64,000 bases of DNA, from the NCBI GenBank assembly GCA_002454195.1, contig DKIJ01000013.1:21182-85181 (forward strand), written 5' to 3'. Below are positions 1 to 64,000 of the stretch, piece by piece. The DNA is from Flavobacterium sp. UBA6721 (GTDB lineage: Bacteria; Bacteroidota; Bacteroidia; Flavobacteriales; Flavobacteriaceae). The position numbers and the translations under genes are program-made. The notes under the pieces were generated by a model. It did no database searches, was not told where the DNA came from, and worked only from the letters and a program-made list of their open reading frames with translations. The number at the start of each line of letters is the position of its first letter. Position 1 is the first letter of the stretch.

Positions 1-47
1 CTTACTAAAGATATAAAAAAGAATTTCAATCAATTCAAACTGGATGT

Positions 48-71
48 GATTGCTTCGTTCCTCGCAATGAC
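48..71. repeat. Short interspersed motif with ATTGC/GCAAT arms
   Basis: A 24-bp stretch whose ends form the inverted arms ATTGC and GCAAT around TTCGTTCCTC. It lies in the spacer before the first small gene. From memory, very similar words recur between genes in unrelated bacteria; here only one copy is present, so its status as a dispersed repeat cannot be shown from the window. Confidence 0.4.
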
Positions 72-88
72 AAATTAAAAACATACAA

Positions 89-226
89 ATGACTAAAAAA
101 CAACTATTCATTGCAATAGCCACTTTTATACTTGGATTTGGAGTGACTTTCTACATTATGAAGACCTATTTTCCTAAGGATAAAGTAGAAAAAACAACTT
201 CAAACAATACTCAAACAAACCCATAA
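89..226 (+). CDS. Small single-pass membrane protein (45 aa)
   Basis: An ATG-started 45-codon frame too short for most gene callers. It encodes one hydrophobic helix (about residues 5-24, ending with FYIMKTYF) followed by a short polar, Lys/Thr/Asn-rich tail, so it probably sits in the inner membrane with the tail outside the bilayer. It lies 83 bp upstream of the sigma-54 activator gene on the same strand. I do not recognise a family and assign no function. The clean hydrophobic/polar split and codon use like the neighbours support a real gene. Confidence 0.5.
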   Translation: MTKKQLFIAIATFILGFGVTFYIMKTYFPKDKVEKTTSNNTQTNP

Positions 227-309
227 AGTACCTTTTATTCAAAATGAACTCTTAGATAAACATCAAGAAATCAAAACAAGAAACAAAGAACACTTTAAAA
301 ACAATAGAA

Positions 310-1566
310 ATGGAATCAGTACAAAACATAAAACAACGATTTGAGATTATTGGAAACGACCCAAAGCTCAATCGTGCCATTGAAAAAGCTATTCAAGTGG
401 CTCCTACTGATATTTCAGTATTGGTTACTGGTGAAAGTGGTGTAGGTAAAGAAAACATCCCTAGAATAATCCATTCATTATCCCACAGAAAACACGGCAA
501 ATACATTGCTGTAAACTGTGGTGCCATTCCAGAAGGAACAATTGACAGTGAACTTTTTGGGCACGAAAAAGGAGCTTTTACCGGAGCAACAAGTACACGT
601 GAAGGGTATTTTGAAGTAGCCAATGGTGGAACTATTTTCTTAGACGAAGTAGGCGAACTTCCGCTAACAACCCAAGTTCGTTTATTAAGAATTCTTGAAA
701 ATGGAGAATTCTTAAAAGTAGGTTCATCACAAGTTCAAAAAACAGATGTCCGAATTGTTGCGGCAACCAATGTGAATCTTTTCAGTGCTATTGAAAAAGG
801 AAAATTCCGTGAAGACTTATATTATCGTCTAAGCACAGTGGATATCACTTTACCACCTTTACGAGACAGAAAAGACGACATCCATTTGTTATTTAGAAAA
901 TTTGCGGCCGACTTTGCTCATAAATACAAAATGCCTCCATTAAAATTAGATGACAATGCTGTTCAGCTTTTGCAAAAATACCGTTGGAGTGGAAACATTA
1001 GACAACTTCGAAATGTAGCCGAACAAATTTCAGTTTTAGAAACCAATCGCGATATCACTGCTCCTACTTTGCAATCGTACTTACCTCCTACTGAAGGCAG
1101 TAATTTACCATCTGTAATTAGTAGCAATAAGAGCGAAAGTGATTTTAGCACCGAAAGAGATATTTTATACAAAGTACTTTTTGACATGAAAAGTGATTTG
1201 AATGATTTAAAGAAACTCACATTGGAACTAATGAAAAGTGGCGCTGCAAAAGCTCAAGATATCAATCCGAATCTTATTCAAAAAATTTACGGAACAAAAG
1301 AAGATAACGAAATCGAATTTGAAGAACAAGCGGTAACAACAGTTGTATCACCAACTCCACACACTGAAACGTACACAAATCCCGAAGATAATTATTTGTT
1401 TGCAGAAACAATTGAAGAAGAGGAAGTATTACGATTAGAGCAAAAAGAAATCGAAATGATCAAAAAGTCCTTAGAAAAAAACAAAGGAAAAAGAAAAGCA
1501 GCTGCTGATGAATTAGGAATTTCTGAACGAACCCTTTACCGAAAGATCAAACAATTCGACCTTTAA
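310..1566 (+). CDS. Sigma-54-dependent transcriptional activator without receiver domain
   Basis: A 418-aa AAA+ activator that would open promoters bound by RpoN (sigma-54) RNA polymerase. Walker A (GESGVGKE) is at about 41-48, the sigma-54 contact loop GAFTGA at 88-93 and Walker B (GTIFLDE) near 107-113. The C-terminus (about 395-418, ELGISERTLYRKIK) is a Fis-type helix-turn-helix. There is no N-terminal receiver or GAF domain; the AAA+ domain starts almost at residue 1, as in PspF-like proteins. A poorly conserved acidic linker (about 260-390) separates ATPase and DNA-binding parts. It heads a run of same-strand genes leading to lptE, secG and groESL, and a candidate sigma-54 promoter lies before groES. 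The target genes are not shown by the sequence. Confidence 0.9.
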   Translation: MESVQNIKQRFEIIGNDPKLNRAIEKAIQVAPTDISVLVTGESGVGKENIPRIIHSLSHRKHGKYIAVNCGAIPEGTIDSELFGHEKGAFTGATSTREGYFEVANGGTIFLDEVGELPLTTQVRLLRILENGEFLKVGSSQVQKTDVRIVAATNVNLFSAIEKGKFREDLYYRLSTVDITLPPLRDRKDDIHLLFRKFAADFAHKYKMPPLKLDDNAVQLLQKYRWSGNIRQLRNVAEQISVLETNRDITAPTLQSYLPPTEGSNLPSVISSNKSESDFSTERDILYKVLFDMKSDLNDLKKLTLELMKSGAAKAQDINPNLIQKIYGTKEDNEIEFEEQAVTTVVSPTPHTETYTNPEDNYLFAETIEEEEVLRLEQKEIEMIKKSLEKNKGKRKAAADELGISERTLYRKIKQFDL

Positions 1567-1651
1567 AAAGAAAAACCAATATTAAAATCCGAAATTGCTC
1601 CACCAGTTCGCTAACGCTCGATTCCAAATTCACTATCTTTGACAGACTTTT

Positions 1652-1693
1652 GAATTTCGAATATTGGAATTTGGAGTTTAAAAATTGGAATTT
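1652..1693. repeat. Degenerate heptamer repeat (6 units)
   Basis: Six consecutive 7-bp units: GAATTTC, GAATATT, GGAATTT, GGAGTTT, AAAAATT, GGAATTT. They fill the spacer just upstream of lptE and create a spurious in-frame N-terminal extension of that gene. The same 7-bp period with other words appears in other spacers of this window. Confidence 0.6.
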
Positions 1694-1706
1694 ATTATCT
1701 ATTTTC

Positions 1707-2210
1707 ATGAAAAAAATACTTTCACTTTTTGCACTAATCACTCTTTTTATGTTGAGTGGTTGCAGCATTTACAATTTTACTGGGACTGGAAAAATTGATG
1801 CCAAAACCTTTCAGGTTAATTTTTTCCAAAACAATGCTGATTTAGTTGAACCAGGGATTGACCGAACTTTTACATTAACACTACAGGACATTTTACAAAA
1901 TCAAACGAATTTGAATTTGGTTAAAAATGGAGCCGACTTGACTTACGAGGGTGAAATCACCGATTACCGCATTAGCCCCATGACAGCCACTGCCGACCAA
2001 CAAGCTGCCCAAAACCGTTTAAAAATTAGAGTCAATGTACGTTTTACCAATAAGAACAAAGAATCAGACGATTTTGAAAAACCATTTGAATTCTATTACG
2101 ACTATCCTGCAACTACACAATTGCAAGGCGCAGTGTTAAATACAGCCTTAAAAGAAATTTTTGAACGTATTACTCAAGATATTTTTAATGAATCATTAGC
2201 CAAATGGTAA
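1707..2210 (+). CDS. lptE: LptE family LPS-assembly lipoprotein
   Basis: A 167-aa lipoprotein resembling Bacteroidetes LptE, the plug and partner of LptD that inserts lipopolysaccharide into the outer membrane. It begins with a short charged end, a hydrophobic stretch and the lipobox LSGC, followed by SIYNFTGTGKID, a typical mature N-terminus in this family. I chose the ATG at 1707 rather than the upstream in-frame ATG at 1650, because the longer version would bury the signal peptide behind repeat-derived residues. It lies in the order activator-lptE-TPR-secG, which I recall as common in Flavobacterium. The family call rests on the lipobox, size and context. Confidence 0.8.
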   Translation: MKKILSLFALITLFMLSGCSIYNFTGTGKIDAKTFQVNFFQNNADLVEPGIDRTFTLTLQDILQNQTNLNLVKNGADLTYEGEITDYRISPMTATADQQAAQNRLKIRVNVRFTNKNKESDDFEKPFEFYYDYPATTQLQGAVLNTALKEIFERITQDIFNESLAKW

Positions 2211-2223
2211 TCAATGTTGATTC

Positions 2224-2261
2224 GGTTATTTGTTCATTCCCAAACGATTTAACAAATAACC
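2224..2261. repeat. 11-bp inverted repeat in lptE-TPR spacer
   Basis: Arms GGTTATTTGTT (2224-2234) and AACAAATAACC (2251-2261) are perfect complements around a 16-nt loop, and further AAATAACC copies follow. No T-run follows directly, so this is a hairpin or repeat rather than a clear terminator. Confidence 0.45.
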
Positions 2262-2280
2262 AAATAACCAAATAAAATTT

Positions 2281-3120
2281 ATGAATGTAACCGATTATAC
2301 CTATTTACTCAACAAACCCAATACTATTACCGAAAAGCAAACTCTTGCTTTAGAAAAGGTATTGGAGGAGTTTCCGTATTTTCAAAGTGCCCGCGCTTTA
2401 CGTTTAAAAGGTTTATATAACGAAAATAGTTTTAAGTATAATTCGGCATTAAAAGTAACTGCAGCACATACCACCGACAGAACGGTATTGTTTGATTTCA
2501 TAAGTTCGGAAGAATTTAATGCCATTCAAAAAGAATTATTCGAGAAAAAAGCGAACGAATTACTTTCGATTAACGTAATTGACAGTGTCGAAATCGTTCC
2601 GCCATCATTCAACACGGTTAATCAGGATATTGAAATAGAAACCAAGTCGCTGGACACTATTGAATACGACGAAACAAGTAGTACTCCAGAAGAAAAATTA
2701 GAATTAGGTAGACCTTTAGAATTTTCTAAAAATGAAACCCATTCGTTTCAAGAATGGCTACAACTTTCCAGAATACAACCAATAATTAGAGAACCTGAAA
2801 CCAATAATAATTCAGCAACTCCAAAAAACGAGGATGTTTCGAAGAAGAAAAAAGAAGCAATTATTGATAAATTTATTCAGAGCAATCCCAAGATTCCCGC
2901 TATCAAACCAGGAACTCCTACGAACTTTACTTTAGACATCAACAAAGACGATACTACTTCGCTAATGACCGAAACTTTAGCCAAGGTATATTTAGAACAA
3001 AAAAAATATCAAAAAGCAATTCAAGCTTATGAAATATTAATTTTGAAATATCCAGAAAAAAGTAGTTTCTTTGCAGACCGCATAGCGGATATTAAGATTT
3101 TACAACAAAATAATAATTAA
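2281..3120 (+). CDS. TPR-containing protein of unknown function
   Basis: A 279-aa protein without signal peptide or membrane segments. The C-terminus (about 225-270) carries a tetratricopeptide-like helix pair (ETLAKVYLEQKKYQKAIQAY then a second helix), and the middle (about 95-215) is acidic, Lys-rich and probably disordered. The N-terminal part contains the phrase EFPYFQSARALRLKGLY. TPR repeats usually mediate protein contacts, so an adaptor role is likely, but no specific function can be read. It lies 6 bp upstream of secG and is probably co-transcribed with it. Confidence 0.75.
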   Translation: MNVTDYTYLLNKPNTITEKQTLALEKVLEEFPYFQSARALRLKGLYNENSFKYNSALKVTAAHTTDRTVLFDFISSEEFNAIQKELFEKKANELLSINVIDSVEIVPPSFNTVNQDIEIETKSLDTIEYDETSSTPEEKLELGRPLEFSKNETHSFQEWLQLSRIQPIIREPETNNNSATPKNEDVSKKKKEAIIDKFIQSNPKIPAIKPGTPTNFTLDINKDDTTSLMTETLAKVYLEQKKYQKAIQAYEILILKYPEKSSFFADRIADIKILQQNNN

Positions 3121-3126
3121 GTAATA

Positions 3127-3468
3127 ATGAGCACATTTTCAATTTTTTTAGTTTTAATAACTATAGTTTGTTTCCTACTGATTGTAGTAATCATGGTTCA
3201 AAACCCTAAAGGAGGAGGTTTATCATCTTCAATAGGTGGATCACAAATGTTAGGTGGAGTACAAAAAACTACTGACTTTTTAGATAAAAGTACATGGACT
3301 TTAGCTATCGTATTAATCGCTTTGATTCTATTATCTAGCTTAAGTTTTACTGGAAATTTAGGAGATAGCGAATCTAAAATTATTGAAAACACTGAAGCCG
3401 CAGCACCTGCAGCACAAACTGCTCCTGCAACTCCGGCGACACCAGCTACGCCAAATTCAGCAAAATAA
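3127..3468 (+). CDS. secG: Preprotein translocase subunit SecG
   Basis: A 113-aa inner-membrane subunit of the SecYEG channel. It has the family's two helices (about 5-23 and 56-75) separated by the conserved Gly-rich loop (QNPKGGGLSSSIGG, then QMLGGVQKTTDFLDKSTW). The C-terminus is an Ala/Pro/Thr-rich tail (AAAPAAQTAPATPATPATP), a common extension in Bacteroidetes. It follows the TPR gene by 6 bp and is closed by a strong terminator. Confidence 0.92.
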   Translation: MSTFSIFLVLITIVCFLLIVVIMVQNPKGGGLSSSIGGSQMLGGVQKTTDFLDKSTWTLAIVLIALILLSSLSFTGNLGDSESKIIENTEAAAPAAQTAPATPATPATPNSAK

Positions 3469-3486
3469 TTACTATCTAAATAGAAC

Positions 3487-3521
3487 AAAAATGCCAGCCT
3501 GTCAAAGCTGGCATTTTTTTT
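3487..3521 (+). terminator. Rho-independent terminator after secG
   Basis: Stem AATGCCAGC / GCTGGCATT with an 8-nt loop, followed by a run of T. It lies 20 bp after the secG stop and ends the lptE-secG transcript before groES. Confidence 0.85.
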
Positions 3522-3547
3522 AAGAAAAAATGGCAGAAAAAATCGAC

Positions 3548-3563
3548 TGGCATAATTTCTGAA
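3548..3563 (+). promoter_or_regulatory. Candidate sigma-54 (-24/-12) promoter before groES
   Basis: TGGCATAATTTCTGAA matches the sigma-54 pattern TGGCAc-N-TTGC with GG and the -12 G at the correct distance; the -12 element reads CTGA rather than TTGC. Just upstream, TGGCAG and CTGGCA form a TGnCAG-N10-CTGnCA dyad that overlaps the -24 box. The site is 47 bp before the groES start. No CIRCE operator (TTAGCACTC dyad) is present. This is inference from pattern and spacing. Confidence 0.4.
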
Positions 3564-3609
3564 TATAGAGAAGCAAAATTTAATTTAATCAATAAAAAAA
3601 TAAAAAATC

Positions 3610-3885
3610 ATGACATTAAACATTAAACCACTTTCAGACCGAGTTCTGATTGAACCAGTTGCAGCCGAAACTAAGACAGCGTCAGGGATTTTTATTCCAG
3701 ATACTGCCAAAGAAAAACCACAAAAAGGAACCGTTGTAGCCGTTGGAAATGGCACAAAAGATCATGAAATGACCGTTAAAGTAGGTGACACTGTACTTTA
3801 CGGTAAATATGCTGGAACCGAATTAAAATTAGAGGGGAAAGACTATTTGATTATGAGAGAAGACGATATTCTTGCAATAATCTAA
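3610..3885 (+). CDS. groES: Co-chaperonin GroES
   Basis: A 91-aa co-chaperonin that caps the GroEL ring. It begins with [11 protein letters not shown] and has the mobile loop region ([18 protein letters not shown], about 22-39), then VAVGNG and the C-terminal [13 protein letters not shown]. The length is normal for the family. It is paired with groEL 57 bp downstream and preceded by a candidate sigma-54 promoter after the secG terminator, so the pair is a separate transcription unit. Confidence 0.97.
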
Positions 3886-3920
3886 AATTAAGTATTAAGA
3901 ATTGAGTACAAAGTATTAAG
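3886..3920. repeat. Degenerate heptamer repeat (5 units) in groES-groEL spacer
   Basis: Five 7-bp units in a row: AATTAAG, TATTAAG, AATTGAG, TACAAAG, TATTAAG. They start directly after the groES stop codon and fill most of the groES-groEL spacer. Confidence 0.65.
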
Positions 3921-3936
3921 ATTTTTAAAGTAATAA

Positions 3937-5574
<1,638 letters not shown>

Positions 5575-5595
5575 TATCTTCCCACATAGATAAAC

Positions 5596-5629
5596 AAAAA
5601 ACCGTCTCGTAAATGAGACGGTTTTTTTA
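5596..5629 (+). terminator. Terminator after groEL
   Basis: Stem ACCGTCTC / GAGACGGT around GTAAAT, with A-rich 5' and T-rich 3' flanks. It lies between groEL (+) and the convergent DedA gene (-) and could act in both directions. Confidence 0.85.
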
Positions 5630-5655
5630 TACACTTAGTTTTTAAAAGTACTATT

Positions 5656-6345
5656 TTATTCTTCGTTTTTTGAATGCTTTGTTTTCTTTGTCAATTTAAG
5701 TATAACTGGGGAAAGTGTAACAAACACTAATCCAATAACAATAATCTCAATATGTTCTTTTAAATCAATTTGATAATTGTTTAACAAAAAGCCATACAAA
5801 TAATGTCCTGCAAAAATTAAAGTAAATGACCAAAGAAATGAACTCAATACATTATAAAACATAAACTTTTTTCTGTCCATAGTAACAATTCCAGCTACAA
5901 TGGGTGCGAAAGTTCTAAAAATTGGTAGAAATCGAGCAAAAATAATCGCTCTTCCTCCATGCCTTTCAAAGAAATCTTTAGATTGAATTAAGTATTGTTT
6001 TTTAAACCAAAAACTATCTTGACGATTGTACAAATAATAACCACTCTTAGCACCAAACCAGTAACCTACGATATTTCCTAAAATACCAGCAATAGCCACT
6101 AATGTTGAAAGCAAAGTGACATTAATAAAATCGCTTTCAATGAATACAATATTTTCGATTAGTTCTCGATTGTAAATTCCTGCCAAGAACAACAAACTAT
6201 CGCCTGGCAAAAAGAAACCAGCAAACAATCCTGTTTCGGCAAAAACTATAAACAATACTATATAGATACCCATTTTAACCCCATTTATATCAAAATGGAT
6301 GTAAAAAAGCGGGTCAATTAAATTTTTCCAATCAAAGTTATTCAT
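5656..6345 (-). CDS. DedA family membrane protein (VTT domain)
   Basis: A 229-aa multi-pass inner-membrane protein of the DedA/SNARE-associated family, members of which take part in membrane homeostasis and lipid-carrier flipping. Family marks include the N-terminal FAETGLFAGFFLPGDSLLF (about 36-54), GNIVGYWFGAKSGYYL, FFERHGGRAIIFARFLPIFR and the C-terminal hydrophobic helices. I chose the ATG at 6345 (MNNFDWKNL) over the longer frame, which adds 20 residues not seen in the family. It stands alone, convergent to groEL. The exact substrate is unknown. Confidence 0.85.
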   Translation of the reverse strand: MNNFDWKNLIDPLFYIHFDINGVKMGIYIVLFIVFAETGLFAGFFLPGDSLLFLAGIYNRELIENIVFIESDFINVTLLSTLVAIAGILGNIVGYWFGAKSGYYLYNRQDSFWFKKQYLIQSKDFFERHGGRAIIFARFLPIFRTFAPIVAGIVTMDRKKFMFYNVLSSFLWSFTLIFAGHYLYGFLLNNYQIDLKEHIEIIVIGLVFVTLSPVILKLTKKTKHSKNEE

Positions 6346-6483
6346 TATTCTAATTTTAAGCGATACTATTTGTGCGTGAAAGTAACAATAATTTACCTCA
6401 ACCACAATTTATTGAATTTGTTTTAAAGTTTTATTAACGAAAAATAGAAGCTTAAAATTAGAATCCTAAAAACTACTCAAGCA

Positions 6484-6828
6484 CTACTCCTTTCTATCGT
6501 ATTTACAACAAGAATGCAAATTCTCATAATCCTCCTTTGTTGCTTTTACTTCATCAGTATCATGACCTACTTTAGCGATTGCTTTTATCAAATCAAGCGG
6601 ATTACACTTCTCTTCATTCATAATAACCGATAATTGATGTGTACCAATATTCCAATCGGCAGTTTTTACTCCTGGGACAGCATAAGCGGCTTTTTCAATT
6701 CTTTTTTTACACAACTCACAACTACCATTAACTTCAGTTGTATATTTTAAATTTTTATTTTTTTTCACTTGGGCTTGTGTCGACAATCCAATGATTAGAA
6801 ATGCAATAGTGAGAATACTATTTTTCAT
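6484..6828 (-). CDS. Exported heavy-metal-associated (HMA) domain protein
   Basis: A 114-aa protein with a signal peptide (MKNSILTIAFLIIGLSTQAQ) followed by one HMA fold. The metal site is CELC (GSCELCKKRIEKAA), and later segments (VPGVKTADWNIGTHQLSVIM, and LIKAIAKVGHDTDEVKA) match the beta-strand and second helix of HMA domains such as CopZ. Two further Cys plus a His follow at the end (LHSCCKYD). Start chosen at 6828 because upstream in-frame codons overlap the previous gene. It lies 16 bp after the TonB receptor stop, so the two probably act together in periplasmic copper or other soft-metal handling. Confidence 0.8.
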   Translation of the reverse strand: MKNSILTIAFLIIGLSTQAQVKKNKNLKYTTEVNGSCELCKKRIEKAAYAVPGVKTADWNIGTHQLSVIMNEEKCNPLDLIKAIAKVGHDTDEVKATKEDYENLHSCCKYDRKE

Positions 6829-6844
6829 CTTTCTCTTTTTTAAA

Positions 6845-8854
6845 TTATTTAATTTTAAATCGTAATCCAGCATAATACATTTGTCCAAAAACTGGCGCAT
6901 ATAACATAGAAGCATCAAAATTAGTTCCAAAAGGATCATCATTTCCTAATACTGCTTTCATTTGTTTGTAATTACCAATATTTTCCCCTCCCACATAAAC
7001 TTCAAATGTATCTGAAAAAACACGAGTAAGCTGCGCATTCATTAAAGCATAACTTGGTGAGAAATCAGGCAATCGATCTGCTTCTGGATTGGTTGCCGTT
7101 GTAGGCAATTGTTGTTGACCAATCCAATTCAATGTATAATCCATTTTCCATTGCTTTCCTTTTTCCGTAATTGGTGTTTCGTACTCTAAATTACTAAAAA
7201 AACGATGTTTTGCTTGAAAAGGTCTTTGAAAATTTCCAGACAAATACTGCGTCTTTGTATCATAAAATTTATACGCTGTTCTTACATTTAAATTACGAAT
7301 CAACTCATAGTTAAATTCTAATTGTAAACTGTTAGCAAAAGATTTCCCATCTAAATTATAAAACAAAACTTCTTGTGGACTTTGCATAACATCAACAATG
7401 GCTTGATTTGAAAAATCAGTTCGATAAACATCTAGGACAACTTCGGCATTTCTATTCAACAATTCGAATTTCTGAGAAAAACTCACCCCATAATTCCAAG
7501 CTATTTCTGGATTCAAACCATAAATTTTGCCTGAAGTATCTAAAAATGAAAACCTTCTTGAACTAGCAAATAATTGTTGATTTTCGGCAAAAACATTTGC
7601 TGACCGTTTTCCTCTACCAGCCGAAAAACGAAACACGGCTTTTTCCCAAGGATTGTAACGTGCATGCAATCTTGGCGTAAAGAAAGTCCCTAATCGATTA
7701 TGATTATCAACTCTACCTCCTAAAATCAAACTAAAATTATCTAAGTTATCATAGGTATACTCAAAAAATGCTCCTACCGAATTATCAATTCGACTATAAT
7801 CGTTGGTATTTACAAATTCTTGATAATTATCGTACGTAAAGTTCAAACCTGCAGCAAACTTATTCATCGTGTTACCAATGATAGAATTAAAAATTAAATT
7901 CGAATAATAACTATTTTGCTTGATATTATATAAGTTCAATCCATAATACGATTCTTGATTATGACTATTAAAAGCATTTTGAAAACCGATACTTTGAAAA
8001 GGCATTTCTGGAAAAACATAACCAATCTTAGTAGAAACATCAAAACGTTCTGTATTGACTTCTGAACCCCAATAATTAGTAGTTCCTTTGTCTCTATCTT
8101 TATCAAAAGCAACTTCTCCACCTTGCTTTTTATCGTTCATGTATCTAAAATTAATAAAACTAACCAAGCCTTTTTCGGCGTTATTATACTGATAACGGTT
8201 CATTATATTAATTTGATTCCCCAAAGGTCCATCTAAAAAACCGTCATTATTCATGTCGTTTTTAGTCACTCTAGCATTTCCGTGTAACAACAAGCTTGTT
8301 GCCCACTTATCTGAAAGTTGTTTCGTAAGATGCGTATTCAATTCAAAACGGGAATCAGTAGACCCATAAAGATTAAGAAAAAAAGGAATATCGTTAACAG
8401 GCTTTAGAAGTTCGGCATTAATTTGCCCCGAAATACTTTCAAAACCATTTACAACACTACCAGCGCCTTTAGTCACTTGAATACTTTCGACCCAAGTTCC
8501 AGGAGTAAAAGACAAGCCATAAGCCTGAGAAGCCCCTCTTACAGAAGGAATATTTTCCTCTGTTATCATCAAATAAGGACTTGTTAAACCTAACATTTTT
8601 ATTTGTTTGGTTCCTGTTATTGCATCCGAAAAATTGACATCGATTGACGGATTTGTTTCAAAACTTTCGGCCAAATTACAACAAGCTGCTTTAAGCAGTT
8701 CTTTACTGGTAATCAATGAAGTATTTGAAGTTACGGTATACGATTTTTGAATTCCTTTTTTCTTTTTTACCAATTTTACTTCCTTCAAATCTTCTTGTGA
8801 AAATGAGGTAAGGCTTAGTAAAAAAAGTACCAAAGACATGATATTTTTTTGCAT
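6845..8854 (-). CDS. TonB-dependent outer-membrane receptor, probably metal uptake
   Basis: A 669-aa TonB-dependent receptor with signal peptide (IMSLVLFLLSLTSFSQ), a plug domain (about 45-165, with SLITSKELLKAACCNLAESF and PSVRGASQAYGLSF) and a 22-strand type barrel ending in the aromatic/hydrophobic sequence YYAGLRFKIK. Unlike SusC proteins it lacks the N-terminal carboxypeptidase-like domain. It is sandwiched between a Cys-rich HYC_CC_PP-type protein and an exported HMA protein, which suggests import of a metal such as copper; the sequence alone does not name the ligand. Note the Cys pair (AACC) near the start of the plug. Confidence 0.85.
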   Translation of the reverse strand: MQKNIMSLVLFLLSLTSFSQEDLKEVKLVKKKKGIQKSYTVTSNTSLITSKELLKAACCNLAESFETNPSIDVNFSDAITGTKQIKMLGLTSPYLMITEENIPSVRGASQAYGLSFTPGTWVESIQVTKGAGSVVNGFESISGQINAELLKPVNDIPFFLNLYGSTDSRFELNTHLTKQLSDKWATSLLLHGNARVTKNDMNNDGFLDGPLGNQINIMNRYQYNNAEKGLVSFINFRYMNDKKQGGEVAFDKDRDKGTTNYWGSEVNTERFDVSTKIGYVFPEMPFQSIGFQNAFNSHNQESYYGLNLYNIKQNSYYSNLIFNSIIGNTMNKFAAGLNFTYDNYQEFVNTNDYSRIDNSVGAFFEYTYDNLDNFSLILGGRVDNHNRLGTFFTPRLHARYNPWEKAVFRFSAGRGKRSANVFAENQQLFASSRRFSFLDTSGKIYGLNPEIAWNYGVSFSQKFELLNRNAEVVLDVYRTDFSNQAIVDVMQSPQEVLFYNLDGKSFANSLQLEFNYELIRNLNVRTAYKFYDTKTQYLSGNFQRPFQAKHRFFSNLEYETPITEKGKQWKMDYTLNWIGQQQLPTTATNPEADRLPDFSPSYALMNAQLTRVFSDTFEVYVGGENIGNYKQMKAVLGNDDPFGTNFDASMLYAPVFGQMYYAGLRFKIK

Positions 8855-8952
8855 AAAAAAATGATTTAAAATGTTGAAATAAAACTATTTGAGAAAAAAT
8901 CACAAATAGAGGTTGTAATCGTTTAAAAACGATTGGCTATCAAACATTTAAA

Positions 8953-9354
8953 TCAGGCGTAAAAAAGAAATTGATGGTATAATTTAAACAATCGCGGTGC
9001 ATTTGCATCGCATTGATAGGAAATAGTAGAATTGTTTTTAAAATTCGAAACAGTATTAAAAACAAAACTAGGATTTTCGGTAATAATTAAAGGAGCATCT
9101 ACTTGAAAAAAGAATGTCTTTACAGTAGCATTATCAGATTTTTTTTGAAAATGAACAAGCTTATTGGAGCAACAGGAAAGTGTTTTTTTCTTAATTGCAC
9201 AACATTTTTTTGAATGTTCAACTGTAGAATACGCAGATTTTATAGTAACATCTGCTATCTTGTTACCACAGTAATGCACCTCAAATGCTAAACCTACATT
9301 GGAAACCAATAGTAGGAAAGCCAAAAACATACCGATGCATTTTCTTAATTTCAT
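8953..9354 (-). CDS. HYC_CC_PP family-like exported protein
   Basis: A 133-aa protein with an N-terminal hydrophobic segment (about 8-24) and the motif FEVHYCGNKI (HYC), then two Cys clusters (KKCCAIKKK and LSCCSNK), as in the Bacteroidetes HYC_CC_PP family named for these motifs. The family has no firm function; its Cys/His pairs and position upstream of a TonB receptor and HMA protein fit metal binding outside the inner membrane. A -7 box TACTTTTG sits only 4 bp before the ATG, so the message may be leaderless or start at Met9. Confidence 0.7.
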   Translation of the reverse strand: MKLRKCIGMFLAFLLLVSNVGLAFEVHYCGNKIADVTIKSAYSTVEHSKKCCAIKKKTLSCCSNKLVHFQKKSDNATVKTFFFQVDAPLIITENPSFVFNTVSNFKNNSTISYQCDANAPRLFKLYHQFLFYA

Positions 9355-9358
9355 GATG

Positions 9359-9366
9359 CAAAAGTA
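9359..9366 (-). promoter_or_regulatory. -7 promoter box of the HYC-TonB-HMA operon
   Basis: Reads TACTTTTG on the minus strand, an exact match to the Bacteroidetes -7 consensus TAnnTTTG. It ends 4 bp before the ATG at 9354, which predicts a leaderless or nearly leaderless transcript. The best TTG lies 24 bp upstream, slightly far. Confidence 0.45.
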
Positions 9367-9407
9367 AAAAAATAAAACGGACTAAAAAATCAAAAGAATG
9401 TTAATAC

Positions 9408-10763
9408 CTAAAATTCAAACTCCTGCCCCATTAACGGAATTGAACATTTAAATCCGTATTGTTCTGTCATCTTAATTCGTAATTCGTCTGCAGCGTTTGA
9501 TTCACCATGAACTAAAAATACTTTTTGAGGTCTGTTTTTCAATTCCGATAGCCAATCCAATAAATCAGCTTGATCCCCATGAGCAGAAAACCCTTTTATT
9601 TCAACAATTTTAGCTCTCACTTTATAATATTCGCCAAAAATCTTAATAGACTTCGCTCCTTCAATTAATTTTCTACCTCGGGTTCCTTCTGCTTGATAAC
9701 CTACAATTAAAATTGTTGTCTCAGCTATCCCTATATAATTTTCTAAATAACTTAAAACTCTGCCTCCTGTAATCATTCCGCTTGCAGCAATAACCACCTT
9801 TGGTCCTTTATGATTAATCGCTGCTAAAGTTTCTTCATAATCAGAATTAATCACAAACATTTTACTCATTTCCCGACAATCGTCAAGACTTAGTTTATGC
9901 CAATTGGTATTATTAAAAAAAACTTCAAAAGCCCCTACTCCCATTGGCGAATCAACAACAAAAGGAATATCAGGCAACCTTCCTTCTTTCTTCAATTCCC
10001 AAAGTAAAAACATAATACTTTGAGCCCTTTCTACAGCAAAACTTGGAATAATAACCGTTCCTCCTTTTTTGTACGTTTCTTTGATATGAGTGACTAATTC
10101 TAATTTTGGGTCGTTATCTGGATGCAATCGATCACCATAGGTGCTTTCTAGAAAAACCAAATCAGCCTTTTGGGGCTTCACAGGTGGATGCAATAAAACA
10201 TCATTATTGCGTCCGATATCTCCCGAAAACACTAGCGTTTTCCCTTCTACCTGAACACTGATACTACAGGCCCCTATGATATGTCCTGCCAAAAAATAAG
10301 TAGCTTCTATTCCTCCTCCCAAATTCAAAATCGTATCAGGTGCAACAACAGTGAGTAATGGAAATACTTTTTTAGCCTGATCCACAGTATACAATGGTTC
10401 GGCAATTTCATATTTTGAAGAATTTTTCTGATTGGCTTTCAAAGCATCTTCTTCTTGAATTTTGGCACTATCGATTAAAATTAATTTGGTAATTTCTAAG
10501 GTGGGAGCTGTACAATAAATTTTACCCGTAAATCCTTGTTCAACTAATCTGGGCAACCAACCACAATGATCTAAATGTCCATGAGTTAATAAAACGAAGT
10601 CAATGGTTGATGCCAAAACTGGAATGGGTGCCCAATTCAATTCGCGCAAAGGTTTAATTCCTTGAAACAATCCACAATCGACTAAAAAACGAACTTCATC
10701 AGTTTCAACTAAAGTTTTAGAACCTGTTACAGTCCCAGCGGCTCCTATAAATTTAATTTTCAT
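9408..10763 (-). CDS. Metallo-beta-lactamase/beta-CASP RNA-processing hydrolase
   Basis: A 451-aa two-metal hydrolase of the beta-CASP group (CPSF/RNase J-like), predicted to cut RNA in the cytoplasm. Visible motifs: GAAGTVTGSK near the start, the metal site HGHLDHCGWLPRL (HxHxDH), FLAGHIIGACS, FSGDIGRN, the beta-CASP block ESTYGDRLHP with IPSFAVERAQ, and the C-terminal KGFSAHGDQADLLDWL and VHGES. Start chosen at 10763 (MKIKFIGAAG); the longer frame overlaps the upstream gene. The ATP-cone nuclease lies 16 bp upstream and is probably co-transcribed. Confidence 0.88.
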   Translation of the reverse strand: MKIKFIGAAGTVTGSKTLVETDEVRFLVDCGLFQGIKPLRELNWAPIPVLASTIDFVLLTHGHLDHCGWLPRLVEQGFTGKIYCTAPTLEITKLILIDSAKIQEEDALKANQKNSSKYEIAEPLYTVDQAKKVFPLLTVVAPDTILNLGGGIEATYFLAGHIIGACSISVQVEGKTLVFSGDIGRNNDVLLHPPVKPQKADLVFLESTYGDRLHPDNDPKLELVTHIKETYKKGGTVIIPSFAVERAQSIMFLLWELKKEGRLPDIPFVVDSPMGVGAFEVFFNNTNWHKLSLDDCREMSKMFVINSDYEETLAAINHKGPKVVIAASGMITGGRVLSYLENYIGIAETTILIVGYQAEGTRGRKLIEGAKSIKIFGEYYKVRAKIVEIKGFSAHGDQADLLDWLSELKNRPQKVFLVHGESNAADELRIKMTEQYGFKCSIPLMGQEFEF

Positions 10764-10779
10764 AATGTGATTTTTTCCA

Positions 10780-11610
10780 TTAATAACATTTACACAAATC
10801 AGCAACTTCTTTCAACACATTGTTAATTCGCCCAGAAATAATTCCTATTTCTTTTAAATCAACTTTATTCCCTATCAATTCCTTGACTAGTATAATATCC
10901 AGTAATAATAATTTTTCTTTTTCAGCCTTGGTTAATGTTGTCAAACAAGTAACAGGATACAAACAATCGTGGTTATTTCTGGATTTTAAACTTCGTTTTT
11001 CTGGATAATCCCAACTCAACAAATTAATCCCAGAACACTCCGCAAAAGCAATTGCATCGGCTGTAAAGCGAGTATTGGTTACAATCCAACAATTGGAAAT
11101 TTTTTCTTTAGTTGAAAATAAAGTAAAACCTTTATGCCTTAAATCATTAAATCGAGAAAAAACATACAAGGGCACTTTTACATCAGATGCTGAATCTCTA
11201 CCTCCATGAAATTTACATTCTACCATCGAAACTACATTGTTCTTTTTTATCAATATATCCACCTCATGCATCACACAATTGCCTTGTAAAACTACATTAG
11301 TCTTGGTTTCATACTTTTCAGCTTCAAAAAGTCGGGCAATATATTTTTCAAAATAAAATCCTTCTGGACCTAACATTTCTATTGCTGCTCTAAGATTGTA
11401 TCGGGCAGCATGCGAATTAGTATGTTTTTTTAAAAGAGCAAATGCTTTCTTGTAAATATTTTTAGTCGAAATACCATCGTAAATCTCATTACTAATTTCT
11501 TTCATAATGGATTCAGCTGTAAATACATCTGCACCTGATTTCAAAAGAGAGCTTGTAAGTTTATCCGGATTAAAATCGACTACTGCACCTGAATGCTTAA
11601 CTATTTTCAT
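10780..11610 (-). CDS. ATP-cone domain fused to PD-(D/E)xK nuclease
   Basis: A 276-aa protein with two parts. The N-terminal ~85 residues (KIVKHSGAVVDFNPDKLTSSL through SHAARYNLRAAIEML) form an ATP-cone, the nucleotide-sensing fold of NrdR and class I/III ribonucleotide reductases. The C-terminal part has a restriction-endonuclease-like core: HEVDIL (Asp near 118) and VECKFH (Glu131-x-Lys133), then a Mrr-like tail. This suggests a nuclease controlled by ATP/dATP; substrate unknown. Start taken at ATG 11610 (MKIVKHSG). It precedes the beta-CASP hydrolase by 16 bp. Confidence 0.82.
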   Translation of the reverse strand: MKIVKHSGAVVDFNPDKLTSSLLKSGADVFTAESIMKEISNEIYDGISTKNIYKKAFALLKKHTNSHAARYNLRAAIEMLGPEGFYFEKYIARLFEAEKYETKTNVVLQGNCVMHEVDILIKKNNVVSMVECKFHGGRDSASDVKVPLYVFSRFNDLRHKGFTLFSTKEKISNCWIVTNTRFTADAIAFAECSGINLLSWDYPEKRSLKSRNNHDCLYPVTCLTTLTKAEKEKLLLLDIILVKELIGNKVDLKEIGIISGRINNVLKEVADLCKCY

Positions 11611-11667
11611 ATCGCTATAATTTCTTATTAACCAACCCAATAACTTACTTAAAGTTACACAATTAAA

Positions 11668-12111
11668 TTAAGAATTTCGCTTTTGAAAATAAAATCCAGG
11701 AATAAAAAGTAAAACAAAAATAGGCTGAATCAGAAACCTTCGAACATAAAAAAGCAGTAAATTATTTTCAGAACCATAAATATGGATAACTAAAAACATT
11801 GTTATCAGTAACAAAACGAAGGCTATTGAATATAAAAAAACCGAAAACCGAATCATCATTCGATCTTTGAAAATAACATAAATTAATCCTAATGAAATTC
11901 CCGTATTCAAACTATATCGAAACAATAAATTTAGAATTAACTTAAAAGTATCAAACTCGGGCAATGGTAAATTATTAAAATCGCTTTTAAAATAGTCAAA
12001 GAACGGATCATAAAACAGGATATTTTCATAAAATCGTACCAAAACAAAACAAAGCAATAAGCTGAAAGCAACAAACAACCTTACTACTATTGGAAAATAT
12101 TTATTTTGCAT
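11668..12111 (-). CDS. Exosortase F-associated membrane protein
   Basis: A 147-aa protein with about four hydrophobic helices and no catalytic motif. Its start overlaps the end of the exosortase gene by 11 bp, so the two are translationally coupled. Size, topology and position match the Flavobacteria protein that always follows exosortase F. Its role in that system is unknown; a chaperone or partner subunit is an inference from linkage. Confidence 0.75.
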   Translation of the reverse strand: MQNKYFPIVVRLFVAFSLLLCFVLVRFYENILFYDPFFDYFKSDFNNLPLPEFDTFKLILNLLFRYSLNTGISLGLIYVIFKDRMMIRFSVFLYSIAFVLLLITMFLVIHIYGSENNLLLFYVRRFLIQPIFVLLFIPGFYFQKRNS

Positions 12112-12637
12112 ACAAAGAAAATTTATTGACCCAAACTACCCACAAAACAAAAACTACCCCATAAATAAAAAGAGGAAAAACAACATCATGCAAAATAGTT
12201 TTATGTTGAGGCAACCAATACAAAGCAGAACACAATAATGCAATTCGAACCACATTTAGAGCATAAATAAAAATACTTCCTCCTAAAACATACAACAAAG
12301 TTGGTTTTAATTTACCCGAAAAAGCAACAATAAATGAAACAAATAAGATAATTACACTTACAGAATTACACCCTTCAATCATTTTAGCAACCACTAACTG
12401 ATTGTATTCCAATAAAATTAAAGCTTTTTTAGGAGTATTTAGAACCAAAAAATCAACTTGAAAAAACCGAAGTAATTGTTCGGTATTATGAGCTACAAAA
12501 CGAGTAACAACATCTACCGAATCGACATCATAACTAGACAAATAGGCTTGATAAACCAACGTTAAAACCAGATAAGTCAAGAAAAACTTGGTCAAAAAAA
12601 TCAAAAAGGGACGATATAGAATGAGGTATTTTTTCAA
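12101..12637 (-). CDS. xrtF: Exosortase F (transpeptidase-like membrane protease)
   Basis: A 178-aa polytopic membrane protein of the exosortase/archaeosortase family, which cleaves C-terminal sorting tags of secreted proteins. The three catalytic residues are in place: Cys90 in MIEGCNSVSV, Arg131 in NVVRIALLC and His150 in ILHDVVFP. I chose the TTG at 12637 (MKKYLILYRPFLIF): the in-frame TTG at 12655 lies inside a -7 promoter box, and there is no ATG nearby. No clear substrate with a short C-terminal tripartite tag is encoded next to it. Overlaps its partner gene by 11 bp. Confidence 0.85.
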   Translation of the reverse strand: MKKYLILYRPFLIFLTKFFLTYLVLTLVYQAYLSSYDVDSVDVVTRFVAHNTEQLLRFFQVDFLVLNTPKKALILLEYNQLVVAKMIEGCNSVSVIILFVSFIVAFSGKLKPTLLYVLGGSIFIYALNVVRIALLCSALYWLPQHKTILHDVVFPLFIYGVVFVLWVVWVNKFSLYAK

Positions 12638-12652
12638 GTTTATGATTTTTAT

Positions 12653-12660
12653 CAAAATTA
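12653..12660 (-). promoter_or_regulatory. -7 promoter box of the exosortase F operon
   Basis: TAATTTTG on the minus strand matches TAnnTTTG. It overlaps the upstream in-frame TTG of the exosortase gene and so supports the downstream TTG start. Confidence 0.45.
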
Positions 12661-12686
12661 TAACTTTTTCAAATGCTATTTTGAAA

Positions 12687-12694
12687 TACTTTTG
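12687..12694 (+). promoter_or_regulatory. -7 promoter box of the GAF/fRMsr gene
   Basis: TACTTTTG matches TAnnTTTG 20 bp before the ATG. No good TTG lies 19-21 bp upstream, so only the -7 half is convincing. Confidence 0.45.
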
Positions 12695-12714
12695 TCATAA
12701 TCAAAAACTAAAAA

Positions 12715-13170
12715 ATGGATTTTTCAAAACTACATCCTAATGTAATTTCAATTATTGAAAACAAAATGCTTAAAAGAGACGAAAAACTTTTAGCTATTTG
12801 TGAATTATTAAATCAAAATGTACCCTATTATAACTGGGTAGGGTTCTATTTTGCCAATCATGAAACACAAACACTACATTTAGGCCCTTACGTAGGCGCA
12901 CCAACTGACCATAAGGTTATCCCTTTTGGAAAAGGGATTTGCGGTCAAGTTGCAGTTTCTAACAATAACTTTGTTGTTCCCGATGTCTCCGCACAGGACA
13001 ATTACATCGCCTGTAGTTTTACCGTAAAATCAGAAATTGTGGTTCCTTTATTTGTAAACGGAATAAACATAGGACAAATCGACATTGACAGCCATGAAAT
13101 AGATCCTTTTACATCTGAAGATGAACGTTTCTTAGAATTTGTAAATCAACAAGTAGCTCAATTATTTTAA
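12715..13170 (+). CDS. msrC: Free methionine-(R)-sulfoxide reductase (GAF domain)
   Basis: A 151-aa single GAF-domain enzyme predicted to reduce free Met-(R)-sulfoxide in the cytoplasm with thioredoxin. Family segments include NWVGFYF, HLGPYVGAP, FGKGICGQVA with Cys76 and YIACSFTVKSEIVVP with Cys100; the 24-residue spacing of these two equals that of the catalytic pair in Escherichia coli fRMsr as I remember it. The third Cys of the E. coli enzyme appears replaced (His66 region), so resolution must rely on the pair. It is divergent from the exosortase operon. Confidence 0.85.
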   Translation: MDFSKLHPNVISIIENKMLKRDEKLLAICELLNQNVPYYNWVGFYFANHETQTLHLGPYVGAPTDHKVIPFGKGICGQVAVSNNNFVVPDVSAQDNYIACSFTVKSEIVVPLFVNGINIGQIDIDSHEIDPFTSEDERFLEFVNQQVAQLF

Positions 13171-13195
13171 AAAGTTAAATTAACAACTGCAAATA

Positions 13196-13225
13196 TTGCC
13201 GATTCAAAATAAAGTATTACTTTTG
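13196..13225 (+). promoter_or_regulatory. Promoter of rpsO
   Basis: TTG (13196-13198), exactly 19 bp, then TACTTTTG (13218-13225): a full match to the Bacteroidetes primary-sigma promoter TTG-N19-TAnnTTTG. It lies 56 bp before the S15 start codon. Confidence 0.75.
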
Positions 13226-13281
13226 CTGCCGTCTTACAATAAATGTACGACATACATAAAAATCATTTAAATAATATTAGC

Positions 13282-13551
13282 ATGTATTTAACTAAAGAAG
13301 GAAAAGCGGAAATTTTCGCTCAACACGGAGGAAAAGCAGAAAACACTGGTTCTGCAGAAGGACAAATCGCTTTGTTCTCATTCAGAATCAACCACTTGAC
13401 TGAGCACTTAAAAAGAAATCGTCACGATTACAACACTGAGCGTTCACTAGTGAAATTAGTAGGTAAAAGAAGATCTTTGCTTGACTACTTGAAAAAGAAA
13501 GATATCAACAGATATCGTGAAATCATCAAAGTATTGGGTATCAGAAAATAA
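13282..13551 (+). CDS. rpsO: 30S ribosomal protein S15
   Basis: An 89-aa primary rRNA-binding protein of the small subunit platform. Characteristic stretches are GSAEGQIALFSFRINHLTEHL, the RHDYNTERSLVKLVGKRRSLL block and YLKKKDINRYREIIKVLGIR. I used the ATG at 13282 (MYLTKEGKAEIF), giving the standard 89 residues; the upstream ATG adds 13 atypical residues. It has its own strong promoter and terminator and precedes pnp, the classic rpsO-pnp neighbourhood. Confidence 0.96.
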   Translation: MYLTKEGKAEIFAQHGGKAENTGSAEGQIALFSFRINHLTEHLKRNRHDYNTERSLVKLVGKRRSLLDYLKKKDINRYREIIKVLGIRK

Positions 13552-13556
13552 TCAAT

Positions 13557-13595
13557 ACAAAAAAGAGGTGCGCAAGTACCTCTTTTTGTTTTTTA
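13557..13595 (+). terminator. Terminator after rpsO
   Basis: Stem AAAAAGAGGT / ACCTCTTTTT with loop GCGCAAGT, followed by GTTTTTT. It separates rpsO from pnp. Confidence 0.85.
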
Positions 13596-13830
13596 AAATA
13601 TTTCAATAATTCTCATCCAGAATTATTTTAAAACCATTAAGAAATTAAGAAAGTTAAGATTTAAAAAACTTAATAAAACTAAATTGCTTAATTGTAAATA
13701 AAAAAACCTTAATCGTTTATTTAATATTTTTAAGGTTCAAACAATAAAAAAAAGTTTGGTTTTTCATTGGACACAACAACTACAACAACACAACTATCGT
13801 CCGTAGTATAACCAAAACAAAGGAAAATTT

Positions 13831-15975
13831 ATGATTCCACAAGTAAAACAAGAAATTATCGATTTAGGAGATGGAAGAAGCATCTCAATCGAAACTGGTA
13901 AATTAGCCAAACAAGCTGACGGTTCAGTAGTAGTGCGTTTAGGAAACTGTATGTTGCTTGCAACTGCAGTATCTGCAAGAACTGCTAACCCAGGTGTTGA
14001 CTTTTTACCATTAACGGTAGATTACCGTGAAAAATTTGCTGCAGCAGGTCGTTTCCCTGGAGGTTTCTTCAAAAGAGAAGCACGTCCAAGCGACAGCGAA
14101 GTATTAACAATGCGTTTAGTTGACCGTGTATTACGTCCACTTTTCCCAGATGATTACCACGCTGAAACTCAGGTAATGATTCAGTTAATGTCTCATGACG
14201 ACAACGTTATACCAGACGCTTTAGCTGGATTAGCAGCATCAGCAGCATTAGCTGTATCTGATATTCCATTTTACAATTTAATTTCTGAAGTACGTGTTGC
14301 ACGTATTGATGGTAAATTGGTTATCAACCCTAGCAGAGCAGAATTAGAAAAATCAGACATCGATATGATGATTGGGGCTTCTATGGATTCTGTTGCGATG
14401 GTAGAAGGTGAAATGAAAGAGATTTCAGAAGCCGAAATGATTGAAGCAATTAAATTTGCTCACGAAGCGATCAAAGTTCAAATTCTTGCGCAACAACGTT
14501 TAAGAGCTGCATTAGGAAATCCTGAATACAGAACTTACGAAGGTGAAGTAGAAGACGAAGCAGTTTACGCAAAAGTAAAAGCGGCCGCTTATGACAAATG
14601 CTATGCAATTGCTCAGGAAGCTTCAGGAAAAAGCGAAAGAGGAGAAAAATTTGCTGCTGTAAAAGAAGAAGCAAAAGCTCTATTTACAGAAGAAGAATAT
14701 GCTGAAAATGCTGACTTAGCAGGATTAGTTGGCAAATATTTCTACAAAACAAATAAAGAAGCGGTTCGTAACGTAATCCTTGAAAAAGGACTTCGTTTAG
14801 ACGGTAGAAAAACAACAGAAATCAGACCAATCTGGTGCGAAACGGATTACTTACCATCAGTTCATGGTTCTTCTTTATTTACACGTGGAGAAACTCAGGC
14901 TTTAGCCACTGTTACTCTTGGAACTTCAAGAGAGGCTAACCAAATTGACTCTCCATCTGAACAAGGAGAAGAAAAATTCTACTTACACTACAACTTCCCT
15001 CCATTCTCAACTGGTGAAGCTAAACCTTTAAGAGGAACTTCAAGAAGAGAGGTTGGACACGGAAACTTAGCACAACGTGCTTTAAAAAATATGATTCCTG
15101 CAGATTGCCCTTACACCATCCGTGTGGTTTCTGAAGTATTAGAATCGAATGGTTCATCTTCTATGGCTACCGTATGTGCAGGAACAATGGCATTAATGGA
15201 TGCTGGAGTTCAAATGGTTAAACCAGTTTCTGGAATTGCAATGGGATTAATCACTGACGGAGAAAAATTCGCAGTATTATCAGATATCTTAGGAGATGAA
15301 GATCACTTAGGAGATATGGACTTTAAAGTAACCGGAACTGCAGACGGTATTACGGCTTGCCAAATGGACATCAAAATCGAAGGATTGCGTTATGACATTA
15401 TGGAACAAGCTTTAGCTCAAGCTCGTGATGGACGTTTACACATTTTAGGAAAATTAACTGAAACTATCGCTGCTCCTAGAGAAGATGTTAAGGCTCATGC
15501 TCCTAAAATCATCACTAGAACTATCCCTGGAAGTTACATTGGAGCATTAATAGGACCTGGTGGAAAAGTGATTCAAGATTTACAAAAAGCAACAGGTACT
15601 ACTATCGTTATTAACGAAGTAGACGAACAAGGTGTAGTTGAAATTTTAGGAACTGATCCAGCTGGAATTAAAGCGGTATTAGCTAAAATTGACTCCATCA
15701 CTTTCAAACCTCAAATGGGTGAAGCTTACGAAGTAAAAGTAGTTAAAATGCTAGATTTTGGTGCGGTTGTAGAATATACTGCTGCTCCAGGAAACGAAGT
15801 TTTATTACACGTATCTGAGTTGGCTTGGGAACGTACCGAAAACGTTGCTGATGTAGTTAAAATGGGCGATGTATTCCAAGTAAAATACTTAGGAATCGAC
15901 CCTAAAACTAAAAAAGAGAAAGTGTCTAAAAAAGCACTTGTACCTCGTCCTCCACGTGAGGCTAAACAAGAGTAA
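13831..15975 (+). CDS. pnp: Polyribonucleotide nucleotidyltransferase (PNPase)
   Basis: A 714-aa exoribonuclease that degrades RNA 3'-5' by phosphorolysis, working as a ring-shaped trimer. The domain order is normal: first RNase PH domain (about 1-145), helical linker, second RNase PH domain (about 310-540, with the phosphate/catalytic region [11 protein letters not shown] and [18 protein letters not shown]), KH domain ([20 protein letters not shown], about 567-586) and a C-terminal S1 domain (about 630-700). The ATG at 13831 follows the AT-rich spacer after rpsO and the gene ends at its own terminator. Confidence 0.97.
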
Positions 15976-16007
15976 TCAGATCTTAGTTTACTAAAGGTTT
16001 ATTATAG

Positions 16008-16041
16008 GAAACCCGTTCGCCCTGACGAACGGGTTTTTTTT
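16008..16041 (+). terminator. Terminator after pnp
   Basis: Stem AACCCGTTCG / CGAACGGGTT with loop CCCTGA and eight T residues following. Confidence 0.9.
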
Positions 16042-16126
16042 GATTAAAAAGTGACAATTATTTTTTTAGCTATAATTCTCATAAAAAACATATCTTTATT
16101 GTTTTTAATCTTAAAAAATACTCACT

Positions 16127-16519
16127 ATGCCTTTAAAAGTTGTTCAAATCTCACAAATAAACCAAGTGCCTTTTATTATTTCAAATGCAAATGAGGCCAG
16201 TTATCCATTATCACCTTTAGTATCTACCAATTTATTCACTCCGGCAAATGGCGACCAAATTTTAAAAATCAGAGTCACACTTTACATTGATGCTGCCGAT
16301 AAAGAATTACCTTGGGTAGAACCTAATCCAGAAGAAATTGACAATTCATTGCAATTGTATTTTGATTACAACTATCAAGAAGAAAAACCAGTAAGTTTAA
16401 ATGTTTGGTATATGGAGTTGGATTACTCCTCTGACAACTTAACAGAAATAACAAGTATTACATCGTATTTAAAAGATATTGATCCAGAAACTTCTAAGGG
16501 AACCACAACAAAAATATAA
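16127..16519 (+). CDS. Hypothetical protein (130 aa)
   Basis: A 130-aa soluble acidic protein with no signal peptide, no membrane segment and no family I recognise. It is rich in beta-type sequence (QILKIRVTLYIDAADKELPW, SLQLYFDYNY, SLNVWYMELDY). It starts 86 bp after the pnp terminator and ends 8 bp before the histidine kinase gene, so it is likely the first gene of that signalling operon. Whether it is sensed, secreted or regulates the pair cannot be said. Confidence 0.65.
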   Translation: MPLKVVQISQINQVPFIISNANEASYPLSPLVSTNLFTPANGDQILKIRVTLYIDAADKELPWVEPNPEEIDNSLQLYFDYNYQEEKPVSLNVWYMELDYSSDNLTEITSITSYLKDIDPETSKGTTTKI

Positions 16520-16527
16520 TTGAATTA

Positions 16528-18264
16528 ATGTTCAAAAAAAAACATTTTTTTATTTCTTTTCTATTGCTTTTTTCACTTGTTTCTTTTACACAGGGAAAAC
16601 CATATTCCAATACAACTGTAAAATATTTTTTTGAAAAAAAAGCAATAAAATTTAAATCTAAAACCAACTTCAGAAAAGCCCAATTCTTTTTCATGCAAAA
16701 GAATTGGGATTCTACTTTGGTATATTCAATGAAACAAATAAACACAGATAATAATAAAGAATTAGCTGATTATTGCCATTATTTTAGAAGTAACGCTTTC
16801 TATAATAAAAGCCTCTATAAAGAAAGTAAAAAAGAATCGCTATTAATGTCCGATGCCAAAGAAATCTATCCTTTAAAAAACATAATGTTAGGAAAGGCTT
16901 CTTTAGAATTAAGAGAATTTGAACAAGCACTTATATACTATAAAAAAGTAGAAAAATTACCAAAAATAGTAAATGTTTTATATAGTAATATTGATATATA
17001 TGAAGGGTTAGGCTTAACATATCTATTTCTTAATCAAATGAAAAAAGCTCAAGAATATCTTCATAAAAATTTAGCGTTAAGAAAAAAAGAAAAAAATATT
17101 GAAGGAATCTATTCAGCTTACACGATGGTTGCTAATTTATATTTCATGCAAGACAAAAATCAACTAGCTTATAATTATTTCAAAAAAGCATATTTCGTAA
17201 CTCAAAATATTAATGACTTTGAAAAAAAAGCAATTGCTGTAAAAAACATGTCTGTTGTCGAAGAATACAGAGGCAACTACAAACAAGCTTTAGTATATAG
17301 AAAAGAAACAGAACAATGGAAAGATTCCCTCAACAATCAAAACAAAATATGGGCTGTTGCTGATTTTGAGAAAAAATTTGCTGTCGCTCAAAAGCAAAAA
17401 CAAATTAAAGTTCTTAAAGTCGAAAACGAACTAAAAGCCACCCAAAGAAACGTATTTTTGTATTCCTCAATAATTTTATTAATTCTCATATTAATTGGAA
17501 CTTATCTTTATGCACAAAAAATAAAAAACGAAAAAATTATCCTTTTACAAAAAAACAAACTCAACGAACTTAATACCACTAAAGATCAATTATTTTCTAT
17601 TGTCAGTCATGATTTACGCTCTTCTGTCAATGCTTTAAAAACAAGTAATTCCAAACTAATAGAATCTTTAGAAAATAAAAACTACAATGAACTAGACCAA
17701 CTCCTACATACCAATAGTGGTATAGCTAACGGAGCTTATAGTTTGCTTGACAACCTATTACACTGGGCCTTATTACAAACCAAACAATTGTATTTTCATA
17801 AAGAATCTGTGCATTTGTATTCTATCGTACAACAAATTGAATACAACTACAAAGCCTTGCTATCAGACAAAGCCATTGTGTTTGAAAACAGGGTTTCTAA
17901 AAACAATTTCATCAACGTAGATTTGGATTCGCTCAAAATTATTCTTAGAAATTTACTCGATAATGCCATTAAATTTTCGAATGAAAAAGGTTTAATAAAA
18001 ATATACACCGAAGATACTGAAACAAACTTTTGTCGTTGTATAATTGAAGACAACGGTATCGGAATGAGCGCCAATACCATTAGCGAATTACTGAGCGATA
18101 GTGAATTATTGGCTAAGAAAAAAAACTCCGAAATAATAGGAACTGGTTTAGGTATGCAATTGTGCAAACAAATGGTTAAGAAAAATGGAGGTTCACTGAC
18201 TATAGAAAGCGAATTGAATAAAGGAACAAAAATGATACTTTTGTTACCTAAAATAAAAGCATAA
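16528..18264 (+). CDS. TPR-sensor histidine kinase
   Basis: A 578-aa membrane sensor kinase. The first ~22 residues form a signal peptide (ISFLLLFSLVSFTQG), followed by about 280 residues of periplasmic helical TPR-type repeats (such as EQALIYYKKVEKL and NQLAYNYFKKAYFV), a membrane helix (about 311-333), then a coiled linker and the kinase core. The phospho-accepting H-box is SIVSHDLRSSVNAL with His near 361; the ATPase part has NLLDNAIKFS (N box), EDNGIGM (G1) and GTGLGMQLCKQMV (G2). Its stop overlaps the start of the LytTR regulator by one base, so the two form a cognate pair. Confidence 0.9.
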   Translation: MFKKKHFFISFLLLFSLVSFTQGKPYSNTTVKYFFEKKAIKFKSKTNFRKAQFFFMQKNWDSTLVYSMKQINTDNNKELADYCHYFRSNAFYNKSLYKESKKESLLMSDAKEIYPLKNIMLGKASLELREFEQALIYYKKVEKLPKIVNVLYSNIDIYEGLGLTYLFLNQMKKAQEYLHKNLALRKKEKNIEGIYSAYTMVANLYFMQDKNQLAYNYFKKAYFVTQNINDFEKKAIAVKNMSVVEEYRGNYKQALVYRKETEQWKDSLNNQNKIWAVADFEKKFAVAQKQKQIKVLKVENELKATQRNVFLYSSIILLILILIGTYLYAQKIKNEKIILLQKNKLNELNTTKDQLFSIVSHDLRSSVNALKTSNSKLIESLENKNYNELDQLLHTNSGIANGAYSLLDNLLHWALLQTKQLYFHKESVHLYSIVQQIEYNYKALLSDKAIVFENRVSKNNFINVDLDSLKIILRNLLDNAIKFSNEKGLIKIYTEDTETNFCRCIIEDNGIGMSANTISELLSDSELLAKKKNSEIIGTGLGMQLCKQMVKKNGGSLTIESELNKGTKMILLLPKIKA

Positions 18265-19010
18265 TGGATCAAATAAATGTTCTCATCATAGAAGACACCC
18301 CAGCTCAAAGCGATGCTTTATCTAAAGTATTAGTAGCTAACAATTATAATGTGATAGGCATTGCCCCTACTTACACTGAAGCTTTAGATTTATTTTATAA
18401 AAACACTATTGATATCATTATAATTGATGTGTTTCTGGATGGCAAACCAGAAGGGATAACCTTTGCAGAAACCATTAATATCATTCCAAATGCGGCTAAA
18501 CCTTTTGTTTTTTTAACCAGTTCACAAGACCGCCAAATTTTTGAAAGAGCTAAATTAACCAAACCATTTAGTTTCTTAATGAAGCCTTTCAATGAACTTG
18601 AAATCCTATATGCAATAGAAATGGCTGTTGAAAAATTCTATGCCCAACCTAATATTTTTTTGAGTGAAGAACAAGACACTGTAATTAGCCAAGAATATCT
18701 CTTTATAAAAAAGAAAAAATCATTAAAAAAAGTGGCTCTAACCGATATCTTATATATCGAGGTCGAAAATCGCTATTGCAATATTATTACCGAAAAAGAA
18801 AAATTTGTAATTCAGATTTCTCTAACTAAAATATTAGAACTACTAGACAAAAACAAATTTATCCAAACCCACCGAAATTTCATCATCAATATCGATAAAA
18901 TAGAAGAAATTATACTAGCCGATAATCTTATTATAGTAAAAGGAAATCATAAAATAAATTTGAGTGACACCTACAAAGATTTCTTGAAAAAGATGAATAT
19001 CATATCTTAA
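18264..19010 (+). CDS. LytTR-family response regulator
   Basis: A 248-aa two-domain regulator. The receiver (1-125) has acidic pocket residues IIEDTPAQ, the phospho-acceptor Asp55 in IIIIDVFLDG, a Thr/Ser in FLTSSQD and Lys in SFLMKPFNE. The C-terminal LytTR DNA-binding domain (about 145-245) includes LFIKKKKSLKKVALTDILYI, ENRYCNIIT and FIQTHRNFIINIDKIEEI. TAATG overlap with the kinase gene shows coupled translation. Targets are unknown. Confidence 0.92.
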   Translation: MDQINVLIIEDTPAQSDALSKVLVANNYNVIGIAPTYTEALDLFYKNTIDIIIIDVFLDGKPEGITFAETINIIPNAAKPFVFLTSSQDRQIFERAKLTKPFSFLMKPFNELEILYAIEMAVEKFYAQPNIFLSEEQDTVISQEYLFIKKKKSLKKVALTDILYIEVENRYCNIITEKEKFVIQISLTKILELLDKNKFIQTHRNFIINIDKIEEIILADNLIIVKGNHKINLSDTYKDFLKKMNIIS

Positions 19011-19123
19011 AAAAAAACAACTACTCATAAAAGTCAATTCATGACATAAAAATACCCACTCATAACAATTTTTAAAATTCAGGTATTCAATTCAATTAGT
19101 TTTATCAAAAATAAAACGTCAAG

Positions 19124-19357
19124 ATGAAAAAAATACTCCAATTACTGAATAGAAAATTAAAAAATAATCCTTGGGTAGGAATCTTTTTTTCTTTAACCAT
19201 AATCATCCTTTGCTTGTTCTTAATGCTAAATGACATGGGAGATTATGATAAAATAAAATTCATTTATATTTTAGGCCTATTGATACTAATTAAATTCGCC
19301 AAAAATCTAATTGACAAAATAATCAACACGGATGACGAAGATAACCTATACAACTAA
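19124..19357 (+). CDS. Small membrane protein (77 aa)
   Basis: A 77-aa protein with two hydrophobic helices (about 16-36 and 45-63) joined by a short acidic loop (NDMGDYDK) and an acidic tail (TDDEDNLYN). I recognise no family. It lies 113 bp after the LytTR regulator in the same direction and may belong to that group. Confidence 0.6.
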   Translation: MKKILQLLNRKLKNNPWVGIFFSLTIIILCLFLMLNDMGDYDKIKFIYILGLLILIKFAKNLIDKIINTDDEDNLYN

Positions 19358-19561
19358 TTTTAAAGAAAAACTATAGCTCCTGATAGTAAACGTTTGAAAA
19401 CAAGGAATTAAAACTGTACTATTATGGCTATAGGATTTTCATTTAATTATTATAGGACCAATATTTCATTTTTTTAAAAATTTTAATGTAATTTTTGTAA
19501 CAAATTCACAACTCCTTACGTATAAGTATTTGTACATATTAAAATTTGAGGAGACAATAAC

Positions 19562-20425
19562 ATGAGACAACTTAAAATTACCAAGCAGGTTACTAATCGT
19601 GAAACCGCATCATTAGACAAATATTTACAAGAAATAGGTAAAGTTGATCTTATTACTGCTGACGAAGAAGTAGAATTAGCGCAACGAATCAAAGCTGGAG
19701 ATCAAAGAGCTCTTGAAAAATTAACTAAAGCGAATTTACGTTTCGTGGTTTCAGTAGCCAAACAATACCAAAACCAAGGTTTAACACTTCCTGATTTGAT
19801 TAATGAAGGAAATTTAGGTTTGATTAAAGCGGCTCAACGTTTTGACGAAACTCGTGGTTTTAAATTCATTTCGTATGCGGTTTGGTGGATTCGTCAGTCT
19901 ATTTTACAAGCTTTAGCTGAACAATCTCGTATTGTACGTTTGCCTTTAAATAAAATTGGTTCTATCAATAAAATCAACAAAATGTATGCTTTATTAGAGC
20001 AATCTAATGAGCGTCCGCCTTCTGCTGAAGAAATTGCAAAAGAACTGGATATGACTGTAAATGACGTAAAAGAGTCTATGAAAAACTCCGGCCGTCACTT
20101 ATCAATGGATGCACCTCTTGTTGAAGGAGAAGATTCTAACCTTTATGATGTATTGCGCTCTGGTGAATCTCCAAATCCTGATAGAGAATTAATTCACGAA
20201 TCATTGCGTACCGAAATCGAGCGTTCTTTAGAAACATTAACACCTCGTGAGGCAGATGTAGTTCGTTTATACTTTGGACTTGGTGATCAACACCCAATGA
20301 CTTTAGAAGAAATTGGCGAAACTTTTGACCTAACACGCGAACGTGTACGCCAAATTAAAGAAAAAGCTATCCGCAGATTAAAACACACTTCTAGAAGTAA
20401 AATCTTAAAAACATACTTAGGTTAA
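19562..20425 (+). CDS. rpoD: Primary RNA polymerase sigma factor (RpoD/SigA)
   Basis: A 287-aa primary sigma factor of the short Bacteroidetes type, without region 1.1 and without the long non-conserved insert. Region 1.2 is [16 protein letters not shown]; region 2 has [37 protein letters not shown] and the -10 helix [13 protein letters not shown]; region 3 follows ([13 protein letters not shown]); region 4.2 is [20 protein letters not shown]. Start ATG at 19562 follows a purine-rich GAGGAGA. It would recognise the TTG/TAnnTTTG promoters noted in this window. A terminator follows. Confidence 0.96.
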
Positions 20426-20439
20426 TCCTTTTAAACACC

Positions 20440-20471
20440 AAAAACTCCGGCAAAAACCGGAGTTTTTTTAT
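20440..20471 (+). terminator. Terminator after rpoD
   Basis: Stem AAAACTCCGG / CCGGAGTTTT with loop CAAAAA and a T-run. Confidence 0.88.
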
Positions 20472-20522
20472 ACAATCCAACAAAGCCAATCAAATGGTTC
20501 TATAAAAAGAAATTTGATTTTG

Positions 20523-20530
20523 TACCTTTG
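20523..20530 (+). promoter_or_regulatory. -7 promoter box of rpe
   Basis: TACCTTTG matches TAnnTTTG, 27 bp before the rpe ATG. A good TTG at the right distance is missing. Confidence 0.45.
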
Positions 20531-20557
20531 CAAAAAAACAAACACAACACAACTAAA

Positions 20558-21220
20558 ATGAAAAACACACTTATTGCTCCATCAGTATTAGCCGCTGATT
20601 TTGCTAATCTACAACGCGATATCGAAATGATTAATGCTAGTGAGGCTGACTGGTTTCACATTGACATCATGGACGGCGTTTTTGTTCCAAATATTTCTTT
20701 TGGAATGCCCGTTTTGGAAGCCATCAAAAGACACGCTACAAAAACTATCGATGTACATTTGATGATTGTCGATCCAGACCGATACATTACAACTTTCAAA
20801 AAACTAGGTGCTAATGTACTTACAGTCCACCTTGAAGCATGCACTCACCTACACAGAACCCTACAAGCTATCAAAGCCGAAGGGATGAAAGCCGGAGTTG
20901 CTCTAAATCCACATACTAATGTTGACTTACTAGAAGACGTTATCAATGATATTGACCTGGTTTGCATCATGAGTGTGAATCCTGGTTTTGGAGGACAATC
21001 TTTCATTGAAAACACTTACGATAAAATCAGAAAACTGAAAGCTTTAATCAACAAAAAAGGAGCTTCAACCCTTATCGAAATTGACGGTGGAGTTACTAAT
21101 AAAAATGCCGCTCAACTGGTAGAAGCCGGAGCTGATGTCCTGGTAGCCGGAAGTTATGTTTTTGGCGCTGCTGATCCAATTGCAACCGTAGCCGATTTAA
21201 AGAAAATCACTTCACTATAA
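20558..21220 (+). CDS. rpe: Ribulose-phosphate 3-epimerase (apparently chimeric 3' end)
   Basis: A 220-aa TIM-barrel enzyme interconverting ribulose-5-P and xylulose-5-P in the pentose phosphate pathway. Metal and substrate motifs are intact: HIDIMDGVFVPNISFG, DVHLMIVDP, VALNP, VNPGFGGQSF, EIDGGV and AGADVLVAGSYVF. Start at ATG 20558 (MKNTLIAPSVLAADF). A second, homologous copy of codons ~124-220 plus the terminator lies at 33328-33621. The repeat starts with 23 identical bp (20934-20956 versus 33335-33357) and is then 86% identical at protein level, so the 3' end of the working gene may have come with the inserted island. Confidence 0.95.
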   Translation: MKNTLIAPSVLAADFANLQRDIEMINASEADWFHIDIMDGVFVPNISFGMPVLEAIKRHATKTIDVHLMIVDPDRYITTFKKLGANVLTVHLEACTHLHRTLQAIKAEGMKAGVALNPHTNVDLLEDVINDIDLVCIMSVNPGFGGQSFIENTYDKIRKLKALINKKGASTLIEIDGGVTNKNAAQLVEAGADVLVAGSYVFGAADPIATVADLKKITSL

Positions 21221-21225
21221 AAAGT

Positions 21226-21263
21226 AAAAAAGTCCCGTTCAACACCAATGATCGGGACTTTAC
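21226..21263 (+). terminator. Terminator after rpe
   Basis: Stem AAAGTCCCG / CGGGACTTT around a 15-nt loop. It shares its AGTCCC/GGGACT core with the terminator of the rpe fragment at 33624. Confidence 0.75.
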
Positions 21264-21451
21264 TATTTCCCAACAAAGTCATTTAAGCAATCCTGCTACC
21301 CCACTATATCGTTCAATAATCGATAAAATGACTTTTAGAGAAAACCTCTCATTGTTGATTATTTATCATTTCCCTTTTTTAAACCTGAATATTAAGGATT
21401 TGACATGGATGCTTAAAACAATATCAGCTGTTTATTGCCCAAAAAAGACTT

Positions 21452-22564
21452 TTAATAAATATTCATGTTTACAAAATCACTAACGGAAATTCCTATAAAT
21501 TTTTTGAAATTTTTAGAAAAGGTAAATCGTGAGTTAAACAAACATTTTTCTCCTAAAGAAGCTACTGTATAACTCTTCAGATAACCATCTTTAATAAGCA
21601 ATAATGCATAATTAATTTTAACCAAATTACTAAAGTCATTGATAGAATAATGACAATAATATTTGAATACTAAATCCAAGTGACTTTTAGGTATTTTTAA
21701 TTCCTGGGCTATTGTTTTTGTGGTTAAAGTCGTCTTAGAAATTATCGGAATTGATTTCTCTAATGCTTGTATATCCAAAATAAGAGAGTCAATCTTGTTT
21801 AAAATAGCGTTATAAAGTATCTTGTCCTTGTCTTCTATCTCTTTCAGAGGCTTGTTATTCCATATTAACAGCTCTTGTGGTCCGTTTTTTTGCAGGCTTT
21901 TCAATAAATTAAGTTCTCCAAATATAAGTACCGGATTTTTAAACATATAGACAAGAATCACAAACCAAAGTAAAGAAGAATACCGATAAAATTCACTTAA
22001 AATAATTTTATAGTACAAATCACTAAACAAAAAGCAATTGGAATAAATAATTAATAAAAAAGATACAGCAAGCATTAATAACAACCAAGTCTTTATTGTT
22101 TGACTACTCATTTTACCTAGCATGGATTGATTTTTCCTGTAAAAAAACTCCCTTACTTTACTTAATATGAATATAAAATAAACAATAGAATACAAGAGAT
22201 AGAAAAAACTAAAAAGTCTGTAATTAACATACCAAAAATTGATTACTATGAATACCGTTGGCAAGATAAAATGCAACAACTCTTTTTTGAAACTACTGGT
22301 ACTATTAATAAGTCTGCTAAAAAATAAATAATAAACCATAAGGACATAAAAAACGAGTATTGGTTTTATTTTCAATGGACTAAAAATAATTTCTGTGAAT
22401 CCCAACGCTTCAATCGAATAAAGAAACCGCTGTAATCCAACTACCATCAAAATAACAATTAGATACCCATTTGTTCTCCGATCTGGATTTGAATTAAGAA
22501 ACATTAACAGCACTACAAAGAGGCACAAAAAACCAACAAGTAAAGATAGTACGTTTAAAAACAT
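21452..22564 (-). CDS. Membrane-bound AraC-type transcriptional regulator
   Basis: A 370-aa protein with about seven hydrophobic helices in the first ~215 residues (NVLSLLVGFLCLFVVLLMF onward) and a C-terminal AraC-type DNA-binding region (about 275-370). The second helix-turn-helix ends with FSKNFKKFIGISVSDF, close to the AraC signature; the first is weaker (TIAQELKIPKSHLDLVF). Such multi-pass AraC regulators are common in Bacteroidetes. It is divergent from the collar-domain gene, and a 15-bp perfect inverted repeat lies in the shared control region, so it probably governs the adhesin-like operon. Confidence 0.75.
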   Translation of the reverse strand: MFLNVLSLLVGFLCLFVVLLMFLNSNPDRRTNGYLIVILMVVGLQRFLYSIEALGFTEIIFSPLKIKPILVFYVLMVYYLFFSRLINSTSSFKKELLHFILPTVFIVINFWYVNYRLFSFFYLLYSIVYFIFILSKVREFFYRKNQSMLGKMSSQTIKTWLLLMLAVSFLLIIYSNCFLFSDLYYKIILSEFYRYSSLLWFVILVYMFKNPVLIFGELNLLKSLQKNGPQELLIWNNKPLKEIEDKDKILYNAILNKIDSLILDIQALEKSIPIISKTTLTTKTIAQELKIPKSHLDLVFKYYCHYSINDFSNLVKINYALLLIKDGYLKSYTVASLGEKCLFNSRFTFSKNFKKFIGISVSDFVNMNIY

Positions 22565-22619
22565 GTGTCAAATAGTCAAAATTTGTCACAAATATAGCAT
22601 TTCTGGTTTATCTGTATTG

Positions 22620-22663
22620 TTTTATTAATTGCTAATGAAGTAATTTGCTAGCAATTAATAAAA
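22620..22663. promoter_or_regulatory. 15-bp perfect inverted repeat, candidate operator
   Basis: Arms TTTTATTAATTGCTA (22620-22634) and TAGCAATTAATAAAA (22649-22663) are exact complements around 14 bp. The site ends 10 bp before the collar gene ATG and 56 bp from the divergent regulator start. Three GTCA words (22567, 22575, 22585) lie nearer the regulator. It could bind a dimeric regulator or form a leader hairpin. Confidence 0.5.
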
Positions 22664-22673
22664 TCTATTTGCT

Positions 22674-23564
22674 ATGAAAAAATTTTACGCAATCCTTTCT
22701 GTTTTTGTTTTACTTCTTATCAGCACAACTGTTAATGCCCAGAGTAATGTTACCTCTTCAGGTATTTCCATTCAGGGAATTGCCCGTGACGAAAACAATG
22801 GCGCTTTAGCCAATATTGACCAACTTGGGCTTTCTTTTACCATTTACTATTTAGGCAGCTCCAACAATGAGATAAATATTCTAAACAAAACAGACAATGT
22901 AAAAACCGATAATTTTGGAGTATTCTCTTATGTGATGGTTATAGACCAAAACCAATTCAACATGATCAGTACAAAATCTGCCTATTTGAAAGTAACGTCA
23001 GGGAGTGTGGTTTTTTCCAATGAAAAATTACAGGCAGTACCTTATGCCTTTCATGCACAAAATGGAGTACCCACCGGATCGATTATGCCATTCATAGGAA
23101 CCGTAGCACCAAACGGTTGGTTGTTATGTGACGGAAGTACATTTGTTACAGATGACTATACCGCAAATTTAAAAGCATTATTGGGTAGCAATACCACTCC
23201 CAACCTGAAAGGAATGTTCTTGCGTGGCACAGGAACCGCAGCAACAGGAAAAATTGGTCCTGGCTTAAAAGAGGTTCAACAAGACGACGTAATAGCGCAC
23301 CTTCATGGTGTGAATATCCCCACCACGAGCAATGGTTCCCATTCGCATAATACAACTTTTTATAATGATGATTGGAATGGAACTGGAGGTGGTGATAGAA
23401 GTTTAGAAAATGATGCTTCTAATAATTCTGCTAACGCTCATAACGTTCCTACTGATACAGCAGCAAACCATACCCATAACGTCGTAGGAAACACGGCTAA
23501 TAATGGAGCCGCAACAGAAACACGACCAATCAATTATGGTGTAAATTACATCATCAAAATATAA
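22674..23564 (+). CDS. Secreted protein with phage tail-collar domain
   Basis: A 296-aa exported protein: signal peptide (MKKFYAILSVFVLLLISTTVNAQ), then a beta-rich N-terminal half (SSGISIQGIARDENNGALAN), then a tail-collar domain starting near 133 with GSIMPFIGTVAPNGWLLCDG and continuing with TPNLKGMFLRGTG. The C-terminal part is rich in His (AHLHGVNIP, GSHSHN, NHTHNVVGN) and ends ETRPINYGVNYIIKI, as in collar proteins of tail fibres. There are no phage genes around; here the fold is on a secreted protein next to a giant T9SS protein, so an adhesive surface role is likelier than a virion part. Confidence 0.75.
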   Translation: MKKFYAILSVFVLLLISTTVNAQSNVTSSGISIQGIARDENNGALANIDQLGLSFTIYYLGSSNNEINILNKTDNVKTDNFGVFSYVMVIDQNQFNMISTKSAYLKVTSGSVVFSNEKLQAVPYAFHAQNGVPTGSIMPFIGTVAPNGWLLCDGSTFVTDDYTANLKALLGSNTTPNLKGMFLRGTGTAATGKIGPGLKEVQQDDVIAHLHGVNIPTTSNGSHSHNTTFYNDDWNGTGGGDRSLENDASNNSANAHNVPTDTAANHTHNVVGNTANNGAATETRPINYGVNYIIKI

Positions 23565-23618
23565 TTGAGATTCGTTTTCCTCTACTATTACTTATCCTAT
23601 TAACAAAACTCTACTACA

Positions 23619-26600
23619 ATGAAACATATTCTTGTATTGTGGCTCACACTATTCAGTTTTTGCTCCCTAATTGCTCAAGAAAGTCTGGGTGTAAAATCGG
23701 TGATTAGTGCTGGGTCTTCCCAAAAAGATAATCTGAATCTTACCCTGACAACTAATGTTGGCGGAGTGAGCAAGACACTTACAGTGGGAAGCGTAAGCAT
23801 TCAAACTGGTTTGCCTTATATGGGTATAATTGATAAACCATTTACCAATAATCCCTCTCCTCAAAACTACATCAAAGATTTAGGTTTCCCTTGGGGTATT
23901 CGGTACCGATACAACACTTTTTCCGAGGATGCTTTCACGGTATCCAAAGGGTATTACAGCGACAGAATTGAAATCAACTGGGACATAAAAATGAACCGGG
24001 AAAAAATCATCAGTTTATCAGTGTATCGTACAGAAGATATCAATGGAGTCAGTCCATATTGGGGAACAGCGTTAAAAACACTCCCTTCTGATGCGGGAAC
24101 ATTTGTAGACACCAATGTTGAGGGAGGAAAATTATATCGATACAAAATAGCGGCAAAAGGAGTTGAAGCCGACGGCGTAGAAATACTCTATTCTACCTAC
24201 ATCACGGGTATAGGATATAGAAATCCTACTGGGGTAATTACAGGAAATATAAGCTACACAGGAGGAAATCCAGTAAGAGATGTCATGATTGTTGCCAACC
24301 CAACAGGAAGTACACTACGCTTTGGCAGTTCATTATTAGTGTCTAAAAACAGTTACATTACAGTTCCTTATTTGAATAAAAAGTTAAAAGATGCCATCAC
24401 TATACAAACCTGGGTTAAACCCGAAAGTGCATTCAATGATGATGCATTAATTTTGTACAGTTTGGCAAGTGACAACAACGAAACTTTGAATTTCAAGATT
24501 AAAATGAACAATAATGTATTGACAGCATCATTGGGAACGCATACTATTACTTTGAGTGATTATATCCCAAGTGGTGAAATAGACAATAAAGGAGATGATG
24601 TATTAGTACCTATCACTGACATAAACACCTCATTTACCCACTTCAGTGCCGTAATAAAAGACAATACAGTTCCTGAGATTTACATCAATGGTCGATTAAT
24701 TTCGAAGGATTATGTGGTCAAAATGAATGCCATTTTAGACCAAAACACAACAACGGCATCATCAACAGTTACTTTTACAAGCAGCAATACACCCGTTAGA
24801 TTAAATACCTCAGCAGATGGAATAAACCAATCTTGGACAAGTTTTACTATGGGAGGAGGCAAAACAGCCTATCTGGACGAATTCAGGGTATGGGAAACTG
24901 CGTTGATTCCTTCTCAAATTCTTAGGGATTACCGTCGATATCTTGATGGAAATGAACCCTATCTGAATACGTATATCAGAGCTAATGAAAAAACGGGAGA
25001 CTATGCCTATGACCTGGCACATACCGGTTTTGATTTTCATGGCAATGATGCCAAATTGAGTCATTCATCAGTAGTAGCCACTTGGGCTAATAGCGACACT
25101 AACAGCAATAACATACCCACTAACAGCCAATTGGGCGTTATGGGCGTGTCGGATGAATATGGAAATTATGTGATATCAGCCATACCTTACAGTGGCAATG
25201 GAACTTCATTTACCATAGTTCCTTCATTGGGAAAGCATGAATTCAATCCGAATCAAGAATTAGCCTATTTGGGTGCGAGCTCTTCAGTCATTAATAATGT
25301 GGACTTTGTCGATAAATCTTCGTTTGCATTCAAAGGTCTTGTAGTATATGATAGCAGAGGTGTTTTTCCTCCTACTCCGGAAGCCCCGATAACCGGTGAC
25401 ATCAAAGACAATGAAGCTTATAATGCCTATATTAAAGACAACCTGAAATATCAAAAAGGGGAATATTGGGCTGAAAAAGATGCCAACGACAAGATTACAC
25501 AACTCATTCGATACGCACCAATTCCAGTACCAGGTGCCTATGTATATATTGACAATATTCAGGCCATTGATGCCAACAATGTCCCGATACAAACGGATAT
25601 CAACGGACGATTTACCATAGAAGTCCCGATAGGCAACCACGCCATAAGTGTAAGTAAAAGCGGGCATACGTTTGATTTTGATGGGCGATTTCCTGCCAAA
25701 ACGAGCTCTGTAATAAATGGAGAAACCTTTTACACCAACACCTATAAAGACTTTTTTGAAGACAATGACGAGCCCGTTACCTTTATTGACAACACTAAAG
25801 TCATTGTGATAGGCCGAGTGGTTGGTGGAAAAGTAGAATCTGACAAGACAATTGGTTTTGGATACGATGGAACAAAGACATACAGCTACAAAGATTCCGA
25901 AGGTGTTGATAGACAGACGGTTTATACCTCTATCAATAATATAGGAAAAGCTCAATTAACATTAGGATACCTACCTGCTGGAGCAACCAGTATCACTCCA
26001 GAATACAAGACAAGTTTCATTACCAATAACGAAACGGGAGAATTTCGTGTTAGCTTATTACCCCTAAGTTACACACTGCCCCAAAATGATTTGACATTTA
26101 AAAGTGGTAAAAATCCAGACAACACACCACTCCTAGACGCCGATATGTCAATCAATTTTACAACCATAAAAGCGTTACAATACCCAAGCTTTGTCCAAGG
26201 TACTACAACCATAACAGGAGAACCGTACCAAGAGATACTGAAATTTACGCATATAGCGCCCCCAGAACATACCGTATTAAGCCAAACTAGTGATTCCAGC
26301 ATAACTGCTGATGGCATTACATACACGATTTCACCCAATCAGAACCCGCCCATTTACAGTCAATTTGGTGAATACAAAATAGAAATCCAAAGCCTGGAAA
26401 GGTATTTCAATTACGACACCAGTTTAACTGCACCGGTGGTTAGCAGTGTACCTGTCGAAGGAGGCTCCTTGATTACTACCAATAATTTAGCATTGGAAAA
26501 CAGTGAAAAGATTGAGGTTTCCGCAACAGATCCAAGCCTATTGACCTATAGCTTCAAAGGGGGCACACCCAACACCGATGCCACTACGGGCTTTAAAAGA

Positions 26601-29600
26601 ACCATCGATTTAAAATTTAGATCCAATGGGATTGATTATCCATTGACAAATTATCATACGGAAGGAATCGTCTTGGGAGGTGAAGCCGACGGTACCCAAA
26701 CTTTTGTGACGGCTGGCCCAGAGATACCCGATTTTGTATTGAGAGATCCACCAGGGTCAGGCAGTTCGGCCACTATAGAAAAAGGTTCTTCTTTTAGCTT
26801 TTCAAAAGAAAATTCATCCAGTACAAATAATGGCAACGATACAAACACGACCGTTTCACTTGGATTCACTTTAAGCACTGGTGGTGGACTGGCAGGACCT
26901 GTCATGGAATCCGAAACCACGGCCGATACTTCTACAGGAATCACTATGGAGCAATCTTCTTCCAATGGAAAAAGTATTACCAATACCTATACCTTCAATC
27001 AAACGATTTCCACTAGCAGTGATCCAGGCTGGGTTGGTAGTGATGCCGATTTATATATAGGAACTTCGGCCAATCAATTTTATGGAACTTATAATGAATT
27101 GGTTGCCTCAAGCAACTCTGATAATTCAACTCCTATTAATGTGATTAATGGCTCTGGAGCGGCTATGGTATTGCATCCAAAAATTAACAAAGCATTGTAT
27201 TTCAATGAATCTCCAGAAAAAACATTATTTATCTATTCGCAGTACAATATTTTAAATGATATCATTCCAAAATATATAGACATCATCCAACAGATTGATG
27301 CAGGAACGCTTGTTGAAAACCAAAATGGAGTTCTTACAAGAGATGCTTATACCTCATCGATAAACCTTTGGAGAAAAATAATACTTAACAATGAATTGGC
27401 AAAATACCAAGCACTTAACGACAAGGATGCACTTAAAACATCCTTAAATGATATAATTGAGAGTTTAAAAGATCCTCAAACCAATAAACTTTCCGAATAT
27501 GGGGAACAACTCAAGAAGATGTTGAATGATACTTTTTATGAAAACATTTCTTTGGATGCTGGAGTAGGTGATTTCACCAAAGGCTTTGGTGTAGATCGCC
27601 TAACCGCCACTACCCTTACTTATGAATTACAAATTGATGCTTCAGTCGCTGTAGCTGTTGGATCTTCATTCAACGATACTGGTTTTGCCATGGAGACGAC
27701 CACAAACAGCGGAGCTGGATCTGGAAGTTCTTCTGAAGATAGCGGTGATGAATCCACAAACATAAGTTATACGCTCAACGATAGTGATGCGAATAATTTG
27801 TTAAGTGTAGATGTAATTAATGCTTTTGATGGAAACGGTCCTATCTTTATTACCAAAGGTGGAGAAACGTCTTGTCCTTACGAAGGTGGAGAACTTTCCC
27901 ATTTTTACAACCCAACGCATACCAACGTAACAAAACCCGAACAGGATATCGTAGATTTAGAGGAGTCTGAACGCATACCGCTATCAACAGCAACAATGGC
28001 TCTGGAAAAACCAGAAATTACAGTTACAGATGCAGATGTATCCGGTATTTTTGAAGGCCGCAATGCCGAATTCGTACTACAATTAAGAAACACTAGCACT
28101 ATTAATAAAGACGCCACTTTTCTTCTTGTAGTAGATCAAACGACCAATCCGGATAATGCAGAAATCAACATTGAACCCAATGGAACTTTAATAAATATTC
28201 CTGCAGGGAAAACGGTGTTCTACACGATGACTCTCAAAAAAGTAAAACAAGACCAGTTTGACTATAATAACATACGTGTAATGCTTACCTCCACTTGTGA
28301 TGGAAATGTAGCCGATGAAGTACTCGTGTCGGCAAACTTCGTACCTGCTTGTTCACCTGTAACCATAATGGCTCCAACCAACAACTGGTTATTGAACAGG
28401 AATAGCGCATTTGAAGGCACAACAACTAAGCCAGTGAATATTAAATTGGGAGATTACAATACCAGTTTTGCCAGTTTTCAAAAAATCAATTTAGAATACC
28501 GATTAAAAGGTACACCCAATTGGACTGGATTAAGAACCTATTATAAAAATCAAGCTGATTATACGACTGCTTTCAATGGAGGAGACCAAAATGTAGAACT
28601 TATTGTAGGTGATCAATTAAATTATGCTTGGGATATTGCCGCACTGGGGCTGGCTAACGGAACATACGAACTTCGTGCCCGCACGAGTTGTTATAACCAA
28701 ACTGCTTATGAATCGGAAATCATAGAAGGAAGTGTTGATCTTACAGCTCCTGTAGTATTTGGTACACCAACACCAAAAAATGGCATATTAAGCCTTGGTG
28801 AGGATATTACTTTACGTTTCAACGAGCCTGTCAAAACTAATGGTACTGTAACTAAATTTGAATTTTTGGTACAGAAAAACCAATTGCCTGTAGAACACGG
28901 AGTATCGTTGGCTTTTAATGGTTCGTCCAATACGGCCACGATAAACAAACCTGCTATTGCCACTGGAGATTTTAGTATCGAATTCTGGCTTAAAAACTCA
29001 AGTCCGACCGGAACCTCCACCCTATTAAGCCAAAACAATGGAATTAAAATAGAATTGATAGACTCCGATTTAAAATATACCATTGGAAGTCAAAATATTA
29101 GTGCAACAATTGCAAAAGACGGCACATTCAATCATTATGCGCTCTCATACAATGCTGTTGCCAATAAATTGAGTTTAATTGAAAACGACAAAGAAATTAA
29201 AACAGTCACGCTTAGTACAAAATTACAATTCACCAATGATAATCCAGTAGTATTAGGAGGAAACACTTTCAAAGGAAACCTCCACGATCTGCGATTTTGG
29301 AAACGAAATATAACCCGGGAAGATGCGGTAGCCAATATGAACACTGCATTGAATGGTAACGAAACAGGTCTTTTAGGATACTGGCCAATAAATGAAGGAA
29401 ACGGAGTCGTAGCCAATGATTTGGCTCGATTCAAAACTCTTGTCATAAGCAACGCCAATTGGGATATAAATCCGAAAGGATCAGCTTATGCGTTTGATGG
29501 CAGCAATTATTTGAATTTTGGAGCTGCCTCCAAAGTAATTATTTCGAAAGAAATGAATGCCACACTTTCGTATTGGATGAAAACCAATCAAACCAGCACG

Positions 29601-32201
29601 GCAACACTATTATCTAACGGTAAAGGAGATGCAACGGATTTGGTTGAAAGCAACGGATACCGAAATAAGTGGGCCTTAAACTTGAATGCCAGTGGTAACC
29701 TGGAACTGCAAGCCGAAACAAAAACATTTCCTTTTGGCAGCATCAAAGTAAACGACGACAGCTGGCATCACATTGCAATGAGTTTGACCAGAAATGGAAC
29801 TGTCCGCATGTATGTTGATGGTAATGAACTGGCATCATACTCAAGTGCCGATCTTGGCGGTTTTTCTGCCAGCAGTCTTTTTGCGGGAACTCGAGGACAA
29901 ATTCAAGCGAATTCCAGTGTCATTACAGACAATTTTTACAATGGCTTAATGGATGAACTTTGCCTTTGGAATATGGCTCGTAGTGCAGACCAAATAAAAG
30001 CAGACCAATATTATGAAGTTGATTACGCAAGTACCGGATTGCTGCTGTATTCATCCTTTAACAAACCTGAAACTACCAATACCAATGGACCTAAATATTA
30101 TTATCCAAAAAATGCATTTGAAAAAGAGAGCGACTATGCTTTATTAAACGGAAAACCACTTGCTTTTACGGACACAACTCCTGGTATTAAACCACTTCGC
30201 CCTACAGAATCAATTGTTTTAAACGCAATAATAAACGGTGATGAAATAGATTTAGTACCAGACATTACGGATTGGGCCAGCATTGAAGGAAAAGTAGCCA
30301 ACATTACGGTTTCTAATCTTAATGACATGTCAGACAACCGTCAAGTTTCGCCCGTAACTTGGAGTGCGTATATCAATAAAAACCCAATCAAATGGTTCGT
30401 GGAAGGATACAGCGAAGTTGTCAGTTTAATGCAAAGGACCAATGAAAGCATGTCCTTCGAAATCACCTTGATTAATCAGGGAGGATTGGCACAACCTTAC
30501 TCCATTGATATACCTAGTTGGTTAACACTATCGGCAAAATCAGGAACTATAGCTCCAAACACAACTGTAACATTGAAAGCTACAGTTGACAAAAATTTAG
30601 CCATTGGAAATCATAATGCTGTTTTGTCATTGACCACCAATTACAATTATAATGAGCAAATCCACTTGGATTTTAGGGTGTTGGAAAAAGAACCAATCTT
30701 GGCATTGGATCCTACCAAGTTTACAGAATCAATGAATATCATTGGGAAAGTAAAACTAGATGGAGTGTTTACGGATGATCTTTACGACAAAGTGGTGGCT
30801 ATCGTAAACGGAGAAGTTCGCGGTGTGACCAATATTATTTTTGATTCCGCTTTCAATGAATATTATGTATATCTAACGGTGTACAGCAATGCCATAAGCG
30901 GAGAAGATATCCTGTTTTACATTTGGGATGCATCGGACGGAAAGTTAAAAGAGGCCAACTTAAATGGTAATCTTTCAATACCCTTTTTGGCAAATGATCT
31001 ACTAGGAACGTACACCAGTCCCGCTATTTTTAATAATACGGCAGTAACCGGTCAGCAAATACAATTGAATCAGGGTTGGACTTGGACTTCATTTAATGTA
31101 AGTGATACTCAATTCGGGAATTTAAATACACTCACCAAAGACCTTGTTCTTAGCACATCAGATCTTATACAATCCAATGCTCCGGCTCAATTTGATGCGT
31201 ATCAGTATAACCCGCTCAATCCTGCTGGAAGCGGATGGTCCGGAACTGTTTCGACTAATGGAGGGATTACAAACAATAAAATGTATAAAATTAAACTGGC
31301 AACAGGGCAAAAATTAAACATTAAAGGTGTTCCTGTGGACTTAAATACTTGGTATTTTGATTTGGCCCAAAATTGGAATTGGCTTCCTTTTGTTGTGTCT
31401 AAAAACATACCTATTGGAGATGCATTGGCCAACTTAAATGTAAGTGATGGTGATTTTATAAAATCGCAATCTTTATTTGCTATTTATAGTACTTCAACTG
31501 GTTGGAAAGGTTCATTAACATATTTGAAAGCTGGTGAAGGATACATGATAAAAACGAGTACCGCTCAAAGGTTTACGTATCCAGAATATTTAAACCGAAC
31601 AAGTAATAAGATCAGTTCTCCAAAAACTGGACGAGTAAATAGTACTGAAGATGATGTATTATCTAATCAATATGCAAAATTCCCTAATACCATGAGTGCG
31701 ATAGTAAAATTACCCGAAGGTTTTAAAAATCTTTCTTTTTACAATGAAACCGGACAATTAAGGGGCAATACATCAACTCAAAATATAGAAGGTACAAATC
31801 TGGCTTTCATAACTATTTATGGAAATCAGCCAGAAAAACTTACAGCCTATATTGGTTCAGGAAATAACACTCAAGCCACCACAAAATCGGTCAGCTTCTC
31901 AACCGATGCAATTCTGGGCAGTATTTCAGATCCAGTAGTAATCGATTTGTTAGAAGAAAAAATAAGCGTTTCTCCAAATCCTTTTTACAACGATATTGAA
32001 ATAGCCTTTGAAACCGAAAAAAGTGGTAATGCTAAGATACTGATTAGCAACATACTTAATCAAGTAGTATATACTGGTTCTTTCGAAATACATTCTGGGG
32101 CTACCGTTTTAAAAATACATCCTAACATAGCTAGTGGAATGTATATCCTTAGAGTAGAAATAGCCGATAAAACGGTTGTACAAAAAATAATAAAAAACTA
32201 A
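23619..32201 (+). CDS. Giant LamG-domain surface protein with T9SS sorting tail (2860 aa)
   Basis: Signal peptide (MKHILVLWLTLFSFCSLIAQ), then a long beta-rich ectodomain. I see three concanavalin/LamG-like modules: about 230-443 (AITIQTWVKPES... TAYLDEFRVWETAL), 1757-1945 (FSIEFWLKN... NLHDLRFWKRNI) and 1954-2137 (WHHIAMSLTRNG... LMDELCLWNMARS). A carboxypeptidase-like fold lies near 630-694 (IPVPGAYVYIDN) and Ser/Asn-rich stretches near 1050-1130. Region 2365-2465 resembles the next gene's N-terminus. The last ~85 residues (VSPNPFYNDIEIAF to VVQKIIKN) are a type A T9SS sorting domain, so it is exported across the outer membrane and anchored or released. Adhesin or polysaccharide-binding role is inferred. 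Confidence 0.82.
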   Translation: MKHILVLWLTLFSFCSLIAQESLGVKSVISAGSSQKDNLNLTLTTNVGGVSKTLTVGSVSIQTGLPYMGIIDKPFTNNPSPQNYIKDLGFPWGIRYRYNTFSEDAFTVSKGYYSDRIEINWDIKMNREKIISLSVYRTEDINGVSPYWGTALKTLPSDAGTFVDTNVEGGKLYRYKIAAKGVEADGVEILYSTYITGIGYRNPTGVITGNISYTGGNPVRDVMIVANPTGSTLRFGSSLLVSKNSYITVPYLNKKLKDAITIQTWVKPESAFNDDALILYSLASDNNETLNFKIKMNNNVLTASLGTHTITLSDYIPSGEIDNKGDDVLVPITDINTSFTHFSAVIKDNTVPEIYINGRLISKDYVVKMNAILDQNTTTASSTVTFTSSNTPVRLNTSADGINQSWTSFTMGGGKTAYLDEFRVWETALIPSQILRDYRRYLDGNEPYLNTYIRANEKTGDYAYDLAHTGFDFHGNDAKLSHSSVVATWANSDTNSNNIPTNSQLGVMGVSDEYGNYVISAIPYSGNGTSFTIVPSLGKHEFNPNQELAYLGASSSVINNVDFVDKSSFAFKGLVVYDSRGVFPPTPEAPITGDIKDNEAYNAYIKDNLKYQKGEYWAEKDANDKITQLIRYAPIPVPGAYVYIDNIQAIDANNVPIQTDINGRFTIEVPIGNHAISVSKSGHTFDFDGRFPAKTSSVINGETFYTNTYKDFFEDNDEPVTFIDNTKVIVIGRVVGGKVESDKTIGFGYDGTKTYSYKDSEGVDRQTVYTSINNIGKAQLTLGYLPAGATSITPEYKTSFITNNETGEFRVSLLPLSYTLPQNDLTFKSGKNPDNTPLLDADMSINFTTIKALQYPSFVQGTTTITGEPYQEILKFTHIAPPEHTVLSQTSDSSITADGITYTISPNQNPPIYSQFGEYKIEIQSLERYFNYDTSLTAPVVSSVPVEGGSLITTNNLALENSEKIEVSATDPSLLTYSFKGGTPNTDATTGFKRTIDLKFRSNGIDYPLTNYHTEGIVLGGEADGTQTFVTAGPEIPDFVLRDPPGSGSSATIEKGSSFSFSKENSSSTNNGNDTNTTVSLGFTLSTGGGLAGPVMESETTADTSTGITMEQSSSNGKSITNTYTFNQTISTSSDPGWVGSDADLYIGTSANQFYGTYNELVASSNSDNSTPINVINGSGAAMVLHPKINKALYFNESPEKTLFIYSQYNILNDIIPKYIDIIQQIDAGTLVENQNGVLTRDAYTSSINLWRKIILNNELAKYQALNDKDALKTSLNDIIESLKDPQTNKLSEYGEQLKKMLNDTFYENISLDAGVGDFTKGFGVDRLTATTLTYELQIDASVAVAVGSSFNDTGFAMETTTNSGAGSGSSSEDSGDESTNISYTLNDSDANNLLSVDVINAFDGNGPIFITKGGETSCPYEGGELSHFYNPTHTNVTKPEQDIVDLEESERIPLSTATMALEKPEITVTDADVSGIFEGRNAEFVLQLRNTSTINKDATFLLVVDQTTNPDNAEINIEPNGTLINIPAGKTVFYTMTLKKVKQDQFDYNNIRVMLTSTCDGNVADEVLVSANFVPACSPVTIMAPTNNWLLNRNSAFEGTTTKPVNIKLGDYNTSFASFQKINLEYRLKGTPNWTGLRTYYKNQADYTTAFNGGDQNVELIVGDQLNYAWDIAALGLANGTYELRARTSCYNQTAYESEIIEGSVDLTAPVVFGTPTPKNGILSLGEDITLRFNEPVKTNGTVTKFEFLVQKNQLPVEHGVSLAFNGSSNTATINKPAIATGDFSIEFWLKNSSPTGTSTLLSQNNGIKIELIDSDLKYTIGSQNISATIAKDGTFNHYALSYNAVANKLSLIENDKEIKTVTLSTKLQFTNDNPVVLGGNTFKGNLHDLRFWKRNITREDAVANMNTALNGNETGLLGYWPINEGNGVVANDLARFKTLVISNANWDINPKGSAYAFDGSNYLNFGAASKVIISKEMNATLSYWMKTNQTSTATLLSNGKGDATDLVESNGYRNKWALNLNASGNLELQAETKTFPFGSIKVNDDSWHHIAMSLTRNGTVRMYVDGNELASYSSADLGGFSASSLFAGTRGQIQANSSVITDNFYNGLMDELCLWNMARSADQIKADQYYEVDYASTGLLLYSSFNKPETTNTNGPKYYYPKNAFEKESDYALLNGKPLAFTDTTPGIKPLRPTESIVLNAIINGDEIDLVPDITDWASIEGKVANITVSNLNDMSDNRQVSPVTWSAYINKNPIKWFVEGYSEVVSLMQRTNESMSFEITLINQGGLAQPYSIDIPSWLTLSAKSGTIAPNTTVTLKATVDKNLAIGNHNAVLSLTTNYNYNEQIHLDFRVLEKEPILALDPTKFTESMNIIGKVKLDGVFTDDLYDKVVAIVNGEVRGVTNIIFDSAFNEYYVYLTVYSNAISGEDILFYIWDASDGKLKEANLNGNLSIPFLANDLLGTYTSPAIFNNTAVTGQQIQLNQGWTWTSFNVSDTQFGNLNTLTKDLVLSTSDLIQSNAPAQFDAYQYNPLNPAGSGWSGTVSTNGGITNNKMYKIKLATGQKLNIKGVPVDLNTWYFDLAQNWNWLPFVVSKNIPIGDALANLNVSDGDFIKSQSLFAIYSTSTGWKGSLTYLKAGEGYMIKTSTAQRFTYPEYLNRTSNKISSPKTGRVNSTEDDVLSNQYAKFPNTMSAIVKLPEGFKNLSFYNETGQLRGNTSTQNIEGTNLAFITIYGNQPEKLTAYIGSGNNTQATTKSVSFSTDAILGSISDPVVIDLLEEKISVSPNPFYNDIEIAFETEKSGNAKILISNILNQVVYTGSFEIHSGATVLKIHPNIASGMYILRVEIADKTVVQKIIKN

Positions 32202-32208
32202 AATAAAA

Positions 32209-32249
32209 ATTCCGGAAAAGTATTTTTTAAAAGTATTCTTTTCCGGAAT
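32209..32249. repeat. 12-bp inverted repeat between giant gene and companion
   Basis: Arms ATTCCGGAAAAG (32209-32220) and CTTTTCCGGAAT (32238-32249) form a strong hairpin. It has no immediate T-run; it may protect or attenuate the transcript between the giant gene and the 305-aa gene. Confidence 0.6.
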
Positions 32250-32262
32250 AAATCTCTTTTTT

Positions 32263-33180
32263 ATGAAAAAAACAGCATTTTACTTTATACTGTCATGCCT
32301 TTCTTTTCATGCATTGTTAGCACAAACACCTACTTGGAAAGTGGATGAGAGTGCCTATCAGTACAGTATGACTTTTGTAGCCAAACTGAATGTGGACGGA
32401 AAACAGTTAATTGGTGTAAATGACAAAGTGGCTGCATTTGTAGGCACTAGCTGCAGAGGAATAAGCGGAGTAACCTATGTTGCAAGCGAAGCCTCTTATT
32501 ATGCTTATCTTACTGTATTTTCAAATACACAAAATGAAGCAATGTACTTCAAATTATATGACAGTGCAACCGATAAAACAACCGTTGTAAGCAAGCAAAT
32601 AGTGTTTGGGGTAAATGAGCACAGAGGAAATCTATTTCAATCCTACAGCATTGCCGAACCAGCATTAAACGACAAGGCGGAACTTCTGACTTTTAATTTT
32701 GTAGACATAAAAAATGTGTCGTCTACTACTAATGGCGAAAAGATAACCATAAGCCTGTATGACAGTTATGACATAACTACCCTAAAACCTGAATTTACTT
32801 TGAGTAAAGGGGCCAAGTTGCTAAAAAACAGAATTGTACAAAAATCGGGGGAGTTGACAGATAATTTTTCTACCACAATAACTTACGAAGTCCTATCTGA
32901 AGATGAATCTAATCTGAACATCTTTACTGTAGTTGTAAATCAAGTAAGTACTCCAACCCTGTTTTATAAAAAAGATGCTGTTTGTTACGAAGGTGGAGTC
33001 ATAAAAGTAGTCTCAAAACAAGAAGGAACACCAGTTACCTTAACAAGTAATGGCAAGACCGTTACAACCAAACAAATTACAAATGGAGAGGCTATTTTTA
33101 ATGACCTCGACACCAACTCTTACATTGTAACAATAGAAAATGAATGGAAGCTAATTAATATAAAATTAAAAGAAAAATAA
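32263..33180 (+). CDS. Secreted companion protein sharing a domain with the giant protein
   Basis: A 305-aa exported protein with signal peptide (FYFILSCLSFHALLAQ). Residues about 33-130 (VDGKQLIGVNDKVAAFVG, CRGISG, then YYAYLTVFSN and YFKLYDSATDK) match the pattern of residues 2365-2465 of the preceding protein (DKVVAIVNGEVRGV, then YYVYLTVYSN), so the two genes share a homologous module of about 100 residues. The rest is beta-rich; there is no T9SS tail. It is 61 bp after the giant gene and 2 bp before the small lipoprotein gene. Confidence 0.7.
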   Translation: MKKTAFYFILSCLSFHALLAQTPTWKVDESAYQYSMTFVAKLNVDGKQLIGVNDKVAAFVGTSCRGISGVTYVASEASYYAYLTVFSNTQNEAMYFKLYDSATDKTTVVSKQIVFGVNEHRGNLFQSYSIAEPALNDKAELLTFNFVDIKNVSSTTNGEKITISLYDSYDITTLKPEFTLSKGAKLLKNRIVQKSGELTDNFSTTITYEVLSEDESNLNIFTVVVNQVSTPTLFYKKDAVCYEGGVIKVVSKQEGTPVTLTSNGKTVTTKQITNGEAIFNDLDTNSYIVTIENEWKLINIKLKEK

Positions 33181-33182
33181 CC

Positions 33183-33314
33183 ATGAAAAAATTAAACAAA
33201 AAAAACTTGAAAATTGTAGGATTGCTAATGGTACTGTCTCTGTTCATAGGATGTAAAGCAGATGAGTTACCTTGTAAACGCGTTCCACAAGGAGAATTTA
33301 TTTTAGTGGAGTAA
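33183..33314 (+). CDS. Small lipoprotein (43 aa)
   Basis: An ATG-started 43-codon frame. A Lys-rich start, hydrophobic helix (IVGLLMVLSLFIGC) and lipobox Cys make a clear lipoprotein signal; the mature part has only about 18 residues and a second Cys (ADELPCKRVPQGEFILVE). It starts 2 bp after the previous stop and ends 13 bp before the rpe fragment, so it is the last gene of the island. I recognise no family. Confidence 0.55.
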   Translation: MKKLNKKNLKIVGLLMVLSLFIGCKADELPCKRVPQGEFILVE

Positions 33315-33327
33315 TTTTTTCTAAATA

Positions 33328-33621
33328 CTATTAAAAGACGTTATCAATGATATTGACTTAGTTTGTATCATGAGTGTGAATCCTGGTTTTGGAGGACAAT
33401 CTTTTATAGAAAACACCTATTCAAAAATTGAAAAACTAAAAGCCTTGATAACTAGAAAAGGCGCATCAACTATTATAGAAATTGACGGCGGTGTTACCAA
33501 TAAAAACGCAGTACAACTTGTTAAAGCAGGCGCAGATGTTCTTGTAGCGGGAAGCTTTGTATTCAAAGCAGAAGATCCCACAGCAACAGTAGCAGACTTG
33601 AAAAAAATCACAACATTATAA
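33328..33621 (+). pseudogene. 3' fragment of rpe (displaced or imported copy)
   Basis: Codes in frame for LLKDVINDIDLVCIMSVNPG and on to KKITTL, matching the last ~97 residues of Rpe; over the final 83 residues 12 differ from the intact copy. It lacks the first ~123 residues (half of the TIM barrel, including HIDIMDG) and an upstream stop precedes it, so it cannot make an enzyme. It keeps its own terminator. It is either the original 3' end left behind by the island or a piece brought with it. Confidence 0.88.
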
Positions 33622-33623
33622 AT

Positions 33624-33655
33624 AAAAAAAAGTCCCAAATTTGGGACTTTTTTTA
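33624..33655. terminator. Bidirectional terminator after the rpe fragment
   Basis: A perfect palindrome with arms AAAAGTCCCAAA / TTTGGGACTTTT and flanking A and T runs, between the rpe fragment (+) and the CBS gene (-). Confidence 0.85.
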
Positions 33656-33659
33656 ATTA

Positions 33660-34082
33660 TCATTTATACTGATCGATTAAATACTTAATTAAATCTGTTG
33701 TTGTTACAATCCCCACCAAAAGTTCACCCAAACAAACCGGTAAAGCATGAAATTCGTTTTTAGATAAAATTTCAGCTGTTTCTTTTATAGTAGTCTCCGG
33801 AGAAATAGTCACTAACTTTTTTGCCATTACTTGCTCTACGGTAAACATGTTATAAACAGTGGCATCCACAATTTCAGCATCGTCATCAACAGCATCTACG
33901 AAAGATATACGCAACAAATCCGTATAACTCAACATTCCTATTATCTTGTTTCCATTTACTACCGGAATATGCCTGATTTTATTTTATTTAAAGAGTTGTT
34001 CTGCTTTTGTTAAATCGTCAGCAAGATTTAATTTTATTACATTTTTAGTCATAATAGCTGACACTGGCACCTTGTGTTTCAT
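33660..34082 (-). pseudogene. CBS-domain protein interrupted by an in-frame stop
   Basis: Read from ATG 34082 the frame gives MKHKVPVSAIMTKNVIKLNL and ADDLTKAEQLFK, then TAA at codon 33 (33984-33986), then without a frame change NKIRHIPVVNGNKIIGM and on to the end at 33660. Together this is a normal 140-residue protein with two CBS motifs, which bind adenosyl ligands. A single base change from a Lys codon (AAA) would give the TAA. The downstream ATG at 33935 yields only 91 residues lacking half of the first CBS domain. It lies next to the island junction. A recent pseudogene or a sequence error are both possible. Confidence 0.85.
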
Positions 34083-34217
34083 AACTTATACCTTTAGATT
34101 GTATTCAAAGTTATCAGATTAAAAAGTGTAAAAACATGATGTTTATCAGTTGGTTTTCGTGATTATTTTGATATGTTAGTAGAACGAATTCTCAAGTACT
34201 ATAAAGTTGATTGAAAC

Positions 34218-34248
34218 AAAAAAGCAAGCTAAATAAGCTTGCTTTTTT
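34218..34248. terminator. Bidirectional-type terminator hairpin
   Basis: Arms AAAAAAGCAAGCT / AGCTTGCTTTTTT around a 4-6 nt loop, with A and T runs on the two sides. No gene ends right beside it; it may insulate the broken CBS gene from the neighbouring cassette. Confidence 0.75.
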
Positions 34249-34279
34249 GTGTGAGCGCTATAGATTTAAAATCAAACCA

Positions 34280-34356
34280 ACTTATTGATTTTATGAAGGT
34301 TATCGGTTCGTTATAAAGCAACAAATGACCTTAAAAAAGATTTAAGGTCATTGCTC
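34280..34356. repeat. Copy 1 of tRNA-terminator direct repeat
   Basis: A ~77-bp sequence (GAAGGTTATCGGTTCG, then AATGACCTTAAA / TTTAAGGTCATT hairpin) about 90% identical to 40301-40379, in the same orientation. Copy 2 is the natural terminator directly after tRNA-Arg. This copy lies downstream of the SusC-SusD-PhoD operon and may now terminate it. Confidence 0.75.
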
Positions 34357-34391
34357 ATTAAAATAAAAGCTATTACTAAGTGGTACCTATA

Positions 34392-35468
34392 TTATTTTTT
34401 AATAACCAAATTAGAAAATGAAATTTCAGATAAACGAATCGAATGATTAACTACAACTCCTTCATTATCAAATAAATTGAATTGAATAGTTGGATCTTCT
34501 TGTTGATTAAAAATTTCAATTATACCATAATTATTCTGAGTAACTACGGGACCAACTCTATTAGAATTAGATTCAGTAGAATACCAGGTTTGCGTAATAC
34601 CGCTTGACGTAACATCATACAGAGGATAAGTGCTGTTGGTATTCATTTTAGAAATTTCTCCCCAATGCACATCCCCAGAAATAAAAACAACTCCATTGGC
34701 TTTTGTAGAGCTAATTAAATCGATAAATTTAGCATGTTCTTGTGGTAAATTTGTCCATGATTCATAGCCGTTATATTCATGACCAAATTGCAAACTTGAC
34801 GCTATGATTCGTACATCTGCAGCTTGCATCAATTCTTTCTCCAACCATTTCCATTGGGCAGCACCAAGCAGTGTACTATCCTTGCTTTGATTAGGAATAT
34901 AATCATTTTTGTAGGAAGGATTTTTAGGCTTGTTGTGAGTAAGATCATCACGAAAAGTCCGCGTATCTAATAAAATTATTTGAAGTTTTTTAGATCCCAT
35001 CTGAACGTATTCAACACCATATATTCCATCGTGTTTTCTTCGATCTGAATCAGGAGCTATTTTCCAAAAATCCATAAAGATTTCTTTCGATTCTTTCTTG
35101 AAAGGATAATGTCTTCCTTTATCATTTTCGCCATAATCGTGATCATCCCAAACAGATAGTATTTTAGTACTATTGTTCAGTTCTTGGAATTCAGGTTTTG
35201 CCGCTAATTTTGCATATTTGCTTTTTAATACATTCATATCGCGAGTGTCACCATAAATATTGTCGCCTAAGTAGATGAACAAGTTAGGTTGTTGCTTTGC
35301 TATAAGAGACAAGAGTGGTTGATCTTTATCTTGATGTGCACAAGAACCGAAAGCAATTTTATAGCTTTCAGTATTTTTACTTTCAACTCCATTGCTTATT
35401 TGTGCTTTGGCTTGGAAGCCAAAGAACACAAATAATATTGCAATTAAAACGGATTGATTATTTTTCAT
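34392..35468 (-). CDS. PhoD-like alkaline phosphatase/phosphodiesterase
   Basis: A 358-aa exported metallophosphoesterase of the PhoD family. Signal peptide (IAILFVFFGFQAKAQ), then FGSCAHQDKDQP (Cys region at the active-site start), FIYLGDNIYGD, LSVWDDHDYGEND, IILLDTRTF and FISGDVHWGE, all conserved metal-binding segments. It would release phosphate from mono- or diesters in the periplasm or at the cell surface. It follows susD by 5 bp, so its substrate is probably brought by the SusCD pair. Confidence 0.88.
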   Translation of the reverse strand: MKNNQSVLIAILFVFFGFQAKAQISNGVESKNTESYKIAFGSCAHQDKDQPLLSLIAKQQPNLFIYLGDNIYGDTRDMNVLKSKYAKLAAKPEFQELNNSTKILSVWDDHDYGENDKGRHYPFKKESKEIFMDFWKIAPDSDRRKHDGIYGVEYVQMGSKKLQIILLDTRTFRDDLTHNKPKNPSYKNDYIPNQSKDSTLLGAAQWKWLEKELMQAADVRIIASSLQFGHEYNGYESWTNLPQEHAKFIDLISSTKANGVVFISGDVHWGEISKMNTNSTYPLYDVTSSGITQTWYSTESNSNRVGPVVTQNNYGIIEIFNQQEDPTIQFNLFDNEGVVVNHSIRLSEISFSNLVIKK

Positions 35469-35473
35469 AAGGA

Positions 35474-36880
35474 TTAAAATTTATCCCACCAAACTTTGGT
35501 GTTGATCGTTTCGCCACCCATAGCTTGAACTGCTTTGTCATAATTTTCAGCATTTACTGATTGTTCCAAACTAGGAAGTAATAGTCTTCTTGGAACTACA
35601 CGTCCATTTTTAGCACCTGGACCACCTACAATAAAACTTGGTTTTCCTGTACGCTTCCAATCTAACCATGATTCTACACCAGAATGGTACAAAGCCAACC
35701 ATTTTTGAGTGTAAAATGTTTCGCTTCCAGCAGCATAAGGTGCAGTTGAAGTTAAGAAGTTAGATGGCATAATTACTCCCCATTGTACAAACGAAGCTTC
35801 AACAGCAGTATTGTAATAATTTTGTGCAGTCCCTGTGCTTATTAAATTACGTTCACGTGCTTCAGATAGTAAAAAGTTTAATTCACTGTAAGTCATGAAT
35901 AAAGCAGCTATTTTAGATTTTGTGTAGAAATAATCTTCAGATCTTCTTGAGTACCCTGAAGGCTCTCCAATAGCATCTGAAGCCAAACCAGGAACAACTC
36001 CTCTGTGATTAGTAGTTCCTACAATTGGATCAATCCATTCGTCTAGACGAGGATCATTTGTAGCCATTAAATTACTTATTAGATGTGTAGTTGGGATTAC
36101 AATATTGTATCCATACAATCTATTTACTCCATCACTCATTGGAGAAATATTTGGGAAAGAACCTGAATATTTATAAGCGGCATTGTCAGAATTTGATGTA
36201 AATAATGGATATGTATCGCTATTTGAAACGATAGTAGCTAATTTTGAACCAACATTTATTTTGTTAGAAACACGCATTAGATAACGAACATGTAAAGCAT
36301 TAGCGAATTTTTTCCATTTTAGCATTGAGCCTCCAAATAATAAGTCACCTTCAACGCTTTTATTAGTATCAATTAACGTATTAGCTTTAGTTAAATTTTC
36401 AAAAATCTTAGTGTAAATCTGCTCTTGAGAATCGTAAACTGGTTTTAAAATTCCTGCTTCTCCGCTTGTGGCCTCAGAATAAGGTACATTTCCATAAGCA
36501 TCAGTAATTGTACTTATAGTGTACGACTCTAATATAAGTGCTATGGCTTCATAATTTTTATCGCCAAGGGCAATTCCTTGTTTTTTGATATCTTGGATGT
36601 CATTCAACCATTTGTACATGTTCCAAAAACGATTGTCTGTACCCCAATCATAAAGATCTAATTGGTTGTATTCATAATTTCCACCATATTGAGAGACAAT
36701 ATCCCCAAAATCAAATGCATTAGAAACATTAGCATTAGCTAAGTTAAAAATCACATTAGGTAAAAGTGTTTTTGGCTGAGCCAAAGTAGGTTGATTTTTG
36801 TTTGTATTAATTTCTTCAAACTGATCGGTACAAGATACCATCAGTGAAAGTAACAAAACGAATAATAGACTATTTTTCAT
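35474..36880 (-). CDS. SusD/RagB-type surface lipoprotein
   Basis: A 468-aa lipoprotein: lipobox in LLSLMVSC, then TDQFEEINTNKNQPTLAQP, typical of SusD-like_2 proteins. The body is helical with TPR-like motifs and contains the family features YGGNYEYNQLD, SYTISTITDAYGNVPYSEA, WKKFANALHVRYLMRVSNK and the tail WLALYHSGVESWLDWKRTG. It sits on the cell surface as a lid over the SusC channel and binds the nutrient. Between susC (11 bp upstream) and the PhoD gene. Confidence 0.9.
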   Translation of the reverse strand: MKNSLLFVLLLSLMVSCTDQFEEINTNKNQPTLAQPKTLLPNVIFNLANANVSNAFDFGDIVSQYGGNYEYNQLDLYDWGTDNRFWNMYKWLNDIQDIKKQGIALGDKNYEAIALILESYTISTITDAYGNVPYSEATSGEAGILKPVYDSQEQIYTKIFENLTKANTLIDTNKSVEGDLLFGGSMLKWKKFANALHVRYLMRVSNKINVGSKLATIVSNSDTYPLFTSNSDNAAYKYSGSFPNISPMSDGVNRLYGYNIVIPTTHLISNLMATNDPRLDEWIDPIVGTTNHRGVVPGLASDAIGEPSGYSRRSEDYFYTKSKIAALFMTYSELNFLLSEARERNLISTGTAQNYYNTAVEASFVQWGVIMPSNFLTSTAPYAAGSETFYTQKWLALYHSGVESWLDWKRTGKPSFIVGGPGAKNGRVVPRRLLLPSLEQSVNAENYDKAVQAMGGETINTKVWWDKF

Positions 36881-36891
36881 GATTTATTTTT

Positions 36892-39800
36892 TTAGAATGA
36901 AACGTTTAGTTTAACACCATAACTTTTTGAAGAAGGCAATTGTAATACTTCAAAACCAGGTAAAAGTGTTCCGCCATTTATAGCTTGAGTGTCTGGATCA
37001 ATATTTGGAACTTTTGTCCAAAGGGCCAAATTGTTCCCTATTAAACTTAGACTCATATTTTGTAAACGAGCTGCTTGAGTTATTTTTTTAGAAAAATTAT
37101 AACTGATACTTACTTCTCTAAGTTTTACATACGACGCATCAAAAGTGTTTGCTTCAACATTATCTCTTCGGAACGCATTATAATAATACCATGCCTCTTC
37201 TGTAATTCTTGTTGTGTTTGGGCTATATGTTCCATCTGAATTTTTAACTACACCTTCACCAATAATTCCTAATTCTCTTCCTGGTAATGAAACTGCTAGA
37301 ATTCCACTTTCCATACCGATAGAATTTGTGGTAGAATATATTTTCCCACCTTGTCTAATATCTAATAAGGCGTTTAAGCTCAAATTTTTGTATCTGAAAC
37401 TAGAACTTAAACCCAACATCCAGTCTGGATTATAATTTCCAATTTTTTTAATTTTAGTATCTAAAATTGGCGAACCACTTTCATAAACAATTTGACCATC
37501 AGGACTTCTTAAATACCCTCTTCCATACATGTCACCCATGCGCTCACCAACACGTGCTTCAATTGTACCTCCGTTTGGACCTTGAGCAATGATGTAATTA
37601 TTAATTCCGGCAGTAAGTTCTTTAACGTAACCACGGTTTTGAGTAAAATTAGCATTCAATGACCATTCGATGTTTTCAGATTTTACAGGAGTAATACCCA
37701 AACCTATTTCAAAACCTTTATTTTGAATTTTACCCGCGTTGATTACGTTAGAATTCGATCCTGTAGCTTGCGATACGTCCAATCCTACAATTTGATTTTT
37801 AGAATTAGTTACATAATAACTTGCATCTAAAGTCAAACGATTTTTAAAGAATTGACCTTCAACACCCACCTCATATGAAGTTGCAATTTCGGGTTTCAAA
37901 TTACTATTTAAGATTGAACTAGGATTAGTAAGAGTTCCTGCTAACGAACCGCTATTGTATGTTTTTTCTAAACGATACGGTTCAGTATCATTTCCTACTG
38001 AAGCTGCATTCAAACGTAATTTCAAGAAGTTTATATTTTTGTTCATTTCAAAAACAGAGGTTGGAATAAAACTTAATGAAGCTGACGGATAGAAATATGA
38101 ATTATTTGAAGCTGGTAAAGTAGACGACCAATCATTTCTTCCAGTGATATCAAGGTATAAATATTCTTTGTACCCAATATTCATTACACCATAAACACTG
38201 TTAATGCGTTTTTTAAATATATTTCTTAATAATGAAGGTGTAACATTGATGTTTTGGAAGTTATATATTCCTGGAATACTAATTCCTTTTCCTTCAATTT
38301 TACTTTCCGATGTTACTTGGTTCATTCTGTTGGCGCCAAATGAAACTTTAGAGGTAAAATTTCCAATTGTACGATTGTAAGACAATAAGAAATCAGTGTT
38401 GTACTCTGTAAATGCAATTTCTTGCTCACGATACATTCCACCCGGATATCTGGAAGAACCCAAAGGCCTTTTAGATGTTCTTAAATCATTTGAATCATCA
38501 ATACCTGCACGAACCATCAAAGACAAATTGTCGTTAATTTCATAAGTAGAGGCAATATTTCCGTACAAACGACCTTTTTTGAAAGCATTCGTATTTTCAT
38601 ACGCAATTTTGAAAGGATTGTCTCCCCAGCTAAACATACTATTTTGTTTCACATCAGGTGTAATCCAATAGTTTTTTAACCAGTCTAAGTCAACGTTAGT
38701 GTGGTTCCACAATAAATTGTACATGATTCCTTGACTTCCGTAACCTGTTACTGGCGTGTTGTCACTTTTACTTCTGATATAGTTAGCAACAGTAGATACC
38801 TTCCATTTGTCAGATATTTTGTAATTAACATTAACACTTACATTGTTTCTTTTTAAATTAGAGTTAGGCACAATGTCTTCAGCTGAGTTGTTCCCATAAC
38901 TTAATCTAAAATTTGTTTTTTCATCTGAACCAGTAATAGAAACTGAATTTGAAACTGAATTTCCAGTTCTGAAAAAGTCTTTTAAATTGTATCTGAATTC
39001 AAATGGAAGTGCCACTGCTTCTCCAACAGAATATCCAGGACTACCATTTTGTAAAACTGAAGTGCCTACACCAAATTTTGGTCCAAAGTTGGTGTCTGCT
39101 TGTGGATCATAAGTTTGAAAATAACCTCCACCATATACACCTTGTATTTCTGGTAAACGTAACGCTTCACTTGCCATGTAAGAAGATGAAACCGATACTC
39201 CTAAGCCTTTGTTTTTTCTTCCTGATTTAGTGTTAATAACAATTACACCATTTGCCGCTCTAGAACCGTATAGTGCTGAAGCCGCTGCGCCTTTAAGTAC
39301 GTTAACACTTTCAATGTCTTCTTGATTAATTTCTGAAGCTCCATTTCCATAATCAGTAGGAAGGTCAGTTTGTGTAGTTGGACCACTACCTACACCATAA
39401 ATCGAATTGTTGATTGGAATTCCATCCACTACAAATAAAGGTCCGTTATTATTAATATTTAAAGACTTATCACCTCTAATTACAACTCTTGTAGAACTGG
39501 TTATACCATTTCCAGCTCCTGTAATTTGCAATCCAGACACTTTACCTGTCAAGTTAGAAACAAAATTAGAGGAATTTACTTTATTAATATCCGATGACTT
39601 CAATTCTTGTGAAGCATACCCTAAAGATCGTTTTTCTCTTTTAATACCAAGAGCGGTAACAACTACCTCTCCTAATACTTGAGAATTAGGTTCTAGTACA
39701 ACATTAATTGATGTTTTATTTGCTACTTCAACTTCTTTGTTTGCATACCCGATATAGGAAAACACGAGTACTTGAGCTGCTTCTATTTTGATGGAATAAT

Positions 39801-39978
39801 TTCCATCCATATCAGTAATTGAACTAAGTTTAGAACCTTTTACTACGACACTTGTACCCGGCAAAGGACTTCCAGATGGATCCGTGACTTTACCAGCAAT
39901 TGTTTTTGTTTGTCCAAAACTTAGATGAACACAAAAAACAATTAAAAAAAACAACATTTTTTTCCCGATTACTCTCAT
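36892..39978 (-). CDS. SusC/RagA-type TonB-linked outer-membrane transporter
   Basis: A 1028-aa SusC-family receptor. Signal peptide (MLFFLIVFCVHLSFGQ), carboxypeptidase-like domain (TIAGKVTDPSGSPLPGTSVV, about 25-95), TonB-type box/plug with LGEVVVTALGIKREKRSLGY and the SusC signature VLKGAAASALYGSRAANGVI, then a large barrel ending KSYGVKLNVSF. It imports the substrate captured by SusD using TonB energy. The partner enzyme is a PhoD-like phosphatase, not a glycosidase, so organic phosphate esters are the likely cargo. No AraC, hybrid or anti-sigma regulator is adjacent. Confidence 0.93.
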   Translation of the reverse strand: MRVIGKKMLFFLIVFCVHLSFGQTKTIAGKVTDPSGSPLPGTSVVVKGSKLSSITDMDGNYSIKIEAAQVLVFSYIGYANKEVEVANKTSINVVLEPNSQVLGEVVVTALGIKREKRSLGYASQELKSSDINKVNSSNFVSNLTGKVSGLQITGAGNGITSSTRVVIRGDKSLNINNNGPLFVVDGIPINNSIYGVGSGPTTQTDLPTDYGNGASEINQEDIESVNVLKGAAASALYGSRAANGVIVINTKSGRKNKGLGVSVSSSYMASEALRLPEIQGVYGGGYFQTYDPQADTNFGPKFGVGTSVLQNGSPGYSVGEAVALPFEFRYNLKDFFRTGNSVSNSVSITGSDEKTNFRLSYGNNSAEDIVPNSNLKRNNVSVNVNYKISDKWKVSTVANYIRSKSDNTPVTGYGSQGIMYNLLWNHTNVDLDWLKNYWITPDVKQNSMFSWGDNPFKIAYENTNAFKKGRLYGNIASTYEINDNLSLMVRAGIDDSNDLRTSKRPLGSSRYPGGMYREQEIAFTEYNTDFLLSYNRTIGNFTSKVSFGANRMNQVTSESKIEGKGISIPGIYNFQNINVTPSLLRNIFKKRINSVYGVMNIGYKEYLYLDITGRNDWSSTLPASNNSYFYPSASLSFIPTSVFEMNKNINFLKLRLNAASVGNDTEPYRLEKTYNSGSLAGTLTNPSSILNSNLKPEIATSYEVGVEGQFFKNRLTLDASYYVTNSKNQIVGLDVSQATGSNSNVINAGKIQNKGFEIGLGITPVKSENIEWSLNANFTQNRGYVKELTAGINNYIIAQGPNGGTIEARVGERMGDMYGRGYLRSPDGQIVYESGSPILDTKIKKIGNYNPDWMLGLSSSFRYKNLSLNALLDIRQGGKIYSTTNSIGMESGILAVSLPGRELGIIGEGVVKNSDGTYSPNTTRITEEAWYYYNAFRRDNVEANTFDASYVKLREVSISYNFSKKITQAARLQNMSLSLIGNNLALWTKVPNIDPDTQAINGGTLLPGFEVLQLPSSKSYGVKLNVSF

Positions 39979-40386
39979 TTTTTTTAAGATTAAATTAACG
40001 AGGCAATATTATCGGATTTGTTGCAGTAGAGTATTAAGCTACAATTAAATGTAGTAACTAAGGGTTTTAACAAAATTTAGCTTATTTAAACTCAAAGTTT
40101 GTAGTATGTTAAATTTTAGTTTTGTGTGTAGAATTAAATCTAATACACAAATAATTTTTAATCAATGATTAAATTATAGTTGAAATACATTATTACGAAT
40201 TACAAGTAAAAAACACAAATTAATTAATTGAAATTCATTAATATACGTTTTAAATTTATTGAAAGACATTGGTAGAATTTGTATTCAACATAAATTAAAA
40301 AACTATTTGATTTTCTGAAGGTTATCGGTTCGGTATAAAAAAACAAATGACCTTAAAAATGAATTTAAGGTCATTTGTTCAACTTG
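39979..40386. other. Gene-free spacer upstream of SusC
   Basis: About 400 bp, very AT-rich. It must hold the susC operon promoter, but no clear minus-strand TAnnTTTG is visible. An imperfect dyad TTTGTGT / ACACAAA lies near 40120-40155. The end is copy 2 of the tRNA-terminator repeat. Confidence 0.6.
40301..40379 (-). terminator. Copy 2 of repeat; terminator of tRNA-Arg
   Basis: On the minus strand, 7 bp after the tRNA, ACAAATGACCTTAAA pairs with TTTAAGGTCATTTGT and is followed by TTTTTT: a strong terminator. The extended sequence, including CGAACCGATAACCTTC downstream, is duplicated at 34280-34356. Confidence 0.8.
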
Positions 40387-40460
40387 TGACCGCGGAGGGG
40401 TTCGAACCCCCAACCCTCAGAGCCGAAATCTGATATTCTATCCAGTTGAACTACGCAGCC
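40387..40460 (-). tRNA. tRNA-Arg (anticodon TCG)
   Basis: A 74-nt cloverleaf on the minus strand. Acceptor GGCTGCG pairs with CGCGGTC; D-arm follows (GTTC AACTGGATA GAAT); anticodon stem TCAGA/TCTGA holds the loop TTTCGGC, giving anticodon TCG (reads CGA); T-arm GGGGG TTCGAAC CCCTC; discriminator A. CCA is not encoded. The 5' end is one base after the stop codon of the GIY-YIG gene, so both must share a transcript unless the tRNA promoter lies inside that gene. Confidence 0.92.
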
Positions 40461-40461
40461 A

Positions 40462-40707
40462 TTATTTTATTAATTTTTCTTTTAAAAACTCTCTTCCACT
40501 TCCTGTCTTCAAATATTTTTCACGAAGAACAGCTTCTTCTCTTGTATCAAATTCTTCAAAATAAACTAATCTCCACGGCTTATATCCTTTAGTAGATTTA
40601 GTTTTACCTGAATTATGTTCTATTATCCTTTTATCAATATCAGACGTATGCCCTTTATATAGCCTACCATCAACTTCACTTTCTAAAACATATACAAAAT
40701 ACCCCAT
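40462..40707 (-). CDS. GIY-YIG nuclease-domain protein (81 aa), inserted at tRNA-Arg
   Basis: A single GIY-YIG domain. The signature is GYFVYVLES and YKGHTSDIDKRIIEHNSGK with the usual Tyr, Gly, Arg and later Glu in VYFEEFDTREEAVLREKYLK (REKYLKTGSG is typical of the small UPF0213/YhbQ-like group). It starts 8 bp after a broken tRNA-Arg 5' half and ends 1 bp before an intact tRNA-Arg, with the 36-nt 5' half of the tRNA repeated on both sides. Such context suggests a homing-type or tRNA-targeting element consisting of little more than the ORF. The activity on this tRNA gene is inference. Confidence 0.88.
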   Translation of the reverse strand: MGYFVYVLESEVDGRLYKGHTSDIDKRIIEHNSGKTKSTKGYKPWRLVYFEEFDTREEAVLREKYLKTGSGREFLKEKLIK

Positions 40708-40715
40708 TTATTGTT

Positions 40716-40771
40716 GAAATCTGATATTCCCTGCCTGTCGGCAGACAGGTATCCAGTTGAACTATGCAGCC
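40716..40771 (-). pseudogene. Broken tRNA-Arg 5' half with a 20-bp insertion
   Basis: On the minus strand GGCTGCATAGTTCAACTGGA-TA, then a 20-bp palindrome, then GAATATCAGATTTC. Without the palindrome it equals the first 36 nt of the intact tRNA-Arg apart from one change (G7 to A). It ends after the second base of the anticodon. The 3' half is missing; the GIY-YIG gene follows. Confidence 0.88.
40730..40749. repeat. 20-bp imperfect palindrome inside tRNA fragment
   Basis: CCTGCCTGTCGGCAGACAGG, a nearly self-complementary GC-rich word placed between GGATA and GAATA of the tRNA D-arm. It is far richer in GC than its surroundings. Similar CCTGCCTG/CAGGCAGG words are, from memory, dispersed repeats in Flavobacteria. 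Confidence 0.65.
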
Positions 40772-40780
40772 ATAATATAA

Positions 40781-40850
40781 AATTCCAATTTTTTAAATTC
40801 CAAATCCCAAGATTAAAATTGGAATTTGGAATTTCCTTTTTGGAATTTCT
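40781..40850. repeat. Degenerate heptamer repeat (10 units)
   Basis: Ten consecutive 7-bp units from AATTCCA and ATTTTTT through AAATTCC, AAATCCC, AAGATTA, AAATTGG, AATTTGG, AATTTCC, TTTTTGG to AATTTCT. The first half uses TTCC words and the second half GGAA words, so the array is also an inverted repeat overall. It fills the spacer after yqeY. Confidence 0.7.
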
Positions 40851-40859
40851 ATTTTAGTT

Positions 40860-41309
40860 TTACACTAATAATTTTTTCACAATAGTAGAAACTGTTTTTC
40901 CTTCAGCAGCTCCTCCTAATTGTGATGTAGCTAAGCCCATTACTTTACCCATAGAAGCAATCCCTGAAGCTCCAGTTTCAGCGATAATTTTTGCGATTAC
41001 TGCTTCTGTTTCTGCCTCACTTAATTGCGCAGGCAAAAACTTTTCGATTACAGCAACCTGAGCCAATTCTGGTTCGGCTAAATCAGGACGATTTTGCTCT
41101 GTATAAATTCTAGCACTTTCTTTACGAGTTTTAACCAAACGTTGTAATAATTTGATTTCTTCCTCTTCTGAAATTTCTTCTTTAGAACCTGAGGCGGTTT
41201 GCGCTAAAAGTAATTCCGATTTTATTGCTCGTAAAGCTTCTAAAGCAACAGTATCTTTTGCTTTCATGGCTGTTTTCATTTCATCCATGATTTTTGATGA
41301 TAAACTCAT
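40860..41309 (-). CDS. yqeY: GatB/YqeY domain-containing protein
   Basis: A 149-aa protein of the YqeY family, homologous to the C-terminal, tRNA-binding part of the GatB amidotransferase subunit. Family segments: MKAKDTVALEALRAIKSELL (about 15-34), RRLVKTRKESARIYTEQNRPDLAEPE-like block, IEKFLPAQLSE and the tail MGKVMGLATSQLGGAAEGK with VSTIVKKLL. Function is still unclear, perhaps in tRNA quality or amidation. It is separated from ftsZ by a terminator and so is not part of the dcw operon. Confidence 0.9.
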   Translation of the reverse strand: MSLSSKIMDEMKTAMKAKDTVALEALRAIKSELLLAQTASGSKEEISEEEEIKLLQRLVKTRKESARIYTEQNRPDLAEPELAQVAVIEKFLPAQLSEAETEAVIAKIIAETGASGIASMGKVMGLATSQLGGAAEGKTVSTIVKKLLV

Positions 41310-41430
41310 TTGTATGTTTTTAAGTAAGCAAACTTGCTTAGTTAGACTTTTAATTGATAGTGGTGAATCAAACTAAAAAAATGCTCATTACAAGCATAGG
41401 TTTTTGTAAATAACACTGCGCGAAGTTAAA

Positions 41431-41476
41431 AAAAATAACCCGAAAATTAAATGCAATCTTCGGGTTATTGTTTTTG
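41431..41476 (-). terminator. Terminator of the dcw operon after ftsZ
   Basis: On the minus strand AATAACCCGAAG pairs with TTCGGGTTATT, followed by eight T residues. It ends the mraZ-ftsZ transcript. Confidence 0.85.
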
Positions 41477-41488
41477 AAATTAATTTAA

Positions 41489-43477
41489 CTAATCTACATT
41501 ATCATGCAAATAAGAATTGTTAGAACGCAATTGTAAGTCATTATTACTATCTGTTCCAACAGAAATTCTTGAGTTGGCATTATTTGTTTGATTATTAGAA
41601 ATATCGATACCTAATCTTTTATAAGCTGGCTCTTTTTCGTATTCATCAATTTTTGATACGTTGTTATGAAACTTATAATTAAATTCTTTTAATTTTTTTC
41701 GTCTCTCATCGGCTCTTAAACGCAACGTTTCTTCGATTGTCATTTCAATAGGAGAAATATCTTCATTTCTTGTGAAATCTTCTGGAGCCGACTCAATTTT
41801 CTTCATTGTAATATTCAATTCCTCTGGAATTACTTCTTCTACAACTTTTGCTGCAGGTTTAGAAGACAACAATTCGTTTTCAGCGTCCATGTATTCTTCT
41901 AGAGAATATTTGATAACCCCATTATCAGACAACTCAGTTACTGGAACAAATTGAACCGCTTGATTCACTTTTATCTCCTTAGTTTCATTTGTCAATTCAA
42001 ATATAATTTTCTCTTCTTTAGCAGCAACTGGCGCAGACTTTACTGGTTCTGGTTTAACCGGTTCTGATTTGTAAAGTGGCAATTCAAATGAAAAAGAGGT
42101 TTGTTCTTGTTTTTCAACAACTTTTGGTTGTTCAACAACAGCTTTAACTTCTTCTACTTTTGGTGCAGAAAAAGTAAATTCCTCTTCTTTTATTGGTGAA
42201 ACGATTTCAAAAGTAACATCTATATTTTTAATAAATTCAGACATTGCCATTAATTCCTCATTCCCTGGAACAGGTACTGGCTGCTCAACAACTTGTGGTG
42301 CCTCAGCTATTACCTCCTCTTCTTCATCGATTAATTCAAAAACCACTCTTTCTTCTGGAGCGCTTACTGGCTTATCAATGTTTAAGTCAAAATTCGCTAC
42401 TGGAGTATTACTTAGATTATGAACAATTTTTTGCTCATCTTCTAAGGTATGAATGATTTTTTTAGGTTCTGTATTTACAATTCCGCTTTGTTGTTCAATA
42501 TCAAATCCTGTTGCAATAATAGTCACAGCAACGGCATCTCCTAATGATTCATCTTCACCAACCCCCATGATGATATTAGCATTATAACCAGCTTCACTTT
42601 GAATATGGTCATTAATTTCACCAATCTCATCTAAAGTAATTTCATTAGAACCAGAAACGATGAGCAACAATACGTTTTTGGCACCTGTAATTTTATTATC
42701 ATTCAATAAAGGAGAGTCTAATGCAGCGATAATAGCTTCTTTCGCTCTGTTTTCTCCTGATGCAACAGAAGATCCCATAATTGCTGTTCCGCTATTTGCT
42801 AATACCGTTTTAGCATCACGTAAATCGATATTTTGAGTGTAGTGATGTGTAATAACTTCAGCAATCCCTCTAGAGGCTGTAGCTAATACTTCATCCGCTT
42901 TTGAGAATCCGGCTTTGAAACCAAGATTACCGTAAACTTCTCTTAACTTATTATTATTAATTACAATAAGAGAATCTACTTGTTTACGTAATTTTTCAAT
43001 ACCAATAAGTGCTTGTTCTTGACGAACCTTACCTTCGAAAGTAAATGGTAAAGTAACAATACCAACAGTTAAGATTTCTCTTTCTTTAGCCAGCTGAGCA
43101 ATTACAGGCGCAGCACCAGTTCCAGTACCTCCACCCATTCCGGCAGTAATAAACACCATTTTAGTATTGCGATCTAACATTTTTTCAATATCAGCGATAC
43201 TTTCAATAGCCGACTGTTGTCCTACATCTGGATTTGCTCCAGCACCTAAACCTTCAGTTAAGTTAACACCTAATTGAATTTTGTTAGGAACAGCACTATT
43301 TTGTAATGCTTGTGAATCTGTATTACAAACAATGAAATCTACCCCTTTGATTCCTTGTTTAAACATGTGATTGATCGCGTTGCTTCCGCCCCCACCAACA
43401 CCGATTACTTTTATAACATTTGATTGATTTTTAGGTAAATCAAATGAAATACTTCCAAATTCTGAGTTGCTCGTCAT
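41489..43477 (-). CDS. ftsZ: Cell division GTPase FtsZ with long C-terminal extension
   Basis: A 662-aa tubulin-like GTPase that forms the division ring. The GTPase core (about 1-330) has VIGVGGGGSNAINHM, the tubulin signature GGGTGTGAAPVIAQ and the catalytic loop NANIIMGVGEDESLGD. It is followed by an unusually long acidic, Val/Pro-rich linker (about 345-600), then a conserved block ERRKKLKEFNYKFHNNV and a probable C-terminal peptide EPAYKRLGIDIS. A further ~40 Asn/Ser-rich residues extend past that peptide. Long FtsZ is usual in Flavobacteria, but the extra tail is notable. Last gene of the dcw operon. Confidence 0.95.
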   Translation of the reverse strand: MTSNSEFGSISFDLPKNQSNVIKVIGVGGGGSNAINHMFKQGIKGVDFIVCNTDSQALQNSAVPNKIQLGVNLTEGLGAGANPDVGQQSAIESIADIEKMLDRNTKMVFITAGMGGGTGTGAAPVIAQLAKEREILTVGIVTLPFTFEGKVRQEQALIGIEKLRKQVDSLIVINNNKLREVYGNLGFKAGFSKADEVLATASRGIAEVITHHYTQNIDLRDAKTVLANSGTAIMGSSVASGENRAKEAIIAALDSPLLNDNKITGAKNVLLLIVSGSNEITLDEIGEINDHIQSEAGYNANIIMGVGEDESLGDAVAVTIIATGFDIEQQSGIVNTEPKKIIHTLEDEQKIVHNLSNTPVANFDLNIDKPVSAPEERVVFELIDEEEEVIAEAPQVVEQPVPVPGNEELMAMSEFIKNIDVTFEIVSPIKEEEFTFSAPKVEEVKAVVEQPKVVEKQEQTSFSFELPLYKSEPVKPEPVKSAPVAAKEEKIIFELTNETKEIKVNQAVQFVPVTELSDNGVIKYSLEEYMDAENELLSSKPAAKVVEEVIPEELNITMKKIESAPEDFTRNEDISPIEMTIEETLRLRADERRKKLKEFNYKFHNNVSKIDEYEKEPAYKRLGIDISNNQTNNANSRISVGTDSNNDLQLRSNNSYLHDNVD

Positions 43478-43530
43478 ATTATTTGGTATTTGATATTAAT
43501 ATATTTTGTATTCCTTTATTTTATTTTTTG

Positions 43531-44931
43531 TTACTCTGCGTTATCTAAAAAATCTTTGATCTTGTCTACATAGCGGTCAAAAAACGATCGCTTAATCTTA
43601 TCCCCTGTAGATTCTTCTTTTTTAGAATAACTTTGTGTTTGCACTGGTGCTTGAGTTTGTACCTCCTCAACCTCTTGCTGTTGATAACGCTCCACAGGCT
43701 CGACAACTGCTTCACGATAAAAAACAGTTCTTTGAGGAACTACTTCTTCTTTTCTAACTGCACTTTGCGTATTATTAGCGATGCTGTTCATTACTAATCC
43801 AACAGCCGTAGCATATAAAGGACTCGAAAACTCTTCATCTGAATTCCCTGCTAGATGTTCATTAGGATACCCAATTCTAGTGTCCATCCCTGTAATGTAC
43901 TCTACTAATTGTTTGATATGCTTTAGTTGAGCTCCTCCACCTGTAAGTACAATTCCTGCTATTAGTTTTTTTCTAGGATCTTCGTGTCCGTAAGCCTTAA
44001 TTTCAGTAAAAACTTGTTCTATAATTTCGACTACACGAGCATGAATAATTTTAGATAAGTTCTTTAACGAAATTTCTTTTGGCTCTCTTCCTCTTAAACC
44101 TGGTATAGAAACGATTTCATTGTCTCTATTTTCACCTGGCCAAGCCGAACCGAATTTTACTTTTAATAATTCAGCTTGTTTTTCTATTATTGAGCAACCT
44201 TCTTTAATATCATCTGTAATTACATTTCCTCCAAAAGGAATTACAGCTGTGTGACGAATAATTCCATCTTTAAAAATAGCCAAGTCAGTTGTTCCACCAC
44301 CAATATCAATCAAAGCAACTCCTGCTTCTTTCTCCTCCTGACTCAAAACCGCATCTGATGACGCTAAAGGCTCTAATGTTAATCCAGACAATTCTATTCC
44401 TGAACTCTGAATGCAACGACCTACATTACGTATCGAAGATGCCTGACCTACTACCACATGGAAACTAGATTCTAATCGACCTCCATACATCCCAATAGGC
44501 TCTTTTATTTCAGATTGTCCGTCTATTTTAAATTCTTGTGGCAATACGTGAATAATTTCTTCCCCTGGCAACATTGCCAATTTATTTACCTGATCAATCA
44601 ATAATTGAATATCATCACCACCTATTACTTCTTCTGGATTCGTTCTGCTTATATAATCCGTATGCTGAATACTACGAATATGCTGACCCGCAATTCCTAC
44701 TACAACATCTTTAATTTTATAACCTGAATTTGTTTCTGCTTCATTAATTGCTTGCTGAATAGATTGAATGGTTTGTGTTATGTTATTCACCACTCCTCTA
44801 GCCACACCTAAACTTTTGGATTTTCCAACTCCCAAAATTTCTAACTTACCATACTCATTTTTTTTGCCAATCATGGCAACGATTTTGGTTGTCCCTATAT
44901 CTAGACCTACTGCAATATTCTCTTTTTCCAT
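43531..44931 (-). CDS. ftsA: Cell division protein FtsA
   Basis: A 466-aa actin-fold protein that tethers FtsZ to the membrane. Phosphate-1 loop is AVGLDIGTTKIVAM, SHS2/1C domain lies near 85-165, VALIDIGGGTTDLAIF is phosphate-2 and GIVLTGGGAQLKHI the adenosine loop. The C-terminus (DKIKRSFFDRYVDKIKDFL) is the amphipathic membrane-targeting helix after a variable Gln-rich linker. 53 bp upstream of ftsZ and 6 bp after ftsQ. Confidence 0.95.
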   Translation of the reverse strand: MEKENIAVGLDIGTTKIVAMIGKKNEYGKLEILGVGKSKSLGVARGVVNNITQTIQSIQQAINEAETNSGYKIKDVVVGIAGQHIRSIQHTDYISRTNPEEVIGGDDIQLLIDQVNKLAMLPGEEIIHVLPQEFKIDGQSEIKEPIGMYGGRLESSFHVVVGQASSIRNVGRCIQSSGIELSGLTLEPLASSDAVLSQEEKEAGVALIDIGGGTTDLAIFKDGIIRHTAVIPFGGNVITDDIKEGCSIIEKQAELLKVKFGSAWPGENRDNEIVSIPGLRGREPKEISLKNLSKIIHARVVEIIEQVFTEIKAYGHEDPRKKLIAGIVLTGGGAQLKHIKQLVEYITGMDTRIGYPNEHLAGNSDEEFSSPLYATAVGLVMNSIANNTQSAVRKEEVVPQRTVFYREAVVEPVERYQQQEVEEVQTQAPVQTQSYSKKEESTGDKIKRSFFDRYVDKIKDFLDNAE

Positions 44932-44937
44932 TTTCTA

Positions 44938-45663
44938 TTATTTAGTGCAAACTACTTGTTTTGTAAACCTCAGGTCAATCATTTTATATTTATACAAAGT
45001 ACTATCTAAAACTGCTTTTTGAAAAAACGCTTTATAGTTCTTAAATTTTGTTTCAAAATTGTTCAAACTACCAAAAACAATCTGATAATCGTAATTCCTG
45101 TTGAACATTTTCAAGCTAGAATCAGGCATAACTTGTATTCCAATGATGTTTTTTTTCAAAAATTCATCTTCATAAATCACACGAAACAATTGCGCTAATT
45201 TCTCTTTATTTACACTAGTAACATTCCCTGAAACTAATGGAACTCTAGCTGTAAAATTATCCGAAAGCGGCATCTTACTACCTTTATAATCAATATAAAA
45301 AGATTCTGATTCATCAACCACCCTGGCTACAGGAGTCTTTTGCTTTACCACTGCTTTTAGAACACCATCTATACTTACAAAAACATCTGATTCGTCAATC
45401 ATCGCATTTGAATCTAGTATTCGCTCCAACTTATTCAAATCTAATTTATCTTTTTCAATAGCTAAACGGTTGTTCATATTTTCTATTAACAATTTATCAA
45501 CCGTTTCAGCTTTAATAAAAGGATTGTTTTTTCCTATAAAAACAACATCTATTTTGGACAGTTTGCGTTTCTCATTTCGATTAATTGTAAACGAAAAAAG
45601 AAAAATAACCAAGCACAACATCATGATTAATCTGACGTTTGTCCAATTAAATATTTTTTTCAT
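44938..45663 (-). CDS. ftsQ: Cell division protein FtsQ
   Basis: A 241-aa bitopic protein: one N-terminal membrane helix (about 12-28), then a periplasmic POTRA domain (SKIDVVFIGKNNPFIKAETV) and a beta domain (RVVDESESFYIDYKGSKMPL, VPLVSGNV). It links early and late divisome proteins. It is diverged from proteobacterial FtsQ but occupies the FtsQ place. Its start overlaps the end of murC by 17 bp. Confidence 0.88.
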   Translation of the reverse strand: MKKIFNWTNVRLIMMLCLVIFLFSFTINRNEKRKLSKIDVVFIGKNNPFIKAETVDKLLIENMNNRLAIEKDKLDLNKLERILDSNAMIDESDVFVSIDGVLKAVVKQKTPVARVVDESESFYIDYKGSKMPLSDNFTARVPLVSGNVTSVNKEKLAQLFRVIYEDEFLKKNIIGIQVMPDSSLKMFNRNYDYQIVFGSLNNFETKFKNYKAFFQKAVLDSTLYKYKMIDLRFTKQVVCTK

Positions 45664-47002
45664 TTAAAGCATTTTTAATTTCTTGTACCATTTCTCCGAT
45701 ATCACCAGCTCCAATAGTCACCATGACTTCCGCATCGTTCTGAACCATCATCGAAATCAAATCTTCTTTTGAAACAATTGATTTATTTTCATTGTCAATT
45801 TTAGAAAACAACCACTCCGATGTAACTCCTTCCATAGGCAATTCTCTTGCAGGATAAATCTCCATCAAATACACTTCATCAAACTGCGAAAGACTTTTAG
45901 CAAAATCATCTACAAAATCTCTAGTTCTACTAAACAAATGCGGTTGAAAAACTGCTAAAACCTTCTTCCCAGGATACAACTCTCTTACCGCTTGATGCAC
46001 CGCATTAATCTCTGTAGGATGATGTGCATAATCATCAATATAAACTAGATTTTCAGATTTTATTTGATACGAAAAACGTCTTCTAATCCCTTTAAAAGAA
46101 GCTAAGGCTCTTGCAATGGCAACGGTTGGGGCACCGAAATTTACTGCCATGGCAAGAGCCATTAAAGCATTCATCAAATTGTGTCTTCCAGGCAATCCAA
46201 AACGGAAATCTTTTAAAATTCCGTTAGGTGTTTTTACATCAAAAACATAACTACCATCCACAATTCGTATATTAAAAGCATTATAAACAGCCTCTTCTTG
46301 ATTAACTCCTACTACTACGCCAGAAAGAGGTAATTCGGACGTAATGAATAATTTATTTTTATCTTCTACTTTATCAGCAAATTCCGTAAATGATTCTTTT
46401 ATCGCATCACTAGTTCCATAGATATCCAAGTGATCGGCATCCATTGATGTAACACAAGCAATATTAGGATGCAAATGCAAAAAGGAACGATCAAACTCAT
46501 CTGCTTCTACAACAGTTACCGTTTTTCCACTTCCTATTAAATTGGAATTATAATTTTCAACAATTCCGCCTATAAAAGCAGTAACATCAGCACCACTTTC
46601 ATGTAAAATATGTCCTAAAATACTAGAGGTTGTTGTTTTCCCGTGTGTTCCAGCTACAGCAAAACAGAAAGTATCTTTAGTAATAATACCTAAAACTTCA
46701 GCTCTCTTTTTTACCTGATAATTACGCTCTAAAAAATAATTCCATTGCGAATGATTTTTAGGAACAGCCGGCGTTATAATTACAAGGGTATTTTTGATAA
46801 AATAATCTTTCGGAATTAAATTGATTTCATCTTCAAAGTGAATATCAATTCCGCTATCAATTAACTCATTCGTTAAAATCGTTGGCGTTTTATCATAACC
46901 AGAAACATTTTTCCCAATATACTTAAAGTAACGCGCCAAAGCACTCATACCAATACCTCCGATACCGATAAAAAAGACATTTTGTATTTGGTTTAAGTTC
47001 AT
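45647..47002 (-). CDS. murC: UDP-N-acetylmuramate-L-alanine ligase
   Basis: A 451-aa cytoplasmic Mur ligase adding L-Ala to UDP-MurNAc. The N-terminal domain has FFIGIGGIGMSALARYF; the ATP loop is AGTHGKTTTSSILGHIL (about 115-131); later motifs are DADHLDIYG, GRHNLMNALMALAMAV and YAHHPTEINAV with HxxE. 22 bp after murG and overlapping ftsQ. Confidence 0.95.
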   Translation of the reverse strand: MNLNQIQNVFFIGIGGIGMSALARYFKYIGKNVSGYDKTPTILTNELIDSGIDIHFEDEINLIPKDYFIKNTLVIITPAVPKNHSQWNYFLERNYQVKKRAEVLGIITKDTFCFAVAGTHGKTTTSSILGHILHESGADVTAFIGGIVENYNSNLIGSGKTVTVVEADEFDRSFLHLHPNIACVTSMDADHLDIYGTSDAIKESFTEFADKVEDKNKLFITSELPLSGVVVGVNQEEAVYNAFNIRIVDGSYVFDVKTPNGILKDFRFGLPGRHNLMNALMALAMAVNFGAPTVAIARALASFKGIRRRFSYQIKSENLVYIDDYAHHPTEINAVHQAVRELYPGKKVLAVFQPHLFSRTRDFVDDFAKSLSQFDEVYLMEIYPARELPMEGVTSEWLFSKIDNENKSIVSKEDLISMMVQNDAEVMVTIGAGDIGEMVQEIKNALNEKNI

Positions 47003-47024
47003 AACTACTATATTTATTTTCTGA

Positions 47025-48119
47025 TTATTTCTTTCTAATTAATTTAACCACTTCGTCGGCAATTTGCTGGGTTGCTTCCGGCAAAGCCAATTCTTTTATA
47101 TTTTCACTTAGCTGATTTTGCTTTTCCTTATCTTTTAATAAAGCTTCAAAAACCAAACTAAACTCAGAATCCAATTGAGACTCTTTAAGCAAAATAGCTC
47201 CTTTTTTATCTACAATTGCTTTTGCATTTTTAGTTTGATGATCTTCGGCTACATTTGGCGAAGGAATAAAAATCACAGGCTTGCCCACAATACACAATTC
47301 CGATACCGAAGAAGCTCCTGCTCTAGAAATGATAATATCAGCAGCGGCATATACAAAATCCATTCTTTCAATAAAAGCCACTACCTGAACATTCTCTGAA
47401 TTGTATTTTTTATACTCTTCAAAATACAACTTCCCACATTGCCAAATAATCTGAACATTATGAGCCAAAATAGAACCTAGTTCTTTCTCTATCAGTTGAT
47501 TAATTCTTCTAGCACCTAAACTTCCTCCAAGCACTAAAAGTGTTTTCTTTTTAGCATCTAATTCAAAATAAGCTATCGCTTCCTCTCTTTTTTCATCAAT
47601 AGCAATCAAATCCTGGCGCACTGGATTACCAGTCAATATCATTTTTTCTTTTGGGAAAAATTGATCTAAATTTTCATAAGCCACACAAATTGCATTGGCT
47701 TTTTTACTCAATAACTTATTTGTGATTCCCGGGAAGGAATTTTGTTCTTGAATCAATGTTGGAATCCCGAGCATATTAGCCATTTGTAATAAAGGCCCAC
47801 TGGCAAACCCTCCCGTACCGATAACTACATCCGGTTTAAACTCTTTGATAATTTTTCTGGATTTCCATAAACTGTTAATCAACTTTACTGGAAACAACAT
47901 GTTTTGCAAAGTCAATTTTCTTTGTAATCCAGCAATCCACAAACCTTTAATAGCATAACCCGCTTGCGGTACTTTTTGCATTTCCATTTTATCTTCGGCA
48001 CCGACAAAAAGAAACTCTGCATCTGGAAATCTTGATTTTAATTCATTAGCAATTGCAACTGCAGGGTAAATATGCCCTCCTGTTCCTCCACCACTTAATA
48101 TGAATTTGTATTGTTTCAT
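47025..48119 (-). CDS. murG: UDP-GlcNAc:undecaprenyl-PP-MurNAc-pentapeptide transferase
   Basis: A 364-aa GT-B glycosyltransferase that converts lipid I to lipid II at the inner membrane. Glycine-rich loops [16 protein letters not shown] and [18 protein letters not shown], the second-domain loop [11 protein letters not shown] and the donor site [17 protein letters not shown] are visible. Start taken at ATG 48119; a TTG codon three codons upstream is less likely. Confidence 0.95.
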
Positions 48120-48147
48120 TATTGTCAAAAGATATTAATTCAAAAAA

Positions 48148-49437
48148 TTATTTATTCAAAACTGCGTTCATCGGATTAGAAACTTTATCCTCAATTGAAT
48201 AGCTCTCGTTTCTATTTTCTTCAGCAGCTAATTCTGCATCTATTAATCGTTGAAGTGCTTCTTCTCGTTTAGCCGCTTCTTTTTGTTCTTGTTCAATTTC
48301 TTCTTCTTTTTTGGTAACACCAATAATTATCCCTAGCGCAATACAAGTCATCCAAATAGATGTCCCTCCACTACTAATTAAAGGCAAGGTTTGTCCAGTA
48401 ACGGGTAATAATTCAACGGCAACAGCCATATTAATCATCGCCTGAAAAATCATGGGAAATCCCAATCCTATTACCACCAACTTCCCAAACAATGTATTTG
48501 CCTTATGGGAGGCTACCACAAAACGGAAAAGCAACAACAAATACAAACCTAGAACTCCTAATCCTCCAATTAAGCCGTATTCTTCTACAATAATGGCGTA
48601 AATAAAATCGGAAGAAGATTGAGGCAAAAAGTTTTTCTGAACACTCTTTCCTGGACCTAAACCATATATTTTTCCCGAAGCAATCGCAATTTTAGCTTTC
48701 TCAATTTGGTAATCATCCTCATCTGGTTTATCGGTGCTAAAATTTTCAATTCGGCTTTCCCAAGTACTCACCCTACTAAAGAACTTTGCATCCGGGAATG
48801 CTTTAGCAATCAACACAAAAAACACTAAAAACAAAACCCCAGAACCTACAATAATCCCAATGAATCTCATTGGATATTTCCCAATGAAAACCAACATTAA
48901 TATCATTGAAAAAATAAGTGCAGTAGTAGAAAAATTGGATGGCAAAATAAACATCAAAGTTATAAATACCGGTAACCACAACTGTCTTAATGATTCTATG
49001 AAATCAATAGGTTCAGTTCGAGTTTTTGACAAATAGCGCGCTACAAATACATAAAGCACCAAAGCTGCAAAAGCAGAAGGCTGAAACGAAATCCCAACAA
49101 ACGGAATTTGGAGCCATCTACTAGCATTTGCACCACCAATCATCGTTCCCTTAATCATTGTGATTGCTAGAATAATCCAAACAATTGGCAACATCCATTT
49201 GGATATCGAACGGAAATAATGATAAGGAACTTTGTGTACATAATAAATGATAAAAAATCCGCAGGCTACGTGTGCCAAATGTTTTACCAAATAACCCAAG
49301 GTATTTCCAGTTCCATGACCTAGATAGGCCAAATTACTACTCGCACTAAAAACAGGCATAAAGGAAAACAAAGCCAATAAGGCCACGAATGACCAAATAC
49401 CTTTATCCCCTTTTAATCTGTTAATTAGTTTTTTCAT
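48148..49437 (-). CDS. ftsW: SEDS peptidoglycan polymerase FtsW
   Basis: A 429-aa polytopic SEDS protein, the septal glycan polymerase working with FtsI. About ten membrane helices; conserved segments include NASRWLQIPFVGISFQPSAF, the cytoplasmic loop QKNFLPQSSSDFIYAIIVEE and LPVTGQTLPLISSGGTS. It ends with an extended cytoplasmic, Glu-rich tail (EEEIEQEQKEAAKREE) of ~55 residues. Between murD and murG. Confidence 0.94.
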   Translation of the reverse strand: MKKLINRLKGDKGIWSFVALLALFSFMPVFSASSNLAYLGHGTGNTLGYLVKHLAHVACGFFIIYYVHKVPYHYFRSISKWMLPIVWIILAITMIKGTMIGGANASRWLQIPFVGISFQPSAFAALVLYVFVARYLSKTRTEPIDFIESLRQLWLPVFITLMFILPSNFSTTALIFSMILMLVFIGKYPMRFIGIIVGSGVLFLVFFVLIAKAFPDAKFFSRVSTWESRIENFSTDKPDEDDYQIEKAKIAIASGKIYGLGPGKSVQKNFLPQSSSDFIYAIIVEEYGLIGGLGVLGLYLLLLFRFVVASHKANTLFGKLVVIGLGFPMIFQAMINMAVAVELLPVTGQTLPLISSGGTSIWMTCIALGIIIGVTKKEEEIEQEQKEAAKREEALQRLIDAELAAEENRNESYSIEDKVSNPMNAVLNK

Positions 49438-49448
49438 TTTTTTATTAA

Positions 49449-49535
49449 GTTATGGGTTGTGAGTTATGGGTTATGAGTTTGTATGTTTTCCTTCAAACAT
49501 TTCTAACTTCTGACACCTAACTTCTAACTTCTATT
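49449..49535. repeat. Two heptamer-repeat blocks in ftsW-murD spacer
   Basis: 49449-49483 is GTTATGG, GTTGTGA, GTTATGG, GTTATGA, GTTTGTA; 49501-49535 is TTCTAAC, TTCTGAC, ACCTAAC, TTCTAAC, TTCTATT. Both keep an exact 7-bp period. They fill the only sizeable spacer inside the dcw operon. Confidence 0.7.
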
Positions 49536-50866
49536 TACAAATTATGTACTGCATCTTTAAATTGACGCCCTCTATCTTCGTAGTTTTCAAATAAATCAAA
49601 ACTCGCACAAGCAGGAGACAATAAAACCGTATCGCCTTTTTCAGAAATACGTTGCGCCATTTTAACAGCATCATTCATTGTGTTTACTTCCACCATGATG
49701 TCCACTACGTTTCCAAAAGCATCAATAATTTTGCGATTATCTACTCCTAAACAAATAATTGCTTTCACTTTCTCGCGAACCAAAGCCATTAATTCATTAT
49801 AATCATTCCCTTTATCTACACCTCCAACAATCCAAACTGTCGGTGTAGTCATACTATCCAATGCAAAAAAAGCAGCATTTACATTAGTCGCTTTCGAATC
49901 ATTAATGTATTGCACATTTTGAATTTTCAACACTTTTTCAAGACGGTGTTCAACACCTTGGAAATTAGATAAACTTTCGCGAATGGTAGCTTTTCTAATT
50001 TGCATCAATTTTGCTACAGAAGTGGCTGCCATTGCATTTTTAAGATTGTGTTTTCCTTCTAAGGCAATTGATTCGGTTTCCATTTTGAACTCTTCTTGAT
50101 TAATGATTGATTCCATTGTATTATCTTTTATAAAGGCACCTTCTTCAAATGTTTGTGTCAATGAAAAAGGTATTAATTTTGCTTTTGTTTTATTCTTTTT
50201 TAACCATTCTGAAATCGCTTCATCATCTGCATCATAAATGAGATAATCCTCTTCCGTTTGGTTCATTGTGATTCTAAATTTCGATTCAATATAATTCTCA
50301 TATTTATAATCGTATCGATCTAAATGATCCGGACTTATATTGGTAATAATAGCAATATGAGGATTGTAATTGACGATTCCATCCAATTGAAAACTACTTA
50401 ATTCCAACACATAGCTATCGTACTTATCTTCGGCCACCTGCTCTGCAAAACTCTTCCCAATATTCCCAGCTAAACCTACATTCAAACCTGCCGATTTTAA
50501 CAAATGGTAGGTAAGCATTGTTGTGGTTGTTTTTCCATTACTTCCTGTAATTCCTATCGTGATGGCCTTAGTAAAAGGAGCTGCAAATTCAATTTCTGAA
50601 ATCACTGGAATCCCTTTTTCGACTAGTTTCTTAACAATGGGGGCTTTATCAGGAATCCCTGGACTTTTCATCACCACATTGGCATTTAAGATCAAAGATT
50701 CCGTATGTTTTTCATCCTCCCATTCAATACCGTTTTGTATAAGAACTTCTTTGTAACTGTCTTTGATTTTTCCATAATCGGAAACAAAAACTTCATATCC
50801 TTTTTGTTTCCCGAGAATAGCAGTACCTACTCCGCTTTCACCACCGCCTAAAACAACTAATCTCAT
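49535..50866 (-). CDS. murD: UDP-MurNAc-L-Ala-D-Glu ligase
   Basis: A 443-aa Mur ligase adding D-Glu. N-terminal LVVLGGGESGVGTAIL, substrate part VMKSPGIPDKAP, ATP loop GITGSNGKTTTTMLTYHLL (about 110-128), NISPDHLDRYD, EHRLEKV and YINDSKATNVNAAF, and the C-terminal LLSPACASFDLFENYEDRG. It follows mraY by 1 bp. Confidence 0.96.
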   Translation of the reverse strand: MRLVVLGGGESGVGTAILGKQKGYEVFVSDYGKIKDSYKEVLIQNGIEWEDEKHTESLILNANVVMKSPGIPDKAPIVKKLVEKGIPVISEIEFAAPFTKAITIGITGSNGKTTTTMLTYHLLKSAGLNVGLAGNIGKSFAEQVAEDKYDSYVLELSSFQLDGIVNYNPHIAIITNISPDHLDRYDYKYENYIESKFRITMNQTEEDYLIYDADDEAISEWLKKNKTKAKLIPFSLTQTFEEGAFIKDNTMESIINQEEFKMETESIALEGKHNLKNAMAATSVAKLMQIRKATIRESLSNFQGVEHRLEKVLKIQNVQYINDSKATNVNAAFFALDSMTTPTVWIVGGVDKGNDYNELMALVREKVKAIICLGVDNRKIIDAFGNVVDIMVEVNTMNDAVKMAQRISEKGDTVLLSPACASFDLFENYEDRGRQFKDAVHNL

Positions 50867-50867
50867 C

Positions 50868-52100
50868 TTATCTTAATTTTAAGGTAACTATTGAAAGTAT
50901 GGCTAATAAGATGGCTACAATCCAAAATCGAGTAACAATTTTACTTTCATGATAGCCTTTCTTTTGATAATGATGATGTAAAGGCGACATCAGGAAAATT
51001 CGCTTTCCTTCTCCTGTGCGTTTCTTGGTATATTTAAAATAACTTACTTGCAAAACCACGGATAAATTTTCCACCAAGAAAATTCCACATAATAGCGGAA
51101 TCAACAATTCTTTACGAACAGCAATAGCCAAAACTGCGATGATACCTCCAATAGTCAAACTACCCGTATCTCCCATAAAAACCGAAGCTGGATAGGAGTT
51201 ATACCATAAAAATCCAATAAGAGCTCCTGCAAATGCCGCTATAAACACCGTCATTTCACCTGAGTTAGGGATATACATAATATTTAAATAATTAGAGAAA
51301 ATGATATTCCCCGAAACGAATGTAAATATGGCTAATGCCAAGACCGATATAGCGGAAGTTCCCGCTGCGAGTCCATCAATACCATCAGTTAAATTGGCAC
51401 CATTAGAAACAGCAGTAATAATAAAAATCACAACTGGAATAAAAATTAGCCACGCCCATTTTTCATAACCATCACCAGTCCATGCTAATAATTCAGCGTA
51501 ATCAAATTCGTTATTCTTAAAAAATGGAATTGTAGTAGCGGTCGATTTTTCATAAACCGGAGCTGGAGCAACTAGTTCCGTTTGACTAATTACTTTAAAA
51601 ACATCCGTTTTACCCGTATCAGTTCGAACAGTAACATGAGGATTGAAATATAATACGCTACCAACAATTAATCCTAATCCAACTTGACCAACCACTTTAA
51701 AAATTCCTTTTAAACCTTGTTTGTCTTTTTTGAAAATTTTAATATAATCATCAATAAAACCAATTGTTCCCATCCATAAAGTGGTCACAATAAGCAACAC
51801 AATGTAAATATTATGCAATTTGGCAAACAACAAAACTGGAATTAAGGTTGCAAAAATGATAATTAGTCCTCCCATTGTAGGTGTACCCGCTTTTTCATTT
51901 TGTCCTTCCAAACCAAGTTCTCGAATAGTTTCACCTACTTGTTGTCTTTGCAAAAATTTAATTACTCTTTTACCGTAAATTGTCGACAACAACAACGATA
52001 GAATAAAAGCTAATGACGATCTAAAAGTAATGTACTGGAAAACTCCTGTTCCAGAAAGATTTAATACTTTATTGAAATAATCGAATAAATAATACAGCAT
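50868..52100 (-). CDS. mraY: Phospho-MurNAc-pentapeptide transferase MraY
   Basis: A 410-aa polytopic enzyme making lipid I. Conserved cytoplasmic motifs: [27 protein letters not shown] (Asp pair), [24 protein letters not shown] and [14 protein letters not shown]. It is about 50 residues longer than E. coli MraY owing to a loop insert near 165-215 ([10 protein letters not shown] to WTGDGYEKW), which as far as I recall is usual in Bacteroidetes. Confidence 0.96.
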
Positions 52101-52107
52101 AATTTTA

Positions 52108-53571
52108 CTATTTATGTAGTTGTTCTAAAATTTCTTTTACAATTTTCATATCATCAAAATCAGTGCGAACACCTTTGATTTCTTGATAGGTTTCATGTCC
52201 TTTTCCTGCAATCAAAATGATATCTTTTGGCTGAGCCAATTGACATGCAATTTTGATCGCTTGTTTTCTATCGGTAACCGCAAAAACTTTTTTATGATTT
52301 TGTGGAGGCACTCCTTTTTCCATTTCTGCAATAATATCATCCGGATCTTCATCACGAGGATTATCAGATGTCAATATGGCTTTGTTGCTCAACTCAGAAG
52401 CAATTCCAGCCATAATAGGTCTTTTTGCCTTGTCTCTATTTCCCCCACAACCTACAATGGTAATCAATTGTTCATTTTTTGTACGAACTTCATTGATGGT
52501 CTTCAACACATTTTCTAAGGCATCGGGCGTATGTGCATAATCTACAATTGCAGTGATATTCGTATCTGAAACGATATATTGGAATCTTCCTGAAACGCTT
52601 TCTAACTCTGATAATAATCGAAGGGTTTCTAAATTATCCAAACCTAATTCGATAGCAGTCGCATAAATTGCTAAAAGATTATATGCATTAAAAACACCAA
52701 TTAACTTCACCCAAACTTCATTGCCCTCTATTTTCAATAATAAACCTGACAATAAGTTTTCTAAGATTTGTGCTTTATAATCGGCATACGATTTCAAAGC
52801 ATAAGTTCTTTTTTTAGCAACACTGTTTTGCAACATCACTGCTCCATTCTTATCATCGATATTCGAAATAGCAAAAGCAGTTTTAGGTAAATTATCAAAA
52901 AATGATTTTTTCACATCTCTATACTCTGCAAATGTGGGATGATAATCTAAATGGTCGTGGGACAAATTAGTAAAAACACCTCCAGCGAAATGCAATGCTT
53001 CTGTTCTTTTTTGATGAATTCCATGCGAACTCACTTCCATAAAACAATATTCGACTCCTGATTGAATCATCTCATTCAAGTAGTAATTTATCGTAATGGA
53101 ATCAGGTGTAGTATGAGTAGCTTTAAACTCTACATCATCAACTAAAATTTTAACTGTTGAAAGTAACCCAACTTTGAAACCTGCTTTTTTAAACAACTGA
53201 TATAACAAAGAAGCAATGGTAGTTTTTCCGTTAGTACCAGTAATCCCTACTAACTTTAATTTTTCTGATGGATCTCCAAAATAATTTGCAGCTAAAAAAG
53301 CCATTGCTTTATTGGTATCATCCACTTTTACATAGGTCACATCGCTAACAAACTGCTCTGGAAAGCTATCACATACAATAGCTTTAGCTCCTAAATCGAT
53401 TGCTTTTTGAATATAATCATGACCATCCGAAACGGTTCCGCGAATAGCAACAAATACATCACCAGCTTGAATTTTTCTGGAATCAAAATCCAATTTACCG
53501 ATAGCAATATCTGTCGAACCATGTATAGCTTCAATTGCAACTCTATATAATATGTCTTTTAAAATAATCAC
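52108..53571 (-). CDS. murE: UDP-MurNAc-tripeptide synthetase (meso-DAP-adding)
   Basis: A 487-aa Mur ligase. Features: [15 protein letters not shown] near the N-terminus, ATP loop [18 protein letters not shown], the carbamylated Lys region and [14 protein letters not shown]. The motif DNPR ([12 protein letters not shown]) marks meso-diaminopimelate as the added residue. The start overlaps the ftsI stop by 4 bp (ATGA). Confidence 0.96.
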
Positions 53572-55571
53572 GATAATTCTAAGGTTATAGTTGTGTTTTT
53601 AGTAATATTTTGCCCTGCTTTTAGAGATTGATTTTTCACTTTTCCAATCCCCTTTGTCCTCACTCTTAATCCTAAATTTTCTAATAAAGCAATAGCATCC
53701 ATGCCAGGCATCCCTTTAACATTTGGAATCAATTGATTTGTTTTTTGAAGCTTTGCATAATAGGCATTATAATTTTTCTCCTGTTTTGCAATCTTTCCAT
53801 CTAATTTCTTAATCTCATTAGTCGAAGGAACTTCGGTAAAAATCTTTTGTGCAATACGCTTAAAAACGGGCCCTGCCACATCAGCACCATAATAATTATT
53901 ATTGGCAGTATTAGGTTTATGAACCACTACAATACAAGAATATTTAGGTGCATCTGCTGGAAAATATCCAACGAATGAAGAAGCATAATACAATCCTGAG
54001 CCATCTCTTTTTCCATAATTTACCTGAGCTGTTCCGGTTTTTCCAGCCATAGGAAAATCTTTAGAATACAACTTAGAACCTGTTCCTTTTTTAACCACAT
54101 TTTTCAACACTGCTTTTAGTTTAGCCAAAGTAGCATCTGAACATATTTTTGGATTGATAACAACTGGTTCCATTTTTTTTATGGTTCTGTTCCATTCTTT
54201 AATTTCAGATACAAATTGCGGTCTTACCATTACACCATCATTAGCCACTGCATTATAATACGCTAATGTTTGCATTGGCGTAACCGAAACACCATAACCA
54301 AAAGCCATCCAAGGCAAGGAAATATTAGACCAATTCTTATCAGAAGGTTGCGGAATAAAAGGACGTCCTTCCCCCTTAAAATCCATATTCAAACGTTTGT
54401 TCAATCCATAAGAATTAACACGATTAACAAATTTGGAAGGATTGCTTTTATAATTATTGTAAACAGCCTGAACTAAAACAGTATTAGAAGAAAGCTCAAA
54501 ACCTCTTGCCAAAGAAATCTTCCCAAAACCGCCTTCATGCGAATCTCTAACTGATTTACCAGAATATTTTATTACACCACCATAAGTATCATACACCGTA
54601 CTAGTATCAGCAACTTTATCCTCTAATATGGTCATTAAATCCACTAATTTAAAAGTAGAACCTGGTTCATGAGATTCGGCTACAGCATAATTAGTTGTTT
54701 CATAATATGTTCCGTCATTAGCACGACCTAAATTAGAAATAGCTTTTACCTGACCAGTGTGCGTTTCCATTACCACTACACAACCATGGTCGGCTTCATA
54801 ATCTTCTAATTGTTTCAACAAAGCATGATGCGCTATATCCTGAATATAAACATCAATGGTAGAAATCACATCATATCCATCTAAAGGATCTACTTCGTTC
54901 ATATCACGAATAGGTTTCCATTGTCCTTTCGCAATTTTTTGTTTTAAAATTCTACCGTCTTTACCATTTAGATATTCTCTGTAAGCCCATTCGATTCCTT
55001 TACCATCAGTATGACCAGCATCGTATTTTCTTTCGTAACCAATAGTTCTTTCGGCAATTTTACCTATTGGGTGTTCTCTAACTGTTTTTTGATCAATTAT
55101 AATCCCACCTTTATAAGGTCCTAATTCAAATAAAGGAAAACCTTTAATCTTCACATATTCGGTGTAACTCAAATCTCTGGCAACTAAAAAATAGCGATTG
55201 TTGTTAGCTCTCGCTTTTCGCAATTCATTTTGATAATAAAAAGAAGATTTATTTAAAACAGTAGCCAAAGAATCAGATAAGTCGTTGACATATTTTTCAA
55301 AATTTTCTTTTGTAGGCGCCAAAGCATCAAAACGAATGGTGTATTTAGGAATTGAAGTAGCCAATAAACTTCCATCAGCCGAGTAAATATTTCCTTTATT
55401 AGCTGGTATAACAAAGTTCTTAACTGTTCTTTCTTTGGCTAATTCACGATAATAATCTCCCTCAACCCACTGAATATTAGTAAGCTTAACAGCCACTGCT
55501 AATGCTATTAAAAAAATAGCAAAAGCAACCAGATAGATTCGGTACGATATGTATTTATCATCTACTGCCAT
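53568..55571 (-). CDS. ftsI: Septal transpeptidase FtsI (PBP3) with PASTA domain
   Basis: A 667-aa class B penicillin-binding protein. N-terminal membrane helix (about 10-28), dimerisation domain, transpeptidase with the catalytic Ser in SHEPGSTFKLVDLM (SxxK), SSNT (SxN) and AGKTGTAQV (KTG). The end has one PASTA domain (LIPNVKGMPGMDAIALLENL). It cross-links septal peptidoglycan with FtsW. Overlaps murE by 4 bp and the FtsL gene by 10 bp. Confidence 0.95.
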   Translation of the reverse strand: MAVDDKYISYRIYLVAFAIFLIALAVAVKLTNIQWVEGDYYRELAKERTVKNFVIPANKGNIYSADGSLLATSIPKYTIRFDALAPTKENFEKYVNDLSDSLATVLNKSSFYYQNELRKARANNNRYFLVARDLSYTEYVKIKGFPLFELGPYKGGIIIDQKTVREHPIGKIAERTIGYERKYDAGHTDGKGIEWAYREYLNGKDGRILKQKIAKGQWKPIRDMNEVDPLDGYDVISTIDVYIQDIAHHALLKQLEDYEADHGCVVVMETHTGQVKAISNLGRANDGTYYETTNYAVAESHEPGSTFKLVDLMTILEDKVADTSTVYDTYGGVIKYSGKSVRDSHEGGFGKISLARGFELSSNTVLVQAVYNNYKSNPSKFVNRVNSYGLNKRLNMDFKGEGRPFIPQPSDKNWSNISLPWMAFGYGVSVTPMQTLAYYNAVANDGVMVRPQFVSEIKEWNRTIKKMEPVVINPKICSDATLAKLKAVLKNVVKKGTGSKLYSKDFPMAGKTGTAQVNYGKRDGSGLYYASSFVGYFPADAPKYSCIVVVHKPNTANNNYYGADVAGPVFKRIAQKIFTEVPSTNEIKKLDGKIAKQEKNYNAYYAKLQKTNQLIPNVKGMPGMDAIALLENLGLRVRTKGIGKVKNQSLKAGQNITKNTTITLELS

Positions 55572-55903
55572 AACTTTTGAAGAAAAGTTTTTTCAACTTC
55601 TTTTTTTACTTTAATTTTTACAGGTGGTACTATGGAAGGAAAAATTTGTCTTTCCTCCATTTTTTGAGAAACTGTTGATTCCATTCGAAGTTTCATCAAT
55701 TCCGAACGCTTATCAACAAATTCCGAACGCAGTTCTTTAACTTCAGCACTCAATTCGGCGATCTTAAAAACCTTTTGTTCGTATCGTTGCGTATTAGCAA
55801 TCATAATGATAGCCAACACAATAAGAAAAACTATAAAACGCCAATTTTTAATCGCATCATCATCGATTAAAAATCTTGCTTTTAATAGATTATAAATACT
55901 CAT
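55562..55903 (-). CDS. ftsL: FtsL-like divisome protein
   Basis: A 113-aa bitopic protein: a short cytoplasmic part, one membrane helix (WRFIVFLIVLAIIMIANTQ, about 21-39) and a periplasmic coiled coil (IAELSAEVKELRSEFVDKRSEL). This is the FtsL plan, and the gene sits in the FtsL place between rsmH and ftsI. The sequence is poorly conserved, so the call rests mostly on topology and position. Confidence 0.85.
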   Translation of the reverse strand: MSIYNLLKARFLIDDDAIKNWRFIVFLIVLAIIMIANTQRYEQKVFKIAELSAEVKELRSEFVDKRSELMKLRMESTVSQKMEERQIFPSIVPPVKIKVKKEVEKTFLQKLWQ

Positions 55904-55916
55904 TCCTATATTGCTA

Positions 55917-56825
55917 TTATAATTTTTCGGCTACTCTTAATTTAGCACTTCTGGCTCTGTTATTTATTTTAATCTCGGCATCACTTGGAACAATTAATTT
56001 CCCTATGGACTTAAACGGAACTGAATAATTCCCAAAAAAATCACGTTCAGGTTCCCCTTCAAACATACCGTTCTTCATAAATCGTTTCACCAAACGGTCC
56101 TCTAATGAGTGATAGGAAATTATACTTAATCTTCCTCCTGGATTTAGAATTTCTAGTGATTGTTCTAAAAATTCTTTCAAAACATCCATCTCTTGATTTA
56201 CCTCTATTCGGATAGCTTGATAAATTTGAGCCAACACTTTATTCCTTACTTTTTCAGGAAGGTATTTAGCTAACACTTCCTTAAATTCATCGGTAGTTTT
56301 TATTGGTCGATGATGCCTAGCCTCAATTATAGTTCTTGATAAGGCTGGAGCATTTTTCAATTCTCCATAATCATAAAAAACGCGTCTTAAATTCGCATCA
56401 TCATATTCATTCACAACCTTGTATGCATTCAAATCATTTTTTTGACTCATTCGCATATCTAATTCTGCATCGAATCGAGTAGAAAAACCCCTTTCAGGCA
56501 CATCAAACTGATGGGAAGAAACCCCTAAATCACCTAATATACCATCAACAGTTCTCGCTCCATAAAAACGTAAAAAACGCTTGATGTATCTAAAATTCTC
56601 ATTTATCAACACAAATCGCTCATCAGGAAGTGCATTAGCAAGCGCATCTTCATCTTGATCAAAAGCAAACAATTTACCATTAGGTCCCAATCGACTTAAT
56701 ATCTCTCTAGAATGACCTCCTCCACCAAAAGTCACATCTACATATACACCATCAGGCTTAATATTTAAACCATCAACTGTTTCCTTAAGCAAAACTGGAT
56801 TATGATATTCCATTGTCGTCTTCAT
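55917..56825 (-). CDS. rsmH: 16S rRNA m4C1402 methyltransferase RsmH
   Basis: A 302-aa SAM-dependent methyltransferase (MraW) acting on C1402 of 16S rRNA. EYHNPVLLKETVDGL, SAM loop YVDVTFGGGGHSREIL, GILGDLGVSSHQFDV, RGFSTRFDAELDMRM and SYHSLEDRLVKRFMK are all typical. The first ATG (56825) overlaps the end of mraZ by 26 bp; the ATG at 56813 (MEYHNP) is an equally good start. Confidence 0.95.
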   Translation of the reverse strand: MKTTMEYHNPVLLKETVDGLNIKPDGVYVDVTFGGGGHSREILSRLGPNGKLFAFDQDEDALANALPDERFVLINENFRYIKRFLRFYGARTVDGILGDLGVSSHQFDVPERGFSTRFDAELDMRMSQKNDLNAYKVVNEYDDANLRRVFYDYGELKNAPALSRTIIEARHHRPIKTTDEFKEVLAKYLPEKVRNKVLAQIYQAIRIEVNQEMDVLKEFLEQSLEILNPGGRLSIISYHSLEDRLVKRFMKNGMFEGEPERDFFGNYSVPFKSIGKLIVPSDAEIKINNRARSAKLRVAEKL

Positions 56826-57270
56826 TTATATTACCCATTACCTCTTCAGCCAAGTCTGCAAAATCAATACCGTCATCCATCGACTTTTCATATAAATCTT
56901 TGTCCCAAACCTCAACAATATTAACTGCAGATGAAAAAACCACGTCTTTAGTAATACTTGCAAAACTCACTAAATCTTTAGGCACTAATAATCTACCCAA
57001 AGCATCAATTTCAACCACTTTAACACCAGCAGTAAACTTGCGGATAAAGTCATTATTCTTTTTTACAAATCGATTTAACTTGTTGATTTTTTGCATCATC
57101 AAATTCCACTCCTCCATTGGATATAACTCCAAACAAGGCTGAAACACTGAACGCTTCAAAACAAATCCGTCTTGAAGAGAAGCAGCCAATTGCTTTTTCA
57201 AAGGTGCAGGCAACAAAACCCTTCCTTTAGCATCGACTTTACATTCATATGTTCCAACTATTGAGTTCAA
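56800..57270 (-). CDS. mraZ: Transcriptional regulator MraZ
   Basis: A 156-aa AbrB-like DNA-binding protein with two MraZ repeats: GTYECKVDAKGRVLLPAPLK (about 6-25) and VEIDALGRLLVPKDL (about 86-100). It represses the dcw operon by binding tandem GTGG boxes upstream of itself; such boxes are present at 57314-57342. First gene of the operon; its end overlaps rsmH. Confidence 0.95.
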   Translation of the reverse strand: MNSIVGTYECKVDAKGRVLLPAPLKKQLAASLQDGFVLKRSVFQPCLELYPMEEWNLMMQKINKLNRFVKKNNDFIRKFTAGVKVVEIDALGRLLVPKDLVSFASITKDVVFSSAVNIVEVWDKDLYEKSMDDGIDFADLAEEVMGNINEDDNGIS

Positions 57271-57295
57271 AAAAGTTTGATTAAATGATACAGAG

Positions 57296-57303
57296 CAAAA
57301 ATA
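57296..57303 (-). promoter_or_regulatory. -7 box of the dcw operon promoter
   Basis: TATTTTTG on the minus strand matches TAnnTTTG, 26 bp before the mraZ ATG and right next to the MraZ boxes. Confidence 0.5.
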
Positions 57304-57313
57304 TAAAAAAAAT

Positions 57314-57362
57314 TACCACCTTTTACCACTTTCTACCACTTTGTTGATAAGTTTACCCACTT
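57314..57362 (-). promoter_or_regulatory. MraZ operator: GTGG boxes at 10-bp spacing
   Basis: On the minus strand AAGTGGTAGA, AAGTGGTAAA and AGGTGGTAAT follow each other with an exact 10-bp period (TACCAC starts at 57314, 57324, 57334 on the plus strand). A fourth, AAGTGGGTAA, lies 20 bp further, in phase, with one unit skipped. Tandem GTGG boxes of this spacing are the known MraZ target, and they overlap the promoter, as for autorepression. Confidence 0.75.
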
Positions 57363-57615
57363 CAGAAGCAAAACCCTTAATTTTTAGACTATCAGATTAT
57401 TAGCATTAATAATGCTTATGAACAATCAACCTAAACTCAAACCCAAAAACAATCGAAAAAATGATTTGTATTTTCCACAAAAAAACAGATGAACTAAACA
57501 AAAAAGAAGATGATTTTCAAGCAACTCAACTTCAACCAAAACCAAAAACGAATAAAATTTTAGATTACTATCCTCAAAAAACGAATTGATAAACTCTTTT
57601 TAACTGATTAAATCC

Positions 57616-57623
57616 TATATTTG
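57616..57623 (+). promoter_or_regulatory. -7 box of the hydrolase-engB promoter
   Basis: TATATTTG matches TAnnTTTG. It overlaps the upstream in-frame TTG at 57621, so the ATG at 57651 is the real start. Confidence 0.5.
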
Positions 57624-57650
57624 CCCAAATTGAAATTCGCATTCAAAAGC

Positions 57651-58415
57651 ATGGACAAAAACTACAAAAAAGAAGGCCGATACAGTTACTATGAAGCTGG
57701 CGAAGGAACTCCAATTGTTATATTACACGGTTTAATGGGAGGCTTAAGTAATTTTGATGGTGTAGCTAGTTACTTCTCTGGCAAAGGATACAAAATAGTT
57801 ATTCCAGACCTACCTATTTACACCCAAAGTTTACTAAAAACAAACGTAAAAGCGTTTGCCAAATACGTTAAAGATTTTATTACTTTCAAAGGTTTTGACC
57901 GCGTCATTCTACTAGGAAATTCTCTAGGAGGTCATATTGCTTTATATCATACAAAAATGTATCCAGAAAAAGTAGCCGGACTAGTAATAACAGGTAGCTC
58001 AGGACTTTACGAAAGTGCCATGGGAGACAGCTATCCAAAAAGAGGCGACTACGAATACATCAAGAAAAAAGCGGAAGACGTATTTTACGACCCAAAAATT
58101 GCCACTCCCGAATTAATCGATGAAGTTTACGCAACTGTAAACGACCGTATCAAATTGATCAAAACGTTGACCATTGCCAAAAGTGCAATCCGTCATAATA
58201 TGGCTAAAGATTTACCCAAAATGCATGTACAAACCTGTATTATTTGGGGAAAAAACGATAAAGTTACCCCACCAGAAGTAGCAACCGAATTCAACAAATT
58301 ATTACCAAATTCAACCTTATACTGGATAGACAAATGTGGTCACGCGGCCATGATGGAACACCCAGATGAATTCAACAATCTATTAGAAGAATGGCTTAAA
58401 AAAACCAATTTATAA
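57651..58415 (+). CDS. Alpha/beta hydrolase
   Basis: A 254-aa alpha/beta-hydrolase. Oxyanion segment VILHGLMGGLSNF, nucleophile Ser in LLGNSLGGHIALYH (GxSxG), Asp in IIWGKNDKVTPPE and His in DKCGHAAMMEHPDEF complete the triad. No signal peptide, so it is cytoplasmic; the substrate is unknown. Start at ATG 57651. 23 bp upstream of engB and probably co-transcribed with it. Confidence 0.88.
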   Translation: MDKNYKKEGRYSYYEAGEGTPIVILHGLMGGLSNFDGVASYFSGKGYKIVIPDLPIYTQSLLKTNVKAFAKYVKDFITFKGFDRVILLGNSLGGHIALYHTKMYPEKVAGLVITGSSGLYESAMGDSYPKRGDYEYIKKKAEDVFYDPKIATPELIDEVYATVNDRIKLIKTLTIAKSAIRHNMAKDLPKMHVQTCIIWGKNDKVTPPEVATEFNKLLPNSTLYWIDKCGHAAMMEHPDEFNNLLEEWLKKTNL

Positions 58416-58438
58416 GTCATTTTAAATAAAAAAATACA

Positions 58439-59059
58439 ATGAAAATCAATTCCGCCGAATTTATTATTAGCAACTCTGATGCAAGCAAATGTCCTAAAGA
58501 CTTCTTGCCTGAATATGCTTTTATCGGCAGGTCAAATGTGGGTAAGTCATCATTAATCAACATGTTGACAAACCATAAAAAACTAGCAAAAACATCAGCC
58601 AGACCAGGAAAGACACAACTTATCAACCATTTTTTAATTAACAAAAACTGGTTCTTAGTCGATTTACCCGGATATGGCTACGCTAAGGTTTCTAAGAAAA
58701 CTAAAAACGTTTTCCAGCAATTCATCACCGATTATTTTGAAAAAAGGGAACAATTAGCCTGCGCCTTTGTATTAATCGACATTCGCCATGAAGCGCAAGC
58801 CATAGATATAGAATTCATGACCTACATGGGAGAAAGCGAAATCCCTTTTTGCATTATCTTTACTAAAGCCGACAAAATCAGCAAAGGAAAAGTTAGCGCT
58901 CATATTGCAGCATACAAAAAACAAATGTTTGCAAACAATTGGGCCGAAATGCCTCCTTACTTTGTAACTTCTTCAACAGAAGGAATAGGAAAAGATGAAC
59001 TATTACAATACATAGACGAGGTTAACCAAGAAATTTTCAAAAACAACAGCCCTATTTAA
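58439..59059 (+). CDS. engB: Ribosome biogenesis GTPase EngB (YihA/YsxC)
   Basis: A 206-aa TRAFAC GTPase needed for 50S subunit assembly. G1 is FIGRSNVGKSSLINML (about 30-45), G2 Thr in ARPGKTQLINHF, G3 VDLPGYGYAKV, G4 FTKADK and G5 TSSTEG. Length is normal. A terminator follows within 15 bp. Confidence 0.95.
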   Translation: MKINSAEFIISNSDASKCPKDFLPEYAFIGRSNVGKSSLINMLTNHKKLAKTSARPGKTQLINHFLINKNWFLVDLPGYGYAKVSKKTKNVFQQFITDYFEKREQLACAFVLIDIRHEAQAIDIEFMTYMGESEIPFCIIFTKADKISKGKVSAHIAAYKKQMFANNWAEMPPYFVTSSTEGIGKDELLQYIDEVNQEIFKNNSPI

Positions 59060-59067
59060 GATAAAGC

Positions 59068-59102
59068 AATAAAAAACTCCATTTTTCAATGGAGTTTTTT
59101 AT
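59068..59102. terminator. Terminator between engB and kynU
   Basis: Stem AAAAAACTCCATT / AATGGAGTTTTTT around TTTC with flanking A and T runs; it can serve both convergent genes. Confidence 0.88.
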
Positions 59103-59118
59103 TGAGCTGAAGTCACTA

Positions 59119-60396
59119 TTATTTCCCTAAAATACCTTTTTTTAATATTTGCCCAAAATCATACATATCTTCAAAAGAACAATACAAAGGAACTGGTGCT
59201 AAACGAATTACATTAGGTTCTCTCCAATCAACGATTACCCCATTTTTCATAAGATAATCAAACAAACTTCGTCCTTCTCCATGCAAGAAAACCGATAATT
59301 GACAGGCTCTTTCAGCTGGGTTAGCTGGCGTAATTATTTCAAAAGTACTACTCACTTCTTTATCAATTTCAAGCAAAATAAATTCTAAATAAGCGGTAAT
59401 CTTATCTCTCTTGGCAACTAAAGCATCCATACCTATTTCGTCAAACATTTCAACAGAAGCCAAATAAGGTGCTAAAGACAAAACAGGCAAATTGCTTACT
59501 TGCCAACCATCAGCTCCTTGAACAGGATCAAAAGTAGGCTCCATTTTAAAACGTCGCTCTTTGTTATGTCCCCACCATCCTGCAAATCTTGGCAAATCGG
59601 GATTATTGTGATGTTTTTCATGTACAAAGCATCCTGAAGCATTTCCTGGACCTGAATTCATATATTTATAACTACACCAAGCCGCAAAATCTACATTCCA
59701 ATCGTGTAATTCTAACGCAACATTCCCAGCAGCATGGGCTAGATCCCAACCCACATAAGCTCCTACTTTGTGCCCAGCAGCCGTAATGGATCGCATATCA
59801 AATACCTGACCTGTATAATAATTTACTCCGCCAAATAAGACTAAAGCTAGTTCATCGCCAACTTCATTAATCTTAGCAATCACATCTTCTGTTCGAATAT
59901 TATGTTCCCCATCACGTCTTTTAATTTCAACTATTGCTTCTTTAGCTTTAAAACCATGAAAATGAACCTGACTTTGAAACATGTATTGATCAGAAGGAAA
60001 AGCTTTTTCTTCGCAAATAATTTTATAGCGTTGGGGAGTTGGTCGATAAAACGAAACCATCATCAAATGGAGATTCACCGTCAACGTATTCATTACGGTA
60101 ACTTCAGTAGGCAATGCTCCAACTATTTTACTTAACGGATTTGCAAAACGTTCCTGATAATCCCACCAAGGTTTTTCGGCATAAAAATGCCCTTCAACCG
60201 CCAGATTAGCCCAGTCATTCATTATCTCATCTACATAGGCTTTAGTACGTTTTGGCTGCAAGCCCAATGAATTTCCCGTAAAATAAATAACCTCTCTGTC
60301 ATTAACTTTAGGAAAAATAAATTCGTTTCGGTATTTATGTAAGCTATCCTGAGCATCTAATTGTTGAGCAAAAGATTTTGTATTTTCAAAAATCAT
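59119..60396 (-). CDS. kynU: Kynureninase
   Basis: A 425-aa PLP enzyme that cleaves kynurenine to anthranilate and alanine (or 3-hydroxykynurenine to 3-hydroxyanthranilate) in tryptophan breakdown. YFTGNSLGLQPKRTKAYVDE, MNTLTVNLHLMM, WDLAHAAGNV and the PLP-Lys segment WCSYKYMNSGPGNASGCFVH are diagnostic. Start at ATG 60396; a GTG two codons upstream is possible. No other kynurenine-pathway gene is adjacent. Confidence 0.94.
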   Translation of the reverse strand: MIFENTKSFAQQLDAQDSLHKYRNEFIFPKVNDREVIYFTGNSLGLQPKRTKAYVDEIMNDWANLAVEGHFYAEKPWWDYQERFANPLSKIVGALPTEVTVMNTLTVNLHLMMVSFYRPTPQRYKIICEEKAFPSDQYMFQSQVHFHGFKAKEAIVEIKRRDGEHNIRTEDVIAKINEVGDELALVLFGGVNYYTGQVFDMRSITAAGHKVGAYVGWDLAHAAGNVALELHDWNVDFAAWCSYKYMNSGPGNASGCFVHEKHHNNPDLPRFAGWWGHNKERRFKMEPTFDPVQGADGWQVSNLPVLSLAPYLASVEMFDEIGMDALVAKRDKITAYLEFILLEIDKEVSSTFEIITPANPAERACQLSVFLHGEGRSLFDYLMKNGVIVDWREPNVIRLAPVPLYCSFEDMYDFGQILKKGILGK

Positions 60397-60476
60397 AGTC
60401 ACATTTTGGATTTGTTTTGTAAAAGTAAAAAAGAAAGTTGAGCAATAAACCTATTCACTCAAAAAGTACAAAAAAC

Positions 60477-60513
60477 AAAGAACTCGCCAGTAAATGACGA
60501 GTTCTTATATGAA
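60477..60513 (-). terminator. Terminator after queA
   Basis: On the minus strand AAGAACTCG pairs with CGAGTTCTT, followed by TGTTTTTT. Confidence 0.75.
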
Positions 60514-60531
60514 TTAACCTTTATGTAGTGA

Positions 60532-61581
60532 TTATAGAATTAACATTGCATCACCGTAGGAATAGAATTTATACTTTTCTTTAATCGCTTCTTCATAAGC
60601 TTTTTTCATTAAATCATGCCCACAAAAAGCAGAAATCATCATCAACAAAGTTGACTTTGGCGTGTGAAAGTTAGTTACCATACAGTTCGCCACGCTAAAA
60701 TCGTGTGGAGGAAAGATAAACTTGTTCGTCCAACCATCGTATGGATTTAAAGTATTTTGAGAAGAAACAGAACTTTCAATAGCACGCATTGAAGTTGTCC
60801 CAATAGCACATACTTTTTTTCTTTTCCCTTTAGCTTCATTAACAATATCACAAGCTTCTTGAGTAATTTTTAACTCTTCAGAATCCATTTTGTGTTTCGA
60901 TAAATCTTCTACTTCAACTGGATTAAAAGTTCCTAAACCTACGTGAAGTGTAACCTCTGCAAAGTTTACCCCTTTTATTTCTAAACGTTTCAATAAATGT
61001 TTAGAGAAATGTAATCCTGCAGTTGGTGCAGCTACAGCTCCTTCTTCCTTAGCATAAATCGTTTGATAACGTTCAGCATCTTCAGGAGTTACGTCCCTGT
61101 TAATATATTTAGGAATTGGAGTTTCTCCAAGTTCCGTTAATTTATTTCTGAATTCTTCGTAAGAACCATCGTAAAGGAAACGCAAAGTTCTTCCGCGAGA
61201 AGTTGTATTATCAATAACCTCAGCTACTAACGAATCGTCATCACCAAAATACAATTTATTTCCAATTCTGATTTTACGAGCCGGATCTACTAGCACATCC
61301 CAAAGGCGTTGTTCAGCGTTTAATTCTCTAAGCAAAAAAACTTCGATTCTGGCTCCGGTTTTTTCTTTGTTACCATATAAACGAGCAGGAAAAACTTTAG
61401 TATTGTTCAAAATCATTACATCTCCATCATCAAAATACTCGATAATGTCTTTGAACATTCTGTGCTCAATGGTTTGTTTTTTTCTGTCTATTACCATTAA
61501 ACGAGCTTCATCTCTATTTTCTGCTGGAAATTCAGCCAAGAGTTCCTTTGGTAAGTCAAAATTAAAATGTGATAATTTCAT
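60532..61581 (-). CDS. queA: tRNA preQ1(34) S-adenosylmethionine ribosyltransferase-isomerase
   Basis: A 349-aa enzyme that makes epoxyqueuosine in the wobble position of GUN tRNAs. [70 protein letters not shown] and [19 protein letters not shown] are all diagnostic. Normal length, with a plausible promoter 65-97 bp upstream. Confidence 0.96.
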
Positions 61582-61590
61582 TTGAAAAAA

Positions 61591-61618
61591 TTAGAAGTTA
61601 GACATTAGAAGTCAGAAG
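61591..61618. repeat. Degenerate heptamer repeat (4 units) before queA
   Basis: TTAGAAG, TTAGACA, TTAGAAG, TCAGAAG at an exact 7-bp period in the queA 5' leader. On the other strand the words are CTTCTAA, the same family as in the ftsW-murD spacer. Confidence 0.65.
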
Positions 61619-61646
61619 TTTTTTTAGCTTCTACTTTTAACGGCTG

Positions 61647-61678
61647 CAAATATACGATTGTCAAATAGGCGATGTCAA
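61647..61678 (-). promoter_or_regulatory. Promoter of queA
   Basis: On the minus strand TTG, 21 bp, then TATATTTG, a good fit to TTG-N19-21-TAnnTTTG. The heptamer repeat would lie in the 5' leader. Confidence 0.5.
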
Positions 61679-61754
61679 GTATTTTGCTGTTTAATTTAAA
61701 ATTAAAACAACAAATCCTCAAAGCATCAATGATTTAGGGGAAATCAGAAACTTT

Positions 61755-62984
61755 TTATCCGATTAAATCCGAAACTTTATACCCTAATTTTTCCATATCA
61801 GTCCAAAAATCAGGATAAGATTTAGAAACCACATCTGCATTTTCGATAATAATAGGCACTTTTAAAGCTAATGGTGCAAAAGCCATCGCCATACGGTGAT
61901 CGTTATAAGTTCCGATTTTTACATTCGAATTGATTTCTGAAGTAGCCACAAGAGTCAGACTATCATTAGTAACAGAAATATTAGCTCCAAGCTTGCTTAA
62001 TTCAATTCGTAGAGCTTCCAATCTATCAGTTTCTTTTATTTTTAACGTATGAAGACCTGTAAGATGACAACCAATTCCTAAACCAAGACAAGTAACTACA
62101 ATGGTTTGAGCAATATCAGGTGTGTGATTCAAATCGAAAATAACATCTTTGTATTTGAACTTCTTCGTTTTTGTCAAACTAATGGTATTTCCATTAAATT
62201 GTGTTTCAACGCCCATTTCTTTATAAATAGAAACCAAAGCTGAATCACCTTGTAAACTTGATTGTTTGTAACTACTCAAAGTAATCTCAGCTTCTTCAGA
62301 CAAGGCAACTAAACTAAAAAAGTAAGATGCTGAACTCCAATCAGACTCAACCGTCATCACTTTTGACTCCACTTCTTTTTGAGGCATAACCTTAATTACA
62401 TTCCCTTCAAAACTGGTTTGAATATTCAAATCGTTCAACAAGGCCAATGTCATTTTGATATAAGGAATAGAAGTAATTTCTCCTTCTAAAGTCAATTCGA
62501 TTCCATTTTCTAATTTAGGAGCTACTAACAACAAAGCAGAAATATATTGGCTACTTACATTAGCCGCCATAGTCACTTTAGATTGCGTGATTTTTTGTCC
62601 TTTGATTTTAATTGGCGGATAACCTTCTTCTTTTAAGAAAGTAATATCAGCACCTAATTGACGTAAGGCTTCTACTAGAATTTTCACAGGACGTTCTTGC
62701 ATTCTACTTGAACCCGTCAATATCACTTCGCGTCCTTCTTTTACTGCAAAATAAGCCGTAAGAAAACGCATGGCAGTTCCAGCATGATGAATATCTACTA
62801 CTTCTTCATTTCCTGTCAATGCCATTTGCATAACTTCGCTATCATCTGAATTAGATGTGTTACTTAAAGTAATATTAGAAAATAAAGCTTGCAAAAGCAA
62901 CAATCTGTTCGTTTCACTTTTAGAACCGGTTACTTCAATTTGAGCATTTAATTTAGAATATGTAGTTTGTAGTAGTAAATTCAT
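61755..62984 (-). CDS. aroA: 3-phosphoshikimate 1-carboxyvinyltransferase (EPSP synthase)
   Basis: A 409-aa two-domain enzyme of the shikimate pathway joining PEP and shikimate-3-P. VTGSKSETNRLLLLQALF, LTGSSRMQERPVKILVEALR (phosphate site), NVSSQYISALLL, DWSSASYFF, catalytic Asp in NHTPDIAQT, LKIKETDRL and TYNDHRMAMAFAPLAL are visible. The residues following TGS are as expected for the Bacteroidetes type. Start at ATG 62984 (MNLLLQTTY). Confidence 0.94.
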   Translation of the reverse strand: MNLLLQTTYSKLNAQIEVTGSKSETNRLLLLQALFSNITLSNTSNSDDSEVMQMALTGNEEVVDIHHAGTAMRFLTAYFAVKEGREVILTGSSRMQERPVKILVEALRQLGADITFLKEEGYPPIKIKGQKITQSKVTMAANVSSQYISALLLVAPKLENGIELTLEGEITSIPYIKMTLALLNDLNIQTSFEGNVIKVMPQKEVESKVMTVESDWSSASYFFSLVALSEEAEITLSSYKQSSLQGDSALVSIYKEMGVETQFNGNTISLTKTKKFKYKDVIFDLNHTPDIAQTIVVTCLGLGIGCHLTGLHTLKIKETDRLEALRIELSKLGANISVTNDSLTLVATSEINSNVKIGTYNDHRMAMAFAPLALKVPIIIENADVVSKSYPDFWTDMEKLGYKVSDLIG

Positions 62985-63097
62985 TTTTATGATTATTAGA
63001 TGTGAATTATAAGTTAACGCCTGAGGCATTTAACACCAATAATTTGAGGGCGCAATTTAGCACACCCAATTCACAAATCATAATCCGAAACTAATAA

Positions 63098-63424
63098 TTA
63101 TTTCAATTTTTCGTTGTTTTTGTGACGATCTTTATCTCTAACCGACTTTAAATCCATTTTTTTATCAAAAGCCGCCTGCAAATCGATTCCTGTTTGATTA
63201 GCCAAGCACAAAACCACAAAAACCACATCAGCTAGTTCCTCACCTAAATCTTTACTCTTATCACTTTCTTTTTCTGATTGCTCCCCATAACGACGGGCAA
63301 TAATTCGAGCAACCTCTCCAACTTCTTCTGTTAGTTGTGCCATATTGGTTAATTCGTTAAAATAACGAACTCCGTGTTCTTTTATCCAAGTATCAACCTC
63401 TAACTGAGCATTTTTAAGATTCAT
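63098..63424 (-). CDS. MazG-like nucleotide pyrophosphohydrolase
   Basis: A 108-aa all-alpha NTP pyrophosphohydrolase of the MazG/dUTPase-alpha superfamily. Metal motif ExxE is in LTEEVGEVARIIARRYGE (about 29-46) and the second half in LGEELADVVFVVLCLANQTG (about 68-87, ExxD). It clears unusual or damaged nucleotides. It starts 1 bp after the DUF3857-type gene stop; probably co-transcribed. Confidence 0.87.
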   Translation of the reverse strand: MNLKNAQLEVDTWIKEHGVRYFNELTNMAQLTEEVGEVARIIARRYGEQSEKESDKSKDLGEELADVVFVVLCLANQTGIDLQAAFDKKMDLKSVRDKDRHKNNEKLK

Positions 63425-63425
63425 A

Positions 63426-64000
63426 TTATATTTTTTTAAGCACTATTTTTTCTTGCTGTTGTTCTACTATTTTTTGACAAAAACTCTTCAATCCATCATA
63501 AAGATCAGCAGTCGTAATTGTAATATTGATATCATTTGAAACCACAATTTGGATACGTCCATCATTAACAGCTGAATTTAATGAAAAAACTAATGATTTG
63601 TCCTCGGTTGCCATTTTTAATGATTTTGGCATCGATTCTATCTCATAACCTTCTGGAATCTCAAAAAACAAACTATATCTTTCTTGCCTAGGATACCCAA
63701 AATAAATAGGCATCTTTCTTTTTTCCTGTAAAAAAGGATTTTTAGTCACCGCAAAAAACAATAACGGGTCAATAAACATTTTGCCATTTATTATTTCACA
63801 ATGATTCTCGCTGGTAAAATTAAACTTTTCTATAACTGGTTTAGACAAATCGGCTTTTTTATTTTCAACAACATAATCACTTATCTCAATATCTTCAAGT
63901 TCATTTTCTGGATATGCAAACAAAAACGGCACATTAAGTTAAGCTACATTTTTGTAATTAATTTGATTGTTAAATTCTTCAATAGTTGCATAATTCAAAG
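63426..64000 (-). pseudogene. C-terminal part of a DUF3857/transglutaminase-type protein, with in-frame stop, cut by window edge
   Basis: The frame from 63932 to 63426 (168 codons) gives EISDYVVENKKADLSKPVIE, ESMPKSLKMATEDKSLVFSL and a tail QEKIVLKKI, as at the C-terminus of Bacteroidetes DUF3857/DUF3858 proteins. Upstream, the same frame continues without shift to the window edge as NYATIEEFNNQINYKNVA, but a TAA interrupts it at 63939-63941, where a Tyr codon would be one base away. The only start after it is GTG 63932. So the gene is either a recent pseudogene or a sequence error, or the C-terminal part is made alone. The N-terminal part lies outside the window. Confidence 0.6.

What the first reader, a model, noticed from the sequence alone, without database searches (positions are those of the whole stretch)
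40387..40771. GIY-YIG ORF as a minimal insertion in the anticodon of tRNA-Arg
Reading the minus strand: a tRNA-Arg 5' half ending after the second anticodon base, 8 bp, the GIY-YIG start codon, the 81-codon ORF, its stop, one base, and then a full tRNA-Arg. The 36-nt 5' half is therefore a direct repeat and the inserted piece is only ~255 bp of new DNA. The broken end lies within the anticodon loop, a classic target of tRNA-integrating elements. An endonuclease ORF that inserts into a tRNA gene and restores it would be a very small self-sufficient selfish unit. It also places the tRNA directly behind an mRNA.
Basis: partly seen in the sequence, partly recalled or inferred. Interest (0 to 1): 0.75.

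Follow-up and report, generated by a model that had tools for sequence, protein, structure and literature searches.

The report
tRNA-parasitic GIY-YIG nuclease mini-element
A very small nuclease gene sits wedged against a tRNA gene in this bacterium together with a broken, palindrome-split copy of that tRNA, and the same arrangement recurs beside specific tRNA genes in many related bacteria, which points to a tiny selfish element that spreads through tRNA genes without destroying them.

Summary
The orthologous site is empty in 28 of 29 relatives read. Of 80 named loci of close homologues, 78 lie beside a same-strand tRNA (74 Arg). The palindrome is inserted cleanly at a TA^G step of the D-loop (56 of 57 distinct rule-recognised units). 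In 33 of 73 distinct units the ORF stop lies inside the tRNA. Other nuclease clades use Val, Pro, Met, Ala, Asn, Phe, Asp or Leu tRNAs, usually mirrored (tRNA-terminator-ORF-split 3' part), some in tandem arrays. Clades match tRNA isotype. The ORF is under purifying selection and less diverged at silent sites than its neighbours, so it probably moves. Best reading: a minimal free-standing homing-type element, working like phage SegB but chromosomal, without a DNA-binding domain and with a palindrome-split target copy. Cleavage, homing and the palindrome's role are inferred. The anticodon as insertion point is not supported; the fixed point is the D-loop.

The parts
40750..40771 (-). displaced tRNA-Arg 5' part (22 nt, up to the D-loop GGATA)
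   Evidence: aligns to tRNA positions 1-22, 1 mismatch by reading
40730..40749 (-). 20-bp near-palindrome CCTGTCTGCCGACAGGCAGG inserted cleanly in the D-loop (GGATA^GAATATC)
   Evidence: the motif CCTGNCTGNCGNCAGNCAGG is at 6 places in the genome
40716..40729 (-). continuation of the displaced tRNA copy (14 nt, to the anticodon loop)
40462..40707 (-). GIY-YIG nuclease ORF, 81 aa, catalytic domain only
   Evidence: AF2 mean pLDDT 89.1; Y6, Y17, G19, R27, E63 invariant in 20 clade members
40386..40460 (-). intact tRNA-Arg(UCG), 1 nt behind the ORF stop
   Evidence: the only tRNA-Arg(TCG) among the 30 tRNA matches of the incomplete own genome
40343..40378 (-). hairpin behind the tRNA, terminator-like
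   Evidence: inverted repeat seen
40860..41309 (-). YqeY gene, conserved upstream neighbour that defines the orthologous site

Best explanation
A minimal chromosomal homing-type element. The 81-aa GIY-YIG nuclease (isotype-matched by clade) is inferred to cut the DNA of its cognate tRNA gene in an unoccupied genome. Repair by homologous recombination, using the tRNA pieces flanking the ORF as homology arms, copies the unit in and leaves one intact tRNA. The displaced tRNA copy carries a palindrome at a fixed loop site, which I infer marks the target or cut site and keeps that copy from being recut and from acting as a tRNA. The matching flanks also let units expand and collapse into tandem arrays. 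In the window's form the tRNA is transcribed through the nuclease ORF. SHOWN: anatomy, recurrence, isotype-matched clades, empty sites, purifying selection, silent-site divergence below the neighbours, arrays, ORF-less derivatives. INFERRED: cleavage, the cut site, recombinational homing, the role of the palindrome, and how the resident intact tRNA is spared.
For: Tight tRNA link: 78 of 80 named loci; in 60 relatives 32 of 126 GIY-YIG ORFs lie within 250 bp of a tRNA, all same strand, with a partial tRNA copy on the far side in 30 of the 32 by reading (27 clear, 2 decayed, the window). Isotype-matched clades: 15 label changes against a shuffled mean of 49.9, 0 of 200 as low. Empty sites: YqeY followed by tRNA-Arg(TCG) in 30 of 30 loci, a GIY-YIG match only in the window's genome. 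Mobility: fourfold sites less diverged in the ORF than in YqeY in 77 of 90 pairs and than in FtsZ in 71 of 91; control YqeY below FtsZ 33 of 91. dN/dS median 0.19 in 76 usable of 91 pairs. Tandem arrays of up to 6, one member of that array with stops inside. Precedent: SegB cuts in tRNA genes and drives tandem amplification (PMC13096335).
Against: The protein is a bare catalytic domain, so the source of sequence specificity is unexplained. The intact tRNA next to the ORF keeps the presumed target, so self-cutting must be limited somehow. ORF and YqeY identities still correlate (Spearman 0.80), so part of the spread is vertical or between close kin. The ORF is short and the pairs are not independent. 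Nuclease clades follow the anticodon more than the host order on 62 rows (11 against 18 changes; shuffled 30.4 and 31.3), but outside Flavobacteriales (33 rows) the two labels are about equally clustered (5 of a shuffled 9.4 against 13 of 22.0), and Arg-TCG units are 23 of 25 in Flavobacteriales. No homologue was found in viral contigs, and only generic ones under 60% identity in phages and plasmids, so the vehicle between cells is unknown. The split copy tracks the local tRNA (0.26 against 2.69 mismatches per 20 nt), which could also mean local duplication or gene conversion.
Confidence: 0.6

Rival explanations
1. The GIY-YIG protein is a mobiliser of short palindromes (REP/RAYT-like): the palindrome is the mobile unit, and the tRNA copy is only a favoured landing site.
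For: A palindrome is in nearly every split copy read. Palindromes are also dispersed: 6 places in the window's genome. The CCTG palindrome occurs in 20 of 22 genomes whose CCTG-type units I had read and in 41 of 376 others; leaving out four genomes where the copies seem to be only the unit's own (G139, G247, G127, G266) it is 16 of 22.
Against: TCCCGATNNNNATCGGGA is dispersed 50 and 31 times in G006 and G009, where no tRNA-linked GIY-YIG ORF was seen (G006: one hit, no tRNA near; G009: none at E 1e-3). 41 of 376 other genomes have the CCTG palindrome; one of them (G377) turned out to carry a unit, and some others have nuclease matches that I did not read. Different nuclease clades carry different palindromes. 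The ORF follows tRNA isotype.
Confidence: 0.15
2. Addiction/RNA system: the protein is a nuclease that attacks one tRNA (RNA level) and the split tRNA copy is an RNA decoy or antitoxin.
For: Isotype-matched clades; the split copy is probably transcribed with the ORF and tracks the local tRNA.
Against: GIY-YIG domains act on DNA in the families named here (partly recalled); many copies keep only a short tRNA stretch; ORF-less copies survive; the 3'-type ORF lies behind a terminator-like hairpin.
Confidence: 0.08
3. Passive tandem duplication of a tRNA gene that happened to trap a COG2827-type GIY-YIG gene; no mobility.
For: Flanking copies match the local tRNA; ordinary tRNA tandem repeats exist; ORF-less split halves exist (G326, G127, G266).
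Against: The same anatomy recurs at many isotypes and across Bacteroidota orders with matched clades. Of 15 of 398 genomes with the split half, 14 have the ORF beside it. The silent-site signal of transfer.
Confidence: 0.07

Closest known systems
T4/T6 SegB, free-standing GIY-YIG homing endonuclease of the tRNA region
   Same: GIY-YIG nuclease gene beside tRNA genes (tRNA-Arg/tRNA-Ile in T4, PMC2988022 passages); cuts in tRNA genes and drives tandem segmental amplification by homologous recombination (PMC13096335 abstract, sections 9-10, passages). Its motif RAWTSGAAC is, reverse-complemented, T-loop-like (my comparison), and several Leu units carry the palindrome within GTTCGA^TTC.
   Different: Phage-borne; SegB is described as not favouring particular tRNA isotypes; no palindrome-split tRNA copy is mentioned in what I read. 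Here: chromosomal, 81 aa, isotype-matched clades, ORF abutting or overlapping the tRNA.
UPF0213/COG2827-like stand-alone GIY-YIG proteins (BH0048, 1zg2)
   Same: Closest solved relative by sequence and top match by fold search; single small domain.
   Different: Relatives of this ordinary kind form one side of a branch in the tree: 69 rows, of which 67 have no tRNA within 900 bp in the stretch held and 2 are Asp-linked (SH-aLRT 81).
Integrative elements that restore a tRNA gene at their att site (recalled)
   Same: Insertion duplicates part of a tRNA and leaves an intact one.
   Different: No integrase; about 311 bp in all; the displaced part is split by a palindrome.
REP palindromes with RAYT transposase (recalled)
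   Same: Short dispersed palindromes near a small nuclease gene.
   Different: GIY-YIG, not a Y1 transposase; the gene follows the tRNA, not the palindrome; palindromes also disperse where no tRNA-linked ORF was seen.
Slx1 structure-selective nuclease
   Same: Good superposition (TMq 0.70-0.74 for 6seh chains).
   Different: Only the catalytic domain is shared; no Slx4 partner seen. The resemblance merely allows structure-based recognition.

Membership tests
free-standing (intronless) homing endonuclease, SegB-like | intact GIY-YIG catalytic residues | tested here: met
   Y6, Y17, G19, R27, E63 invariant in 20 clade members (their catalytic role is recalled); fold predicted at mean pLDDT 89.1
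free-standing (intronless) homing endonuclease, SegB-like | presence/absence polymorphism at one allelic site | tested here: met
   YqeY-tRNA-Arg site, 30 loci: 1 filled (the window's), 1 ORF-less remnant, 28 empty
free-standing (intronless) homing endonuclease, SegB-like | horizontal spread into homologous sites | tested here: met
   silent-site divergence below both neighbours; indirect, pairs not independent
free-standing (intronless) homing endonuclease, SegB-like | site-specific cutting of the allele that lacks the gene | not testable with these tools
   needs biochemistry
free-standing (intronless) homing endonuclease, SegB-like | DNA-binding domain next to the catalytic domain (known for I-TevI; recalled) | tested here: not met
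   one Pfam domain spanning residues 3-70 of 81
UPF0213/COG2827 GIY-YIG | single small GIY-YIG domain related to UPF0213 structures | tested here: met
   1zg2, E 2e-11
REP/RAYT | Y1 transposase gene flanked by its palindromes | tested here: not met
   the only ORF of 50 aa or more in the insertion is GIY-YIG
tRNA-targeting integrative element | site-specific integrase in the element | tested here: not met
   no other ORF of 50 aa or more lies within the 311-bp insertion
group I intron homing endonuclease | self-splicing intron around the ORF | tested here: not met
   no intron family among Rfam matches up to E 1 in 38000-43000; the tRNA is intact beside the ORF

The most novel reading that the evidence does not exclude
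The palindrome-split tRNA copy is a working part, not debris: its hairpin is the nuclease's handle (as DNA cruciform or RNA) and the flanking tRNA-identical arms select the tRNA gene to be cut, so a bare 81-aa GIY-YIG domain gets its target from a nucleic-acid copy beside its own gene. This would be a nucleic-acid-addressed mobile nuclease, re-addressed to a new isotype or species by gene conversion with the resident tRNA. It fits the missing DNA-binding domain, the near-constant palindrome, the fixed loop position and the tracking of the local tRNA.
Probability: 0.12. Interest if true: 0.95.

Novelty: new variant of a known kind. Interest (0 to 1): 0.84.

Why it matters
It points to a group of very small mobile units (about 300-390 bp), found in several Bacteroidota orders, that live in tRNA genes without destroying them and in many cases end their coding sequence inside the tRNA. 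It offers a chromosomal, non-phage counterpart of SegB, a natural experiment on how a bare GIY-YIG domain achieves tRNA-isotype specificity, and a possible explanation for split pseudo-tRNAs and miscalled tRNAs in Bacteroidota genomes. Cultured hosts exist (for example Flavobacterium ranwuense, F. xinjiangense, Algoriphagus iocasae, Pedobacter cryotolerans; titles). Ten searches of the held literature library listed no paper that from its title and the start of its abstract describes it; two searches listed only 12 of 21 and 8 of 10 papers, and subscription papers and preprints are not held.

Tried and rejected
Anticodon as insertion point: rejected as the fixed point, because the tRNA stretch kept after the palindrome varies while the palindrome position does not.

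Palindrome dispersal caused by this ORF: tested by counts; association found, but dispersal also occurs where no tRNA-linked ORF was seen, so kept only as a rival.

Phage or plasmid vehicle: no relative in viral contigs by the pattern scan, only generic GIY-YIG in phages and plasmids.

An in-frame GIY-YIG in HsdM (G016), sister to the window's ORF on the tree, has no tRNA beside it and counts against a perfect tRNA link.

Recounts and rows dropped. One search used a mistyped 17-nt pattern and was discarded; one search repeated the question. The 'genus' and 'named' sets overlap: 11 of the 13 genus loci are the same places as named loci and one (G203) is identical in the compared ORF stretch to the window's, so I recounted on 82 distinct units, which replaces 64 of 65, 33 of 83, 0.28/2.37 and 81 of 82 by 56 of 57, 33 of 73, 0.26/2.69 and 72 of 73. 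The rule allows at most 3 mismatches to the own tRNA, which favours the 'tracks the local tRNA' result; with 6 allowed it is 58 units and 0.33 against 2.72. The rule missed 16 of the 73 units with a tRNA downstream; by reading 14 of the 16 show a palindrome, some imperfect or partly masked, and 2 (L285, L321) do not. Nine distinct units have no tRNA downstream and lie outside the rule. One search also printed a 'B5 match' length that is unreliable and not used. In one search, 27 of 91 pairs had undefined dS and were dropped; one search used fourfold sites instead, and its eight-genome subset was chosen by me. In one search, protein fragments under 55 aa and duplicates were left out (121 tree rows from 126 ORFs), and 14 loci were labelled by my reading of their tRNA copy. 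In one search, 72 of 80 named units entered the tree; its 'order' label held unresolved names, so one search repeated the test on the 62 rows with a real order. The Fisher tests (20 of 22 and 17 of 22) predate the finding that G377 carries a unit and that G266's copies are its own; one search gives 16 of 22.

Full report
Observation. The minus strand of 40386-40771 reads: 22 nt of tRNA-Arg 5' part, a 20-bp near-palindrome, 14 nt more of the tRNA, 8 nt, an ATG, 81 codons, TAA, one T, and an intact tRNA-Arg(UCG). The ORF is a GIY-YIG protein. The upstream neighbours are YqeY and FtsZ (named by me from its sequence).

Empty site. YqeY finds the same place in relatives: 30 of 30 loci read, one of them the window's own, have tRNA-Arg(TCG) directly behind it (30 of 56 matching genomes were read). 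Only the window's locus holds a GIY-YIG match within the stretches held. One (L148, G025) has a decayed split half without an ORF; 28 have neither. Eleven genomes of its genus match, by ORF sequence and most by place of the hit, named loci, for example G201 with Flavobacterium ranwuense, so the genus is very probably Flavobacterium.

It recurs. In 60 relatives, 126 distinct GIY-YIG ORFs were taken from loci of 38 genomes; 32 lie within 250 bp of a tRNA, all on the same strand. Reading them: 27 have a clear partial copy of the same tRNA on the far side, 2 a decayed one, 1 is the window, 2 show none there. The usual order is the mirror of the window: intact tRNA, terminator-like hairpin, ORF, split 3' part of the tRNA, hairpin copy. 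The palindrome replaces the anticodon arm or part of it (Val, Pro, Ala, Met, Asp) or sits in the T arm (Asn, Phe). Units form tandem arrays of about 350-390 bp period: six matches in G007 (one with stops inside), five in G022, three in G017.

Clades match the tRNA. On a tree of 121 of these proteins the tRNA-isotype labels need 15 changes against a shuffled mean of 49.9, and tRNA-linked against not-linked needs 3. 'Not linked' was defined as no tRNA within 900 bp in the stretch held, and 14 loci were labelled by reading; 67 of the 69 not-linked rows fall together with 2 Asp-linked rows. Few columns and many open forks limit the tree.

The window's own clade. Among 398 genomes of the genus, 14 have a close Arg-type protein; G377 carries one more, cut by a contig end. 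Thirteen of the 14 have the window's orientation; G074 has the same ORF in the mirrored form with two palindromes. Leu(CAA) units carry CCTGCCTGCCGGCAGGCAGG or a variant in the T arm, cleanly at GTTCGA^TTC in several. A scan of species genomes kept the best 80 of 102 relatives; two of the 80 loci come from one bin; every title that names a taxon names a Bacteroidota member, one says only 'bacterium'. Of these, 78 are beside a same-strand tRNA within 465 nt: 74 Arg (TCG, CCT, TCT, ACG), 3 Met, 1 odd call; the two misses are short contig-end loci. On 82 distinct units (named plus genus, overlaps removed), 73 have a tRNA downstream. The rule recognised the split 5' part with its palindrome in 57; 56 of these have the palindrome at a TA^G step in the D-loop (two neighbouring steps are used in Arg-CCT). 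The split copy differs from its own intact tRNA by 0.26 of 20 nt on average and by 2.69 from other loci with the same anticodon; the rule's mismatch cap favours this. In 33 of the 73 the ORF stop lies inside the tRNA, at the UAG of positions 8-10 in 15 and at GGAUAG in 12. The intact tRNAs keep 7 of 7 acceptor pairs in 72 of 73.

Is it the ORF or only a duplication? The split-half pattern is in 15 of 398 genomes. The ORF lies beside it in 14. G326 has an ORF-less remnant of the kind also seen as a second half in G127. G266 has one ORF unit followed by four tandem 116-bp ORF-less copies. These look like deletion derivatives.

Mobility. dN/dS among Arg-type ORFs has median 0.19 over the 76 usable of 91 pairs. 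ORF dS is below YqeY dS in 37 of 40 unsaturated pairs, 58 of 64 defined, 91 in all. At fourfold sites the ORF is below YqeY in 77 of 90 pairs and below FtsZ in 71 of 91, while YqeY is below FtsZ in 33 of 91; in an eight-genome subset that I chose, all 28 pairs show the ORF below YqeY. Pairs are not independent, the ORF is short, and ORF and YqeY identities still correlate at 0.80. On a tree of 72 named units anticodon needs 14 changes (shuffled 37.1) and host order 26 (shuffled 40.0); on the 62 rows with a real order it is 11 (30.4) against 18 (31.3), and on the 33 rows outside Flavobacteriales 5 (9.4) against 13 (22.0), so there the two labels are about equally clustered.

Expression. In 43 five-prime-type named loci the Bacteroidota promoter motif TAnnTTTG (recalled) lies within 60 nt upstream of the displaced half in 21 and upstream of the intact tRNA in 3; none of the TCG loci listed shows it. 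So the tRNA is probably read through the ORF. Where the ORF stop is inside the tRNA, RNase P processing would remove it from the message; coupling of nuclease synthesis to unprocessed transcripts is an inference. T4 homing endonucleases, SegB among them, have RNA hairpins that can block their start sites (PMC2988022, passages).

Protein. AlphaFold2 gives a confident single GIY-YIG domain (mean pLDDT 89.1). The nearest solved structures are UPF0213 BH0048, then Slx1; I-TevI is weaker. There is no room for a separate DNA-binding domain.

Palindrome. Palindromes of these kinds are dispersed in the genus: CCTGNCTGNCGNCAGNCAGG in 61 of 398 genomes, TCCCGATNNNNATCGGGA in 34 of 60, some of the latter being terminator-like hairpins. 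Of 22 genomes whose CCTG-type units I had read (14 Arg, 8 Leu), 20 have the motif against 41 of 376 others; without the four where the copies seem to be only the unit's own it is 16 of 22. The 376 include genomes with nuclease matches that I did not read. Dispersal in G006 and G009, where no tRNA-linked ORF was seen, suggests that the ORF is not required for it.

Mechanism. The closest precedent is SegB, which cuts within tRNA genes and drives tandem amplification through homologous recombination (PMC13096335: abstract, sections 9 and 10, passages). I propose the same logic here: cut the cognate tRNA gene of an unoccupied genome, repair from the unit through the tRNA arms, and keep the displaced copy unusable by a palindrome at the target. 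How the resident tRNA escapes cutting and how a bare domain finds one isotype are open. The novel case treats the split copy as the address of the nuclease.

Noticed in passing
L141 (G016 contig 9, 1-6500): A GIY-YIG domain lies in frame within an open frame of 687 aa that looks like HsdM (named by reading); it is sister to the window's ORF on the tree and has no tRNA beside it.
   Followed up: partly
L007 / G000:C23:103148-103505: A second unit in the window's own genome: tRNA-Asn, hairpin, GIY-YIG ORF, 3' part of tRNA-Asn split by TTCCGATAGCTATCGGAA.
   Followed up: partly
L354 (G266): One ORF unit followed by four tandem 116-bp ORF-less split halves before the intact tRNA, like non-autonomous derivatives.
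   Followed up: partly
L044 and L086, upstream of the first ORF: A similar stretch of about 150 nt ending in the tRNA-Pro 3' end in two species, possibly the remnant of an att site of an integrated element.
   Followed up: no
L058 and L081 (G038): ARAGORN calls the split tRNA-Val copy a tRNA-SeC: these units can create false tRNA annotations.
   Followed up: no
L062 (G010): A Val-type ORF reads on into the decayed tRNA copy, giving a 116-aa protein.
   Followed up: no
G000:C1, C13, C23, C24, C26 (L176, L177, L179-L181): 20-bp CCTG palindromes in other, unrelated sequence of the window's genome; what moves them is unknown.
   Followed up: partly
G394 contig 8, 37811-38052: An Arg-type GIY-YIG match in two overlapping pieces (70% and 75% identity), probably a broken copy.
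   Followed up: no
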